NCBI GenBank assembly: GCA_018902385.1
Contig: JABSSW010000001.1
Location: forward strand, 806,001 to 870,000
DNA: 64,000 nt
From: Physcia stellaris
Taxonomy: Eukaryota > Ascomycota > Lecanoromycetes > Caliciales > Physciaceae
Direction of reading: 5' to 3'
The notes under the pieces are model-generated. The model made no database searches. It was not told the origin of the DNA and saw nothing but the letters and a program-made list of their open reading frames with translations. The position numbers and the translations under genes were made by a program. This document shows, in pieces, positions 1 to 64,000 of this stretch; the stretch's first letter is position 1; the number at the start of each line of letters is the position of its first letter.

Positions 1-3000
1 ATCGAATGTTTACGCGAAATCAAAATTCATCGAAAAATGCAAACAAACATCGAGAACGATCAAATCGATCAAAAAAAAATATCAAAACAACGACAAAATT
101 GAAAATCTGTGAAAATCGTACAAAAAAGTGAAAAATCGCTTGAATCACGTAATCTCTAAAATCATGAAAACACAATACAAAAAAAAAATCGAAAAAAAAT
201 ATGATACATCAAACAACATGTGAAAAACATGCAAATGAACAAAAAATCGTATTTCAAAAAAAACTTGTTTGTCGATTTTACACGATCATTCATTCATATT
301 GTTCGAAACTGATTCAATCAAAAAAGCACTCATATTGCTGAAAAAGTTTTTTTTTTCGCCGTTTACGATTGTTCTAATCGACATACAAAAAATCACATAC
401 AATCAAAATCTGAAACTGAAAAACATACAATTTCACGAGATGACGAAAATCATAATCAAACAAAATTCGAGCAAAACTTCAAACGACGACGACATAATCA
501 ATAAAATATGAAAATGAATAAATGATATAATCGCATCACATTTGCAACGTATATACAACGTCAATCTGAACGAAAATTACTGTTCGAAACATTTTCGAAA
601 ATCGATCACGATCGCACTACGTAAATCAAACAAAAATATCTATTCAATGACGATCTCGTACAAATCAATAATTTTATTCAATATTATAAACAAACTCATG
701 AAATTCATACTGATCAAACGAATCAATTTTTTGACGAAAAAACACGATTTGCTGTCACGCACACATTTCGAAATCAAAAAAGTCGTGTTTACGAAACACG
801 CACTACACTACATGATAAAACGAATACACTCGACATGAAACAAAAAATTAATAATCGTGATCATGTTTCTCGACGTGATGAACGTTTTCGACAATATAAC
901 GCGTTTAAAATTGTTACACAATCTCAAAATGAAACGTTTAAACGAAAAACTGATACGATATATTGACTTTTTCTTGTTCAATAAAATGACGATATTGAAA
1001 ACGAACGAATACGATATCGAATGACTCGAAATATTCATAAAAATTTCACAAAACTCATCGATGTCATCGATTCTTTTTCTCTTTTACAACGCACTTTTAC
1101 TGAAAACTTTGAAAAAAAAAAATATTTCAACGAGCGAGTTCGTCGACGATGTAAAAATGCTGACGAAAAATCACATTTTCGAAAAATGCAACGATATTAT
1201 AATCAAAACACACGAAAAAATTTGCGTATCGTGAACATTAAAACATGAAATGAAATTTGCATTTTTCAAATATCAACTCATTTATTTCAACCGAAAAAAA
1301 AAAACAAACGTCATCGAATCGATATTATTTTTTGAATTTAATCAAAAAATCAAAACAAACAAAAAAATGAAATATTTGAACGTCATAATGAACGAAAAAC
1401 TCAATTGAAAAACACAAATCAATCAAAACAAAACGAAAACATTGAAATCAATAAAAACATTACGCAATCTTGACGACACTACATGAAATGTTAAACTCTC
1501 GAAAATGAAACAAATAATGCAAACGATTTTCGTTTCACAATTCACATACGCATGCTCGATGTGATACACGTCGACGAAAAAAAAAAATCACAACAAAAAA
1601 ATAACGAAAAAATTAACGAACGTTCAATATCAAATCGAAAAAATCATAACGAAAACATACAAAACGATTTCGAAAAAAGCGCTCAACATCGAAATCAACT
1701 CAATGTTCATGCATTTACGTTTGAACAAACTCATCAATGCATTCGCAATGAAATTGATAACAAATTCAACATACGACACGATTATACGCGATCGTTTCAT
1801 CAAAAAATCGAAAAACGTCAACTCATTGAAAAAACTAATGAATAGATTCGAAAGAAAAACGAACATCAAAACACACGATATGAAAAAATTTTTTTTTTGT
1901 CGCATCGTCATGATTTAACATCGTCAATTGCACATATCATGAAAAACAAAAAAAAAAATCGAAAAATATCATAAAATACAATTAACAATGAATTCGATCA
2001 ATTACATATACACAAATGAAAACGACATTAACGACAAAATGAATGCAACAACGATATTCTCAGAAACGAAATCTACTACAACGAAAACGTATTTGAAACT
2101 CACTACGTCATACACGATTTACTTTGTTGAATTATACGACATCGTTTTAACAATGAATATGCGATTGCATTCGTTTTTGAAATTTGCAAAAAAATCGAAA
2201 CTCGTCATATGCATCGACAATCAAACAACAATTCAAACGATGCTCAATTCAAAAATCAACTTCGATCAGTATTTGATGAAATGAATAGTTTGATTGATCA
2301 ACGAACTGCGAAACAAATATATTGAAATGAAATTGCATTGAATTTCGATTCACATCGATATCGAAAACAACGAACAAACAAACGTTGCGATCAAACAAAT
2401 CACGAAATGAAAACTGAAAAAACGAAAAAAAAAAAAAAAAAATGAACATCGATCACAAAACACAACAAACGAGCGTGCAAATGCTGAAAAACGTCGTCAA
2501 AATCGTGATGAATAAATCGATAAAACAACAATGAAATCAAAAATGAAAAAATTGCAATAAAAAAAGAAATTTGTACAAAATTACATCGAAATTCAATAAA
2601 ACAATATTGCGATTACACGAAAAATTCACAAAAAAACTCAACGTCATAACAATACAATTTCGCACGATCAAAATAAATTTACGAACGTTTCTATACAACA
2701 AAAAACAAATCGAAAATCTCATGTGCTCATGCATGTGTAACAAACAGACGATCAAACACGTGCTTTTCGAATGCAAAAAACTGAAAAAACTTCGCAAAAA
2801 TCTATGAATTGACGAAATTAAAAAAGCGAAATGAAAAAAAATAAAATTGATGAACGTATTGATCAATTCGATCAATTTGACAAAAACGACAAAATTTATC
2901 GAAAAATTCGAATTCATTGATTATTTACGAGTCTCAATTACGAACGACGAAAAATAAAAACTGCAAAAAAAGTGCATTGAATTGAAAACTTTCGTACAAA

Positions 3001-3197
3001 ATGAAAATGAAAAAAAATCATGAAAATAAAAATGTTTGAAATGATTTGCTTGAATAAAAAAACAAAACATCAAAAACAAATAATTCTGTATAGAATCAAA
3101 AATCTTCTAGAAGATGATTGACTCGATTGTTTTTAGCCGCATAACGGACCCTTAAGGTCGGTTTCGAGTGCTTAATGAATCAATCAATCAATCAATC
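1..3197 (+). mobile_element. Tad1-type LINE retrotransposon, 5'-truncated by the window edge and heavily mutated
   Basis: Relics of the LINE ORF2 can be read in order on the plus strand. A pre-RT linker lies at 269-511. RT fingers and palm lie at about 542-1250, with an FLDV catalytic motif near 870 and FVDD near 1140. An RNase H domain lies at 1988-2284 (YTNE for YTDG, then FVEL and IDNQ). A CCHC-type RVT zinc finger lies near 2700-2790 (CSCMC, then HVLFEC). Segments from 269 to 2284 share one frame despite many stops; the zinc finger is in another frame, so an indel lies between about 2284 and 2571. Many stops fit TGG to TGA. GG is absent up to about 3140, CC occurs about twice, and AG only about two dozen times, while CA, TG and CG are frequent. 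The copy is dead. The assignment rests on remembered family motifs and is strong. Confidence 0.93.
3178..3197 (+). repeat. LINE 3' terminal (AATC)5 tandem repeat
   Basis: Five perfect copies of AATC form the last bases of the element and follow about 90 bp of unmutated 3' tail. Short tandem repeats of this kind typically end target-primed retrotransposons and mark the insertion junction. Ordinary single-copy sequence starts right after. Confidence 0.8.
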
Positions 3198-3332
3198 TCC
3201 GTAGGGTTGCTAGATCTACTGTAAATCGGTACCTCGTAATTCCGTCCTCGTGTTGCTCGCGTGCCCCTGAAATTTCAATTCAACGTCAACTTCGTGGTCC
3301 AATTCGCTGCCCTCACACCCTTTTGTTCCGTA

Positions 3333-4771
3333 ATGGCAGACCGGTGGTCTTCCCACCGGGGTTCATGGCAACTTATCTTGCTTCTCCTTCTTCTCGCCTT
3401 AGAGCCCGCAACCGCAGAAGTAGACCGGCGCCCTCCAATAGCTCGGATGAAGGCAGCGGAGATCGAAGATGCACTTCATGTGAGCTCTTTGATAGATTCT
3501 GATCGCCTCGTGTTGGCGACGATGCCATTCCTCCACTGAATATTGGTAGCAATGTCCAATTGTTCAAGATCTCGATCGGCATCTAGCCAACAGCAATCCT
3601 CCCACCTCATCCCTCGCCTCACAGCTCTTTTCCATCCTATTCCCATCTTCGCCAGCAGTCAATGCTCTCCTTGCAACCCTCTACATCTCTGGCCCACCAA
3701 GTCTGTCATTCCTATACCGCCTCACTCATGTCTCCTAAGCAAAATCAGATTTTCTCCTCGCGCTGTGCCCGCCAAATATCGACCCTTCTTCCCTCTCCGT
3801 CATGGTCGCCTTTGCAGTCGGTGGACTTCTGGGTGATACTCTCTTCCACCTCCTCCCCGAAATCTTCCTCGGAGAAGCCGAGCCAGACCACGCGCGCTTT
3901 GTCCTTGTGAATCCGAACAAGAACTTGCTACTCGGCGTAGCGATCATGGTTGGCTTTCTGACTTTCGTCGCTATGGACAAGGGGCTCCGCATTGCCACTG
4001 GTGAGGAGGGACACACCCACGACCACAGTCACAAAAACGAGGAAGCCAGTCCGGAAAAGCAAGCAACAGCAACGAGCAGCAGCGCAGCCCCGGAGCCCCA
4101 ACCAGATTCGCTCAAGTCCCGAAAGCCAACAAAGACCGATATCTCCCCCTCTTCCAACGTTATCCAGCCTGCATCTCAAGCATCGACCTCGATTCGCCTC
4201 TCCGCCTACCTCAACCTCATTGCAGACTTCACCCATAACATAACCGACGGCCTTGCCCTCTCCTCATCGTTCTACGCCTCGCCTACTCTTGGTGCCACCA
4301 CCACCGTTGCTGTCTTCTTCCACGAGATCCCGCATGAGGTCGGTGATTTTGCTTTGCTGATACAGTCCGGCTTCTCGAAGCGAATGGCCATGGGAGCACA
4401 ATTCGTCACTGCTCTAGGTGCCTTTCTGGGCACTGTCCTAGGAATCCTAGTACAAGAGATGGGGACCGGTGGAAGTGATGGGGCACTAGAAGGAAATACA
4501 GAGTCTTTCGGGGCGGACGGGTTAGCGGGGACAGGATTGGGGTGGGGAGATCTGCTTCTCCCGTTTACGGCGGGAACGTTTTTGTATGTGGGTACTGTGG
4601 CAGTGATTCCGGAGCTGTTGGAGACTGGGCCCAACAGAGGCCAAGAGCTGAAGAAAACGGGGATGCAATTTTTTGCCATGGCGATTGGGGCTGGGATCAT
4701 GCTTGCGTAAGTCAACTGTGTTACTATGGAATCCATGGGCTAATCGTTGACTTAGAATATCGTGGTCATAG
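3333..4771 (+). CDS. ZIP family zinc transporter (Yke4/SLC39A7-like)
   Basis: Moves zinc across an intracellular membrane, most likely out of the ER or Golgi lumen into the cytosol. Four exons, 3333-3479, 3550-3700, 3749-4706 and 4756-4771, give 423 aa. The ATG at 3333 opens an N-terminal hydrophobic signal (LILLLLLLALEP). Then come a TM segment (AVNALLATLYISGPP), another with GGLLGDTLFHLLPE, a His-rich cytosolic loop (GHTHDHSH), and the two signature metal-binding helices HNITDGLAL and HEIPHEVGDFALL. The last exon holds only the ending ISWS. All three introns have GT-AG ends and restore frame. The HEIPHE form and the signal peptide favour the LIV-1/Yke4 subgroup over plasma-membrane Zrt1. 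The gene begins 135 bp past the LINE tail, so its promoter lies at the insertion site. Confidence 0.9.
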
Positions 4772-5295
4772 CCAGTGCTAGACAGGTTGTGGTTACAACA
4801 TTTCAAGCGTATAGAACCTATGGATGTAGAAAGAGACCCTTTTCGGGCAGAGTGGGTATAATGCTCTCTTATCGTGACATGTGTATCACCCGGAGCGATC
4901 TCAATTCGTAGATACTCAATGGGAATGCCCGCATAAAGACAAGCTCTTTAGAGGGAAAGGTCTTTTTCACGTTATCAATACTGAGATCGTGCTCTCGCAA
5001 GCTGTGTTGCAGATCAACGACTCTTGAAGTGGTCGAAAGCCACGAATTACTAATTTAACATGCATCAGATCGTGCATACACGTCCTGAAGGCTATTATGC
5101 TCTCCTGCAGATTCTGTAAAAGAAGCCATCAGACTGTTCCTGCAGTTCTGAGCCAATTTGCTAATTGCAAGCATAAGCCAACACCTGCTGTTACCACCTC
5201 AAGCAGCTATCCAGGATCATGAAGAAGATTCACATAGGATGACATTCCCAGTCCGGCGGCCGAATAGTACGCTTGTGGAGGTTTGAGTCTCATCC
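4772..5295. other. Intergenic, convergent gene ends
   Basis: Lies between the ends of the ZIP gene (+) and the GPI-anchored protein gene (-). It should hold both 3' UTRs. I see no convincing coding sequence or repeat. Confidence 0.6.
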
Positions 5296-6269
5296 TCAGA
5301 GAACAGCAGCGGCCGCGATCGCGATTGCTACAGCCACAATGCCAGTCATTGCGTACGGGCTTCCATCACTGGATGCAGCTCCTGTGAAGGTCTGGATTGG
5401 CGAACTTGATGCAATTGGTGTAGCAGTAGGAGATGCTACACCGGGAGTTGCCCCAGTTCCGTTATACCCACCGCTACCTGGCGCGATCGTGACCGATTGC
5501 GGTCCTACGTAACCAACTTCACTCGTCGAGTAGCTGGTGACCGTGGTAGTCATTGGAGCTTCACTGGCGATCGGAATAGCGTTGCCATTGCGAAAGGACG
5601 CCGATGAGGATACAGCTAGAGAAGGAGCTGATGTGGCGTAGGAGAGGGTGCTGCTAATGTTCGCGGAATTGACTGGCGCGCCGCTCGGTAGCGTGGTGTT
5701 AGTTGAATTGCAGTGGACGTCACCCTCAGCGACGCTGAAAGGGGATCCACTGTCTGGATAGACAGTTCCCTGGAAAGAACAGGCTGCATTGCCAGCAGTT
5801 GGAGAGCACTCGTAGCCTACCGGCTTCTTTAGCATACAGGTCCCCTGGTTGGCTCTCCGACTCTCGACTAGTCGATATAAGATGTACTTACATTGAGCGA
5901 ATTTCACACCGATCGGCGGAACACCAGCAAGACTGAAGCTTAACTTAGTATTGGTAAGAGGGTACATTTCTCTGAAGGCACTCACTTGTCATTGCAGTTC
6001 CCAGGCTGGCCAGAAGTACCGTTACAGCGAATGATGATATTCGTTTCAAGGCTGGTGCCAGCACAGAATGCAGTCTTGCCGGGAGGACAAATGAACTCGC
6101 TGGTAGTGGTATTGCTAGATCACGTCAGAGTCATTCACTTCATGTCGAGTAAGGTGAGGTAAGAGCAATTCTGAAACAATGCGATGGCGCCGCTGACGTA
6201 CAAGACTACCTGTGCGCCTGCCAGAGCAACTGTAGCAGTGAAAGTTATGGTGACACCGGAAAGATGCAT
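5296..6269 (-). CDS. Secreted Cys/Ser-rich protein with predicted GPI anchor
   Basis: A probable cell-wall or surface protein. Exon 1 (6269-6202) encodes a signal peptide starting MHLSGVTITF and ending near LAGAQ. Exon 2 (6114-5986) carries a Cys-containing domain with FICPPGKTAFCAG, IIIRCNG and GNCND. Exon 3 (5932-5296) continues with LAGVPPIGVKFAQC and GYECSPTAGNAACSF, then a long Ser/Thr/Ala-rich stretch with N-glycosylation sequons, ending in a hydrophobic alanine/isoleucine tail typical of a GPI signal. That gives about 277 aa. A further 39-bp GTAAGT...AG intron within exon 3, after FAQC, keeps frame and may or may not be removed. The domain is common in ascomycete GPI proteins but I know no biochemical function for it. 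Confidence 0.78.
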
Positions 6270-6924
6270 CTTGTTGGTGCTTCGATTACGGCGATTTTGG
6301 CTAGTTTGGCTGACAGTAGGGATGTTTAGAATGCTTAATAACGAGTGTGCTGATTGCAAGCTGTTGCAGTGGAAAACGAGCGTGAATTGAAGGGTAAGGT
6401 AACGAGTGTATATGTTCGTGGTGGTCGTTGTTTCCTTCGAGTAAGTGCGAGTAAGAAGTGAGTTGTGCCAAGGGATGGGCTTGCTCGGAAGTTACCGCGC
6501 TTTACTTTCGATATTCACGACTAAGCGACACGCTAAGGGTTCATCCGGTCCCGTGACTGCCTGTTCATACTTTAGGTACCGGAAGTGATAGGAGGCTTTC
6601 AGGCACTTCACCTGTTCGTCTTCAACAAGCTTCTTCTTTGCTTGATCCGCAAACTCAAGCGCCAGTCTAGCCCAAGGTCACGGGATCAGATCTTTGGTAC
6701 CTGCATTGCCCCGCAGCGGAACATGCAGCATCGGACGACTGGAATTCACACTTTCTTTTTCCCGAAATGACTGAAACTCCAAGGTAATCCTACATCTCCG
6801 GCAAGAACGCTGCTACCTTCCACTTGCGGAATCGATCATCTAGAGCTGCATCTATTCGAAGAAAGCTCCAGTGACTCGCGCTCAAGCCAGAAACAGGCGC
6901 CGATTGCGCAGTCTAGCCGCAAGG
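6270..6924. other. Divergent intergenic region
   Basis: Sits between the start of the GPI-protein gene (-) and the start of the DsbA-like gene (+), so it should carry both promoters. No coding sequence or repeat recognised. Confidence 0.55.
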
Positions 6925-8107
6925 ATGCCTTACCAATCTCAGATCTCCTTCACACTTGACACCATTTGCCCGTGGTAGGCACTTCCCACGCAATCATCTC
7001 GATGATATGCATTAGCCATAAAGCCTAATGTCTCCGAGAGAGGCTATCACGTGCTGAGGAGATGCTGACATCGGACATGCTTTCAGGACTTATCTGGCTA
7101 AGAAGCGGTATCTACTTCTCTAGGCTCTGTCCTCTGCTGGGCTTTCATGCCTGTTACTTTGTTCGGATCATTGAGCTAAAGGCTCCTTGACTTTAGCCTC
7201 GACGAAGGTCTGTCCAGTCAGCTTACTCTCGAACGAAGACCCGCGCCTCTCCGAGCGGTGTTGTGAATGACAATGGACGTTCATCGAGACTTACTAATTA
7301 TGCCAAGCTAGCCCTTCGTCGCTTCGAGGGATTACCTGCATCCAAAGATGTCAACTTTACACTCAGATTCTTTCCCTACCAGCTTTACCCTGATGCTACC
7401 AAGGAGGGCGAAGACAAGTATGATTGGTGAGCTTGCCTGCTTTTCGCCTTCTCTGTTTCTCGAGTTCCAGTTCGGGCCAAGGATCGGATTCCCTCTCTCT
7501 CAGGCATGAAGCCTTGGCTCGCCAGGGAGTGTTGATTATCCTTGTTTGAGTATCTTTGGCGTTCCATCATCAAGAACTAGCTTCGAAAACCCGAATTTCC
7601 CCGTCTAAAACATTGGAAAGGTACAAAAGAACCAAATACGGCAATTCCGAGGACAAAATGCAGAAATATACCACTCTAATGTCCGCCTATGGTGCCTCTG
7701 CCGGTATCGCTTTCAACTTCCACGGCACAGTCGCCAATACCATCGATGCCCACCGTCTGATCCAGCATTACCAAGAGATCCTTGGCCCCGTGGCCGCCAA
7801 CAAGATCATCAATTCTCTTTACAGCCAGTACTTCGAAGCCGCGGCACACCCATCATCCTTAGATACGCTACTCAATGCTGCATTAGCTGCAGGCGTGAAC
7901 AGCCAGGATGCGGAAAGTTTTATAAGTGATGAGTACGAGGATTTGGCGGAGACGAGGATGTTGATTAAGGAGCAGGCGAGCAATGGGGTTGATAGTGTGC
8001 CATATGTCGTGGTGGAGGGGAAGAGAAGGGATTTCACGCTTGAGGGCGCGAAAGAAGTCGAGGAGTATGTCAAGGTGTTTGAGAGTGTTGCTAGGGAGAG
8101 TCTTTGA
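6925..8107 (+). CDS. DsbA/FrnE-like thioredoxin-fold protein
   Basis: A member of the DsbA/2-hydroxychromene-2-carboxylate isomerase family, probably a cytosolic thiol- or glutathione-linked enzyme. Four exons (6925-6974, 7087-7107, 7289-7426, 7621-8107) give 231 aa. Exon 1 reads MPYQSQISFTLDTICPW and is completed by TYLAKK in exon 2. Family landmarks follow: FFPYQLYPDATKEGEDKYDW, NFHGTVANTIDAHRLIQHY, and the cis-Pro loop VDSVPYVVVEGKRR before a C-terminal helix. The active-site tetrad reads CPWT, so it has one cysteine and not CxxC; a classical disulfide exchange role is unlikely. Exon 2 is only 21 nt and is the least certain part, although both of its junctions restore frame. Confidence 0.85.
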
Positions 8108-8419
8108 GAGTGGAACGGTGTAAATACGTCTCGCAGATTGATATCGATATTATATTGGAGGGAAGCCTGTGATTTACCCCCGTTAGGGATCAGTTTCTGT
8201 ACGCCGTCAGTGATCAGTCGGGATTGTGTTTGATGCTTATGTGAGAGTCATTTACGAACGTTGCTGTTTGGAAGATGATGGTTGAGGTGGCTGTATGTGC
8301 TTACGATACTGCAACGGTTGTCAATGAAATTATCAGGCCAAAGGCTCCTCTAGATTTTCTGTTGGCTCAGTACGCCGAGTATGGCTGTCTTCAGCAAATC
8401 ATCTTTCCCCTACCTTACC
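8108..8419. other. Short convergent intergenic region
   Basis: Lies between two convergent stop codons and holds the 3' ends of the DsbA-like and coiled-coil genes. Nothing else seen. Confidence 0.55.
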
Positions 8420-10351
8420 TCACACATCAAAGATCTCGCCTCCAACCCCAGCGCCAACCCTACAATCAACGATATCCATCCTCCAATTCTCCCAATCCTT
8501 AAGACCTCTCTTGATCTCTTTAACTCGTTCAACGTGTTTTCTCGATTCATCCTCCTGTGCTCTCCGAAACGCATCCTCATCAAAGTCCTCATCCATATCG
8601 TCATCTAGCAAGCCGTCACTCTCCTTCCTTCCTCCCCCACCACCTCCCGTAAACGCACTGAAGCCATTACTTATCGCACTTGTGAAGCCCGACGCCATTC
8701 CCGCTGCCTGACTCTGCCGTCCAGCAGCCCAAGGAGCGGGTCCTCCGCTCAAATCGATATCATCGAACTTGCTGCCTGGGGATGTCGGGCCTGAGTCACT
8801 CATTTCCCGGCGTTTGTCTTTCCAAACGCCTCTTCTGAGCTCGTAGATTTCACCCTCCAGACTGCGGACTTTACTCTCAAGACGTTGGCGTTCTTCGTCT
8901 TCAAGTTCATCCACGCCACCATCATCGCCGCTGGTCTCGCGTTTGCTGTGACGGTCTCTCTCTTCTCGGAGACGTAGATTCTCATTCTCAAGAGTAGCAA
9001 GTTTACGACGCATTTCGCTGACGTCTCGTTCCAGAAGCGAGTGCTGGCGTTCCGAAGCTTGTCGACGTGTATCAGAATCTTTGTGCAATGTCGTCAGTGC
9101 CGCAAGCTTCTTTTCGAGTGTTTCCACACGCTTGATGGACTCTTCTGCGCTCTTCTTGGATTGCTCGGCTTCGCTTCCAAGAGTTCGGATTTTGGTTTCG
9201 GCGGAGGTGCGTTCACTTCCGTCACGGACCGCTTTTTCGCTTGCTCTTTCAAGACTCTTTCGAACATCGAGAAGCTCCCGCTGTGCAGCCCCTGCAGCGC
9301 GTTCGGCTCGGTCAAGCTTTCCTTCGAGTGCAGAAACTTGTTCGGAAAGACTGGATGACGTAGAAGTGGATTTGGAAAGTTGGGAGCGGAGGGTGGATAT
9401 TTCCATCTCCATAGATTCAATGGCCGAGCTTTTGCTCTCAAGTTGGGCTTGAAGGTCAGACGGAGCTGATAGTGCATTGCCCTGGCTAGGTGACGAAGTG
9501 TGTCGAGTGGATTTGGAGGAAGCAGACTGAAGCTGGGCATTTTGGCGGGTGAGAGAGGTATTTTCATTTCGCTGCGGTCCGTCAGATCTGGACAATGGAA
9601 CACGTAACTCTAGTAGATGACGCATACAAGCTTACTGATTTCTTCATCCATAACATCCGCTTTCTGTGCCCTCGACCTCAACTCTGCAACTTCTGGACTG
9701 GCTTCCCTCAACTCTTCGAGCTCGGCTTCCATGCTCTTCCATCGTCCCTCCGACGCGCTAGCTTCTTTAGCAAGACGTCGATTCTCCTTCTCCAGCTCGT
9801 CAAGTCGAGCGGCTTGCTTCCTGTAAATATCGGTCATAGTCTCTCCGTCAGGACTGGTGATACCTAATGTCGGGCTTTTGGCGCCATTTGTAGCAGGTGA
9901 CAGAGGACCCTGAGAGACAGAGGTGCGCCGAAAGGATGAGGATCGCATTTTTGACTGGAGGCTTAGCGATGGTTGGCGGGTATGGGCAGGTTCTGAACGC
10001 GTGCTTGAAGTTCCACTGTCTGCCTCAAGGATTGGCTGAGCTCCGTCTTTGATCTCTGAGGTTGCTTGCTTGTCGTCAATCACAGGGATTTGATCAGACA
10101 CTGATTGCTCGACTGGGGCTTCGCTTTGCTCGGATGCGCCGGTGGGCTCATCTTTGACTTCCAACGAATCATCTTTTTTCTTAGCAACTCCAGCTTTCTT
10201 GCTCCTTTCCTTTTGCTTCTTGAGCTGTTCAAACTAGATGCAGTGTAGGTATTAGTGTTGAGCTACGTTGCGTTTCAGATGAAGCATGCCTTACCTTCTT
10301 TTTGCCTGCGGCGAGTCTTTCCGCCTTCGCTCTCTCTTCAGCGTCAGCCAT
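8420..10351 (-). CDS. Long coiled-coil protein, golgin-like (M protein repeat type)
   Basis: Three exons (10351-10295, 10233-9628, 9571-8420) give 604 aa. The N-terminus is MADAEERAKAERLAAGKKK, then FEQLKKQKERSKK, an acidic/Ser-rich linker, and heptad-rich coiled coil from about residue 150 to 450 (for example LEKENRRLAKEA, LERDVSEMRRKLATLENENLRLREERDR). It ends with a Gly-rich patch, an acidic stretch (LLDDDMDEDFDEDAFRR) and a short conserved end KDWENWRMDIVD. Ascomycete homologues are annotated as M protein repeat protein; a Golgi tethering role is inferred from the architecture only. The second intron uses GTATGC at 9627 and joins ISKL to RNENTSL, which keeps the heptads in register; the alternative GTAAGC donor would leave a 26-bp intron. 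Confidence 0.72.
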
Positions 10352-11057
10352 AATCACCAAATATACTCAATGTGCGGACACCACTTTGCAGAGGTAGCTC
10401 AGTAACGAGTAGGGAGGTATCTTGTTTACTCTCTAGAAGAGGTTGCAGTCTTTCGGGAAGAGCCGCTTCGACCAATCAAAGTAGTGGAATACTACTGAAT
10501 AGGACGAGTGATGTAGTATTATTGTCCATAGCTGATAGGATGCAATTGATTTCGTGCTGCATTAGAGTATCGGTATCCATAATAATGGCGTGCAGACCCT
10601 TCCCCTCCTCAAGCTGCTGCCCCTGAACTGCTAGATTACCCCCCATCACTACCCCTGTCGCAACTGCCGGATGACTATTGGTCCCCTGCATCATTACCGA
10701 TAATTCCCCTTGACTACATAGACGACCGAGCCAACGTCTCTGGCATTCCAGCCCAGAAGAGCTCGCCGTACGATAGACTATAGTACCGCAATCTCGCCGT
10801 GAAGAGCGGTGGCAACAGTATTAGCTGTCGGCATCAAGTGACTCCCTCCTTGTCACTTGCGGAGAGCTGAACGTAATCATGCTAGTCAGCTCGGACTCAA
10901 CGATGGTGCTGTTGACGGATGTGTGAGCTAATTGTGATAAAGATTGGCAAATAACATACATGGCGAGCATACCAAGCTTACACTTCCAAGGTCCACGATT
11001 GCTACACCGTTTTGATCATTCATCGGTCGTGTTTGCCCGCTCGCAGCAGGAACAAAG
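10352..11057. other. Divergent intergenic region
   Basis: Between the divergent starts of the coiled-coil gene and the kinase gene, so it presumably carries both promoters. Contains C-rich tracts near 10600-10640. No gene seen. Confidence 0.55.
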
Positions 11058-14000
11058 ATGGCCGTCAACCGGGAAATAACAAGCACCAATGCTTCAAATA
11101 CGACGGGAGATCCTTACTCACTAGCCATTTCAACAACGGACCGGGCAGCTATTGATAACACAAATTACCCAGGTATGCTCCCTGCGCGTCTGTGCTGGAT
11201 GCCTGCATTTGGGACAATCCGGACCGCTTACTTACGTCACTGTAGCAGCTGGACCGTCGCCGAAAAGGTTTCAGAAAAGTAGCTCCGAGAGGAACCTTTC
11301 ACTACGCAAACCTGAGATCTCGAGTCCTGCAAGGGTTGTGCCCGAGGCTGCACCAATGCCGGGTCATCGTAGGAAGCAGTCCACGAGGGATCAGAGAGCG
11401 CCGTCGGGGCCAACCCCTTTGCAATCCTCGCCCTCAAAGCGGTGCGTCCTTCGCGACCGCCATCTCTGTCGACCCTCGACTGTCTGATGCGACTGACATG
11501 TATAGTTTTGCCTACGATGCCCTTTCGAATCGCTATACCTCGCAGCAACCGGGTCCAGCCGCAGGCCATCAGTATCCACACTCGAGGCAGACGTCTATCA
11601 ATAGCACCTCACGATTCAGCTTCGCGTCAACCGTCGCCTCTACCAAACAGAACTCTGTAGATACCACAGAACCCTCCGATTTCCTGCCAGCCGTCAATTT
11701 CGATGATTTACAAACAAGTATCACTCGAGACGAGCCTAATATCAATCATTTTCCCGTCTCAGGCAGTGGAAGGAGAGTTCTGAGTGGAAACAACAACAAC
11801 GATCGGACGGATGAAGACTACGTAATGTTTAAGAGATCTCCCTGCAAAGCAACACAAGGGGCCAGCTTAGATCGTCAAGGCTCATTAAGACGACAGAACA
11901 GTGTCGCAGGTCGAGGAAGTCAAGCTAATGGGTATGGGGATGTTATGGGACCTCCAAGCGTCCCGATAAACATACAATCACGGCGCCAAACTTATTTTCC
12001 AACTCCTACCGGCAACATCTCAGTACATCGCTCGCCTAGAAAGTCTGTTGGACCCGGCACTCTTCCTTTAGAATTCTCTGAACAGACCGTGAAGAGACCA
12101 ATCCCAACGCACATACCTACAGACACTGCCACCTTCAATACCACAGTGAATACAGGCGGACATACAGGGGACACCTTTCTCACAGCTGACTTGAGCGGTC
12201 CAGTAGATGAGAGCAGTATCAACAGAAATGGAAGGTCTACCAAGTCCAAGTCGTTGTTGCCCCCTCCAAAATTCGTCCAAGACAACGTTTCGACACCATC
12301 TGGTACCCCTGATCAGACGATATCATCATTCGCTAGGTCACCTGCTAGGTCTGCAGGACACTCAGGCGGCACGCCGTCTTCTGATAAACGACTTTCCATG
12401 ATGCCTAACAGTATGCACGCTACCGGTCTTGCTGCACGGACGGTGAGTCCAACAGACGCGCGTAGATTGAAGAGAATGTCAATGATGCCGACTGTTCCAC
12501 CGATACCTTACACGCCACCAACTCCACAGCCAGATACTCCTACCTCAATCTCTCGCCACGCTCCACCTTCCCCTTCCTTAATCCCTAGAAAAAGCGTGAC
12601 TCCGTCTTCGTCGCGAACGACTCCAGATCCTAACCGGAAATCGAACAGCTCTGGCATTTCTAATTCATCAAGTACAAGCTACAGCTCAGCTTTGAATCGA
12701 GAAAGCGCGTTATTTTTATCGCACGCCTCTTCGGCTTCCAGGTTACCGACGCTTAGAACGCGAATTGACAATACAACACTCGGGAGCGAGGAAGAAGTGC
12801 CACCAGTACCGGCCATTCCTAAAGCATACGAATCGCCAAAAACTGAATACGATCAGCCCTACTTCTCCGCTCGAAAGTCAAGCCTACCCTTTGAAACTGG
12901 CAGTACTACTAGCGGCTCGACTGCTGAGGGGACACCCTCTAGTTCCACAGACAATGGAGTCTCAAAGCCTAATATTGAGAGACCGAGAGGTCGGACAGTG
13001 GACGAGTGTTCTGGCACAGAGAAAAGACCAAATGCAACATCAAACATAAACAGGAGAACGTTGCAGCCTTTGCGCCTGCCACCATTGAACCTTCTTCCAT
13101 TGAGTACCCCGACAGCTGCGAAGATTGCAGCGCTTTATGATGGAGCTGGCTCGATAAAGCTCGGCGCCATAACACCACCACCAAAGTTCGCTCAATCGGC
13201 AATACCAAGCACGCCGATGACAGCTTCCAAGGCTAGCTTTCCCCGGGGCTTTCATGACGAGGATAAGCCACCTCTGATGCCAAAATTACGAAGCAGTAGT
13301 TCTCACCATACGGCAAGGCCTGAGTCGTCAGCAAACAGTCCTGATAACACACCTTACACTAAGTCTCCAGTCACTTCCGATCAAATTCCAGGCCATTCAA
13401 GTCGGAAGGCGATTTCCCCGTTTATTTCATCCTCTTTACCTAAGACGAGTGGCGAATTTAGATACATGGGACAGAATGCCCTTCCTAATTCGAACACAGT
13501 TGACCCTAGACAGACAAGGCTGACCGGACCACGGCTTCAGAGGCCGGCAAAGGAAGTTAAAGATGACGCCTCAAGTCAAGAACACTCGAGTCCTGCGGAA
13601 GCCAGCGGATCAAGTTTTGGGAACTCGTTACGTCGCAAGCTCAGCTTAACTCGAAAGCGAAGCAGCTCGAAGTCCCAGTCAAGAACAGAACTTTATGCAG
13701 ATACTGACCTCCCTCCACAACCCCCAAAACATGATAACATGCCTCCGCCAAAATTGCCCGCTTCAGCGACGTGGCATGGCCCTCTCTTGCCGGGCCCGAG
13801 CCCAACAACGAAAGCGAGCTTATTGGAAGCAAAGACGAAGCTCTCCAACTCAATTTCCACCAACGAGCAACTGCAAGTCCGTAGCAACACGTGGACCGCA
13901 AATAATAGCACGAAAAAGGAGCCAGCGTCCGCTGGATCTGCGGCTGCCCTGGCATCAAAGAGGACAGCCAGAGCGGCTTTAGAGGGAAGCACGACACAGA

Positions 14001-15753
14001 ATACTCTCAGTCTTAAAGACTTTCTCAATGAAGCCAAAGAAATGCAGCTAGATCGGGATGACCTTTCGGCGGAGGAGGAGATGAGACGGCTTGCAGCAAG
14101 ACGGAAAGATACGGAAAGCGCAGCCAAAGAATACGATGCCTTGCGGCGACGCGCAACCGCAAAAGATAGAGTTGGTCCTTCTCAAGCCCTACGTGTCGCA
14201 AATCTCAACATCTTTGAACGGGGTGAAATTGTCGATCACAAAGATGTTTACTTCTGCGGTACCCAAGACGCGAAAAAACATGTTGGTGATTTGAGCGCAG
14301 AAGCAAGCAACTTTGGGTACGACGACGAAAGAGGTGATTACAACATAATTTCCGGTGACCATCTAGCATATCGGTACGAGGTCGTGGATGTTCTAGGAAA
14401 AGGGAGCTTTGGTCAAGTTGCACGTTGCATTGATCACAAGACCGGCGCTTTAGTAGCAATCAAAATCATCAGGAACAAAAAGCGTTTTCACCAGCAAGCA
14501 TTGGTGGAGGTTGACATCCTGCAGAAGCTGCGCGATTGGGTAAGTCATACCCAAAGAATCGGTATCGCTCTTACTGATTGAGATAGGATCCACGAAACAA
14601 GCATAGCATGGTCCATTTTACCCAGAGCTTCTACTTCCGTGGTCATCTGTGCATCTCCACGGAGCTGTTGGGCATGAATCTCTACGAATTCATAAGGTGC
14701 CACGACTTCCGGGGCTTCTCATTGAAGCTTATCCGCCGATTTGCTAAACAGCTTCTGAATAGCTTGATCTTGCTTAAAGCACATAAGGTTATCCATTGCG
14801 ACTTGAAGCCTGAAAACATCTTACTAGCCCACCCTACTCGATCAGAAATCAAGGTAATCGATTTCGGATCCAGTTGCCTCGAGAACGAACAAGTCTACTC
14901 CTACATCCAGTCTCGCTTTTATCGATCACCAGAAGTGATCTTGGGCATGACCTATAGCATGCCCATCGACATGTGGAGTGTAGGCTGTATACTCGCAGAG
15001 TTGTTGACAGGATATCCCATCTTCCCCGGAGAGAACGAGCAGGAGCAACTGGCCTGCATTATGGAAGTGTTTGGCCCTCCGGAAAAACATCTTATCGAGA
15101 AGAGCGCACGCAAGAAAATGTTCTTCGACTCCCTCGGCAAGCCCCGCTTGACCATCTCATCGAAAGGCAAACGGCGGCGGCCCAGCTCGAAAACGCTGCA
15201 ACAAGCCCTCAAATGCGAGGATGAAGCCTTTCTTGATTTCATTAGCCGATGCCTTCGATGGGATCCAGAGCGCCGTCTCAAACCTGATGAGGCACTCCGT
15301 CATGAGTTCATTACTGGCGCCAAGCCTATCGCACGACCACTACGGCCCCAATTAGCAACAACGAATAGCTCTCCTGTCAAACGTTATAATTCTATTCATA
15401 CGCCAGCTGTCGGTCGTCCTCTCCCAGAACCGCCATTTACTAGCAATAAGGCTGGACCAGTAGCGAAGAATAAAGAAGCCCTCAGCAGCTCTCCGAGTAA
15501 GACGATCTTGCCCGCTCCCAAACGGCACTCCACAGTCAACGGCTTACAGACTGGTGCTGGCGTGAAGAGGACTTTGAATGGAGTAGCTGTGAGCGGTTCT
15601 GCCTTGCCCCGAGTTTCGCCTAGAGTCGGTAATGGCAAACCGGACATGGCTGCCGCGGCAGCGATGGCGAGTTTGGTGAGTCTTAGCCATGTAAAAGAGC
15701 ACTTTCAAATAGCACCTCGAGCTAACAGGTGACAATAACAGAAGTCGCGATGA
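11058..15753 (+). CDS. DYRK-family cell polarity kinase, Pom1-like
   Basis: Five exons (11058-11172, 11246-11441, 11506-14539, 14587-15675, 15742-15753) give 1,481 aa. About the first 1,100 residues are Ser/Thr/Pro-rich and probably disordered. The kinase domain follows: glycine loop LGKGSFGQVARC, catalytic lysine in VAIKII, HCDLKPENILL, DFGSSC, and activation loop VYSYIQSRFYRSPEVILG, where the YxY pair is the DYRK autophosphorylation hallmark. The domain ends near LRHEFI, with a basic, Ser-rich tail. In fission yeast Pom1 sets polarity gradients and times mitotic entry; a similar role is inferred here. The last exon encodes only KSR, joined across a 66-bp intron. The first three junctions were set by phase. 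Confidence 0.92.
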
Positions 15754-18740
15754 GGACCTCCCAACTCCGAGATCGGAGTCACTGTACATAGAAACAGCAT
15801 GGGAAAAAGGATCGGGAGTTTATGGAAGCTATCAGTGGAGGCGTGATCCCTCTAAGCGTTGGTTTGCTACATTACGTTCACGTCTTTTATCTCATCAAAG
15901 CATTCAGCATACACTAGCGAGCGTCTTTTCAAAGCATTACACTGTACAGGAGGACGGATTTATACCCTTGCCACACGTTGGTCGGCCGGAGAGTGGCACT
16001 TGTGGTGGTTTTTGGCTTTCGCTGGCTTCTTTGGTGCGCCGTATACCACACACGGGAGGATAGCTCGAGTCTGATGCATGATATAGCAGCACTTGCTTGT
16101 TGACTTGCAAATCGAGCGTCTACTTCTTGCAACTGCAAACTCTGTGAAAGTTTAGGTCGTTGAGTCTGACAAAGTAATAGACGAGGGTGGATCTGCACTG
16201 TTGTCACAGAACGCAAGAAGCAAAGACCAAATAGTCAGTTGCCTCTTGGGTACTGCTCTCATGCACTCAGGTCAAGAATCTTTCCCAAAAGCCATGTGCT
16301 GATTGGAATCAAACCATGAGCAGGAGCTGAAACCACAGTCAGCCTGCCCTCTGCTCACTGCCCTCTGCTCATGGTAATTACAAGGTTTACGTCTTGAGCA
16401 CTGACTGTTTTGGGGAACCTTGCTCTAGGCATTGAAGCATACAGCTAAACAGCTTTACTAGCTAGAGGACTCCTGTTGTTTCCATTTGTGCATAGTGATC
16501 TTACTGAATGCTAGATCTCATCTTCCATAGGACACTTTCTGCTCAAATAACCAATGCTGAGTGGTTCTCAGGGCGGTCCTTCATGTACAGGAGGTTTTGC
16601 TCAACAGGGTAGTTGAGATGGGAATGACAGAATCAAACGATTGGTAAGTGATCACATCGATAACAATGTAATATTGCGTCCTTCTTTTCAAGGCTAAATA
16701 GCAAGATTGGGCCAGGAATGTGACCGCTTGGGATTGGGTGAAGATGTATTACGACCTTGGATGATATCTCAGATATTATCTGTGATATCAAGCCCTTCAA
16801 TATACCCAATACCGGTTGTTCGAGTGTTCCATGACACGCGAGATTCTAAAGCTTATGGTAAAACTATTCACACTCGGGGGAAGGTGGGTGTTCTGTGCAC
16901 ACAGAGGGTCCCTCGTAATCACTACTCCAGCTTCAAAGCACCACAGATGATTTCTTTTTACTCCTAGAAATACTTTGCAAAAGCATTTGACCGCGTCCCC
17001 AAGCAAATCAATCCCATCAGTCATAACATACTTTGGGACACAGCTCGTGAAGATGACCCTCCATTCATCAGCGCCTGCTATCTAGCAATCTCGACTTCCA
17101 TGGGCTGGCATGGCTCACTTTTCGAATGTCTACCAGCCCATGGCATACCTTGTTCCACATGGGATGTAGCTGCTATCGCATGTAAGTTGTATTGGCATAA
17201 AGACATGCTCTAAATGTACATGAGAATCATGAACCACAAGCATGATGGAGTACCAGTAAGTAGCATGCAAGCTATTACAACCTTCGTGTCTCTCCAGCTC
17301 CTATTTGTCCTGGACCCTGACTTAGTTGAGCAATTTCTGTTCAATTTCGACAGCACTATTTGTTCAGTATTGAAGATTATTGACGTTGAGCTATGGTAGG
17401 GATTCGTGTCAGACATCGATGACTCACGCTTATCAAGGCCTCAGCTACTTATAGATCGAGTCTTGAGATTCAACGTCTGAGCAGATGTCAACAGGAAGAC
17501 ATTTGAAATCTTGATCACCGAATCCATATATAGAGTGACCAGTCGAAACATTGTGTAATCGTGACTTAAAATGGGTGATTTTGCATCGACCTTGACAGAG
17601 TGCTGAATTACACATTCTTCCTCAATTTTCTTTGCCAGCTCTAGCTGAAATCTATCTTCAATATGTTAAAAGGTTACAATCCTAGTCTACTCTCTGTTGG
17701 ATCTGATCTATTTCAACTGGGGAAATTGTCTGACCTGACTATCCATTCAGTAGACATTGCCAACAGCTGAAAATCATGACTAGTAAGTAATTGCAGTCCT
17801 TTCATCAGAGTATTGTGCCATGTTGTTTGGAGCTAATGAATCGACTGGATCGGGGAAAAAGTCCTCTAGAGTTGAGTATACTACTTATCTAAAGAAGACT
17901 TGAGCAATGCTCTGTGCAGCCTTATCCTTGAACGAGGTAATCGTTGACAAAGTCATAAAAAACCATAAGAGCGGATTCGATCAAGAAGGTGACCGCTTTG
18001 GAACCTACATTGATGGTGTCTTAATCGTGTTGGCTGAAGAAGGCTGGGAAAGTACAATGTTGGAAGTGCCGTGGACTCTTGACTGCAATGACGTCTCCAG
18101 AATGAATCGTCTTTTCAGATGACATGTAGACATTGCGGCAGAGAGCCCTAAACGCTCAAGACTTTGGAACGGAAACTGAGCTTGACGGATACATGAGATA
18201 TTCGATGAGAAGTCTAAGGAATGCTGATAATGTCGATCGCTAGAGAGCTAATCGAGATGCGTCGTACCACGAGATTTGATGGAGCAAGATGTGTCCTTCG
18301 TCTCACACTCTATAGCATGACATGAATATCTGCAATCTCCATCAGTTGGACTTCGAAATAAGGACTAAAGGCGAGCCGCCGTATCGCTCATCGTTGAGAC
18401 CATATCCTTTTACGGTGCCCTAGATCCTCTACCGAAACCGCCTTATGAGTACCTCTTTAGGGATGGATTCATGGACCACGTAAAAATGCTGCCAGACCAA
18501 GTTGAAATCAGTTCATAAGACAATGATACTCAATATTCGATTATTTTATACGACAAGAGAGCAGACTTTAACTTTCGGCCAATAAATTTTGGCTAGCTAT
18601 ACAACGTTCAAATATTTTATGTAAGAAAAGATATCCTGATGACAAAGATGCATAATTAATAGAAAGTCAAACACCATCGCTTTATGTACGCTTGCTCGAT
18701 TATCTGCCGCCAAAAACTTAGGGAAGAAATGAAGAAAAAC
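15754..18740. other. Gene-poor 3-kb region
   Basis: No recognisable gene. Short open stretches occur, at about 16965-17200 (containing KAFDRVPKQINP and WDTAREDDPPF), 17214-17399 and 17907-18122, but they carry no domain I know, no convincing splice chain and many stops. The last 300 bp, before the DUF2417 gene end, are AT-rich. It could be decayed genes, an old transposon remnant or plain intergenic DNA. Confidence 0.5.
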
Positions 18741-20398
18741 TCATGCACCACGAACGAGTTGACCAAGTCGCTTTTCAAGTATCGTCCTCCCCTCAAGCGT
18801 CTTCCAAACTTCGTGAGGTGCTCCATTGACAACGTCCCAAGCCACTAGCTTTTTCGTAAGTTTCGTAAGATCTTCCTGCTTCCTTTCCCATTCGTTGTCC
18901 CGCCTGACCTCAATACCCGAGCTGACAATGACGAGGGGCGTCTTATCGCTCTGGATATTACGAGATTGGACGACTTCGTTTTTCGTCAAAGAACCAGCGA
19001 CCAAGTTTTCCTGAAGCTTGGCTTTGATATACTTTCCATTTTGGTATGCGACCTTACCGTAGGTGCGATCTTCGCGAGTGCGCCCTTTGATGATCGCTCC
19101 AGGAAGGCGATCCCAGCCAAGAGGTGAAATGATACCTCGTGCCCAGAGAAGGAAACCGCGTGTTGGAGAGGCGATGCGGTGTAGCAGATCTTCATGAAGG
19201 GTATCGATGAGGAAGATGCCTGAGATCTCCCGGACATGTCTGCTTGCAAAGATCCGGCTGTAGATGCCACCTACTCCGTTTGACACAAGCACCCATGGCT
19301 GCTGTTCTCCTGCGCGAGCCAAGGCCTCGGAGAGGGCATCGGAGGTCATCCCAGCAGAATGCGGTGACGGCGCATTGTCTGACCATGCTAGACCCGGGCG
19401 GTCGTAGTAACAGTAGCGGTCAATAGTCCCATTCTTATAGGCAGCATAGACCCAATCATCCATAGAGTCTTCGACGGGATTCTCGCCGCCTTCAAGGAGC
19501 ACAGTAGGAGTACGCTTGCCATCAACATCGTAGGTCACATTGCCCACACAGGCAAGGTGTATTTGGTATTTGTCGCCATCGACAAAGTAGCGTTTTCCGG
19601 GAGGCTCAAGGGAGGCGTCGCGGGAGCGCAAAATAAGCGTCGCCGTAAGCAAAATGACGATGATAGACATAACCACCATGATTACCGTGGCAGTGAGGAC
19701 AGCACACCACTCCCGAAGGGTGCGGCGACTCTCTTGTCGCCCTGTCAAGCGTTCTTCCTCTTCCTTTTTACCCCAAGCCACAACGCGATCCGTCATGACA
19801 TTGTATAAGGCAATGACTGCCGCCCAGATGACTGAGGCAATGCCAACCCAGCCTTCCTCAGCCCGTATCCTAGGCACGACAAGAATGATGATCATATCAA
19901 TCAGCAAAAAGGCCGAAACGATGAGGGTGAGGATCTCCATAGGTCTATTGGGTACCGTGAAGAACAGTATCGCAATCAACAGATTTCCGAGCGTGAGGGT
20001 TGTGTAGGAGAAGTCAAAGAAGCCAGAGCCGCGTGAGTGCATCATTGGCGGGCTGACGAAGATGGAAACGAGCAACAGCGCCCACCACAGGAAGGTGATG
20101 ATGATGAAGAGGACGGAGATGTAGCGGAGAGCTCTCACAGACCATAGGTTGTAAGGCGACACCTGTAGGGCATGTGTCAATAGGGAATGCAATGGACGAC
20201 CGATGTGCTTACAGCTGGGTCGTCGGGGTCCAGATAGCCATCATTCCGAGGTGGTAGAAGTCGAGTTCGCTCGTCTGGTTGTCGACCTCCACCATCCCCA
20301 TGCCGAGAGGGTTGCCTACTGTTCTCACCGTCGGAAGATGCACGACCGTCGCCATCATTTTGGTCCTCGCCGTTCTTGGTGCCCCATAATGAGACCAT
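18741..20398 (-). CDS. DUF2417 multi-pass membrane protein with alpha/beta-hydrolase domain
   Basis: Two exons (20398-20213 and 20162-18741; 50-bp intron) give 535 aa. The N-terminal 60 residues are polar (MVSLWGTKNGEDQNDGDGRA...). About six membrane segments follow, for example ISVLFIIITFLWWALLLVSIFV, EILTLIVSAFLLIDMIIILVV and VLTATVIMVVMSIIVILLTATLIL. The remaining half is a lumenal or extracytosolic alpha/beta-hydrolase-like domain with TPTVLLEGG, DRPGLAWSDN and VLVSNGVGGIYSR. The nucleophile elbow reads NGVGG where GxSxG would be expected, so hydrolase activity is doubtful. Homologues in ascomycetes are called DUF2417 or mitochondrial integral membrane proteins; true location and substrate are unknown. 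Confidence 0.85.
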
Positions 20399-20931
20399 GC
20401 TGGGTTATGCGACGATGAAAGACCGGGGGACTCTCTCGGACACCGTAGTGAACAGGTACGGAGATGTGTTTTTTTTTTTGTTTTTTGTTTTTTTTGAAAA
20501 GGCGAGATTGGCGGAAAACTTGTTGAAAAGCAGGTGCGGAAATGAATGACGTCAAAAAATGTGGTCTGAGTTGGGTACGTCACAGCAGGGGGCAGCTGCA
20601 AACGAGTTGGGCAGTGGCGAGAGGGGAAAGAAGATGACTCGAGGAGGGACGAAGAAGTAACGGGGAAAAAGGTGGTGGGGAGAGAAGGGGGGACTCGGGA
20701 GGAATAGAGAATGAAAGAGTTAGGAGTCTTGGGAAGGAAGCTAGCTATGATACGTACTTAGGTAGTGCCTTCCAGGCGCTGCAACTCGTGCATCAGATTG
20801 GCTGTTGATCACTGCCGCTAGCAACGACATCTAGATCGCAATCCGATAGATACAGTAGTACGAGTAGTGTCAAGTAGATGATCTTATCACATGCACCTCC
20901 AACAATCTTCATCGAAACAAGACATCTGGAC
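20399..20931. other. Divergent promoter region with T tract and purine tract
   Basis: Lies between the divergent starts of the DUF2417 and methylesterase genes. It has an interrupted T tract at about 20468-20495, a palindromic TGACGTCA at 20547-20554 and a G/A-rich strand bias at about 20618-20730. No coding signal. Confidence 0.6.
20547..20554. promoter_or_regulatory. Perfect CRE/ATF palindrome TGACGTCA
   Basis: An 8-bp palindrome about 150 bp upstream of the DUF2417 start codon, with a related TACGTCA about 25 bp further upstream. This matches the binding site of fungal bZIP factors of the ATF/CREB class. Occupancy is not known; the motif can occur by chance. Confidence 0.35.
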
Positions 20932-22461
20932 ATGAGCAGCCTTCAACGCTCCTTTGCAAAAGCAAAACTCGCCGGCCTGCCCTTTGAACCACCCATTCCG
21001 CAGGATACCTTCGAAGAGGAGCTGGGAGAAGACGAAACAGTAGAGGAGCATGATGGTCTCACACCATTGCCTGATCAAAAATCAGCAGATGACGATTCGT
21101 CATCTGCATCTTCAGCTTCCTCGGCATCCTCAACAGGGACAATTAGACCGTCGCCGAGTAAGCATCTCTTTGCCAGGCCCAAGGGGTTCGTAAAGACCCC
21201 ATAGCAGCCCTTTCTTAGTCCCTCTCTTATCTTCGGCCGTGTCCTGTCTGATGTCGATTGCTCTCTCCAAATCCCCCTTTGACTGTATTCCTGATCATTG
21301 TGACTTTGGACCGTTCCTGATATCTTCTCTAGGCCCCCAAACGCCAGGAGGCCGGTAGATCCATTGCCATGGAGTGACTTCTTTGCGCAAGAACTCTACC
21401 TCTATAACTCACGCGCGTATGAAACAATTATCCATCACGCCTATCTAACGCCACCTTTGGCGAAAGGCCCTCTGTTCGTGACACATCACGGGGCTGGTTC
21501 TTCGGGCCTTTCGTTTGCTATGTTCACCTCAGAGATCCGAAAAGCTCTCCCCAACTGCGGTGTGCTCTCACTTGATGCCCGAGGCCATGGAGAGACTGTT
21601 GTCAAGAGCATCCATCCGTCTACGGAGAGCGGTCCGCTCAATCTGAGTTTAGATATTTTAAGTCAAGATCTGCTGGACATTATTCGATTGACTCAGAAGA
21701 AGCTGTCTTGGCCAGACTTACCCAATCTCATGCTCTTGGGCCACAGCCTTGGTGGAGCTATCATAACTGACCTTGCAGCAAGTGGCAAGCTGGGAAACGC
21801 AGTTTTGGGCTATGCGGTCTTCGACGTTGTGGAGGGTTCCGCTATAGACGCGCTACAGAGCATGCAGTCTTACCTGTTAACAAGACCCAAGAGGTTCCCC
21901 TCGCTTGCTGCTGGCATTGAGTGGCAGTCAGTATTCTCTAACAGCTGTATTATCATCCGCCATTTTCTAACTTCATCAGTACACGCTCCCGAACGATTCG
22001 CAGCACCACGTCGGCACGTGTTTCGGTACCATCTCTTCTCTGTCAAGAAGCTCCGCCTGGATCCGACCCGGACAATGGCCGGCCTTGGACATGGCGGACT
22101 GATCTAGCAGCTACGCAGCCCTATTGGGAAGGGTGGTTTGTGGGTCTCAACAAAAAGTTCCTTGAAGCAAAAGGTGGGAAGCTGCTCCTGCTGGCTGGTA
22201 CTGACCGACTAGACAAGGAGCTTATGATCGGTCAAATGCAAGGCAAGTCTAGCTTGTGCGAGCCAGAAAACTGGAAGAGTCAAAGATTAATCATCTGCAG
22301 GAAAATATCAATTACAAGTGTTTCCAGAAGCAGGCCATTTTATTCACGAAGACCAAGCCGAAAAGACAGCTGCCGTTGTGGCTGACTTCTACCGGAGAAA
22401 CGATAGAAGTGCCTTAGTGCTGCCACCTAAAGTTGGTGACCTACTGAGGAAAAAGCAATAG
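20932..22461 (+). CDS. ppe1: Protein phosphatase methylesterase 1
   Basis: Removes the C-terminal methyl ester from the PP2A catalytic subunit. Four exons (20932-21185, 21333-21926, 21980-22242, 22301-22461) give 423 aa. It starts [18 protein letters not shown], has an acidic/Ser-rich linker, then [16 protein letters not shown]. The alpha/beta-hydrolase core shows [22 protein letters not shown], nucleophile elbow [11 protein letters not shown]1-specific [13 protein letters not shown] and RPKRFPS, and the late histidine in [11 protein letters not shown]. Intron 1 (21186-21332) has a weak GTTCGT donor. Intron 3 (22243-22300) begins with GC (G|GCAAGT) and ends in CAG; only this GC-AG splice joins IGQMQG to the FPEAGH segment in frame. 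Confidence 0.9.
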
Positions 22462-22852
22462 CCTGCTAAGAGGACTGATTTCCCCCAACCCGATTCACCA
22501 GCTAGCATTGAAAGAAAGGTGGCCAAGGACAGACAAGTGAAGTCCTTCTTACTCCCAGATCAACCACATAATTTCGACGCTTTTGCGGTTTCCAGAACCA
22601 GGGAAAACTCCACGACTGCAGTCGCATAGGCACTCGTTCTATGATTCTTTTGAATCTAGCAAGTATTGTTACAAGTCCATGGTGTCCGCGATACTCTTGT
22701 AATTAGTTCTTACTTCCCCATATCCAGTTTGGAACGCGACCCGTGCCTTGGAAATGTCACCGACTATGTGATTTTGCCAAAAGCGTTGTATCTTCTCGCT
22801 CGCTCTGCATCGTCACCAGTGATCTCTTTCCAGACTCGTCGTGTATCTTGCA
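22462..22852. other. Intergenic
   Basis: No gene recognised. It should contain the 3' end of the methylesterase gene and the promoter of the next predicted gene. Confidence 0.5.
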
Positions 22853-23453
22853 ATGCTTTACATTCCTGCTGTCTTTCTCTCAGCATGCTCTGCTTTACCT
22901 CGCGCTACCTTTGTTGATCCTTCGGTGCCTAGCGACGTGGTTGCTCGCTGCACAGGATCCAAGAGCAAGATCAACCCTAGTTGCTGGAACGTTTTTGGCA
23001 TGCATGCGTACATGCGGCATTGGAAGCGCACTACGACGACATGTATAAAGAAACGAAGTTTGGGCCAACTGTTTCATGCGCCAGGTCAAGGGCCAAGAAA
23101 TCGACAGCCTTAGATGCGCCCAGTTAGGACCAAATACATTCCCCGGACCTAAACATGCTTTCAATATCACCAACGGATCCGCAGAGACATTCGACGGTGC
23201 ATACAGTATCTGGTGTAAGTTATGCAAGATTCGCTTACTCGTACTGGAGGATAGGCTAGTATCCAGCTCAGCGCTTCAGCAGTACATGACCAATCTGTAC
23301 GGCAGCTTTAAAAACGAAAAGCGTTCCGCTATCGTCAGAGAGACCTATGAAAAATTCAAACCTCCTGTTACGGGAAGTCTCGTCCTAAGGGAGCTGCTAC
23401 TTAGACATGCGGAAGATGCCAGAAACAGGTCGCTAACGCTAGTTCTGTCCTAA
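22853..23453 (+). CDS. Putative small secreted protein
   Basis: An ATG at 22853 opens a signal-peptide-like start (MLYIPAVFLSACSALPRA), followed by VARCTGSKSKINPSCWNVFGMHA. A frame change then leads into WANCFMRQVKGQEIDSLRCAQLGPN and ends with YEKFKPPVTGSLVLREL. The change can be explained by a 43-bp intron 23008-23050 (GTACAT...AAG), which gives HANEVWANCF, or by a small indel. A second, frame-neutral 42-bp GTGTAA...TAG intron is possible after YSIW. I recognise no domain; the CW...CF...C spacing recalls small cysteine-containing secreted proteins of fungi. Exon structure is provisional. Confidence 0.4.
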
Positions 23454-24053
23454 TCAATGCCTGGCAAGAAAGTGGAGATTTCTGATGGTTCACAAGCGGC
23501 GAGGATTATAGGACAGGCTTTGAGCATAGTCCTTGAATCTGTGATGACAAACTTCACTACTAGAGCGTATTCCTTAATGGCCACTCATGGGAAGCTTATC
23601 TAAAGCACAAACAAAAGCATCGAGGATCGGGAAACACCGCCAACATGCCGATGAAAGGCTACGACAAAAGAAAGCGGAAATATAGACGCCCGTCGTACGA
23701 CGCCTCGCCTATCTTAGGTATCGAAAACCTACATTTTCGCTTGTTTAAAAAATTGCATGTTCGATGGGGCATCAGCCACGAGTAGATTGAGTCCATTCGC
23801 ACCCAAATAATCAATCTGGAAGACTACAGTCGCGGAAATGCAAATACCCGAACAGTTCCTGGGCATTCATCCTTCCACTCAGTGTCGTGAAGTCCGGAAG
23901 TAGGCTTGGCATTTTTAGGAGCACCTCGGCAATTGGCGCGTGGTGGTCTGAAAGAGGCGCGTCTGGCAGCGCTTATGATTCTCTCTCCACTCCTTCAGAA
24001 ATCTTTTTGCGTACGGAATCTAAGTATCACAGTACTTCCACTGCTGGTGACAC
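23454..24053. other. Intergenic, RFC promoter side
   Basis: No gene recognised. Two GGCGCG cores lie at 23935-23940 and 23956-23961, about 100 bp upstream of the RFC start. They resemble MBF/E2F-type sites of S-phase genes; this link is inference from the motif and the downstream gene. Confidence 0.4.
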
Positions 24054-25427
24054 ATGGCTAGCTTCTTCAACAATAAAGCTCGCGCTGCTGCTGCTGCGGC
24101 AGCTGCATCTAATGGAGCCACATCCTCGAAGGCTTCAGCTCCGAGGGAAAATCAAGCTCTACAGCCATGGGTCGAGAAATAGTACGCCATTATCTAGGAA
24201 GAAGATACGAGAAGAACCGTCATTAACGATGAAGGGCATTTAGTCGGCCAAGGACTCTGAAAGATGTGACGGCCCAAGACCACACCACTACCGTCTTGCA
24301 ACGAACACTACAAGCGTCAAATGTGGGTCTTGTGTATAGATCAATGGGAAATTGAAGCTTATCTCTCTTCACAGCTCCCACATATGCTGTTTTACGGTCC
24401 ACCGGGGACTGGGAAGACTTCAACCATCTTAGCGTTGGCGAAGGAATTGTTTGGTCCTGAGATGTTCAAATCCCGTGTACTTGAACTAAATGCTTCGGAC
24501 GAACGTGGAATATCGATTGTTCGTGAGAAGGTCAAAGACTTTGCTAGAATGCAACTTTCGAATCCACCTCCTCACTACAAGGACCGATACCCCTGTCCCC
24601 CTTACAAGATTATCATTCTAGACGAAGCGGACAGCATGACGCAAGACGCACAGAGCGCCCTCAGAAGAACCATGGAAACTTACAGCAAGATCACTAGATT
24701 TTGCTTGATCTGTAATTACGTGACCAGGATTATCGATCCGTTAGCAAGCAGGTGCAGCAAGTTCAGGTTCAAGACTTTAGATCAGGGCAATGCGAAGAAG
24801 CGGTTAGAGGAAATAGCCCAAAACGAGAGCGTAGAGCTTGAAGATGGGGCTGTCAATACTTTGATCAAATGTAGCGAGGGAGATTTGAGAAAAGCCATTA
24901 CGTTTCTCCAGAGTGCAGCTCGCTTAGTCGGCGCTGCAAAGTTCTCTCAGACCAAAAGGAATGGCCATTCGAAGAAAATTGTCATCGAGGACGATGGCGA
25001 AGATGCCATGGACATTGACGGAACCGACAGCGCCATTGTGACGATCAAAAGCATAGAAGAGATCGCTGGGGTGATACCAACGAGTGTTGTCTCCGGCCTG
25101 GTCCAAGCGATGCAGCCCAGGGCTAAAGGCGCAGTCTACGAAGCGGTAGCAAAGTGTGTCACAGACATGGTTGCTGATGGATGGAGTGCTACGCAAGTCG
25201 TGACTCAGGTATGGCATCGATCACGCTACTTTCCTGACCTCGCTTAATTGACGAAACGGTAGCTTTATCAAGATATAGTCTTCAACGACACAATTCCTGA
25301 TAAGCAGAAAGCGAAAATTGTCATGATTTTCTCAGAAGTGGACAAGCGACTTGTCGACGGGGCAGATGAACACCTTACAGTACTTGATCTCGCCCTCCGG
25401 ATTTCTAGCATACTAGCGGAAACCTGA
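24054..25427 (+). CDS. rfc2: Replication factor C small subunit (Rfc2/human RFC4 type)
   Basis: An AAA+ subunit of the clamp loader that opens PCNA at primer ends. Four exons (24054-24181, 24244-24322, 24375-25208, 25263-25427) give 401 aa. The start [17 protein letters not shown] leads to QPWVEKYRPRTL and [26 protein letters not shown] (Walker A within it), [10 protein letters not shown], Walker [11 protein letters not shown], the SRC motif as ASRCSKFRF, and sensor 2 in [10 protein letters not shown] charged insert ([17 protein letters not shown]) lies before the C-terminal collar domain. All introns are GT-AG and restore frame. The opening MASFF and collar sequence favour the Rfc2 (yeast) orthologue over Rfc3-5; I am fairly sure of that. 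Confidence 0.92.
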
Positions 25428-25945
25428 TTCGTCGAGTCTGTGGTTTCTACACGTTTTGGACCAGCTGCAGAAAAGGATCAAGTGAATACGATCACTCAGT
25501 TCACTACTCAGAACTATCGACAGTCACGGCCTCGACTTGAGCCGAGATAGTTCCAACTTCCGAGAGATCAGACTGCTACTGCTCAACAAGCGCTTTATAA
25601 TGAAGACGGACGATCGCAGACATCCCATCAGAAAGGATCACGGTCGGACGGAAACATCCAAACTGGACCTCAGTCAGCCCCGCCCCTCATAAGAAGCGCT
25701 AGGCATCCGAGTTCTGCTGTCGACGTCCTTGCTCTCTGTTTGCTGCATTAATCCGACAATTATGAAGCTGGAGACTAGCATGGGTGGTTGGGTCAGCCCC
25801 TGAAGCGTAGGCATCCCGAGTGCTCGCTCAAACTGGGATGTTTGTTGTACGATAGGTAGCGAGAAGGCCGTCTTCGAGGTAGAATTGCATTGTATTCAGG
25901 CCGAAGGCTATTTAGCTGCAGATACTTCTGCAATCAGTACCACCT
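25428..25945. other. Intergenic, convergent gene ends
   Basis: Lies between the convergent ends of RFC (+) and RPL22 (-). No coding or repeat signal seen. Confidence 0.55.
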
Positions 25946-26614
25946 CTACTCATCGTCATCCTCGTCGGCGTCGTTGACCACATTGAAGAACCTAAGCTCA
26001 TAAACCCCCTTTCCTGTGCTCACAACTCTCAACCAGTCCCGTAGCTGCTGCTTCTTCAAGAATTTCTTGGTCCTGTGTTCGCACTACAATCAGGATCCAT
26101 CCATCAAGTAGCGAGTTCTCTCTTCCCTATTCCACTTCGACAGACGCCGAGATGAAGTAACTCACAGATATTTGAGATACCGTCCCGAGAACTCTGTATG
26201 CGCGATAACCTCTATCTTCCCATCACCCTGCTGGCTAATCTGGACCGTATCACCTAGGTTCCCAACTCGGTTGTCGACCTTAATCTTGTCATGCAGGAAC
26301 TTCTCGAAGGCGGAGACATCGAATATCTTGTCACCGGCGGGCTGTGAACAGTTTATGATAAACTAACCCGGATGCCTCAGCTTGGTCATATGTCGTGATC
26401 CCACATTCAGGAGGCATAGAACATGGTGCCTGATGACACTTACCTTCTTAGTGACTTTTGCAGGCTTGCCACCTTTATTGGGTGCGGCCGCGCGGGCAGT
26501 TTTCTATGAGAGAAGGGAGGTTTAGCCTACTGTCCCCAGCGCCTAAGGAGGGGGCGGATATGGAGCAGCAAAGCGGTGGATGGGAGAGCATACTGTTGCA
26601 TGTTGAGGACCCAT
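25946..26614 (-). CDS. rpl22: 60S ribosomal protein L22
   Basis: A structural protein of the large ribosomal subunit. Four exons (26614-26594, 26503-26444, 26362-26166, 26072-25946) give 134 aa. The short first exon encodes MGPQHAT, the second a basic linker ([20 protein letters not shown]). Then [78 protein letters not shown] and an acidic tail NDADEDDDE match the eL22 family end to end. Introns of 81-93 bp at the front of the gene are usual for fungal ribosomal protein genes. The start was chosen because it is the only upstream ATG whose exon ends in phase at a GTATGC donor. Confidence 0.93.
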
Positions 26615-27023
26615 TTGGGGTATGCGTGAAAGGTCGCAAAGAAGTGAGTATCCTGCGCCTTCGGAGTGTGTTTGTGGGGAAAACTTTCGTTGCGAATTTT
26701 TAGAATGTGCAATTGCGCAAAATTACCACTACATTAGCGCTTTAGGGCAAACCCCCTTGCGATTACCACTAGTTCTTTCGGAAAGATTTCCATTCCGAAT
26801 TTGGCCAACCGCCGCCTTTTCATGTATGATACTACCAAATGGACGGTCATCTCTGGAGTCTGGACAGGCTGACAGGATTATTTCAATCCCCTAGTTCACA
26901 CAAAAAATACATAGGGAGGATTTGGGGAAACGCTGTTCCACAACGCCAGAGACGCTGATGTTCATCGCGATTGCCAGTGACGAAGATTATGGATATAATT
27001 TCAATGTGAGTTCAACCTACATC
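26615..27023. other. Divergent intergenic region
   Basis: Upstream of RPL22 (-) and of the MYND-type relic (+). An open frame extends back to about 26922 but its first ATG is at 26958, so a slightly longer N-terminus for the relic is possible. No other signal. Confidence 0.5.
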
Positions 27024-27923
27024 ATGACATATAGCACTAGTCAAGCAACAGCAACCCCAATCCAATCAATTCAGACGAATTCCAAGGAAAGCACGCTACC
27101 GCCGATGCTAAGCGTCACCCGCGACGACATAAACGCACTCCATCGTTTGAACAAAGAGCACTCGGAGGTATTATCCGAAGTATACACAGTTGATAGCTAT
27201 GACGGCCTTCTAAAGCCCCAAGCATTCACATCTATTGCTCGAAATCGCCCGTTTCGTACTCGGACTTCTGTGACAATTCAAGAAATCAAGACTGGCGTAC
27301 CGCACGGACAGGAATTCAATGTCCTTCAGAAGAGGTTCAAAACCATAGAAGCGACCAAGTCTAATGCTCAGAGAGATGATGCGCCGATCAATGAGGCAGA
27401 CATTATTCCAATTAGCGTGATCGAAGACGATGACACACCTTACAACGTATCCATCGTCAGATACCCCTTTCGCTGATGCACGCACAAGTGCCGTCTCAAT
27501 CAAGCACACATCTGATGTCTTTAGCGAAGCCCTCAACGGCTATAATGACAAGACCCAGTCCTTCACGCCGCTGACGCAGCATTCAACTACTCGTTCACGT
27601 CAAAATCCAGCTCCAGCCGCTACAATAACAACAACCACAATCACAATCACCAGCAGACTCAAATCAGCAGTCACGTCTATCCATTTTCGAACAGCGTCAC
27701 CAAGTCATTCAACACGACGCTAGTCCACTACCACAACAACAACAATACTCTTTTCACTAATTTCGATTCAATATCACCATTCACACCCTGCAACTCCGGC
27801 TGCGCAGTCTGCACCGTTTTGTTACCAGCTATGAAATGTGTTGCTTATAGGAAGGTGCGATACTGTTCGTCAACCTGTCAACGAGTGGATTGAGAAAAGC
27901 ATAAAGTGATGTGTAAGGCCTGA
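27024..27923 (+). pseudogene. MYND zinc-finger protein gene with frame breaks and a stop at the conserved Trp
   Basis: The coding trace runs in three segments. The first is frame A at 27024-27445 (MTYSTSQATATPIQ...), the second is frame B at about 27445-27565 (DTPFADARTSAVSIKH), and the third returns to frame A from 27549 (FNYSFTSKSSSSRYNNNN). The C-terminus is a MYND finger: CNSGCAVC, then CVAYRKVRYCSSTCQRVD, a TGA at 27891-27893 where the family has Trp, then EKHKVMCKA and a stop at 27923. I found no GT-AG intron that reconciles the frames. The simplest reading is a decaying gene; assembly errors or stop-codon RNA editing are less likely alternatives. MYND fingers bind proline-rich peptides in transcriptional and differentiation regulators. 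Confidence 0.6.
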
Positions 27924-28664
27924 GCACAGGTTCGGAATAGAGTGAATGGGAACGGGAGTGGGTTGTGAAAGCTTTCTTGGGGCAGTTGAGAGATAATCTG
28001 GCTGCGATGGCAATCGCGAGCGAAAATCAGAAGAGTTTCACAGGGCTCTGGCACAACCGTCCTGAATGAAGACTTCAATGATCTCGCCGTCGCACCAATT
28101 GACGTCTTGTGAATTCGCAGTGCAATGTTTGACCCCTTGCAGCACCCTAGTCCGCATACTGTGCTTTCAGCATCCTCGGAATTGTCATCCGTGTGTACGT
28201 CCTACTTTGTAGACTCCTTGAACCCGTAAAACCCCCTTTGACTGTAGGGCGAAAATCGGGAAGAGTACTATGTGGACGGCTTGCTCGATGCGAGGCTTCC
28301 CAAACTGAATGACTCGCTCAATGCGAGGCTTGGTTCTTCCTCAATCCTCGCCCTTCACTGTTCCGAGCAATCTCGGCTTGTTTCTGGAAGAGATCTTTCT
28401 ACTTCAATGGACTCTTTCTGAGGGCTAGGATAGGCTCCGCTCGTTAAAATAGTTAAGATTTGTCGTGCGCACAAGCCATACCATCTAATCAATTTCAAAC
28501 TCTTTCTCGGCTTGAGGGAAATCAATTCTCATGTTAAGCAATGGTTCGTCTATTCAGGCGTTCTGCCTACCCCTGATAGATAGGAGTCTAACAACAACTT
28601 CGTGACAGATGAGCATTTCATCTAGACATTGACGTGAACATTTCTCTAGCCTTCAACCAACAAT
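27924..28664. other. Intergenic
   Basis: No coding sequence recognised before the translin start codon. A partly repeated phrase occurs at about 28290-28335 (GATGCGAGGCTTCCC and CAATGCGAGGCTTGG). Confidence 0.5.
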
Positions 28665-29713
28665 ATGGCTTCTTCTGGGATGGTAGATCCTGCCATTTTT
28701 AAACATCTTCAAACGAAGATCGATGAGGATTCCGCTATCCGTGAAGAGCTGCGGAATATATTGCAGGACTTGGAGAAACAAAGTGAGACCATACGACGAT
28801 CCGAGAGTGTCACATAATCTATGGCATTGCTAATTCAAGGGCAGGCAGATCCACACAGTCGATTCTGTCCAGAGCCCATTCCATTCCCGCAGCCCAGAGT
28901 ACGTGAGAGGCTCTGAAGCTCAGCGTGCACCGTCTTACCACCCACCTTCAGTACAAGGCACCGTTTCTGATGCTGAAAAAGCTATATCGGCACAAATCTC
29001 GACCATACAGGAACTCTCTGGGATAGCTTCACGTCAGCCGTATTATAAGTACAACAGCATGTGGACAAGAGACATGCAGGATGTTGTATGTATACCCGTG
29101 GTTTACTCCCAAAGTTTCTAAGCTCACGGTGGCAAGGTATTCTCCATTTTATTGTGCGGCTGGCTCGGCGGGTTCGAGAGTCTCCACGGGGAGTCGCAGT
29201 CGCTTCTGACCATTGAGAATGTGGCGCAAATTTTGGATGGCAGGTACTCGCCTGGTCGTGGCCTGATCCTTAGCTGAACCAATGTAGTGCCAGTGAATCT
29301 CAAGGACCGCGATGCGTTCCATCTTACCGTCGAAGAGTACCTTCACGCCTTGATTGGTCTCATCGAGGAACTGGTACGGCTTCGCACATTCACTTGATAA
29401 ACTCTTGTACCACAGAAGCTCACATCGTCAGGCTCGTTTGGCAGTCAATTCAGTGACTCTCGGGGATTACTATCGGCCACTGGAGATAAGCCAATTCGTC
29501 AAAAGCCTCCATGCCGGATTCCAAATACTCAATCTCAAAAACGACTCGCTGCGAAGGCGCACTGACAGCATCAAGTATAACGTACGTACTGCAGTCTTCA
29601 CATGAACATGTATTGCTGACCATAGTTAATAGGTCAAGAGAATTGAAGACGTCGTTTACGATCTCTCACTGAGAAATCTACTACCAGCTTCGAAACCGGC
29701 AACTCAGTCCTGA
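28665..29713 (+). CDS. Translin
   Basis: An octameric RNA/DNA-binding protein that works with TRAX in RNA processing. Seven exons (28665-28782, 28845-28898, 28952-29085, 29137-29239, 29288-29373, 29432-29581, 29633-29713) give 241 aa. The sequence starts MASSGMVDPAIFKHLQ, continues DSAIREELRNILQDLEKQ, RSTQSILSRAHS, YYKYNSMWTRDMQDVVFSILLCGWLGG and VNLKDRDAFHLTVEEYLHALIGLIEEL. It ends RLAVNSVTLGDYYRPLEISQFV, GFQILNLKNDSLRRRTDSIKY and VEDVVYDLSLRNLLP-like residues. These are translin landmarks in order. Intron 4 (29240-29287) begins with GC; no GT donor in the right phase exists. Confidence 0.92.
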
Positions 29714-30324
29714 GCCTCCAGCACGGATCTGCCACGATCAGAAAATCCTCTCATGGCTTATGGAGGATTTCGGTTGGGAGTTGCCCGCGTAGCTGGTGAC
29801 ACTCATAGATCACAAAACTGAGTATATACTCTCTGGTGATAACCCAGATGTCGGAATCTTGCAGTCTTTAAGTCTACTATAAAGGGAAGCCCAAGTTTTA
29901 GTGAGGTCTTGACCCACGATTAGTAAGCATCACCATATTGAGATCTTAGACAGACCTGCGAGTCACACAAGAACCAGACTAGCTTGGCTCTGGTGGCGAT
30001 GCGCGAAACCATCCTTGGCTTGCCTACAGTACAAGTCGGGCAACTTGATATGAACCAACTGGGTAAAGTAATTGAAAGTACTCAGGGGCGTTTTTGAGAG
30101 TGCTCAAGCTTTGCCTACATGTACATGAGCCTAGTACGAAAAACGTCCCTGAGTAATGCGAATTCCATTCGATCCTGCCAAGCCTTTGATAGGAGGCTCA
30201 ACCCTAATCGAATACACCCCTAGTCCTGTCCGCATCAACTTTGTCCCACTTCACGCGTCGTTCAAGCAACGCAACAGCTCATTTTTCAGCCATAAGTACT
30301 CCCTAGCCAGCATGTAGCGTAAGC
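29714..30324. other. Intergenic with 5' leader of gamma-tubulin
   Basis: No gene seen. The right end carries a start-stop ATGTAG at 30312-30317, eight bases before the gamma-tubulin start codon. Confidence 0.55.
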
Positions 30325-32137
30325 ATGCCTAGGTGCGCACGTACACCAAGTATGGATCATCTGCATTGATTGACTGCTCGCAGGGAGATCATCACAATCC
30401 AAGCTGGCCAATGCGGCAATAGCAGTAAGTCTCTCTAGGCCTGAAGTATGCCCACGAGCTATTCCACCATCCGACCAGCATTGACCTAACACTGTATTAG
30501 TTGGAAGTCAATTTTGGCAGCAGTTATGTCAAGAACATGGAATCAACCAGGACGGCAACCTAGAAGATTTTGCTACAGAAGGGGGAGATAGAAAGGACGT
30601 TTTTTTCTACCAGGTACAGGCATGCATCGAGCTATCGAGCTTTTCGCTGACAGAATTTATAGAGTGACGACACCCGCTATATCCCCCGAGCGATACTACT
30701 GGATCTCGAGCCCAGGGTACATGGAATCAACCCATACCTTAAATACTCGACGCGATCGCTGACCGTCATGGTTGGAAGGTGATCCAAGGCATCCAGAATG
30801 GACCCTACAAGAACATATACAATCCAGAGAATTTCTTCATTGGATCCCAGGGTAGCGGCGCAGCCAACAATTGGGGTACTGGATATTCTGCGGGAGAGAA
30901 GGTCCAAGAAGAGGTCTTTGACATGATTGACCGAGAGGCGGATGGAAGCGACTCACTAGAAGTACCAAGAGCGTAATGCCGGTGGCAGAATCTGATGTGC
31001 TGATGAGTGCGTTGTAGGGTTTCATGCTTCTCCATTCAATCGCTGGGGGGACTGGATCCGGACTCGGCAGCTATATCCTCGAGCGAATGAACGATCGTTT
31101 CCCGAAGAAGCTCATACAAACGTACTCTGTGTTCCCAGATACACAAGGTGACAACGTTGTGGTAAACCCATACAACAGCATGCTGTCCATGCGTCGACTA
31201 ACACAAAATGCGGATTCTGTGGTGACTACTCTTTTCGCTAGGTTCGGTGGTAGAGCTGATATTCGTAGGTGGTACTTGATAATGGTGCACTGTCAAGGAT
31301 TGCGGCAGACCGCCTACATGTGCAAGAACCGTCGTTCCAGCAAACAAATCAACTGGTAAGCCTATCGGACTTATATCGGATGAGCTTAGTTTGAGAATCA
31401 GCAAGGTTTCCACCGTTATGTCCGCGAGCACAACAACACTTCGATATCCTGGATATATGCACAATGATCTTGTCGGCATTGTTGCGTCTCTGATACCAAC
31501 GCCCCGCTGCCACTTTCTCATGACCTCCTACACGCCATTCACCAGTGATAATGTGGAACAAGCAAAGACCGTGCGAAAGACTACCGTTCTAGATGTCATG
31601 CGTAGGCTTTTGCAGCCAAAAAATCGTATGGTATCTACCACACCAAGCAAAAACAGCTGCTACATAAGTATTCTTAACATTATTCAAGGAGAGGCTGATC
31701 CGACAGAGGTGACAAAGTCCGAAGTCATCCTCGAGATATGGACGGCTAACCTTTGGGCCCAGGTTCACAAATCTCTGTTACGTATACGGGAACGACGCCT
31801 AGCAACCTTTATCCCATGGGGTCCAGCCTCAATACAGGTGGCTTTAACAAAGAAGTCGCCTTACCTGACCAACACGTACCGGGTCTCTGGACTAATGTTG
31901 GCCAACCATACTTCTGTAGCGACGCTCTTCAAGCGGATCGTCGTGCAATATGACAAATTACGAAAACGAAATGCCTTCCTAGAGGGGTACAAAAAGGAAG
32001 CACCTTTTGCCAACGGGCTTCAAGAGTTCGATGAAGCGAGGGCTGTCGTCATGGACTTGATCAATGAATATGAGGAAGCGGAGACCGAAGCATACCTTGA
32101 CCCGGAGAAAGGCAAGGAAAAGGTTGAAGGAGCCTAG
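30325..32137 (+). CDS. Gamma-tubulin
   Basis: Nucleates microtubules at the spindle pole body. Nine exons (30325-30332, 30384-30424, 30501-30613, 30663-30716, 30779-30961, 31018-31221, 31269-31355, 31406-31708, 31763-32137) give 455 aa, the usual family size. The 8-nt first exon supplies M-P and part of R. Visible landmarks are [38 protein letters not shown], the tubulin signature [20 protein letters not shown], and the gamma-specific stretches [24 protein letters not shown] and [17 protein letters not shown]. All eight introns are GT-AG and 47-76 bp long. The intron at 31709-31762 is 54 bp and frame-neutral, so unspliced reading would insert 18 residues. Confidence 0.95.
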
Positions 32138-32666
32138 AACCACGATGCGTTTCGTATTTTAGCAGCATCATTGCTAAGGAAAGAAGGAAGGACTATCTAC
32201 ATGTCGACAAGATCAGACAACGTTCCAAGCTATCCCCGATTGAACAATCAATATGTATGGTCTTGAGCAGTCACTGTCGTGACGGGGTAATGACATGTCA
32301 TATCGAGCAGCTGAACATCGACGACGTGAGCTTGCTAGGTACTGTAGGTAGTAGCTTCAGTGGAGAAACCAACTGGATACTATACTAGGTACATAATACG
32401 TATTACCTTAACTGAGCGTGGCCAATAGTGGGATCGGGAGGGGCCTTTGCCGACTGAGCCCCTCTGACGATCTTCCCCAGCCACACTGTGACGTAAGCAC
32501 AATTAAATGTCCAAGGTGCACCTGACTTTCGACAAACATCCATTATTATTACAACCAAGGTCACTCCGCAATCCCCAGCGCTACAAACTCAAGCTATTAC
32601 AGAAACCTAGTTCCAAGACGAGCAACCGATAAACTCCCTTGACCCATTGTATACTTCGTCGTCAAC
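32138..32666. other. Intergenic
   Basis: Holds the gamma-tubulin 3' end and the Pmp3 promoter and leader. No further feature seen. Confidence 0.55.
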
Positions 32667-33053
32667 ATGCCCCTCACAGCCAGGTACGTACTCGGCGGAT
32701 CAGCCGTATCAGAATCATGGCGACCTCATTTTGTTTACGAGTCTGACATGTCGACACTGGCCGCGACACTCTATCACTTTTCTGTCCAAAACTCCCCCCA
32801 GATCATAGCTGACTTGAATATCTTTGTAGCGACATCTGCAAGATTATTCTTGCAGTGCTTCTACCACCTCTGGGCGTCTTTCTCGAGCGCGGTTGCAATG
32901 CCGACTTCCTCATCAACATTCTCCTCACGATCTTGGGTTACATTCCAGGTATCATTCACGCTCTGTAAGTGCTCAACGGATATAGCGCGCCATAGTCCTG
33001 AATAGCTCGATCGTCGCTGACATTGGGATAGGTACATTATCTTAAAGTATTGA
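32667..33053 (+). CDS. pmp3: Plasma membrane proteolipid 3 (Pmp3/UPF0057)
   Basis: A tiny two-helix plasma membrane protein that tunes membrane potential and salt tolerance. Three exons (32667-32683, 32830-32964, 33032-33053) give 57 aa. The sequence is MPLTASDICKIILAVLLPPLG, then VFLERGCNADFLINILLTILGYIP, then GIIHALYIILKY. This contains the family motif around LLPPLGVFLERGC and covers the full length. The first intron (146 bp) follows only five and two-thirds codons. Because the coding parts are short the gene is easy to miss in ORF scans. Confidence 0.95.
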
Positions 33054-34393
33054 GGGCCAGGCCAACAATCTCTTCTCGAACCTCATTTCCTACGGAGTTG
33101 TCTGGGAAGCCGTGCGATTCATCGATACCCCCCATCAACTTCGACATCCTTTACCAGGCCAAACGTACCCATGATGCATGGTACTTACAAGGCAGACTTT
33201 GGTAGACCTAACGTAGTTGTGGTTATGATTGCAACTTTACCATTGGAGGGCAGCCTGTCTGGGCAGCAGTAATACGATATTTACAGCTTGGCATAATGCC
33301 GTCGTAGCATAGTTTATTGACCCTTTTTACACAAATTCTCCCTGTTGCTGAACCGGGCCCACTCGTTACCTCGCAGCCTCTGCGTGTTGAACATGATATC
33401 TCTAGCGCCAGCATGGGGAGTACTTCTGAGTGATACATGCTGGCGGCTAGAGGGATGTGCAAATCATTTGATCCAGTGACAATTCTCAGCCCGTCCAAGT
33501 GATGGCGTTAACAGGTTGCCGATGGGCATAGCATTATCCTTGGCGAGGTCTTACTTGGAGATATGCGCAATCGAGACTATCTACTGCTGTGCGACGAAGA
33601 AAGTATTTCTGAGTTGCGGCAAAACGCTCCGTGCCAATGCTGACACTAGCACCTCCACTCCATCGCAACTTGAGATGGCAGCAAGAACCTCAAGAAAAGG
33701 CACAGGTTATTTAGCCAATAGTCCGATAATAGATCGACAATAAGGCTGTTCGATTGCACGAGTACTTTCCCGAGCCTGGTGACTTGAGGCTGTGGAAAAT
33801 CCGAAGCCCGGAATGGCTTAGCGGTTCCTAAAAATAATTGGCTTCAAGCGCCTGGCAGCTTGAGGCACCTTAGACGACACAGAAATCATCCAGAAATCGA
33901 CAACCTTTGGATGCTGCACGACAATAGAAGCCAGGCGCTTACTTTGCAGCACTTGGATCTATGAATGGTTGCTTACCTTACCCTGCCACTGCGATGTCAT
34001 CCTTCGCGGGCCCCCAACTTCCTCATGCCCCTTCGCGCTCAGCATCAAAAACAACATGGACACCTTCTTCGCTCGCGATGTTTCATCTCATTCGTCTCTC
34101 CCTTTCTCTCTGTCTCATACTGTACTCGATAGACATTTCTATTGTGTTTTTCACATTGTATTACCATATGCAGCCTTGATGTCTTGGTGGGGTGCTGGAG
34201 TTTTCGCAGGTCAGTACGTTCCGCATGCGTGAACAAAGAAACGCAGACACAGCCTTTTGCAAGCTCAGCTGGGTCGCCAAATGGGTCCGAGTCATCTTCG
34301 ACACCTGAGCTATTTGACCCAGGCATATCCAACGATCATCACATTCCTTTCCGGAAGCGGCATTACTGACAATGATTGCAGTTCTTTCACAGC
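33054..34393. other. 1.3-kb intergenic region
   Basis: Several short open frames on both strands but no domain, signal peptide or splice chain that I trust. A sequence just before 34394 ends in TTGCAG and could be a 3' splice site of a leader intron for the next gene. Confidence 0.5.
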
Positions 34394-36475
34394 ATGTCGA
34401 ATGCTTTTTTTCTATGCCTTCTACTATACATCTTTCTGCTTCAATTGGCTCTGGCTGGCCCACCCTCTATGGCATCTTTGTCTCCTCACGTGGCGAGGAT
34501 TGTTCCGCATTGCGCTCAACAATGTCTGGAAATATTCATTGCCAAAAACTTCCCCAAAAATGTCTGCCGCAACCAGCAGCATCTCGAATGCCTGTGCAGC
34601 AGGAAGAGTGTTTCGGGCTTGACATTCGGAGAAGGAGCTTTGCAATGCGCTGCTTCAAGTTGCACAGCTGAGGTGCTTCAAGATTCTGAGGTCGACCTAT
34701 ACGACCTCTGCAAAGACATAAGCAGCGCGCTGCCGAATACCTATGGCACACTGACCGCCACACGTTTCTCTGTTGCCACAGCTGCTTCGCTGACAAGTAC
34801 TCGTACACAAACAATGACGACACCTGAGAGCACGGTATTCCCGTCGCCTACTCCTTCCCGCATATCCGCCTCGTTTTCTGGTCTATCCACCAGCATTCTC
34901 CCCACCTCTATCGCTACAGCATCTTTCCCACTATCCCTTGAGTCACCAACATCCATCTCATCATCACCTACACATCCACATTCCTCGTCTACTAGTGTTG
35001 TAGCATCTCTGGCGTCGACGAGCCCAGCTCCGACCACCAAATCAGTACTCACCAAACCCCAGATTGCCGGTATTGCAGTAGCAGGAGTGGCTTCTGCAGC
35101 GTTGGCGTTTGGCCTTTTAGTTTGTATCTTCTGCTTTCGTCGGAGGAGACCCAACAAGCGTTTGAGCGGCTCGTCGTTTGGCGGTGATGAAGTCATCGAA
35201 ACTCGACCTGGATCTCCTACGTTGCCTCCCACTGCTCTCCAGGATCATCAACATACCCATCAAGCCAATAGCTTTCTAGCTAGCAAGCGGCAGCAGGCGG
35301 GCAACATCCCTCCAGCTGACGATAGTAGCAGATGGAGCTTATTAAAAAGGAATACGAGGCCGGAGGATATTGGTGTCGCAGTAGCGCATGGGACAGACTT
35401 GGAGAATTCCCACGATGAAACTCCAATTAGCGCAACAAATCAGAGGACCACATCGCGACTCCTCCCTGATAAACCAACATATTTATTATTCCCTCCACGA
35501 CAGGCTCAGCTAAGGGTTGTCAATCCTGGAAACAGCCCTGTCAGCCCGCAAAGTCCTGATAGCTACAAAGCTTCATCACCAGTTTCGGCAAACATAGGTC
35601 GATCCCACAAGCCTGCGCCTCGGGGCCTCTATGCTCTGGATACTAGTCAAACATCGATGCAACAAGGCAATAAAATGATTCACCCATCCGTATCTGATCC
35701 ATTTTTGGATTCTCACAAGGATACCGAGGGTCTGATTCTTTCAGCCGAAACCCCTATCACAGCTCCAACGGCATGGACGCGCTCGTTAGAGACGATGCGT
35801 AAGCCCGTTCCTGCGCGTCAATCTCAAAGCAACCACCTTCTACGACCTCTCAAACCCCAACCGCAGCCGAGCTTACGGATGCGTGAGCCAAGCGTCTACG
35901 TAGGCCGACCTACATTTGGTGTGCCCAGTGGACCGATCCGACCTGCGGAGCAAGCTGTCAGATCAAATGGCAAAAGGAGGCGCTCTGTCAAAAGACCATC
36001 AACAGTCTTTTCCACTACATCGGAAACCAGCTTTGAAGATGCTGGAGATGAAGATGATATGCCAACCCATGCCTTTTTGGCGCCGGTTGCCGAGTCTCTG
36101 AAAGTAAGATCCCCGCCTAGTAAAATCACCTACTCCAGAATTGCCGGCAGCATGCCTGCATCGACTAGCTCACGACGACCATCGCCGGAAAGTCCTACAC
36201 CACATCCTCCGCCCAAAAACCCCCTTCGCGCAATTGTGGCACAGCAACAGTACCGAAGTGGAGAAGTCTCGCAGCCAGGTCTTGCGGAACTTCAAGGTAG
36301 CCCTGTCACTAGTCCTATATCCCCACTCTCCAGGAGAGACCTGAATTCCCAAGTTCCTCCAGATTCTCCGAGAAGTGCCAAGTGGCAGATCTTAGTGGGC
36401 TCAGGCCAAGAAGGCATCGAAAACGCCGTACCAAGTCCATCTCCGCGAAGGACTGGACCAGAGCGGTCTCTTTAA
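34394..36475 (+). CDS. Single-pass membrane protein with CFEM-like domain
   Basis: A single exon of 693 aa. The ATG at 34394 starts a signal peptide (MSNAFFLCLLLYIFLLQLALA); the open frame extends 18 bp upstream but only from a TTG. Residues about 30-115 hold eight cysteines in CFEM-like spacing (HCAQQCL, NVCRNQQHLECLC, GALQCAASSC, LYDLC). A Ser/Thr-rich stalk follows. One TM helix (IAGIAVAGVASAALAFGLLVCIFC) is followed by an RRRRP stop-transfer and a long Pro/Ser-rich cytoplasmic tail of about 430 residues. Such proteins sit in the plasma membrane and may act as surface sensors. The usual CFEM aspartate is not obvious to me, so heme binding is not claimed. Confidence 0.82.
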   Translation: MSNAFFLCLLLYIFLLQLALAGPPSMASLSPHVARIVPHCAQQCLEIFIAKNFPKNVCRNQQHLECLCSRKSVSGLTFGEGALQCAASSCTAEVLQDSEVDLYDLCKDISSALPNTYGTLTATRFSVATAASLTSTRTQTMTTPESTVFPSPTPSRISASFSGLSTSILPTSIATASFPLSLESPTSISSSPTHPHSSSTSVVASLASTSPAPTTKSVLTKPQIAGIAVAGVASAALAFGLLVCIFCFRRRRPNKRLSGSSFGGDEVIETRPGSPTLPPTALQDHQHTHQANSFLASKRQQAGNIPPADDSSRWSLLKRNTRPEDIGVAVAHGTDLENSHDETPISATNQRTTSRLLPDKPTYLLFPPRQAQLRVVNPGNSPVSPQSPDSYKASSPVSANIGRSHKPAPRGLYALDTSQTSMQQGNKMIHPSVSDPFLDSHKDTEGLILSAETPITAPTAWTRSLETMRKPVPARQSQSNHLLRPLKPQPQPSLRMREPSVYVGRPTFGVPSGPIRPAEQAVRSNGKRRRSVKRPSTVFSTTSETSFEDAGDEDDMPTHAFLAPVAESLKVRSPPSKITYSRIAGSMPASTSSRRPSPESPTPHPPPKNPLRAIVAQQQYRSGEVSQPGLAELQGSPVTSPISPLSRRDLNSQVPPDSPRSAKWQILVGSGQEGIENAVPSPSPRRTGPERSL

Positions 36476-37935
36476 GGCTCTCAGTGGGGGCTCGGCTCCT
36501 AACTTACGAAGTTCAATGTATACTTATGACATGATGAGATATACTGCATTGCGAGGCGCATGAGCGACAGGGTCATAGCGAGGTGTTCCGGCTGATTTTA
36601 CAATGATACCACTAAGCACAGGGAGAAAAGTGTCATTTTAACTGTTCCTATAGTCCCTCTGATATCTCGAAGCATCATTACTAGTCGAAGTCAGATTGCG
36701 TAATAAGCGCCTTTCTCAACACAATAGTGACGTCTAGTTGGGACTCACATCACTCATATTTCTGAATGACTCGAATCCAGAGGAAGATATCGTGAGTATT
36801 TTGTGGAGCAGCTCCTAGTCGTAGCAGACAAATGGGACAGCGTGGCAGCTGTTTCACTGTGATTTGGCTTTGGATGCAGATTTTCACTAGTATTATTGTA
36901 GAGGGCTGGTGCTTGCACGATTCATGGCAAGCTTTGCAGACTTTTTCAGAAGGTCATCGTAATTGTTGGGGACTGTTACGGTCAGCGTTGATCGCGGACA
37001 ATCATTTATCACTACGCCATCTATAGACGTCTTACCCACGACACAACAGCTAAGATTTGGATGGATGGCGAAGGCTCAGCGCTGCATAATGCCCACCCTA
37101 GCGAGTTGCATCCATCTGCGCGAGACTTCTAATTGTGAGGCTACCTTCCTCGGAGAAGGCAGTCCGCTTACACATCACGTGATATAGCAAAACCCTTGAA
37201 CTTGACTTCATTGAGAAACCGGCATCATTGGCAGAGTACAGTAAATGTCAATCAAAGCAGTGCCAGATTCAGAAAACATTTGAAGATCAAAAGTCTCTAG
37301 CGGTAGAAACAAATCACGATCGACCAGACTGCGTATTTCGACTTGCTCCGAGGAGAAGCACGATACTTCAGTGTCGGCAGCTACATGGTTTGGGACAATT
37401 CCAATATTCACTTGTTTATCGATTCTTCACCTACTTTTGCATTACGCACACAAGCTATCTCTTCCGTGCCGGTCAAGCGGACTTATGCCTGTAGCCTTCG
37501 AAGCCTGATTATTCAGCTTGCAAGCATGACAAGTGCTTGGTAGCAGATATCCCTATGTCCAATTCCTATTTCGGTAGGCTATAGCTCACAAGTTCGCCTA
37601 CGAAGCATCGAGTCATCAGCGTGCTTGACTGGCTGAACTCACGGTCTTGATTTTGCTTAATATCAGAGACAGAGACTATTGGATAATAGATGACATTCTC
37701 AACTGCTAATGAACTTGGTGTGATTCACTCATTATTCAGTTGTATCTTCAGTCTATCATCCTTCTTGCGCTGGCTTGCCTTGCTTGGTTCCTACTCTCTC
37801 GTGGCTTGGGCGACGGCAAAGTCTGCGTACACTGACCTCCGAAAGACGGGAAGCGATATTGGCCAAACAAGCTGTCAAGAATCAATTAATTTTTACGACA
37901 TCCAACTCTTCTCAAACCCTGCCAGTTTTTGACTC
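36476..37935. other. 1.5-kb region without recognisable gene
   Basis: Short open stretches only. A TCACGTGA palindrome lies near 37173. The unresolved 5' exon(s) of the BTB gene may lie in its right half, for example around 37690-37930. Confidence 0.45.
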
Positions 37936-39276
37936 ACAACATTACCACGACGGGCCACATATTTTCGATCGCAGATTTCGTCTTGGTCGCTCATTAAGCT
38001 GTCAAAGAGTACTCCGTCTACTTGTCGCTTACCCACAGGCCATCCTGATCCTAATGGAGACGTCGAACTCGTTCTCCATTCACAGGAAACATTCGAGACA
38101 AAACGCACGAAGAACGGCAAGCCTCTGACTAAAAAGCCGAGGATGACAGCGCCAACGAACTGTTCGCTCCGAGCCTCGTCAAAGGTTCTCAGCTTCGCGT
38201 CTCCTGTTTTCGCAGCAATGTTAAGTCCAAAATTTATGACAAATGGGGGCTTGTCGGTCGTTGACCCTCCACAAATACCTCTACCGGATGATGATCTTGA
38301 CGCAATGACGTTACTATGCTTCGCGCTTCACTGTCATGGTCTGTCGGATATCGCTGTGCCAGCGAACATGCTCCAAAGCCTGGCTGTGATCTGCGATAAA
38401 TACGACTGTGCGGTTGCGATTCAGGCATGGACTCGCCTGTGGCTTCAAAGTCTGGAAGAAGATCATCTAGAAGACCACCAGAGGTACTGGGAGCTGCTCT
38501 GGATTTCCTACGCATTCAGAGACCACACTAGCTTTTGGAAGGCATCAAAGGCGTTGATATATGGGCCCGATAAACCAATGCCAAGCTCCGTAGGCTTTGA
38601 TATCCTCCCGCCAACGTTACCAGGTAAATCCAAAGCTACTTGCAGATGAGAAGCCAAGAGACTCTTACACAACTTAGAAACAATCATGAGCCTGAGGATC
38701 AGGGCACAGCTGAATCTCCACAAAACAATGGATCTGCTCACAAGCGGGTACATGTCAGCGAGGCACGATTGTCCAAAACGCTTCAAAGTCGGATTGTCGC
38801 GGCAATGTCATCATACCTTGAGGCTGGAACACTATCTACGGCAGCTGAGCCAACTCCACCTTCGGCCGATATCACTAATCGCCCAGAATGAGGGAGTTGC
38901 AACATATCTGAAAAGACTGCACGGTGACAAACCATATGAGAAACACGGCAATTCTTGCAGATGCCTGGACAACAATTTTGAAGAGTACATTCCCTGGATT
39001 ATCGCTGAGCTGGAGCAGAAAGCCCTAGGTCTGTGCATTACAGGGGTGAGAGCAGGACAGTTCTCCGCACACATCGATAGCTCTTCCGCCGACGAGGGAT
39101 TCATTGACCTTTCTTCTAAATATTGCCAGTTAATGCGTCACAACGTACAGCTGGTTGGAGCTATTCGCATTCAGAGCGCAAAGCAAAAGAAAGAGCGACT
39201 GGCACACGGCGCTGGGCGAGACAATTGCATGACTTCTTCTAGCAGCCAGTGTAAATGCAAGGTGACGGAGAAGTAA
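37936..39276 (+). CDS. BTB/POZ-domain protein (5' end unresolved)
   Basis: The supported coding part is an open frame from about 37936, with HPDPNGDVELVLHSQETFE from about 38035, to 38623, spliced over 38624-38677 to 38678-39276. The BTB fold is recognised by GDVELVL, LRASSKVLSFASPVFAAMLSPKF, then the acidic helix entry IPLPDDDLDAMTLLCFALH and LAVICDKYDCAVAIQAWTRLWLQ. This pattern is shared by many fungal BTB proteins. After the intron, RCLDNNFEEYI and a Cys-containing tail continue. No in-frame ATG precedes the BTB core before 38143, so either translation starts in an upstream spliced exon or at 38143 with a truncated domain. Such proteins often act in protein-protein contacts; no partner can be named. 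Confidence 0.65.
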
Positions 39277-39590
39277 GAGGTAGGTACGAGATCTGCTTCT
39301 CCTACAATGTGAAATGCTCTGACTTCCATCACAGTGTCTACGCCAAGTAGAGGTCCTCTGAAATTATGTATGATATAGGTACATCCGTACACTGATCCAA
39401 AGCAGCCTTAGAGCAGAAAGTGGAAGAGCATTCTTGCGGTTGTATCTTCCCCCGGCGAAGTGACAGGGATACACTATTGGGCGGTTTGGATGAATGAGGG
39501 GAACAATTTGAGGAGCGATCGAGAGCTTATGAGGAGCGAATAAAGTAGAGAGATCAGACCTATCTCACAGAGCTACGAGATTAGAGCCAT
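39277..39590. other. Short convergent intergenic region
   Basis: Between convergent stop codons; no feature seen. Confidence 0.55.
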
Positions 39591-40242
39591 CTACCAACCC
39601 CACGTGCCTGGTCCACCTTTCATGCGACCTTCCAATTCGCTGGTTACCCAACCGCCATAGAAATCCCCCTCCTGCGCCTGAACTTTCTCCCCATCGACGT
39701 AGCAGTCCCATGGTCCTGCGTAAAAGCTGAGGTAGCCTTTGATCGGCTATGATCGACCATCAGCTTCCAGGATTCATAATGTCATCTTCGTAAAATTCAA
39801 AATAAAAGCGCGCCGACAATATTGGAGGCGAGATGAGAGGGGCATGTCTACCTTGAATCCTTCCGTTGGATTCTCGTAATTCCATACCCGATTCTTGACT
39901 GTTTCACCCGAGTCTGGATGTTTCAAAGTCCAGTACGTAGCTTTACCTTTCCATTCGCAGAACGAGCTGTACGAGGATGGGATAAGCGGGATAGAGAGAG
40001 ACGTTGGAGGGAGGTAGTATGCTTCGAGATAAGTCAGGCTTTCCTGTCAGAACCTACGGAATACTAGGGATAACAAGGAAGGATAGTTTACTTGGTGGAT
40101 GGGTGGTTTCAAGGACCCAGTAAGCGTCTTTGGTATCAGCGATTAGATGGTCATTCCATTTAACTTGCAGATGGCGAGCAATCTTTTGCAGAAGAGGAGG
40201 TCGAGGAAAGGAGTGGACGTTGAGCTTGGGTTTGGAAAGCAT
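39591..40242 (-). CDS. DUF427 domain protein
   Basis: Three exons (40242-40092, 40021-39852, 39746-39591) give 158 aa. It opens MLSKPKLNVHSFPRPPLLQ, then VKWNDHLIADTKDAYWVLETTHPP. After the first intron comes TYYLPPTSL and FCEWKGKATYWTLKHPDSGE, NRVWNYENPTEGFK, and after the second PIKGYLSFYAGPWDCYVDGEKV and a C-terminal GGWVTSELEGRMKGGPGTWGW. These are the DUF427 hallmarks (CEWKG, WAYE-like WNYE, FY...DxVxVDGE). The fold is a small beta barrel; its function is not established. The first acceptor (TCTCGAAG, ending 40022) was chosen because only it restores frame. Confidence 0.85.
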
Positions 40243-40803
40243 CTGAGATGGTGTAAAACAATGGAAGGTATCCTTTTGAGTAGTAAGTAGATTGACATGC
40301 ACGATGGTCGATCGAGGGGATGTCGTTTTACGATTGTACGAGTAGGCAAGCTCGCAAGCAGCCGCGGCTATTATTATTATTGTTGGTGGAACGGACATCA
40401 ACCCTAAAGTCCTCGATTGAGGAATAAAGTACGAGTACGAGTACTACCTTGTAGATCCTGTCGTCCCGAGTGAGATTGACACTCGTCATCTCATTGAATA
40501 TTTCAGATGATTCTTTAAGATGGATAGAGAAGCCATGGGCCCGTGAGGTCTTTCGTCTGTTTCGTCAAGTCACGACCTAGGGAGAGAAAATTTTCCTTCC
40601 TTTGTACTCCGAGCATGCCTGTTCTTCATCCACATTTGCTGCGTTTATCGGATTCCGAGGCCTGCCACTCGCCATCCTTACCCGAATGCACCTTACTACA
40701 TCATCCAGCTGGTATATCATGCATAGACACTCACGCCTGACTCTGTCACGGATTTATTCCAGGATCAGGATCCTGGAAGCACGGTACTTTGTCTGGCAAG
40801 GTT
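40243..40803. other. Intergenic
   Basis: Upstream of the DUF427 gene and downstream of the Snu13 stop. Includes AT-rich microsatellite-like ATTATTATTATT near 40370. No gene seen. Confidence 0.5.
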
Positions 40804-41580
40804 CTATATCATCAGTCTCTCGACCTTGTCTTTCAGAGCGCGAATCTGTGACTAATCGTGATTCCTCTTGTCAGCATCATCTGTCACTTATAAGGTATGA
40901 AATGGAATCTGAACATGAGAGGCGTACCATTAACTCGCTAGCTTCATTGGTTGTAATTGAAGCTGCAATCACTGCCCTAGAAACACCGCAAGCCCGACCT
41001 GAAAAGATGTGAGTAGGGTAAAAGGCGATCCTCAAGGCCCAGAGACTCACCGAGAGCCGTTTTTGATGGGACATAGCTGGCAAAGTAAGTGATCATGAAA
41101 CCTGGAAAGGACTCGAGGATCAACATACACGTATGGTACCTGGAAGAAAGTGCTCGTAAGTACATCGATCAATCTCATGGGGCCGACGCAGTACTCACAT
41201 TCTTGTCCTCACACAGGAGAGGCAGGTGCAATAAAATAGCCAAGGGAGCTGTATCTGCGGCAAGTACGATGACCTGCGTATGATCGGCCCCATTCCATTC
41301 GAACCATGACGGGTAGCCTCACCTCTGAAGTCCCGCGATTGAGGGTCTTGGTGGCCTCATTAGCCCTAGAGAAAAGAATTTAGAATGTAATCTTCTCTGG
41401 ACGTTTCATGGAGTAGTATACCCTTTCTTCAGTTGTCGATAGTGGCTGCTCTGTTGTACAAGATCCAGTATCTCCTGAGATAGGGCTTGATCGGCGATAC
41501 TAGCATAGGTATTAGTGTTTGCATGTGTACAACATTGAAGGTTCGACGTACGGCCAGGCGGCGGATTGTCCTTCTGCCAT
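40804..41580 (-). CDS. snu13: Snu13 / 15.5K, L7Ae-family RNA-binding protein
   Basis: Binds kink-turns in U4 snRNA and box C/D snoRNAs. Eight exons (41580-41552, 41499-41422, 41365-41323, 41273-41199, 41139-41129, 41076-41051, 40998-40928, 40851-40804) total 381 nt and give 126 aa, the family's exact size range. The product reads [101 protein letters not shown] and [13 protein letters not shown]. Exon 5 is a micro-exon of 11 nt encoding VPY plus two bases. All seven introns are GT-AG, 49-76 bp. The gene lies head to head with the V-ATPase c' gene. Confidence 0.94.
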
Positions 41581-41973
41581 TATTGATATTATGGAGGAGA
41601 GGTGGCTGAGAGACTTGATCTCGGAATAGAGGCCGAAGGTCTTGCCAAAGGTGCCAAAGGGTTCCTTGCGGTAGCTCGCCCTTTTGCGCAACGGGGTTTT
41701 CTGGACAGTGTCTCGTCGTTGTTGTGGTGCAGTGGCCCCAACAGCGAAAAGTAAACTTCATGTTCAATCCTCTTGGCGGGATGGCACGTGACAGATCCGC
41801 TAGCAGCGCCCCCATCATCCATGAGATCCTCGACTCCCCGTCAACGTCCATCATCTCCAACCACGCGTACAAGCTCGCCTCTTTCCCACAACCACATCCA
41901 TCCTCAAACCCATACCATCTTTCCTTCTAATCCGAAAGCTATCACCGTAAGCTCCTCCTCTTTCGCCACCGAC
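41581..41973. other. Divergent promoter region, Snu13 / V-ATPase c'
   Basis: 393 bp separate the two start codons and no other gene fits. Open frames crossing it read outward from the Snu13 leader and are not conserved proteins. Confidence 0.55.
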
Positions 41974-42888
41974 ATGCCTTCAGATCTTTGGTATGTTTTA
42001 GGCCCCCTTGCTTTTTATCTGGCCTGTTCTTCCATTTCCGTCAAAGTCGTGAAAGCGAGTGGCTGCTCTATTGCCTCCAGGTTCTTGATGGGAATATGGC
42101 TAACACAATACCATCGATAGCCCTGTTTATGCTGTCAGTATGCTCCTGTCACTGTTTGCGTTATCCAGAGATTCTTCGCAGCAATCGTCCGCCGAGTCGG
42201 AGCCAATTGCCCTCAGAGAGAACGATATCTACGCAATGCTAATCCAATAATGTAGCCCTTCTTTGGCGCGATGGGATGCACATCTGCCATAGTCTTCACC
42301 TGCTTTGGTGCGGCTTATGGGACTGCCAAGTCAGGCGTCGGTATCTCGGCCATGGGTGTCTTACGACCCGACTTGATCGTCAAAAGTATGATCTCTTCAT
42401 TTGAGGGGTCGTTACTTGGATTCGATCGCTAAGAATCGCTCCCTAGACATCGTCCCGGTTATCATGGCTGGTATCATCGGTATCTACGGATTAGTCGTGT
42501 CTGTGTTGGTCTCAGATGGGCTCAAGCAAGATTTGGCATTGTATACAGGCTTCATCCAGCTCGGTGCTGGACTCAGCGTCGGTCTGGCAGGTCTTGCTGC
42601 TGGGTATAACACAATCACAAAATCTCAAAGAAACGCCTTACAAGACTGACCTTGAATCTAGCTTTGCTATTGGTATCGTTGGTGATGCTGGTGTCCGTGG
42701 TACTGCGCAACAACCAAGGCTATTCGTCGGCATGATCCTGATTCTTATTTTTGCTGAAGTCTTGGGTACGTTATCTTCCGACATCACTAAGGCACACCAC
42801 AGTATACTGAATCGCATAAACAGGCCTTTATGGTCTCATTGTAGCTTTACTCATGAACTCAAAAGCTACGCAAGGTGTTACATGCTAG
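41974..42888 (+). CDS. vma11: V-type ATPase proteolipid subunit c' (Vma11 type)
   Basis: A membrane rotor subunit of the vacuolar proton pump. Six exons (41974-41990, 42121-42133, 42256-42385, 42447-42603, 42662-42765, 42824-42888) give 161 aa. The start MPSDLCPVYA is split over two exons, the second only 13 nt. Then [82 protein letters not shown], and the fourth helix [44 protein letters not shown] with the essential Glu in FAEVL. The N-terminal form and the wording of helix 2 favour c' over c (Vma3), with moderate certainty on that point. Confidence 0.9.
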
Positions 42889-43550
42889 ATAGCTCTGCTC
42901 AGGCTAGACCATCCTACAAAGCGCCGTCGCCAACAGTATGCTGCCACAGCCGTACCACATTATTCAGCAAAATGCATGAACGGGAGAGAGAGACTGATCG
43001 AACGAGTTTTGTCGTTGATGTGGTCTAATCTTGCGTTTGCATAGAGCATCGGGAGTAATGCTAAGTAGATACATATCCGAGATTAGTACTGTATTCTAAA
43101 TCTTATCACTTCTTCTTGAATCTGTATGGTCTCTGAACTCCAAAAGCTTGCCCCGTGAGATTATGTTCAACTAGTCAGTAGTATTTGCTAGGCGTCGAGC
43201 TGTCTGACTGCAGGAATTCAACATTCTGTCTGTGCATGCAGGATGATGGGCTCCAGAATATCTGCCTGGCGAATAGAAGACATCTGTGCTGGAGAAGTAT
43301 AGAAGTAGTTCGTCCTGCACAAGCAAACAGTTCTTGGCCGATATTACGACTCAGACCCTTCTCTTAGCTCAATACTCGAGCTCATGCTACTTGGTTTATC
43401 ACACGGGTGCTCTGGCTGATTAGCAGAGGCTCAGCCCATGGATGGAATGATTACCAGTACCCTGACCATACAACCTTCGGGAGGCCGGGGTACTCAGTGC
43501 CCGGGGTTCATAAAAATCCCGTTAACCTTCAAGCTCTATATTTCAATGTT
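42889..43550. other. Intergenic, convergent gene ends
   Basis: Between the convergent ends of the V-ATPase c' and Dus2 genes. No feature recognised. Confidence 0.5.
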
Positions 43551-44810
43551 TCATATTGCCATGGCGGGAGTGACCCCAATGCCACGCTCTGACAATAAAC
43601 CTTTGGTTACCCCCGAGCTTCTCGCTACTCGCATCTGGCCTCCCGCCGCTTTGGCACTTTTATTGTGTGCTTTGGCTTTATTTACGGCTTCACGAAATTC
43701 ACGCTGCTGCTCTTCGGAAATTCCTAGCCGTCGATCTACCTCCCTCGCTTGGTCGCAGAGATCTTCGAATTCCAAGGCTCTACAAGCCTTTTCATAGCTT
43801 TTGCAACTCGCGAGATCTTTGTACACTTGAGCCTTGCCAGGCATCAGCTGACTGAGCAGGAACTTCGAGTTGCCCCACTTGTTATCCACGTCTAATGCTA
43901 TCTTCAGATATTCGTAGACCACTTCCCTCCAAGGTAGAAGCCCGCCGGCGGCTCCGGACCTGAAGCAACTTGAATTTGCTTCAGCAGCAGTTGCAATCAT
44001 GGCTCCGTCAACACCAAACTCCTGCACCAAATTTTCAGCCTCATCTCTGTTCTTGACGTCGCCATTCATCAAACAAGCCACCCCTTCCTCCCTGCAGATG
44101 TGAGCGATCATCCGAAGCTGTTCTCGAATGGCCCGCTCGCGAGGCCTCATTGGCGTTGTACGGCAATGAATAGTCAGCCCTGTAATGCCAGTGCCACAAA
44201 GTGTTTTCACCAATGCACCGGTCTTTTCGGGAGTCTCCAGTAGTCTTATTTTCACACTGATGCCGATTTGGTATACTTCGCCCACTTCCTTGACCAGTGC
44301 CCTTAGGATTGAAGCGAGTGTTTCCGGATTTTGTAGCAATGCGGCGCCCATGCCGCCGGAAGTGGAAAATGGCTTTGGGCACCCGGCATTGACGTCTATT
44401 CCAGCAACGTGCTCAGCCACTAGCTTCGCGGCTTCTACGGCGGATTCGGGCGATGCAGTACCGATCTGGAAAATAAGTTTGCTAGATTCGCGAGACGGAT
44501 GCAGACGGTATATGACACTCTCTTTCTGTAGAGGGGGTGGGATTCTCGAAGCATTTGAGGGATTGCGTGTGAAGTCTATGGTCGAAGTGATCGGATTGAA
44601 GCTCTTGGTAGTACCGATCATGGACCTATCGATTGTTTCGGGGCCCCAGACGAGATCCGCTCCGTAATGCAGCGCAAGTAGACGTGAAGGTAATTCCCCC
44701 GAGCGCACCATGGGAGCCAGGACAATCTTACTGCGGTAGTCGACGCCGTTTTTGGGGATAGGAACACGTTTTGGAAGACGGTCCATACTTGACATGATGG
44801 CCCTGAGCAT
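43551..44810 (-). CDS. dus2: tRNA-dihydrouridine(20) synthase
   Basis: A flavoenzyme that reduces uridine 20 of cytoplasmic tRNAs using NADPH. A single exon of 419 aa from the ATG at 44810; a second in-frame ATG at 44795 (MSSMDRLPK) may be the true start. The TIM barrel shows DYRSKIVLAPMVRSGELPSRLLALHYGADLVWGPE, FQIGTASPESAVEAAKLV, the catalytic-cysteine motif IDVNAGCPKPFSTSGGMGAALL, SVKIRLLE, LTIHCRTTPMRPRERA, CLMNGDVKNRDEA and DGAMIATAAEANSSCF. The C-terminal part is a helical domain ending in a basic tail. The Dus2-specific wording MGAALL and TPMRPRE supports Dus2 over Dus1/3/4. Confidence 0.93.
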   Translation of the reverse strand: MLRAIMSSMDRLPKRVPIPKNGVDYRSKIVLAPMVRSGELPSRLLALHYGADLVWGPETIDRSMIGTTKSFNPITSTIDFTRNPSNASRIPPPLQKESVIYRLHPSRESSKLIFQIGTASPESAVEAAKLVAEHVAGIDVNAGCPKPFSTSGGMGAALLQNPETLASILRALVKEVGEVYQIGISVKIRLLETPEKTGALVKTLCGTGITGLTIHCRTTPMRPRERAIREQLRMIAHICREEGVACLMNGDVKNRDEAENLVQEFGVDGAMIATAAEANSSCFRSGAAGGLLPWREVVYEYLKIALDVDNKWGNSKFLLSQLMPGKAQVYKDLASCKSYEKACRALEFEDLCDQAREVDRRLGISEEQQREFREAVNKAKAHNKSAKAAGGQMRVARSSGVTKGLLSERGIGVTPAMAI

Positions 44811-45027
44811 ATCATGCTTCTATCAGAATAGTCGTAGCACTGTAAGTACATACCTTAGTACGGATACCGCGAATAACCCCGAGAATCACGTGCTTTTCCG
44901 ATAAGAAGGGCTTATCAGAGCCAGTAGTGGGAATTTTCTTGGGGGTAATTAGTTGCTCCACTTGAATTCCCAATCGAGTGAATCAAGGAAATACCCATTG
45001 AACGGCGTCAAATCAGCTGCACGTCGT

Positions 45028-46389
45028 ATGCTCGTTCCGGCTTTACTGCAACGTCTATTGCAGCCGAATCAGAGTTTCCCAATAAGCCACGTACAAGTGT
45101 TACGACCAATATCGCACATACTGGCTCCCAACTTTAAATCAAATCCAACAAACCTTTACCCTTCAAGTACTTCGATATCCCGTGCTCAGCAGATTGCTCG
45201 ACACTTGTCTTCTTCCAAAGAGCAGAACAGCAGAATGTCGTCTCTACCTGTCAGCGAAAAAGCATATCACCCTAACGCACCTGGGGGTTATGCTGTCCGA
45301 AAGAATGGAGCTGCTAACACGCTCGACTACCGCATCTACATTGAAAAGGACGGGGTGCCAGTCTCGCCATTCCATGACATTCCCTTGTACGCAAATGAGC
45401 AACAAACCGTCCTCAATATGATTGTTGAGATTCCAAGATGGACAAACGCTAAATTGGAGGTCGGTCGCAACCCAGACGGTCACGCCACTCGTTGCCAACT
45501 CGTTAACTCCAATCTCGAAACCGAGTCCTGACGAATGGTTTAGATCTCCAAAGAGGAACCCCTAAATCCAATCAAGCAAGACGTGAAGAAGGGCAAACTT
45601 CGTTACGTTCGTAATTGCTTCCCCCATCACGGTTACTTGTGGAACTACGGTGCATTTCCTCAGGTAGGGCTATCTTTCCGTGTTTCAGAGGCTTGAGTCC
45701 TGACCTTAGGTGTATCAGACCTGGGAGGACCCGAATGTGGTCCATCCGGAAACCAAAGCGAAAGGTGATAACGACCCATTGGATGTCTGTGAGATTGGCG
45801 AGCTTGTCGCTACACCTGGACAGATCAAGCAGGTCAAGGTTTTAGGTGTGATGGCTCTGCTTGATGAAGAAGAGACCGACTGGAAAATCATCGTCATTGA
45901 CGTGAACGATCCATTGGCGCCAAGGCTAAATGACATCGAGGATGTCGAGCGACACCTACCAGGTCTTCTTAGAGCAACCAACGAGTGGTTCAGGATCTAC
46001 AAGATCCCAGACGGAAAGCCTGAAAATCAGTTCGCCTTTTCAGGCGAATGCAAGAACAAGAAGTGAGAACGCTCCGCGCCCGTTGAAGATTTGCTAAAAA
46101 CGCCATTTTCCAGATACGCTACGGACGTTGTTCGCGAATGTGCAGAAGCTTGGGAAAAGCTTATAATTGGAAAAACTGAGCGCGGTGATATCTCCCTGTA
46201 AGCTGGTTCGATTGACAATTTATCGGCCAAGCACCACTAACACACCTAAGTGCTAATGTAACGGTCAACCACTCCACCGACCGCGAAACACCTGGATCTC
46301 GAAATATTCCAAGGCACCAGGAGCTCCAGCCTGCACCTATTGATGGCATTTATGATAAGTGGTTCTTCATTTCCGGTGCAGCTGTCTAG
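45028..46389 (+). CDS. ipp1: Inorganic pyrophosphatase (family I) with N-terminal extension
   Basis: Hydrolyses pyrophosphate and drives biosynthetic reactions. Five exons (45028-45459, 45544-45663, 45719-46062, 46114-46197, 46251-46389) give 372 aa. The catalytic core reads [71 protein letters not shown] and the metal site [12 protein letters not shown], then [32 protein letters not shown] and the end [11 protein letters not shown]. In-frame ATGs lie at 45028 and 45235. The first adds a 69-residue, Arg/Ser-rich, acid-poor segment ([17 protein letters not shown]...) that looks like a mitochondrial presequence; the second starts a cytosolic form. Confidence 0.92.
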
Positions 46390-47582
46390 ACTAGCTCTGC
46401 TGTTTGAGGCTATGCCTCTGGTGATAATGTACACATGAATAGGTAGTTGAAAGAACAGGGGGCCTAAAACAGATCCCTATTGACTTTGGAGGTCGAAGGA
46501 AAAAAAATTTCACCTCGCCATTGTCCACTTTCCACCGTAGTTTTCATATGATCAGTGCGGGCTTCTGTCCAAGAATCGTTGCGTCCTCTGTGTTGTATGT
46601 TCCACTGCCCGCGGCCAGCCTAGTTGACTCCCTCAATCATCTGTCGCCTGCTAGCTCGGCCTGGCGATTCAAGGCCCTGGAATGTCTGTCGACCTCCTGT
46701 ACTATATCCTCAATCTTCAAGTTCTCGGTATCTAAAGCTATCTCTTTCCCGTTCTCTGAGTTTTGCGCCAGTCAGTCTGCAAATCATCCGACCGCTCAAG
46801 GATGTCGGCAGGAGGTATGGGCTACCCACTCAATTTGACGTGAAGCATGCTTTGTTCCTGGCTGTATCTTGGAAGTATTGTCGTATTTATTTTCATTATT
46901 GTGCGCGCATTGGCCGGTAGCTGTGCTAGGAAGAAACGACAAGCGTTGCCAGACTTCTTGAAAGGGTTGAACTGGACAGAAACCTCGGTGATGAATTTTG
47001 CGATCATTATCGTGATACTTTGAAACGTTAATAAATTTAGGGGTAGGTAAGCTTGCGCTCTCTCCCAGGGATTGGGAAGCCGGATAATTACCTAAGGTAA
47101 GGTACCGCTAGGCTATTCTATGTCGAGTCCATTCCAGGTTCAATATTAATCGTTCGAGTCGCTTTCTTTGAGTTACATCTGGTGCACCTCAATCATCGGA
47201 AACGGCAAGAGCGCCGGGTTGTCTCACCATGTCAGACCACCGCCTCCGGATTACACGGATTTAAGAAATAATCCATTCGGTTGGTCTGAACCGGAAACCG
47301 GCCATATCCTGTATTTGATCTTCGAGACCAGTAAGGTAGGTATCCATTATCCAAGTATCAGCTAGCCGCTTTGAGGGTATTTACCATTAGCTCAAGTTAT
47401 CCGCCACACAAGCTCAATTATGGATTCCGCTCGAGACCTACCGACGCTAACGGAACGAAGTCCCGAGACATGCGCCGAGCACCACATGCTCTAGAGCGGA
47501 ATTTCCCCGCTGGTCTTGGACCGAGATGATTAGTATTGCGTTGCTGGCTACACGTAGTAACTTAGCAGGATCTCTCCGTGCA
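46390..47582. other. 1.2-kb intergenic region
   Basis: Open frames at 46521-46838 and 47168-47365 show no known domain or signal. An ATG at 47526 is in frame with the next gene but 19 codons upstream of the conserved start. Confidence 0.5.
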
Positions 47583-48968
47583 ATGAGTTTTCAAGACCTC
47601 AACGCTCGACTTGTACTTCTCTTTGATGCTTATAAACAGACTCTGCAGTTAATCAATCGTCTTGCCAGACTGCCCGCGCAGCCCGGCTCAAGTAGTCTAA
47701 GTACTGATTCTTCGGATGCACGACTAGAGCTTGGGGCGGAGATTCATCAAAGCTTGAAGGAGCAAGAGGAAAGTTTCGAACTCTTACGACAGGACGTCGA
47801 GGACCAGACCACTAACGCGGGCTGGGCGTCGGCCGCTCGAAACAGAAACAGCGAGAGAGAGAAGGACCGGACAGATTTAGTGACGCAGGTCACCCGGTTG
47901 GGGGAAAATTTGAGATCGTAAGTCCACATACATCGAGTACTCTACATCTCTAGCTAAGTATCGTTGTCACAGTGCTCGTAATCAATTCAGAAAAGCTCAG
48001 CTCCAAGCCAAACGCAACGCAGAGGCTGCTAAACGGAAAGAAAAAGAGATTTTGTTCGCAGGTGTTCAAGAGGGTAACAGCACTGCAGGTCTTGTCCGAC
48101 GGAAAGGACAGGATAAGCTGTCACAAGACGAAGTGTTGCTCAACGCTTCGAGCGACATTACAGTCGCTCTAAGACGGACTCATGCTTTGATGCAAACCGA
48201 GCTCACCAAAAGCCAGTTCGCACAAGAGACGCTAGGTGAACTTAGAAAATCCGGGCGAAGCTTTGGTAGCTAATGCCATGATTTACAGAGGAGTCGACTG
48301 CAGCCCTCTCCACTCTTTCTGAATCTTACAATAATCTCGATAACCTTCTCTCATCGTCACGAACTCTTGTCTCGAGCCTACTGAGATCCCAAAAGTCAGA
48401 CACGTGGTACCTCGAAACCGCCTTCTGGCTTCTCGTAGTAACAATTTGCTGGCTCATCTTTCGACGCATTCTCTACGGCCCCGGCTGGTGGTTACTTTAT
48501 CTTCCCATCAACTTGATCTGGCGGTTGATGGTTTTGAACACTCAGGTAATCTTGAGTTTACTTGCAAGTGTTGCTGGTAGTGTCGGCGGAATAAAACAAA
48601 GCAAAGTCATCTCACAAGCTTCGGAAAGGATCTCCAAGAGTCTCGTTGTCAAGCCTAGTGCGACAGGAGAGTTTCCGACTTTTCAGCCCAATATGCCTGC
48701 GCCATCCATCGCGGTAGGAGCTGGCGGAAGCGGAGCTAAAGCTGTGCAAGTAGAGCAAGTATCCAAGAAGTCAGGTACAAGCTTGTCAGACCAGATAGGT
48801 GATATGGCAGAGTCCGCCCAGACGGCCACTCAGTCCGCGGATACTGCGTCCACAAAAGACGTCCAAGGAACGGTCCTGGAGGAACGAAGTAGCGGCGAGC
48901 CTCCTAACCCCAAGAAGAGAATGTGGGAGGAGCCAACTCAGGAGACTCGTCCAAGGGATGAGCTATAA
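47583..48968 (+). CDS. sec20: Sec20-type SNARE (retrograde Golgi-to-ER transport)
   Basis: A Q-SNARE of the ER that receives COPI vesicles. Three exons (47583-47917, 47973-48235, 48289-48968) give 425 aa. It starts MSFQDLNARLVLLFDAYKQT. Helical regions follow, then the Sec20/SNARE core FRKAQLQAKRNAEAAKRKEK, SSDITVALRRTHALMQTELTKSQFAQETLEESTAALSTLSESY and LLRSQKSDTWY. A double hydrophobic anchor follows (AFWLLVVTICWLIFRRILYG and WWLLYLPINLIW). The protein then has a long lumenal tail ending in RDEL, an HDEL-like ER retrieval signal also known from yeast Sec20. An in-frame ATG at 47526 would add 19 residues but matches nothing conserved. Confidence 0.88.
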
Positions 48969-49302
48969 ATCTCTCTACATAGTTCTTCAAAGCTCAGATT
49001 CGCTTGTGCAGGTAATACAAGATGTACCACGATAAACAAAAGAACATTTCATGAACGACAGTGACTATTGTTAAATAGAGACGCTTGGTCCCCGATACAT
49101 TGTGTTTAAGAGGGTTTTCATACACCCCCCGCCCGCTGGGAATCCGCCCGCTGATGACTAGTCGCGTGTATACGCGGTCGATCTCCGCAAGACGGTACCC
49201 CCTACCTTAGATATACCCCCCCGTGTTACAACATAGCACTCTTGGTCATACACGTACTTTCTGGTCCTCAAAGATCTTAGACTGAGGAAAGCGTCATATA
49301 TC
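48969..49302. other. Intergenic
   Basis: Contains a C-rich stretch (CACCCCCCGCCCGC near 49124) just upstream of the MGMT-family gene; otherwise nothing seen. Confidence 0.5.
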
Positions 49303-50202
49303 ATGTCGCTTAATGATCTACGTGCGAGCTGGACTACCCTGTACAAACACACACTTCCCACCCTCGCTATTAGCAAGTCTCCGGTTCAACAACGTTGGCC
49401 GGTGCACATCGATCACTGCTTCGCCCGGATTATACTCGACTCTGTGATTGGAATGGATGCACCATGGACAGCTAAGCTCAGAGCTCCAGCGTGGAAGAAC
49501 ATGAGTGTGGAGCAATTGAAAGATGCTATCGATGTCGGGCAGCAGATCGCTCTTGGGGCACTCGACCTGGCGGAATTAGACGACAAGAGTTTAGCTCTGA
49601 GAGGAAATATCAAGCATGACAATTCCCAAAGAAAGAGAAAGAGACAGAACGATGCAGGGGACGAAGAAGACGAGAGGATTCAATCGGGCAAGATAAAACC
49701 AAAAGTCAAGAATAAAAGGGCCCTTCAGTCAGACATTCGCTCCTCTTTAGCCAGGCAGGCAGGAGAGCAGATAAGTTTGCCATCACCTTCAGCAATACCG
49801 ACACCAATTGATGCCCAGCTGTCGAACTTGATCGCCTTTAGTAATCTTACGCCTTTTCGGCAACGCGTTCTCCTGGCTCTTTGCCAGGTTCCGCCCGGTA
49901 GCGTTACGACATACGCTGCGATGTCTAATTACCTAGGCTCCTGTCCACGTGCCGTCGGGAATGCCTTGAGAAACAACCCTTTCGCTCCTAGAGTGCCATG
50001 TCACCGAGTCGTAGCTAGCGGCGGTGGTATAGGAGGCTTTGGTGGAGAATGGGGCGCTCAGGGAAAGCATGCTTCCGAAAAGGTGAATATGCTAAAGCGA
50101 GAGGGCGTGCGCGTGGATAAAAGGGCGAAAGGGTCCTGGACCAGATATGGACTGAATTTGTGTAAAAAGCCCTGTGGAATCTCAGGGTTCAGGTGTTCGT
50201 AA
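49303..50202 (+). CDS. MGMT-family O6-alkylguanine-DNA alkyltransferase with extra N-terminal domain
   Basis: A single exon of 299 aa. The C-terminal part, about residues 185-285, is a methylguanine-DNA methyltransferase domain. It shows TPFRQRVLLALCQVPPGSVTTYAAMSNYLG, the helix-turn-helix arginine finger in CPRAVGNALRNNPFAPRVPCHRVV with the acceptor Cys of PCHRV, then GGFGG. It would repair O6-alkylguanine suicidally in the nucleus. The N-terminal 110 residues (MSLNDLRASWTTLYKHTLPTL, RWPVHIDHCFARIILDSVIG, NMSVEQLKDAIDVG, LDLAELDDKSLALRG) form a compact conserved-looking module I know only from fungal proteins of unknown function. A basic linker (KRKRQNDAGDEEDE) joins them. The open frame through both parts supports a real fusion. 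Confidence 0.87.
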   Translation: MSLNDLRASWTTLYKHTLPTLAISKSPVQQRWPVHIDHCFARIILDSVIGMDAPWTAKLRAPAWKNMSVEQLKDAIDVGQQIALGALDLAELDDKSLALRGNIKHDNSQRKRKRQNDAGDEEDERIQSGKIKPKVKNKRALQSDIRSSLARQAGEQISLPSPSAIPTPIDAQLSNLIAFSNLTPFRQRVLLALCQVPPGSVTTYAAMSNYLGSCPRAVGNALRNNPFAPRVPCHRVVASGGGIGGFGGEWGAQGKHASEKVNMLKREGVRVDKRAKGSWTRYGLNLCKKPCGISGFRCS

Positions 50203-50865
50203 TGTACAAAACCAGCTTCATCGACAAGGCCGATAAGATTAACACTAGAAGTGAGTTCAATCACCTCATGTCGTCGCCAGTATGCTCGCGATATAGAAAT
50301 ATTTTATTGCTGACTGGCCAGGAAATCCATCTAGAACACCCTACTTGTGACATAGGTTACCTACGTAAGGAACACAGTTGGGTTCCGAATCGCCGAGGAG
50401 CCAATATAATACCGTAATCTGGTCTTGGGACTACAGGGCACCTGGGCAATAATAATAGGATTATAATGCTAAGGTACCGTAGGTAATCAAGGGGCAGGTC
50501 ACGTGATTTCTCGCACCAATTCCATTCAACCCACCAAAACCTCATTATTATTGTTATCGTTATATACAGTCAACCATGTCAATTGTTCTTGCCATCATAC
50601 TTGATTCACGTATTGAGCTTGTCAGGAAAGCTCCTCACGTGATTATCCAAGCACAGAGGATCTCCGCAATTGGTGCAGAGAATCACGTGACCTGCTTCTT
50701 AAATACCGTAGCATTGCCTTAAAGTAAGTTGGGACGAGCTTCGACAAGCGCCATAGCCGCGACGTCTTTTTATCTTCTCACGCTTCTGCACATGACGCGG
50801 GAGACCTCGATGTTGAATAAGGCACCCTAAGGTACGACCTACTAGACGTTTGATCCTGTGACGCC
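50203..50865. other. Promoter region with three TCACGTGA palindromes
   Basis: No gene seen. Three identical E-box octamers lie near 50499-50506, 50635-50642 and 50683-50690, upstream of the MFS gene. Confidence 0.6.
50499..50690. promoter_or_regulatory. Cluster of three TCACGTGA E-boxes
   Basis: Three perfect 8-bp palindromes, spaced about 136 and 48 bp apart and 175-370 bp upstream of the MFS start. The core CACGTG is bound by bHLH factors such as Cbf1/Pho4/SREBP types, and RTCACGTG resembles the yeast CDEI element. Three exact copies in 190 bp are unlikely by chance in this window, but the factor is unknown. Confidence 0.5.
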
Positions 50866-52663
50866 ATGTTTACAGGGACCACAGTTCAAGCCGCGTCATA
50901 TCTTCTAGGTGTTTGCCTGTTCTCTATCGCCTTTTTGGTGTTCTTAAACTCTTCAGTCTCATTTGTTGTGACTGACCTTCTTAAGCAAGAACACGGAATT
51001 GGTAATGCAGTGGGCACATTAGGCTTCGCCGATGAACTCGTTGCACTTGTAGCTTGTCCCACCTGGGGCATCATTTCTGACCGGATAGGGGTCAGAGCGG
51101 TAAGTGCCCTGGTCTGCCAGCTTTCTGATCTCCTAAAATGTGCTGTAGGTCTGTGTCATAGGCTACGCCATCATTGGTCTCGCATTGTTTTCGTTTGTTC
51201 AAGCACACAATGTCTTTCCTCAATTACTTCTCGCGAGGTTGTTCTTCAGCATCGGTGGGGCAGCAAGCTCGACAATGGTCACCGCCATGCTTCCTGCGAT
51301 GATTACTCCTCATAGGATTCATGACTCCTCTTCGGCAGCGGGAACGGCGACATCGACGAATGGGCACACATTGTCGCCATCCATATCATCTGAGCTCACC
51401 ATCACTCCATCACGGCATCATCAACAAACAGCGCAACGCTCCTCCAGCTCGGCGAGCCCCCTTCCCGCCCCGGCGCCCACGCGGCTTGCTGGGTTTGTCG
51501 GCCTCTTCACTGGGTCTGGAGCCTTAGTGGCCTTGGTACTTTTCCTCCCTCTGCCCGCCAATTTTCGAAATCGAGGCATAGACGCTGGAGTTGCAGTTAA
51601 GTATAGCTATTATGTTGTGGGAGCAGTAGCTCTTACTGTGGCGGTCTTAGTCTTCTTTGGTCTTCGAAATATACCCGCTGAGGAAGGTAAAGGCTTCGCT
51701 AACTTACGAAAAGCCAAAGATACAATTAGTGATGAATCTAGCACCGTCAAAAATCTCTCATATGGACGGATGCTGCTCTGTGCGATTCGATTGGGTTTTA
51801 CAAGTACTACGTTATCTTTGGGCTATGCAGGTGGCTTTGTTGCGCGCGCATCCTCGGTCGGCATATCACTTTTTATACCCTTATTCGTGAACGGCTGGTT
51901 TATATCCTCGGGTATGTGCGAGAGGCTACCTGACCAGTCCGAGGCTGTGAGCTTGCCTATGTCTGATCATTGTGGAAGGGCGTATGTGGTTGCCGCAGAG
52001 CTTACTGGGGTCTCCCAGACCGTTGCTCTGGTTTTTGCTCCTATCTTTGGATACCTAGCTGATCGATATCCTCGGTTCAACACTCCACTTCTACTTGCAG
52101 CACTACTAGGCGTTGTGGGGTACCTCAGCCTTGCAAATCTGGACAGTCCGGATCCCAAATCAGTGGGTGGGAGCCCTTGGGTATTCTTTGTGATGGCCTT
52201 GCTGGGCCTCAGCCAAATTGGGGCTATTGTTTGTAGCTTAGGCCTGCTGGGTCGCTGCGTCCTTGAAGCTGACGCGGTGACTCAAGCTTCTGATGGGGAG
52301 AGCAGAACCCCGGGCACTATGCTTGAACCGAACAATGCTTCTGGCAACGAATCGGGGCAATCGACAAACAATGTTCATATGAGTAGTCCAGTCACAGAAA
52401 ACGTTAGTGATGCAGACGAGACGCGTGCTCTGCTTACTGGCCCGTTCGCCCACCAAACTTCTCGTCAGCACTTGAAAGGCTCCATAGCAGGCGTCTATTC
52501 GCTTGCAGGCGCTGCCGGAATCTTGCTTTTGACGAAGCTTGGTGGCTATCTTTTTGATCATGCGTCACCATCGGCACCTTTCTATATGCTGGCAAGCTTC
52601 AACGGCCTGCTTTTGCTTCTCGGCCTATTGTGCGGCATATTGAAAGAGCGGCTTCGCGACTAG
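50866..52663 (+). CDS. Major facilitator superfamily transporter
   Basis: Two exons (50866-51099, 51149-52663) give 582 aa. Twelve or so TM helices are visible. The first is ASYLLGVCLFSIAFLVFLNSSV. The MFS loop 2-3 motif appears as CPTWGIISDRIGVRA. A Gly/Ala-rich helix 4-5 region follows (LLLARLFFSIGGAASSTMVTAMLP), then a long Ser-rich central loop, then GVSQTVALVFAPIFGYLADR as the second-half repeat of the loop motif. The last helix pair is GVYSLAGAAGILLLTKLGGYLFD and FYMLASFNGLLLLLGLLCG. The substrate cannot be read from sequence. A stretch near 51900-51975 (GMCERLPDQSEAVSL) could be a retained intron, because it starts GTATGTG. Confidence 0.87.
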
Positions 52664-54388
52664 GTGCGCCTACAGCCTGCAGGCAGTCACCAGCTTCAAG
52701 CTTGCTAAGGCTGCTACTAGCTTCGAAAGGGAAACAGAGACTATTCCAAACATGAACATAAAGGGGTCTCTCTCGGGGACCAGCGCCGATGAGCGTGGCA
52801 GTTCTGTTGCTATTGCCTTAGCAATGTCAGATCTCATGCTTTACCCGACGGTCATATGAAACGTGGTCATTTACGATCTGTCAGCGAATGGAACCAACCA
52901 TGACATATGACTAAAGACTAGTGGCTAGCTTCTATCCTTGAGCCTGTTTGGGTAAACAAAACTCCAGGACTTACGACGAGGCGAAGCAGCCTGTAACAAA
53001 GTATGAGCTGTCTTGCACTAGAATCACGCAGGAATTGTGCAAGCCCTCGATCTTTGCTCTCCCATTCGCAAGCATCCGATAACGTGCAAAGGCCCTTCAA
53101 GCAAATCGTCACATTAGTTGGGAGATTAAATGGTATCCGAGTCGCAGCTTATTCATAATTCCCAAGTAGTGTAGCCTGTCAAGGCATAGGAAGGGTTGCC
53201 AGGCTATTTCTCGCGCTAAGGCCAGTGCACCAGCCGATGGCCTTCAAGCACGAAGAACTGCTCGTGCTAAGAGGCGGAGATTGTACAAGCATCAAGGTTG
53301 GCATCCACGCTCCGCACCTTGCTAGTTATGTCGCCTCCCATTTGACCGCTCATTTGCGGTTGTGGCGTTCTCCAACCCCGGATTCATTCGCAATTTCAGA
53401 TTTTCCATCACGTCGATCGGTGATCTGGACGTCAGATTTAGCTTCATGTTCGAAATCTGTAGTGAGAGGTTGTTTGTGGTCAAAAGTTTGCTTCATCCAG
53501 AGCCAATTGCAAACACACCATCGACAGCCTTGACAGAACGTACTAGGGGAACTAAGTACCCGACCGCATCTCAACGCCTGCACCACGATGCACTTTTTTT
53601 ATTCTATCCTTGACAGGGTCTGTCCTTACCGAGGCGACTTACGCTTTTATGACTGAATCATGCATGGTATCGACTAGTCCGAGGATTGAGTAAGTAAAAA
53701 GCGAGCCGGAATACTGTTCGAAAAGATCACGAAGTCTATAAACCACGATTGAACCATAATTGAGTGAGCATGAACCCTTGGTAAATGAGGCCCAACATCC
53801 CTCCCCAAACAAAGCGGACTTACAACCTCTGTAAAAAGTTCTGTGCTGTGACTCGCTACCCGTTAGGGGAACCAGTCCTCCGTTGACACAGAAGGCATCA
53901 CGCGAAGCCGTATGGTCTTTCATTTCCGCACATAGTTTGCCGGCCTGTCCACCAGACTCGTAAGCTTTGATCTATTGGAGTCCACGTTGGTCAGGGAATG
54001 GACAGAGAATTGCCATCGGCAGTATAGCAGCATCGTGAATTGAAACATCCTCCCCCTGTTTTTCGTTATCGAACGTACTTCCGCCAATGTTGAAGTGATC
54101 TTTGACAAAACATGTCCTTCGCAATCTGATATCATCCTTCAGCTCCTTTCCGAACCCGCCGGCTGCATTGACACTAACCGATCTTCCATCAATTGCAGCA
54201 TGGGAACGGTGCTTGCCGCCTCACCGCTTGAAATTACTGCCACTTTCTTTGGCGCGAACGTCGCGAACAACCCTGGCCGACGATACTGCAACTTTCCTAG
54301 GCCTTTCGACGACCCGTTACCTGACTAGAGTGTACTCAGAAGATCCTATCCGGCTATATCGCTCACTCGCCAGCGGCACTGTCTGGGG
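52664..54388. other. 1.7-kb intergenic region
   Basis: Scattered short open frames without domains. An open stretch at 54095-54328 could hold a leader exon of the SANT/Myb-like gene but no conserved sequence supports it. Confidence 0.45.
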
Positions 54389-56222
54389 ATGACTTTCGAT
54401 AGGCATGCAACGCCCGGATGTCTATTATCTCCCATGCATGTTGAGTCAGTCAATGAAGATTCAACAAAGAGAGCGAGTTGCAATAGCCATATCGAAGAGT
54501 GGCTGGCTTCGTCACAGCTTGATACTGCCTTGATCAATCAATTGGAGTCATCGACAGAAGCCCTCGCGTCCGATTCATCACTGTCATTACTCGCCCAGAC
54601 CCCTTGGCAGGCCGGGATGTCTGTACTGCACTTACCAGCAACACACGCCAAAATCGGAGACGCTGTCAGCGTGCCGAGTGCTTGTCTTGAATTTAAAGGG
54701 CAGCAGGCACTCTTGGGGGAACATTCACGGGCTCTCCAATTTGAAGATACTGTGTGTTCCAGACCATATGATGAGTACAGAGAATCCTCGATGCTACCAA
54801 CCACCGGTGCTACGCCGTTTGGTCCATACCCTTGGTCAGAAATAGCTAGAAATCTAATGGCCATCAACCCGCGCGACACCTTGACTCTATCTCCTGAATC
54901 ACCGGATTTTGGGGCATTTCAGTGCGAAGCGGTGGTCGAAGACCGCGAATCTACGAATTCAGTTCATTCTGAGACTGATGTCGACATACGCTCCGTTGTT
55001 ACCCCTGCCACCACATTCAGCCCATCCTCTTCCAGCTACACATTGTCCGGCTCGAACAATTCGTACAGTACTTTACTAAGCTTAGACAGAACTACCAGCG
55101 CTTGCACATCTTGTCCACTCGGCCCAGATCAGTACGAATTGTCAGGGCCAGCTGCTGTCGACATCGGCATAGCTCCTCTGGTCATGGCCGAGCCTGAAGT
55201 GATAAATCCTTGGCCAAGCTGGCTAAGAAGTCATAATCTCACTCATAGTCCTGCTGTCCCTAGGTCTGTGCCGTTGGACTGTCGACTCAACACGGATTTT
55301 ACGAGCTTAGGGATTACTTGGAATACGTCAACTGAATACTCATATCAGGGGACTCCGCCAGACAAGGGCGCTTCGACTGTGTCTCTGCCGAACGCATGTA
55401 GCTTTCCCAAACAGATGGCTAGAGAAGTAAGACTCTCCAAACACACTGACTCTCAGACGTTGCGACCATCTGACCTATGGAGCCCACCGGCAGATGTCCA
55501 CGCCTCAGAGCTGCCCTTTCCGGACATGGTTTATGAAGCCAGGGAATTGGATTCGTCGAAAAGAGCTCAACTGCCTGTCAAGAAAGCGGCCTCAAACTTC
55601 TCTCTAGCAAAATTAGGAAGTCATCATTCGAGAGCTGGCACTTACAGCAACGCGTGTCAAGTCAAGAGTTCCTGTTTCCCTAAGTGCAAGAAGACTCATT
55701 CAAGCGATAGACCATCAGACTCAAGATCGCAACGTCGAGCCTGTGATGAGTTTCTAGTTCGATCCAAGCTCGCTGGAAAGTCGTATAGAGACATTCGACT
55801 CGAGGGGCGCTTCACAGAAGCTGAGTCCACGCTTCGAGGGCGATTTCGCACCTTGACCAAACGCAAGGAACAGCGGGTCCGAAAGCCGCAGTGGCACGAA
55901 AAAGACGTAAGCTGCTCCTTCTTTCAACTACTTCAACGTCTGTCTCCTAGAACATGTCAAACTAAGGTACTGCCTGCGCTAGATCAAGCTTCTCAAGCAG
56001 GCTGTCGACGAGGCTCAGGATGTAGCGCAGCAAGCTCAAACACTTGATGATTGGGGAAGGAAAATGGGGACGAAGCCGGTCAAGATCCCTTGGAAGCAGG
56101 TGTCGGATAGAATTTACAAGCGGGGGGGATCATACAAATTTGGGAACGCGACGTGTCGGAAGAAATGGGACGAGATTTCTGAAGATGAGCGAATAATGCG
56201 CGACCAGGCCAGTGAAGAGTAG
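54389..56222 (+). CDS. SANT/Myb-like DNA-binding domain protein
   Basis: Two exons (54389-55906, 55983-56222) give 585 aa. The first 430 residues are Ser/Thr-rich and low in conserved motifs (for example a Ser-rich run at SSSSYTLSGSNNSYSTL). The C-terminus carries a fungal Myb-like module: ACDEFLVRSKLAGKSYRDI, FTEAESTLRGRFRTLTKRKEQRVRKPQW, HEKD joined to IKLLKQAVDEAQ, and IPWKQVSDRIYKRGGSYKFGNATCRKKWDEI. The acceptor at 55982 is the one that restores the KLLKQAV helix. Probably a nuclear regulator; targets unknown. The gene ends tail to tail with the next gene. Confidence 0.78.
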
Positions 56223-56689
56223 CTTTGTGTGGACGAAGCTCATAGTGATTCGGTTCAGGAATCAATCAACAAGTTCACTTGTTGGAGGTGGATTGAAGCG
56301 GATAAGTGACCACATTGCCCCTGAGTTCAGTATTGTTGCCGTGCGTCTTCGTTGTCGGTATTTCTTCAGCAATACAGCTATTCCCACGATCGGTAACCCC
56401 CAAAGGAGTTACTTAGGCCTAACCTCACGTCGGACTTAGAGATATTTCTCGACCTGTCATCAATACTTCCATAGCCAATGCCGCGAGTTTACAGACGAAC
56501 CAAGCCGTGAGAATCCGGGAAAGAATTGATATGCAATGCTGGTAGGGTCTTATTTGACGTGATCACGCTTCAACTAGTGACATGTCCCTTAATGGACTCA
56601 TGGACATTCGAATCATACGACACAATGTAACATATCTCGATGTCCTTGCAGTTCTCATGTCACGGATAGACCCTCATGACTAGACGACA
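56223..56689. other. Convergent intergenic region
   Basis: Between the convergent stop codons of the Myb-like and Ap4A phosphorylase genes. No feature seen. Confidence 0.55.
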
Positions 56690-57912
56690 TCAATACTTGT
56701 CATTGATTCTATGTGGTATTCCTATCTCCCCAAAGATACCCTCTAGCCTTTTTGACCCATCAATACCCCTGAGTGCTTCCCACTCCTCGTTGGTTTTCAC
56801 CATCAACGTTCCGGCGAGAAGGGTACCGTTCAACGATATCGGCCCGATCTGCTTCGGCGTGCCTTGGTTAGTAGTAGATATCATAGCACCCTTGCTACGC
56901 CTTGGACAGATCATCATCCGTCTGGTTGTCATTGCGAGGTTGTAGCTAATATTTGCCTTCTTCGAACCGAATTTACTGGAGGGCAAGTCATCTAATGGCG
57001 GTCTGTGGTCAGGAGACATCTCGTCCACAGTACGCTGAGCGCTGAAGTATAATTGTTCGTAACAGTGGAGAAGGACTTGAGGTGTCACGCTTTCGGGGAT
57101 CCGAACCGAATCATATACGAAAGGTAGTGAATTTGTGCTGTTTCCTTGATCTTTCTCAACAGTTAGCCTTCGACTCAGATACTGATTAAACGGAGATGAG
57201 TTTGAGCAGCAAAAGCCAAACGGGCGATTCCATACCTTTAACTCCATGCTCGTCTGCCAAATCAATCAGAGGTTTCCAAAGTTTCGCATTGTCGTCTCGT
57301 CCCATCTCTCCAATATCCAGGAACTGAACGTGCCTGTGGTCTTGACTGGCGCCGCTGTGTGCTCCAGAATTGAAGAATGCAAACAGTCGCTGGTTTGACC
57401 CATCATCACTCCACTGTTTCAAACATTGATATGTTATGCTCAGGTCATCTTCTTCCAGGAGCTCGGCTTGGTCTTTATACTCCTTCGTAGCTAGTATGAA
57501 ATGTTGTGGAATGACAGGGTATTTGTTAAGGACCAGATGGTGTGTATGTTGGCCTCTTGGTACTTGAGCAACAAGAATTTCCAGAGCAGGATTTTCAAAT
57601 GGATCAAATTTTGTAGACGTTTGGGTTCTTTTATCGTTGGCGCGCTGATCAATGCCTGTTTGCTCTCCAGTAGGCTTCCGAGATAGGGCAGGGCAGTAGC
57701 GGAGCTGGAACTGTGATATCGTGTAAGGGAGCTGTCTTTGTGCTGATGTAGGTCCAAGTGCAAGTGCAGAGACATACTGGGATATCGTTGACGTACACGA
57801 TAGCAAGGTAGGTAGGCGATAACGTAAGGGCGCCGGAGGTCTTGGCTGAGCTGTACTTGGAGTGGACGAGGGTGGCTAAACGCTCAGGAAGTGACAGAGA
57901 CGGAAACCCCAT
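56690..57912 (-). CDS. apa2: Diadenosine tetraphosphate phosphorylase (ATP adenylyltransferase)
   Basis: Cleaves Ap4A with phosphate to ATP and ADP (HIT superfamily, GalT-like branch). Three exons (57912-57778, 57710-57236, 57150-56690) give 356 aa. The start is MGFPSLSLPERLATLVHSKY. Conserved points are FQLRYCPALSRKP, FDPF-like DPFENPALEILVAQV, HHLVLNKYPVIPQHFILATKEYK, FAFFNSGAHSGASQDHRHVQFLDI with the catalytic HxHxQ-type histidines (DHRHVQF), and a C-terminal YNLAMTTRRMMICPRRSKGA. The second acceptor (GAGAAAG, ending 57151) joins GVK to DQGNSTNSLPFVYD in frame. Paralogues APA1 and APA2 are too alike to separate here. Confidence 0.92.
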
Positions 57913-58305
57913 GGTCGATCTGATCAGGGCTGAGCAACACGATCTAGATTTGAATCAAGTCATCTTCACGAGTTGGAAGAAAGGTTTCGAGGGTGGACGG
58001 AGACTTTGAATAGGACGTTAGCAGCAGAAACCGGACACTAGCCTAGAGGTCGATACTTTCATAAGGCTTTGTCTCGCGATTGTATCAATACTGTTCCGTC
58101 GCCAAACATGGAACTCAGACGGGTACCATAGGTAAAGTCAGCTTGTGGGCTTGTCGGATGTTTCGACTTTTATCTTTCAGCATACTCGTACATGTACTAT
58201 ACTCATACCGGGCCGACCCGACACGAAAATGGCGGATGAGGAGCGAGCTGCTGCGAGACTCCCCCAAACGTCACCCATCCTGCTCGACTACAGGTTGCTG
58301 TCGCG
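57913..58305. other. Divergent promoter region
   Basis: Lies between the head-to-head Ap4A phosphorylase and AhpD-like genes. Short open frames only. Confidence 0.55.
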
Positions 58306-59247
58306 ATGCCATCTTCTTCTCTTCCTAAAATCCTTTCCCCTGCCCTCCTCAGCTACCTCCAGAGTCATCCTCATTTACCTTCATACACATGGTACTTTAT
58401 CGCCGGCGTCGCCCTGTCCGTCATTAACCGCCCCGATGAGATACCCACCGTTTTCCAATACGCACTAGATAAAGGGGGAGGAAGAGTTCCGGCCAAACCG
58501 TCTCATGATGAGCAGCTCAAAATTGCAAGGCAGATGAGAGAGGCACTGGTGAAGACAGCACCCATCGGCGGTTTACCCAAAGTAAATCCATTGCCTATCA
58601 ACAGAGACCGCGATCTAACGTAATCTGATTGAGACCATCAATGCGTTGCTATCTCTCAAAACTGTAACTCCACCAACTTTGCAAGATGAGCCATTAACCT
58701 ATTCCCCCACTGCCCGACCAGTCGAACTGTACGATATCCCGGCTTCAACCATCTTACACCGAGGTCAGACATTCTTCGACAAGATCTACGGCAAGGTCTC
58801 CAAAAGAGTAATGGGACAAATGGATCGGTCGGGGACCGAGGACCTAGGCATTACTGCGCGTTTGATGTACGGCTACATACTCTCCAATACCAGCGTTTTG
58901 ACGGCAGTCGAAAGCAGTTTCGTGCTCATTGCTGGTCTCATTCCACAGGATGTGAACCCACAGTTGAAGGTTGGATGCCTTCCGTGACCATTGCATTGGC
59001 AATGCCACACCATCCGACAAGCTAACAGCGTTTCCTAGGGCCATTTGAAGGTCAGCGTCTTGCATGGGTAAAGATAGTATATCTAACACGGGCGTCATAG
59101 GGCGCGATCAACAACGGAGCCAAGGTTTTGGAGGTACAAGCAATTCGAGAGATCGTGATACGTATCTGCGAGGCCTCGGGTATGACCAAACTCGGAGAGT
59201 CCGTACCTGGTGGTTGGGGCTGGCGAGGTGAAGTCGCCAATCTATAA
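58306..59247 (+). CDS. Carboxymuconolactone decarboxylase / AhpD-like protein
   Basis: Four exons (58306-58581, 58634-58969, 59039-59050, 59101-59247) give 256 aa. The sequence opens MPSSSLPKILSPALLSYLQSHPH and continues VALSVINRPDEIPTVFQYAL. It then reads IARQMREALVKTAPIGGLPKTINALLSLK, TFFDKIYGKVSKRVMGQMDRSGTEDLGITARLMYGYILSN, SSFVLIAGLIPQDVNPQLKGHLKGAINNGAKVLEVQAIREI and a C-terminal GGWGWRGEVANL. The all-helical CMD/AhpD pattern is clear (EALVKTAPIGG and GHLKGAxNNGA), but the CxxC of true AhpD peroxidases is absent, so redox activity is doubtful. Exon 3 is a micro-exon of 12 nt encoding GHLK, framed by 69- and 50-bp introns. Confidence 0.85.
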
Positions 59248-62241
59248 AGGAGCCGCGCCAATTCATCAACCGCCCATGATCCGAAGAAGACATCTAAGCG
59301 AATTGAGGCTCCGATGCAACTCTTGAGGCTGATACATGGGTACTTGCCGGCAAGGACGGGCGATTGGGTTCTCGCAGATTCTTATAACATCACGAGAACA
59401 AGTGCATTGATACGAGAGTGACGGATAGCAAGAGCAGTCGAGCTAGGCAGCGTGAACTGTGCTCAACGACATGCAGAGATGTAACAGACACAGCAATGTA
59501 GCTTCATGCATCCAGTCGCTGGGCCTTGGAACTCATGGAAGAGACGGTATCCATGCACCGGTGTGGCACTCGTGTCTTGGATGAGCCTCTAGGTGGGGTG
59601 TCACCTGAAGCTAATCGAGGATAACATGAGAGTAGTGGAAGCAATGACGAATTTGGACAAGCGCTTGCAGGCAGCCATCAAGAGGCAGATGGGACAAATG
59701 TCTTCGAAGGATACATCGTCTGACTATCCCCTCAACCAGGGATCGCCAATGGGCCAGGTCTAGACAAATTGAAGCAATCAAAATGGACTCCTAACCGAAA
59801 GAAGCCAGTGTTGATAAATTCCAAAGAGACAGGACGTTGCACACCAACTTCGCCGACACTCGTATGCTGCACGACAGCAGTTGGTGGCATTTTGCATGGA
59901 GGAGTGACGACAGTGAATGACGGTGGTGTGGAGCATTCGGCGGTGAAGTGTGGTGATTGCACTCGGAGTCGCCTATTGGGTGCATTTCGGGGGGCCGAAT
60001 CGATGCTCAATGCAAACAAGCAAGGCCGGTTGACTTTCTAGAGTGCGCCATTGAATCATGCAGCTTCCGCTTCCTTTTAGGGCTGATGTGGAGAGGCAGG
60101 GCCAATGGTTCCGCATCCATGGGGTTGGGTCGTAAGGTGAGCGCTAGACAACGATCCCTGGAGCCATGCTTGCCATGCTTTTCCCTCCCTACCTCCCTCC
60201 CTCCTGCCACGGAGCTACGGCAAACCGAGTAATGATGGGTGCGTGCAAAGTGCTCATCGGAGCCATCTTGGATTGTTTCATGCTCGCATGTGGCCCCACA
60301 TTTCCATGTATCAGGTCACAAGGTTTTCCATGTCATGCTACCCTGCTGCTTCGGTCCCTACACAGTACACACCCATCAAAGCCAGAAGGTTGATGCCATG
60401 TGCAAATTACACCAGCTCGGAACATGGCCGCAAGCAATGCAGCCTCTAGCTGACTCACAACACGCCAATCAACGATTGGGACGACGGCGCACCGTTGAGA
60501 ATTCGAAACGAGGTTCGAGAGGGGTAGAAGTTCGAAGGTGGCACAATTGTCACTAAGAATCCTTTCGTATCCCCCCATCAGCCCTATCCAGTTCACTGGC
60601 CAACCAAAGACGACGATGCACGGCTCAGCATCCTCATCAGGCACATTGGAATTGATCTCGCCCACGTGGCTGTCATGTTGCGAATGCATGAACCCTGCCG
60701 ATAGAGATACGTTCCACCGACACCTTCCTCATCCCTGTCCTACTTTGGCTGATAGCCGTTGAACTCTGACGGGAGGCCTGACATTATTAGTTCCTTCTCA
60801 AAGGGCGGAGATACGCCGTGATAGTTCTCCATGAGGCCCTACAATGAGTTTCATTCATATCGAACATTCTGTGTGAGAAGCTGCATCACGTACATGTAGC
60901 TAGTCCCCACCGGGGACCGCATGAGACGTTGAAAGAGGGCAGCAGAGTACTCGGTAGCCAGTTTGTCTTCTTTGTAATCTGCCTTACGAGCGATGCGACG
61001 GCACGAGACGGCGATAGACGGTGATTCCGTAAGCCAATGACTCGGGCGAATCCATCGTCCCGCAGATGTGGTTCGGCTCGACTTAATAGCGTGAAAGTAG
61101 TGTCGGCTTGTCCCTAGTCAATCATCATTGTTTCTTGCATTATTAATGCTTGTTCTCATCTATGGCGCCGTAATCACAGAGGTGAGAAGATGAAACGGAG
61201 AATCGTGAGACTTGGATGATCTCACACGATTTCGGAGCGATCATCCTTTTCACGCATGCACATCTGCAAGGTACAGCTCCGTTTCGACCTCGAACCTGAT
61301 CGGTTGTCCGAGTACCTACTGTATGCTGCCCATTGCTTTGTGGGTCATCGTTTGTCGCCAGATGTACCGAATAGTCTTGACTATTGTCCCCATCATCTGC
61401 ATACTTCATCTGTCCCAGGTGAGGCAACTAAGCGAAAGAAGATAATTTGCTAGGGTGTCTGTCAGTCCAATTGGAAACCCCGAAAATAGTGGCAGACTTA
61501 TGCAAAGGCTCAGCCCTGCCAAAAAAAAAAAGTGCGCGAACGGTAATCTGACATGGAAGCTTGACCCCAACTGGATTGGAGAGTGGGACTGCTAGCATAA
61601 TTAGACTCGATGTGGTCAACATTTCGACCAATCTGCCTTGCCTCTCACCGCTCACCAGCGCTCTGTCTGCCAGCGCGTATGGGGGAAGTCGACACCATCG
61701 TCCGCGGTGAAGACCAGGATCGAGGTGATTTCCAGAGCTTGGATTAGATCACTCTATCTGATTAGAGTTCACCGTTTTTGATACGCCATCCTGTGTCCTG
61801 ACGCCGGGATACCCTCCACGCCTCACCCGCAAGATGATCCAAGTCCACAGATTTCTTCTAACCGTACATGGGGCAGCAGACGCTGCAACGGTTAGCCAAG
61901 CGGGACAGCTATTCGAGCCAAATTCACCAGGTCGCGAACCAAGATCATAATCATCACCGCTATCATGGCTAAAATTGTATGTTTCCATGTTCCCACGTTT
62001 CCATGTTTCCCTCAGGTGGGATTGTTTATTATTAGTGTCGGAAGGCTTGGTCCCCCAGGTACCTTAGTCGCGGTCGTTTTGCCAAATGGGTAAAAGCGTG
62101 CCGGTGGTAAGGCTGCACTATTCGGTAGCTGCATGCTCATCCCTACTTGGGACTTGCTGCGCAATTCACGAGATGGGAGGTAAGCGAACGCAGGCTTTCC
62201 CTTCCCCAAAAGCCCTCGATTAATATCTAAGAGTCCCCACC
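59248..62241. other. 3-kb region upstream of the putative transcription factor
   Basis: No recognisable gene. Contains short open frames, a C/T-rich stretch (CCCTCCCTACCTCCCTCCCTCC near 60184) and an A run near 61520. It may be a long regulatory region or leader for the gene that follows. Confidence 0.45.
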
Positions 62242-64000
62242 ATGGCCGCCCCCAATCCCACTTCCACTCCCAATCTTTGCCTACCTACCAACTCCAGTCT
62301 CCAGAGGACCTCCATCTCTACCCGTCCAGCCCCTTTGGCATTGCGACAGCTGATCGTCGAGCCTGCCTCGAACTGGTTTCAAATCATCCCTCGACCTTAC
62401 CCTCCGCTTCGTCTTACTTTAATGCCTGGATAGCCACTCGACCTACTCTTTGCCCTCCCCTTATAATTTTCCCACCTCCCTCAATCTCCTTCGGATTCCT
62501 CGGGTCAATTGGGTAAGTGCCCCCCAAGTGAGAGAGAACCTTCCGCATTGCATCTTCCCCTATCAACGAAAAACGAACAACTTCAGCTACTGAACCAAAT
62601 TCCAGGCAGGGCTCTGGTAACCCGACGCCGACTTGTGGGGCATGGCTCTTGTCCACGAAAACGTAGGCGACTTTGTTCTCTTTCCAAGAGACCCTCCCTA
62701 CCACCACAATATGGGATCAGAGGACGATATCAACGGCTTGAATTCGAGCTACGAGCAATACCCGTCCATGCCTGCCTACTCCTCAGCAGCATATTATAAT
62801 ACGCCCCATTATCTTTTCGAATCAGCAAAATCACAAGACCACCACGGCTTCACGCCAGCGGGGTCCCCGTGTCCGTCTATATCTCAAGCTTTGGATCACC
62901 CTCCTTCAACTACGCTATCCTCCGCCTCAGGCGCCTCAGTACAGAGCACAGCCTCCTCAGCCGTTGGGTCGCCGTACTCCCATGCCACACATAACCTCCC
63001 TAGTCAAGACCAGTGGACTGAGTCACATCACGGGCTTGGTATTGCGTCCGGAGTCGTCCATAGTAACGACGGCTTTGGTCAAGATATACCTCAGTGGGGT
63101 GGTATGGAAAATGAAATGATCTTCGATAGCAGCAAGCTCCAAGACAATTTCGTTGGTGAGTCTGAAAAGGTTTCTTCCTCTCCAGTGTCTCCGAGTTGTT
63201 CGGCCCCTCTCTCAATGCCGTCATGTTCCGCTTCTCAAGTTTTCCCATCTGGGTTTTCTTTTCCATCTCAGGCAGTGGCACCTACTTCGTCGGGAAACGG
63301 CCGGAACATTACCATCGACACCATCCTTGAGGAGGTCATCGACACCATCCTTGAGGAGGTCAACTGCACAATTCAATCCTCACCATGTACCACTTCACCA
63401 ACATCGACATGTGCAACGAGTGTGTCACCTGTGTGCGTGCCACTCAACCCAGGATCCATGTCTTCTCCACGGATTGCCAGGTCCTTTAGGTCGCCAACAA
63501 CACCAGCATCAGCAATGTCTCCGTCCTTTCCCAGTCCTGCGTACTCTCCGAGGTCACGACAGCCGGGTCTTCGCAGGCCGTCCCTCACTTCTAGCAATAC
63601 ATCTAGAGCCCAAAGGACTTCAGTCTCGCCCACGGAAACGTATAGCCCTTATGTTCGCTCATTGCCAGTTCCGGAACTCCAGGAGCAATTTTCTTTTGTG
63701 CAATCTTCAAGTCCTTTCTTTGGTCAGAGTAGTGGCAGGTTCATCCCTCCACTACAGTCATCTTGTTGGTTTTCCTTATGCATCCTCTCCCTTCTCTTTG
63801 TTCTTCTTACTTACTCTGGGAGAGACTCCCTTCTCGTGTATTCGCACTCGACGTGAGGGAGCACGTGCTAACGAATTTCTCACCCCAGATCCATCTCTTA
63901 TCCAGCCGTTCGACACTCCGGTTGCACGTAACACGACTGGGCCGCCATACCCTGGGGTTATCCATGCTTTTCCCCATCTACCGTCACAGACTATCCAGCC
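62242..64000 (+). CDS. Putative Ser/Pro-rich transcription factor, truncated at right edge
   Basis: The firm coding part runs from about 62700 to 63770. It reads MGSEDDINGLNSSYEQYPSM, YYNTPHYLFESAKSQDHHGF, ALDHPPSTTLSSASGASVQS, DIPQWGGMENEMIFDSSKL, NITIDTILEEV and FFGQSSGRFIPPLQSSCW. After one or more unresolved introns the frame DPSLIQPFDTPVARN runs off the window. This resembles the long N-terminal region of an ascomycete C2H2 factor, but the zinc fingers would lie outside, so the class is not proven. An ATG with strong context (CACCATGG) lies at 62242, and open sequence at 62277-62516 (YQLQSPEDLHLYPSSPF) may be a 5' exon. A 24-bp unit is exactly duplicated at 63314-63361. Confidence 0.55.
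63314..63361 (+). repeat. Exact 24-bp tandem duplication inside coding sequence
   Basis: Two identical adjacent 24-bp units encode IDTILEEV twice. The duplication keeps frame and adds eight residues to what appears to be a conserved motif. Identity of both copies suggests a recent event. Confidence 0.9.

What the first reader, a model, noticed from the sequence alone, without database searches (positions are those of the whole stretch)
1..3090. LINE mutated with a non-canonical context: GG and CC erased, AG depleted, CA/TG/CG spared
Seen directly: no GG dinucleotide from 1 to about 3140, CC only about twice, and AG about two dozen times, while CT is common (roughly 85 by extrapolation from the first kilobase) and CA, TG and CG are frequent. 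Codon-level traces against the family consensus fit C-to-T at CpC and CpT, on both strands but more complete on the minus strand. Examples are Gly GGN to GAN, Trp TGG to TGA, Pro CCA to TCA and Leu CTN to TTN. Canonical RIP converts CpA to TpA, so CA and TG should be lost; here they are kept, and CpG is kept too. This suggests a RIP-like or deaminase process that favours C followed by a pyrimidine, with strand asymmetry.
Basis: partly seen in the sequence, partly recalled or inferred. Interest (0 to 1): 0.8.

Follow-up and report, generated by a model that had tools for sequence, protein, structure and literature searches.

The report
Repeat-mutating defence with inverted target preference
A fungal genome carries transposons riddled with C-to-T mutations almost only where the C is followed by C or T, the reverse of the CpA preference usually reported for this kind of genome defence, so the usual tests for it score this DNA as untouched.

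Summary
Window 1-3090 has GG 0, CC 2, AG 21 and CT 74, against CA 267, TG 156 and CG 180. It is the 3' part of a LINE; 40 of 81 candidate matches in the 44-Mb genome were scored, itself included. Against the least-mutated copy, 30 fetched loci give C-to-T at CpC 92-93%, CpT 82-84%, CpA 9-12%, CpG 5-10%. Cleanest case: two lightly mutated full-length copies differ at 514 of 5,887 columns, all C/T or G/A, at CpC 192, CpT 317, CpA 5, CpG 0; no transversions. A second LINE family agrees. A nested insertion and 3 of 5 fetched DNA-transposon loci lack GG/CC. Mutation fades near element ends, and most single-copy flanks are normal. Two RID-like and one DIM-2-like methyltransferase genes are present.

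Best reading: RIP with inverted preference, CpC>CpT>>CpA>CpG. Published orders put CpA first and CpC last. Standard RIP indices read negative. The enzyme is inferred. Strand asymmetry belongs to this copy only. Two 95%-identical Gypsy copies are unmutated, unexplained.

The parts
1..3197 (+). 3' part of a LINE (non-LTR retrotransposon) copy; it continues left of the window to about C1:795862 and is interrupted there by a 7.45-kb insertion
   Evidence: 28 of the 40 scored genome matches end at query 3195-3198; left part found in L009 and L052
1..3090 (.). CpY-depleted tract: GG 0, CC 2, AG 21, CT 74; CpA, TpG and CpG kept
   Evidence: alignment to L036 (L011 row)
648..1379 (+). reverse transcriptase domain of the LINE (approximate, carried over by coordinates from copy L028)
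   Evidence: PF00078 match at C24:428884-429615, which lies inside the L028 copy C24:427066-430262; the transfer to window coordinates is arithmetic
3100..3197 (+). 3' end of the element that escaped mutation, ending in a short tandem tail (AATC/TCAA units)
   Evidence: first GG at 3146; in the window copy 0 of 8 CpY sites changed at reference positions 4650-4700, and in pooled copies the fraction falls from about 0.87 to 0.42-0.68 over the last ~125 bp
3198..3500 (.). unmutated flank outside the repeat
   Evidence: GG+CC 11-18 per 100 bp immediately downstream (L011 row)

Best explanation
The LINE copy was mutated in place by a repeat-directed C-to-T process of the RIP (repeat-induced point mutation) kind, whose target is C followed by a pyrimidine (CpC strongest, then CpT) and which practically ignores CpA and CpG. 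It acts on duplicated DNA, on both strands, copy by copy, and fades out within about 100 bp of the repeat ends. Shown: the spectrum, both strands, independent mutation of copies, more than one transposon class, confinement to repeats in most copies, and recency. Inferred: direction C-to-T in the fresh pair, action before meiosis, and that one or both RID-like methyltransferases of this genome carry the altered 3'-neighbour specificity.
For: Spectrum against the least-mutated copy: CpC .92/.93, CpT .82/.84, CpA .09/.12, CpG .05/.10 for +/- strands. Sister copies L026/L028: 514 of 514 substitutions are C/T or G/A; context in the copy that holds C: CC 192, CT 317, CA 5, CG 0; one gap column. Per-site in that pair, with contexts restored: CC 210/252, CT 299/721, CA 5/824, CG 0/734. 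Second LINE family, L007 and L008 against L001: CC .97-.99, CT .84-.90, CA .06-.12, CG .03-.04. DNA transposons L046, L047, L049 hold GG 0-3 and CC 0-2; L046 and L047 differ at CpT 103, CpA 32, CpG 10, CpC 2 and 24 transversions, which is 103 of 131 CpT sites against 32 of 310 CpA and 10 of 292 CpG. In-frame stops: DDE_1 matches 44 TGA, 3 TAA, 0 TAG in 10 rows; reverse-transcriptase matches 249 TGA, 33 TAA, 3 TAG in 149 of 150 rows (retyped). TGG to TGA is the CpC change; TGG to TAG would be the CpA change. Borders. RID-like, DIM-2-like and mating-type alpha-box genes. 2 of 10 arbitrary 1-kb samples carry the signature, one strongly and one partly, and none has TpA/ApT above 0.82.
Against: Two Gypsy copies (L002, L003) share 94.9% identity over 3.5 kb and are not mutated, with differences only slightly enriched at CpY. 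Of 5 fetched DDE_1 loci, L045 and L048 are not depleted. Of 23 3' flanks, L017, L023 and most of L024 are depleted, and L013, L021 and L039 are depleted in the first 100-200 bp; whether these are further repeats or spreading was not settled. No cross, methylome or knockout exists here, so timing and enzyme are untested. Mutation of a duplicated host gene was not shown; the rRNA search did not complete. Most heavily mutated copies also carry CpA changes of 10-27%, so CpA exclusion is clean only in the freshest copies; the DNA-transposon pairs also show some CpA and CpG change. In the fresh pair the 5' base has some effect: GpCpT 50/200 against ApCpT 70/150 and TpCpT 146/294.
Confidence: 0.77

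Rival explanations
1. An APOBEC-like cytidine deaminase edits retrotransposon cDNA during reverse transcription, at C before pyrimidine.
For: Context-restricted C-to-T; this copy is more complete on the minus (cDNA) strand.
Against: Both strands are hit about equally in the freshest copies (0.49/0.51 and 0.45/0.39). DNA transposons, which are not reverse-transcribed, lack GG and CC too and differ from each other mainly at CpT. 8 PF00383 matches were found; only the best was read, and by eye it is a dCMP deaminase with introns, the other 7 not examined. APOBEC-type Pfam families were not searched.
Confidence: 0.04
2. Slow decay: repeats are methylated at CpY (DIM-2-type non-CG methylation) and 5-methylcytosine deaminates spontaneously over time.
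For: A DIM-2-like gene is present; DIM-2 prefers CpT in Neurospora (PMC13297926, passages).
Against: In L026/L028, 509 of 973 CpY sites changed in one copy against 5 of 1,558 CpA and CpG sites, with 0 transversions in 5,887 columns. That is more than a hundredfold over the other cytosines, beyond what spontaneous 5mC decay is known to do (general knowledge).
Confidence: 0.08
3. RIP-like mutation carried out mainly by the DIM-2-type enzyme rather than by RID.
For: DIM-2-like gene open over at least 1,009 aa; CpT preference known for DIM-2 methylation.
Against: In Neurospora the DIM-2 pathway targets single-copy regions flanked by repeats (PMC12543289, passages). Here mutation fades before the element ends and most flanks are clean, although 6 of 23 flanks show depletion.
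Confidence: 0.1
4. The family simply has a CC/GG-free ancestral sequence, or amplified from an already mutated master.
For: Saturated copies look alike.
Against: Less-mutated copies keep their CpC sites (about 319 in the aligned 4.7 kb of L036, from the site totals), and L026 and L028 lost different CpY sites.
Confidence: 0.01

Closest known systems
RIP of Neurospora crassa (RID-dependent)
   Same: C-to-T on both strands of duplicated DNA, copies hit, RID homologues present. CpT changes can be prominent there too: RIPCAL found CpT overshadowing CpA in Tad1 copies (PMC2621366, passages).
   Different: Published order CpA>CpT>CpG>CpC (quoted in PMC5496416, passage); here CpC>CpT>>CpA>CpG. TpA/ApT is not raised and CpA is not depleted.
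RIP with a CpT component (Magnaporthe oryzae, Botrytis cinerea, Sclerotinia sclerotiorum, Colletotrichum truncatum, Anisogramma anomala)
   Same: [quoted passage not shown] Botrytis and Sclerotinia (PMC2432034; PMC4352252) and Anisogramma (PMC10998396), all passages, also have two RID homologues.
   Different: CpA is also a target in each: primary or secondary bias in the first three, co-dominant in Anisogramma; in C. truncatum the families labelled CpT have TpA/ApT 1.6 and CpA+TpG index about 0.1, so CpA is nearly exhausted (PMC6180176, passages). CpC is not named as a target in the passages seen. Here CpA is intact and CpC is the best target.
RIP of Trichoderma reesei
   Same: Repeat-directed C-to-T in an ascomycete.
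   Different: Preference CpA~CpG, then CpT>CpC (PMC5496416, passage): CpG is a main target there and 0 of 734 sites here in the fresh pair.
CpG / TpCpG mutation in Microbotryum and other basidiomycetes
   Same: Repeat-associated C-to-T with a non-CpA context.
   Different: CpG target and a Masc2-type enzyme only (PMC4352252, passages); here CpG is the least affected context.

Membership tests
RIP (repeat-induced point mutation) | C:G to T:A transitions on both strands of repeated DNA | tested here: met
   514 of 514 substitutions between L026 and L028 are C/T or G/A; both strands
RIP (repeat-induced point mutation) | confined to repeats, single-copy flanks spared | tested here: met
   GG/CC normal outside both ends of L026 and L028 and of the window element; by my reading 17 of 23 3' flanks show no clear depletion, L017, L023 and most of L024 are depleted, L013, L021 and L039 in the first 100-200 bp only
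RIP (repeat-induced point mutation) | all sufficiently long and similar repeats are hit | tested here: inconclusive
   LINEs, a nested insertion and 3 of 5 fetched DNA-transposon loci are hit; Gypsy pair L002/L003 at 94.9% identity is not
RIP (repeat-induced point mutation) | preference for CpA (most species) | tested here: not met
   CpA 5 of 824 sites against CpC 210 of 252 and CpT 299 of 721 in the fresh pair
[quoted passage not shown]
   window tract 0.42 and 1.27; rest of the window 0.72 and 1.26; thresholds from PMC6180176
RIP (repeat-induced point mutation) | RID/Masc1-family methyltransferase encoded | tested here: met
   L043 and L041, 39% identical over 170 aa of the catalytic part, both with a PCQ motif; the assignment to RID rather than DIM-2 is by recalled motif pattern, not by a tree or family model
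RIP (repeat-induced point mutation) | depends on RID and occurs between fertilisation and meiosis | not testable with these tools
   needs crosses and knockouts; a mating-type alpha-box gene is present
APOBEC-type cDNA editing | mutations on one strand only, in reverse-transcribed elements only | tested here: not met
   strands near symmetric in fresh copies; DNA transposons also depleted

The most novel reading that the evidence does not exclude
A RID-family enzyme, perhaps one of the two paralogues, has switched its 3'-neighbour recognition from purine (CpA) to pyrimidine, giving a RIP system with strict CpY specificity. This system is invisible to TpA-based RIP screens and may be common among fungi now scored as RIP-negative.
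Probability: 0.55. Interest if true: 0.85.

Novelty: new variant of a known kind. Interest (0 to 1): 0.75.

Why it matters
A 2025 survey of 1,239 fungal genomes concluded that RIP-like defences share a preference for CpA (PMC12543289, section 9 read). This genome is a clear exception: CpC, last in the two published orders seen here, is the best target, and CpA and CpG are left alone in fresh copies. The RIP indices in general use therefore read negative on DNA that is saturated with mutations, so surveys based on them can miss such systems. Comparing this genome's RID-like proteins with those of CpA-type fungi gives a direct route to an open question: which part of the machinery sets RIP's sequence preference. 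It also predicts a different kind of damage: new stops come from Trp codons (TGG to TGA) and hardly from CAA, CAG or CGA codons.

Tried and rejected
cDNA-editing deaminase: rejected by strand symmetry in fresh copies and by DNA transposons with the same depletion. Inherited CC/GG-free ancestor: rejected by less-mutated relatives. General strand asymmetry: rejected, one copy only. The deaminase hit with 4 in-frame TGA (C64) looked like a mutated host gene but by eye is an intron-containing dCMP deaminase gene with normal dinucleotides, so in-frame stops alone are not proof of mutation and the stop tallies may include intron stops. Pfam search of five short fragments of L036 found only a weak zf-RVT match below its cut-off. 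The open DDE_1 copy L045 is too distant from the mutated ones for a base-by-base table; the mutated ones were compared with each other instead, where L046 and L049, 81.6% identical, differ at CpT 58, CpA 35, CpG 36, CpC 1 and 74 transversions. PDB search with one RID-like fragment listed 43 sequences, bacterial methylases, DNMT1 and DNMT2 by name, and none named RID. In 14 papers looked into (13 by passages only, PMC12543289 by abstract, passages and section 9) I saw no report of CpC as the main RIP target; preprints and most subscription papers are not held. Clutterbuck 2011, cited, was not read.

Full report
What was seen. In window 1-3090 GG is absent, CC occurs twice, AG 21 times and CT 74 times, while CA (267), TG (156) and CG (180) are plentiful. 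Base composition alone predicts about 41 GG and 89 CC, and the first GG is at 3146. In a scan of 300-bp windows no other part of the 64 kb has a CpY index under 0.35.

What the sequence is. The stretch is the 3' part of a LINE. The window lies at C1:806001-870000 of an unnamed 43.97-Mb genome. A DNA search scored 40 of 81 candidates, all 40 matching, the window itself included; 28 of the 40 end at query 3195-3198. A reverse-transcriptase match (C24:428884-429615) lies inside copy L028, which places the domain near window 648-1379. The window element starts about 10 kb to the left and is split by a 7.45-kb insertion that is itself CC/GG-poor (CC 5, GG 22 in 7,451 bases).

Direction and context. 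I used the least-mutated copy, L036, as reference and tabulated the other 30 fetched loci that match it. L009 and L011 are two fetched pieces of the window's own element and overlap by about 500 aligned bases, and L010, a duplicate of the window, was dropped. Pooled C-to-T fractions on + and - strands: CpC .92/.93, CpT .82/.84, CpA .09/.12, CpG .05/.10; the 5' neighbour hardly matters in this pool. L036 is itself partly mutated: its only open frame of 250 codons or more lies outside the aligned part, and sister copies carry C where it has T. So I also compared two lightly mutated full-length copies on contig C24, L026 and L028. Over 5,887 aligned columns they differ at 514 positions, every one a C/T or G/A difference: CpC 192, CpT 317, CpA 5, CpG 0, with no transversion and one gap column; 819 CpA and 734 CpG sites are intact in both. 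With contexts restored from whichever copy holds C or G, 210 of 252 CpC, 299 of 721 CpT, 5 of 824 CpA and 0 of 734 CpG sites changed in one copy. In this pair the 5' base has some effect: GpCpT 50 of 200, ApCpT 70 of 150, TpCpT 146 of 294. The divergence of these two copies is the signature of one process, recent on the scale of ordinary mutation.

Other elements. A second LINE family (L007 and L008 against L001, which has no stop in its reverse-transcriptase match) gives CpC .97-.99, CpT .84-.90, CpA .06-.12, CpG .03-.04. Of five fetched DDE_1 DNA-transposon loci, three (L046, L047, L049) have GG 0-3 and CC 0-2, and two (L045, L048) are not depleted. In-frame stops are 44 TGA, 3 TAA and 0 TAG in the 10 DDE_1 matches, and 249 TGA, 33 TAA and 3 TAG in 149 of the 150 reverse-transcriptase matches, 10 of them without a stop. 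Some stops may be intron stops. A change of TGG to TGA is the CpC change on the other strand, whereas a CpA process would give TAG. Of 10 arbitrary 1-kb samples, one carries the signature strongly and one partly, and none has TpA/ApT above 0.82; ten is too few for a genome fraction.

Borders and strands. Outside both ends of L026 and L028 and of the window element GG and CC are normal. Mutation fades before the ends: at the 3' end the fraction falls from about 0.87 to 0.42-0.68 within the last ~125 bp; at the 5' end of the window element GG and CC persist for about 100 bp inside it, and the first 50 columns of the L026/L028 alignment hold no change. Of 23 3' flanks, L017, L023 and most of L024 are depleted throughout and L013, L021 and L039 in the first 100-200 bp; the other 17 show no clear depletion by my reading.

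Machinery. Four methylase-domain matches fall in three genes. L042 has a long open frame with DUF7893 and a methylase domain and resembles DIM-2; L043 and L041 resemble RID/Masc1, are 39% identical over 170 aa of the catalytic part, share a similar N-terminal stretch, and have normal base composition. The names rest on recalled motif patterns, not on a tree. Two RID homologues are known in Botrytis and Sclerotinia (PMC2432034, passages; PMC4352252, passages) and Anisogramma (PMC10998396, passages). A mating-type alpha-box gene is present. Eight cytidine-deaminase-type matches were found; only the best was read, by eye a dCMP deaminase.

Mechanism. The most likely account is RIP by a RID-type enzyme that reads C followed by a pyrimidine. 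Shown: directed C-to-T, both strands, copy-by-copy, repeat-limited in most copies, in LINEs and in DNA transposons, recent. Inferred: timing before meiosis, enzyme identity, and whether the chemistry is methylation plus deamination. Editing of cDNA is contradicted by strand symmetry and by DNA transposons. Slow decay of methylated CpY is contradicted by the near absence of background substitution in the fresh pair. DIM-2 as the main agent is less likely because its Neurospora pathway targets single-copy DNA flanked by repeats (PMC12543289, passages), which is mostly not seen here.

Against. Gypsy copies L002 and L003 share 94.9% of DNA over 3.5 kb and 99.1% of protein over 775 aa and are unmutated, with only a slight CpY excess among their differences (CC 42, CT 37, CA 31, CG 23, other 42). 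They may have entered after the last sexual cycle or may be protected; I cannot tell. Many saturated LINE copies show 10-27% CpA change. The six depleted flanks are not classified.

Comparison with print. N. crassa: CpA>CpT>CpG>CpC, and T. reesei: CpA~CpG, then CpT>CpC (PMC5496416, passage). CpT as a strong target is not new: RIPCAL saw it overshadow CpA in N. crassa Tad1 (PMC2621366, passages), an Ascomycota survey names CpT to TpT as the dominant form by alignment (PMC7882544, passages), and Amselem 2015 found CpA, CpT or CpG signatures in ten genomes and linked CpA and CpT to RID (PMC4352252, passages). Badet and Croll conclude that RIP-like defences share CpA preference (PMC12543289, abstract, passages and section 9). 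Other papers, seen only as passages: PMC5555474, PMC7493409, PMC4522978, PMC13297926, PMC7862722, PMC4133081. What I did not find in nine searches is a CpC-first, CpA-sparing RIP; preprints and most closed papers were out of reach.

Consequence. The standard indices read 0.42 and 1.27 in the mutated tract and 0.72 and 1.26 in the rest of the window, so both call the tract RIP-free; an index built on CpY reads 0.065 against 0.906. The finding is a new variant of a known kind, with an enzyme question that can be tested directly.

Noticed in passing
L002 (C5:1165021-1168497) and L003 (C12:58812-62288): Two Gypsy-type elements with long open frames, 94.9% identical in DNA but 99.1% in protein over 775 aa, escape the mutation process: either a recent arrival of two related lineages or protection.
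   Followed up: partly
window 16250-18000: A CpG-poor, lower-GC stretch (1-9 CpG per 250 bp against 10-20 around it) between a kinase-like and a hydrolase-like open frame (names by eye), without the CpY signature; its cause is unknown.
   Followed up: partly
L041 (C6:791557-792528) and L043/L044 (C5:498855-499792): Two diverged RID-like methyltransferases in one genome, differing around the catalytic motif (SPPCQSFS with EETFGL; SPPCQFFS with EQTSGL); candidates for the specificity switch.
   Followed up: partly
   Followed up: no
L040 (C4:701391-704049): A diverged, probably older copy with more CpA (.18-.27) and CpG (.15-.30) change than most others; it may record ageing or an earlier, broader process.
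   Followed up: no
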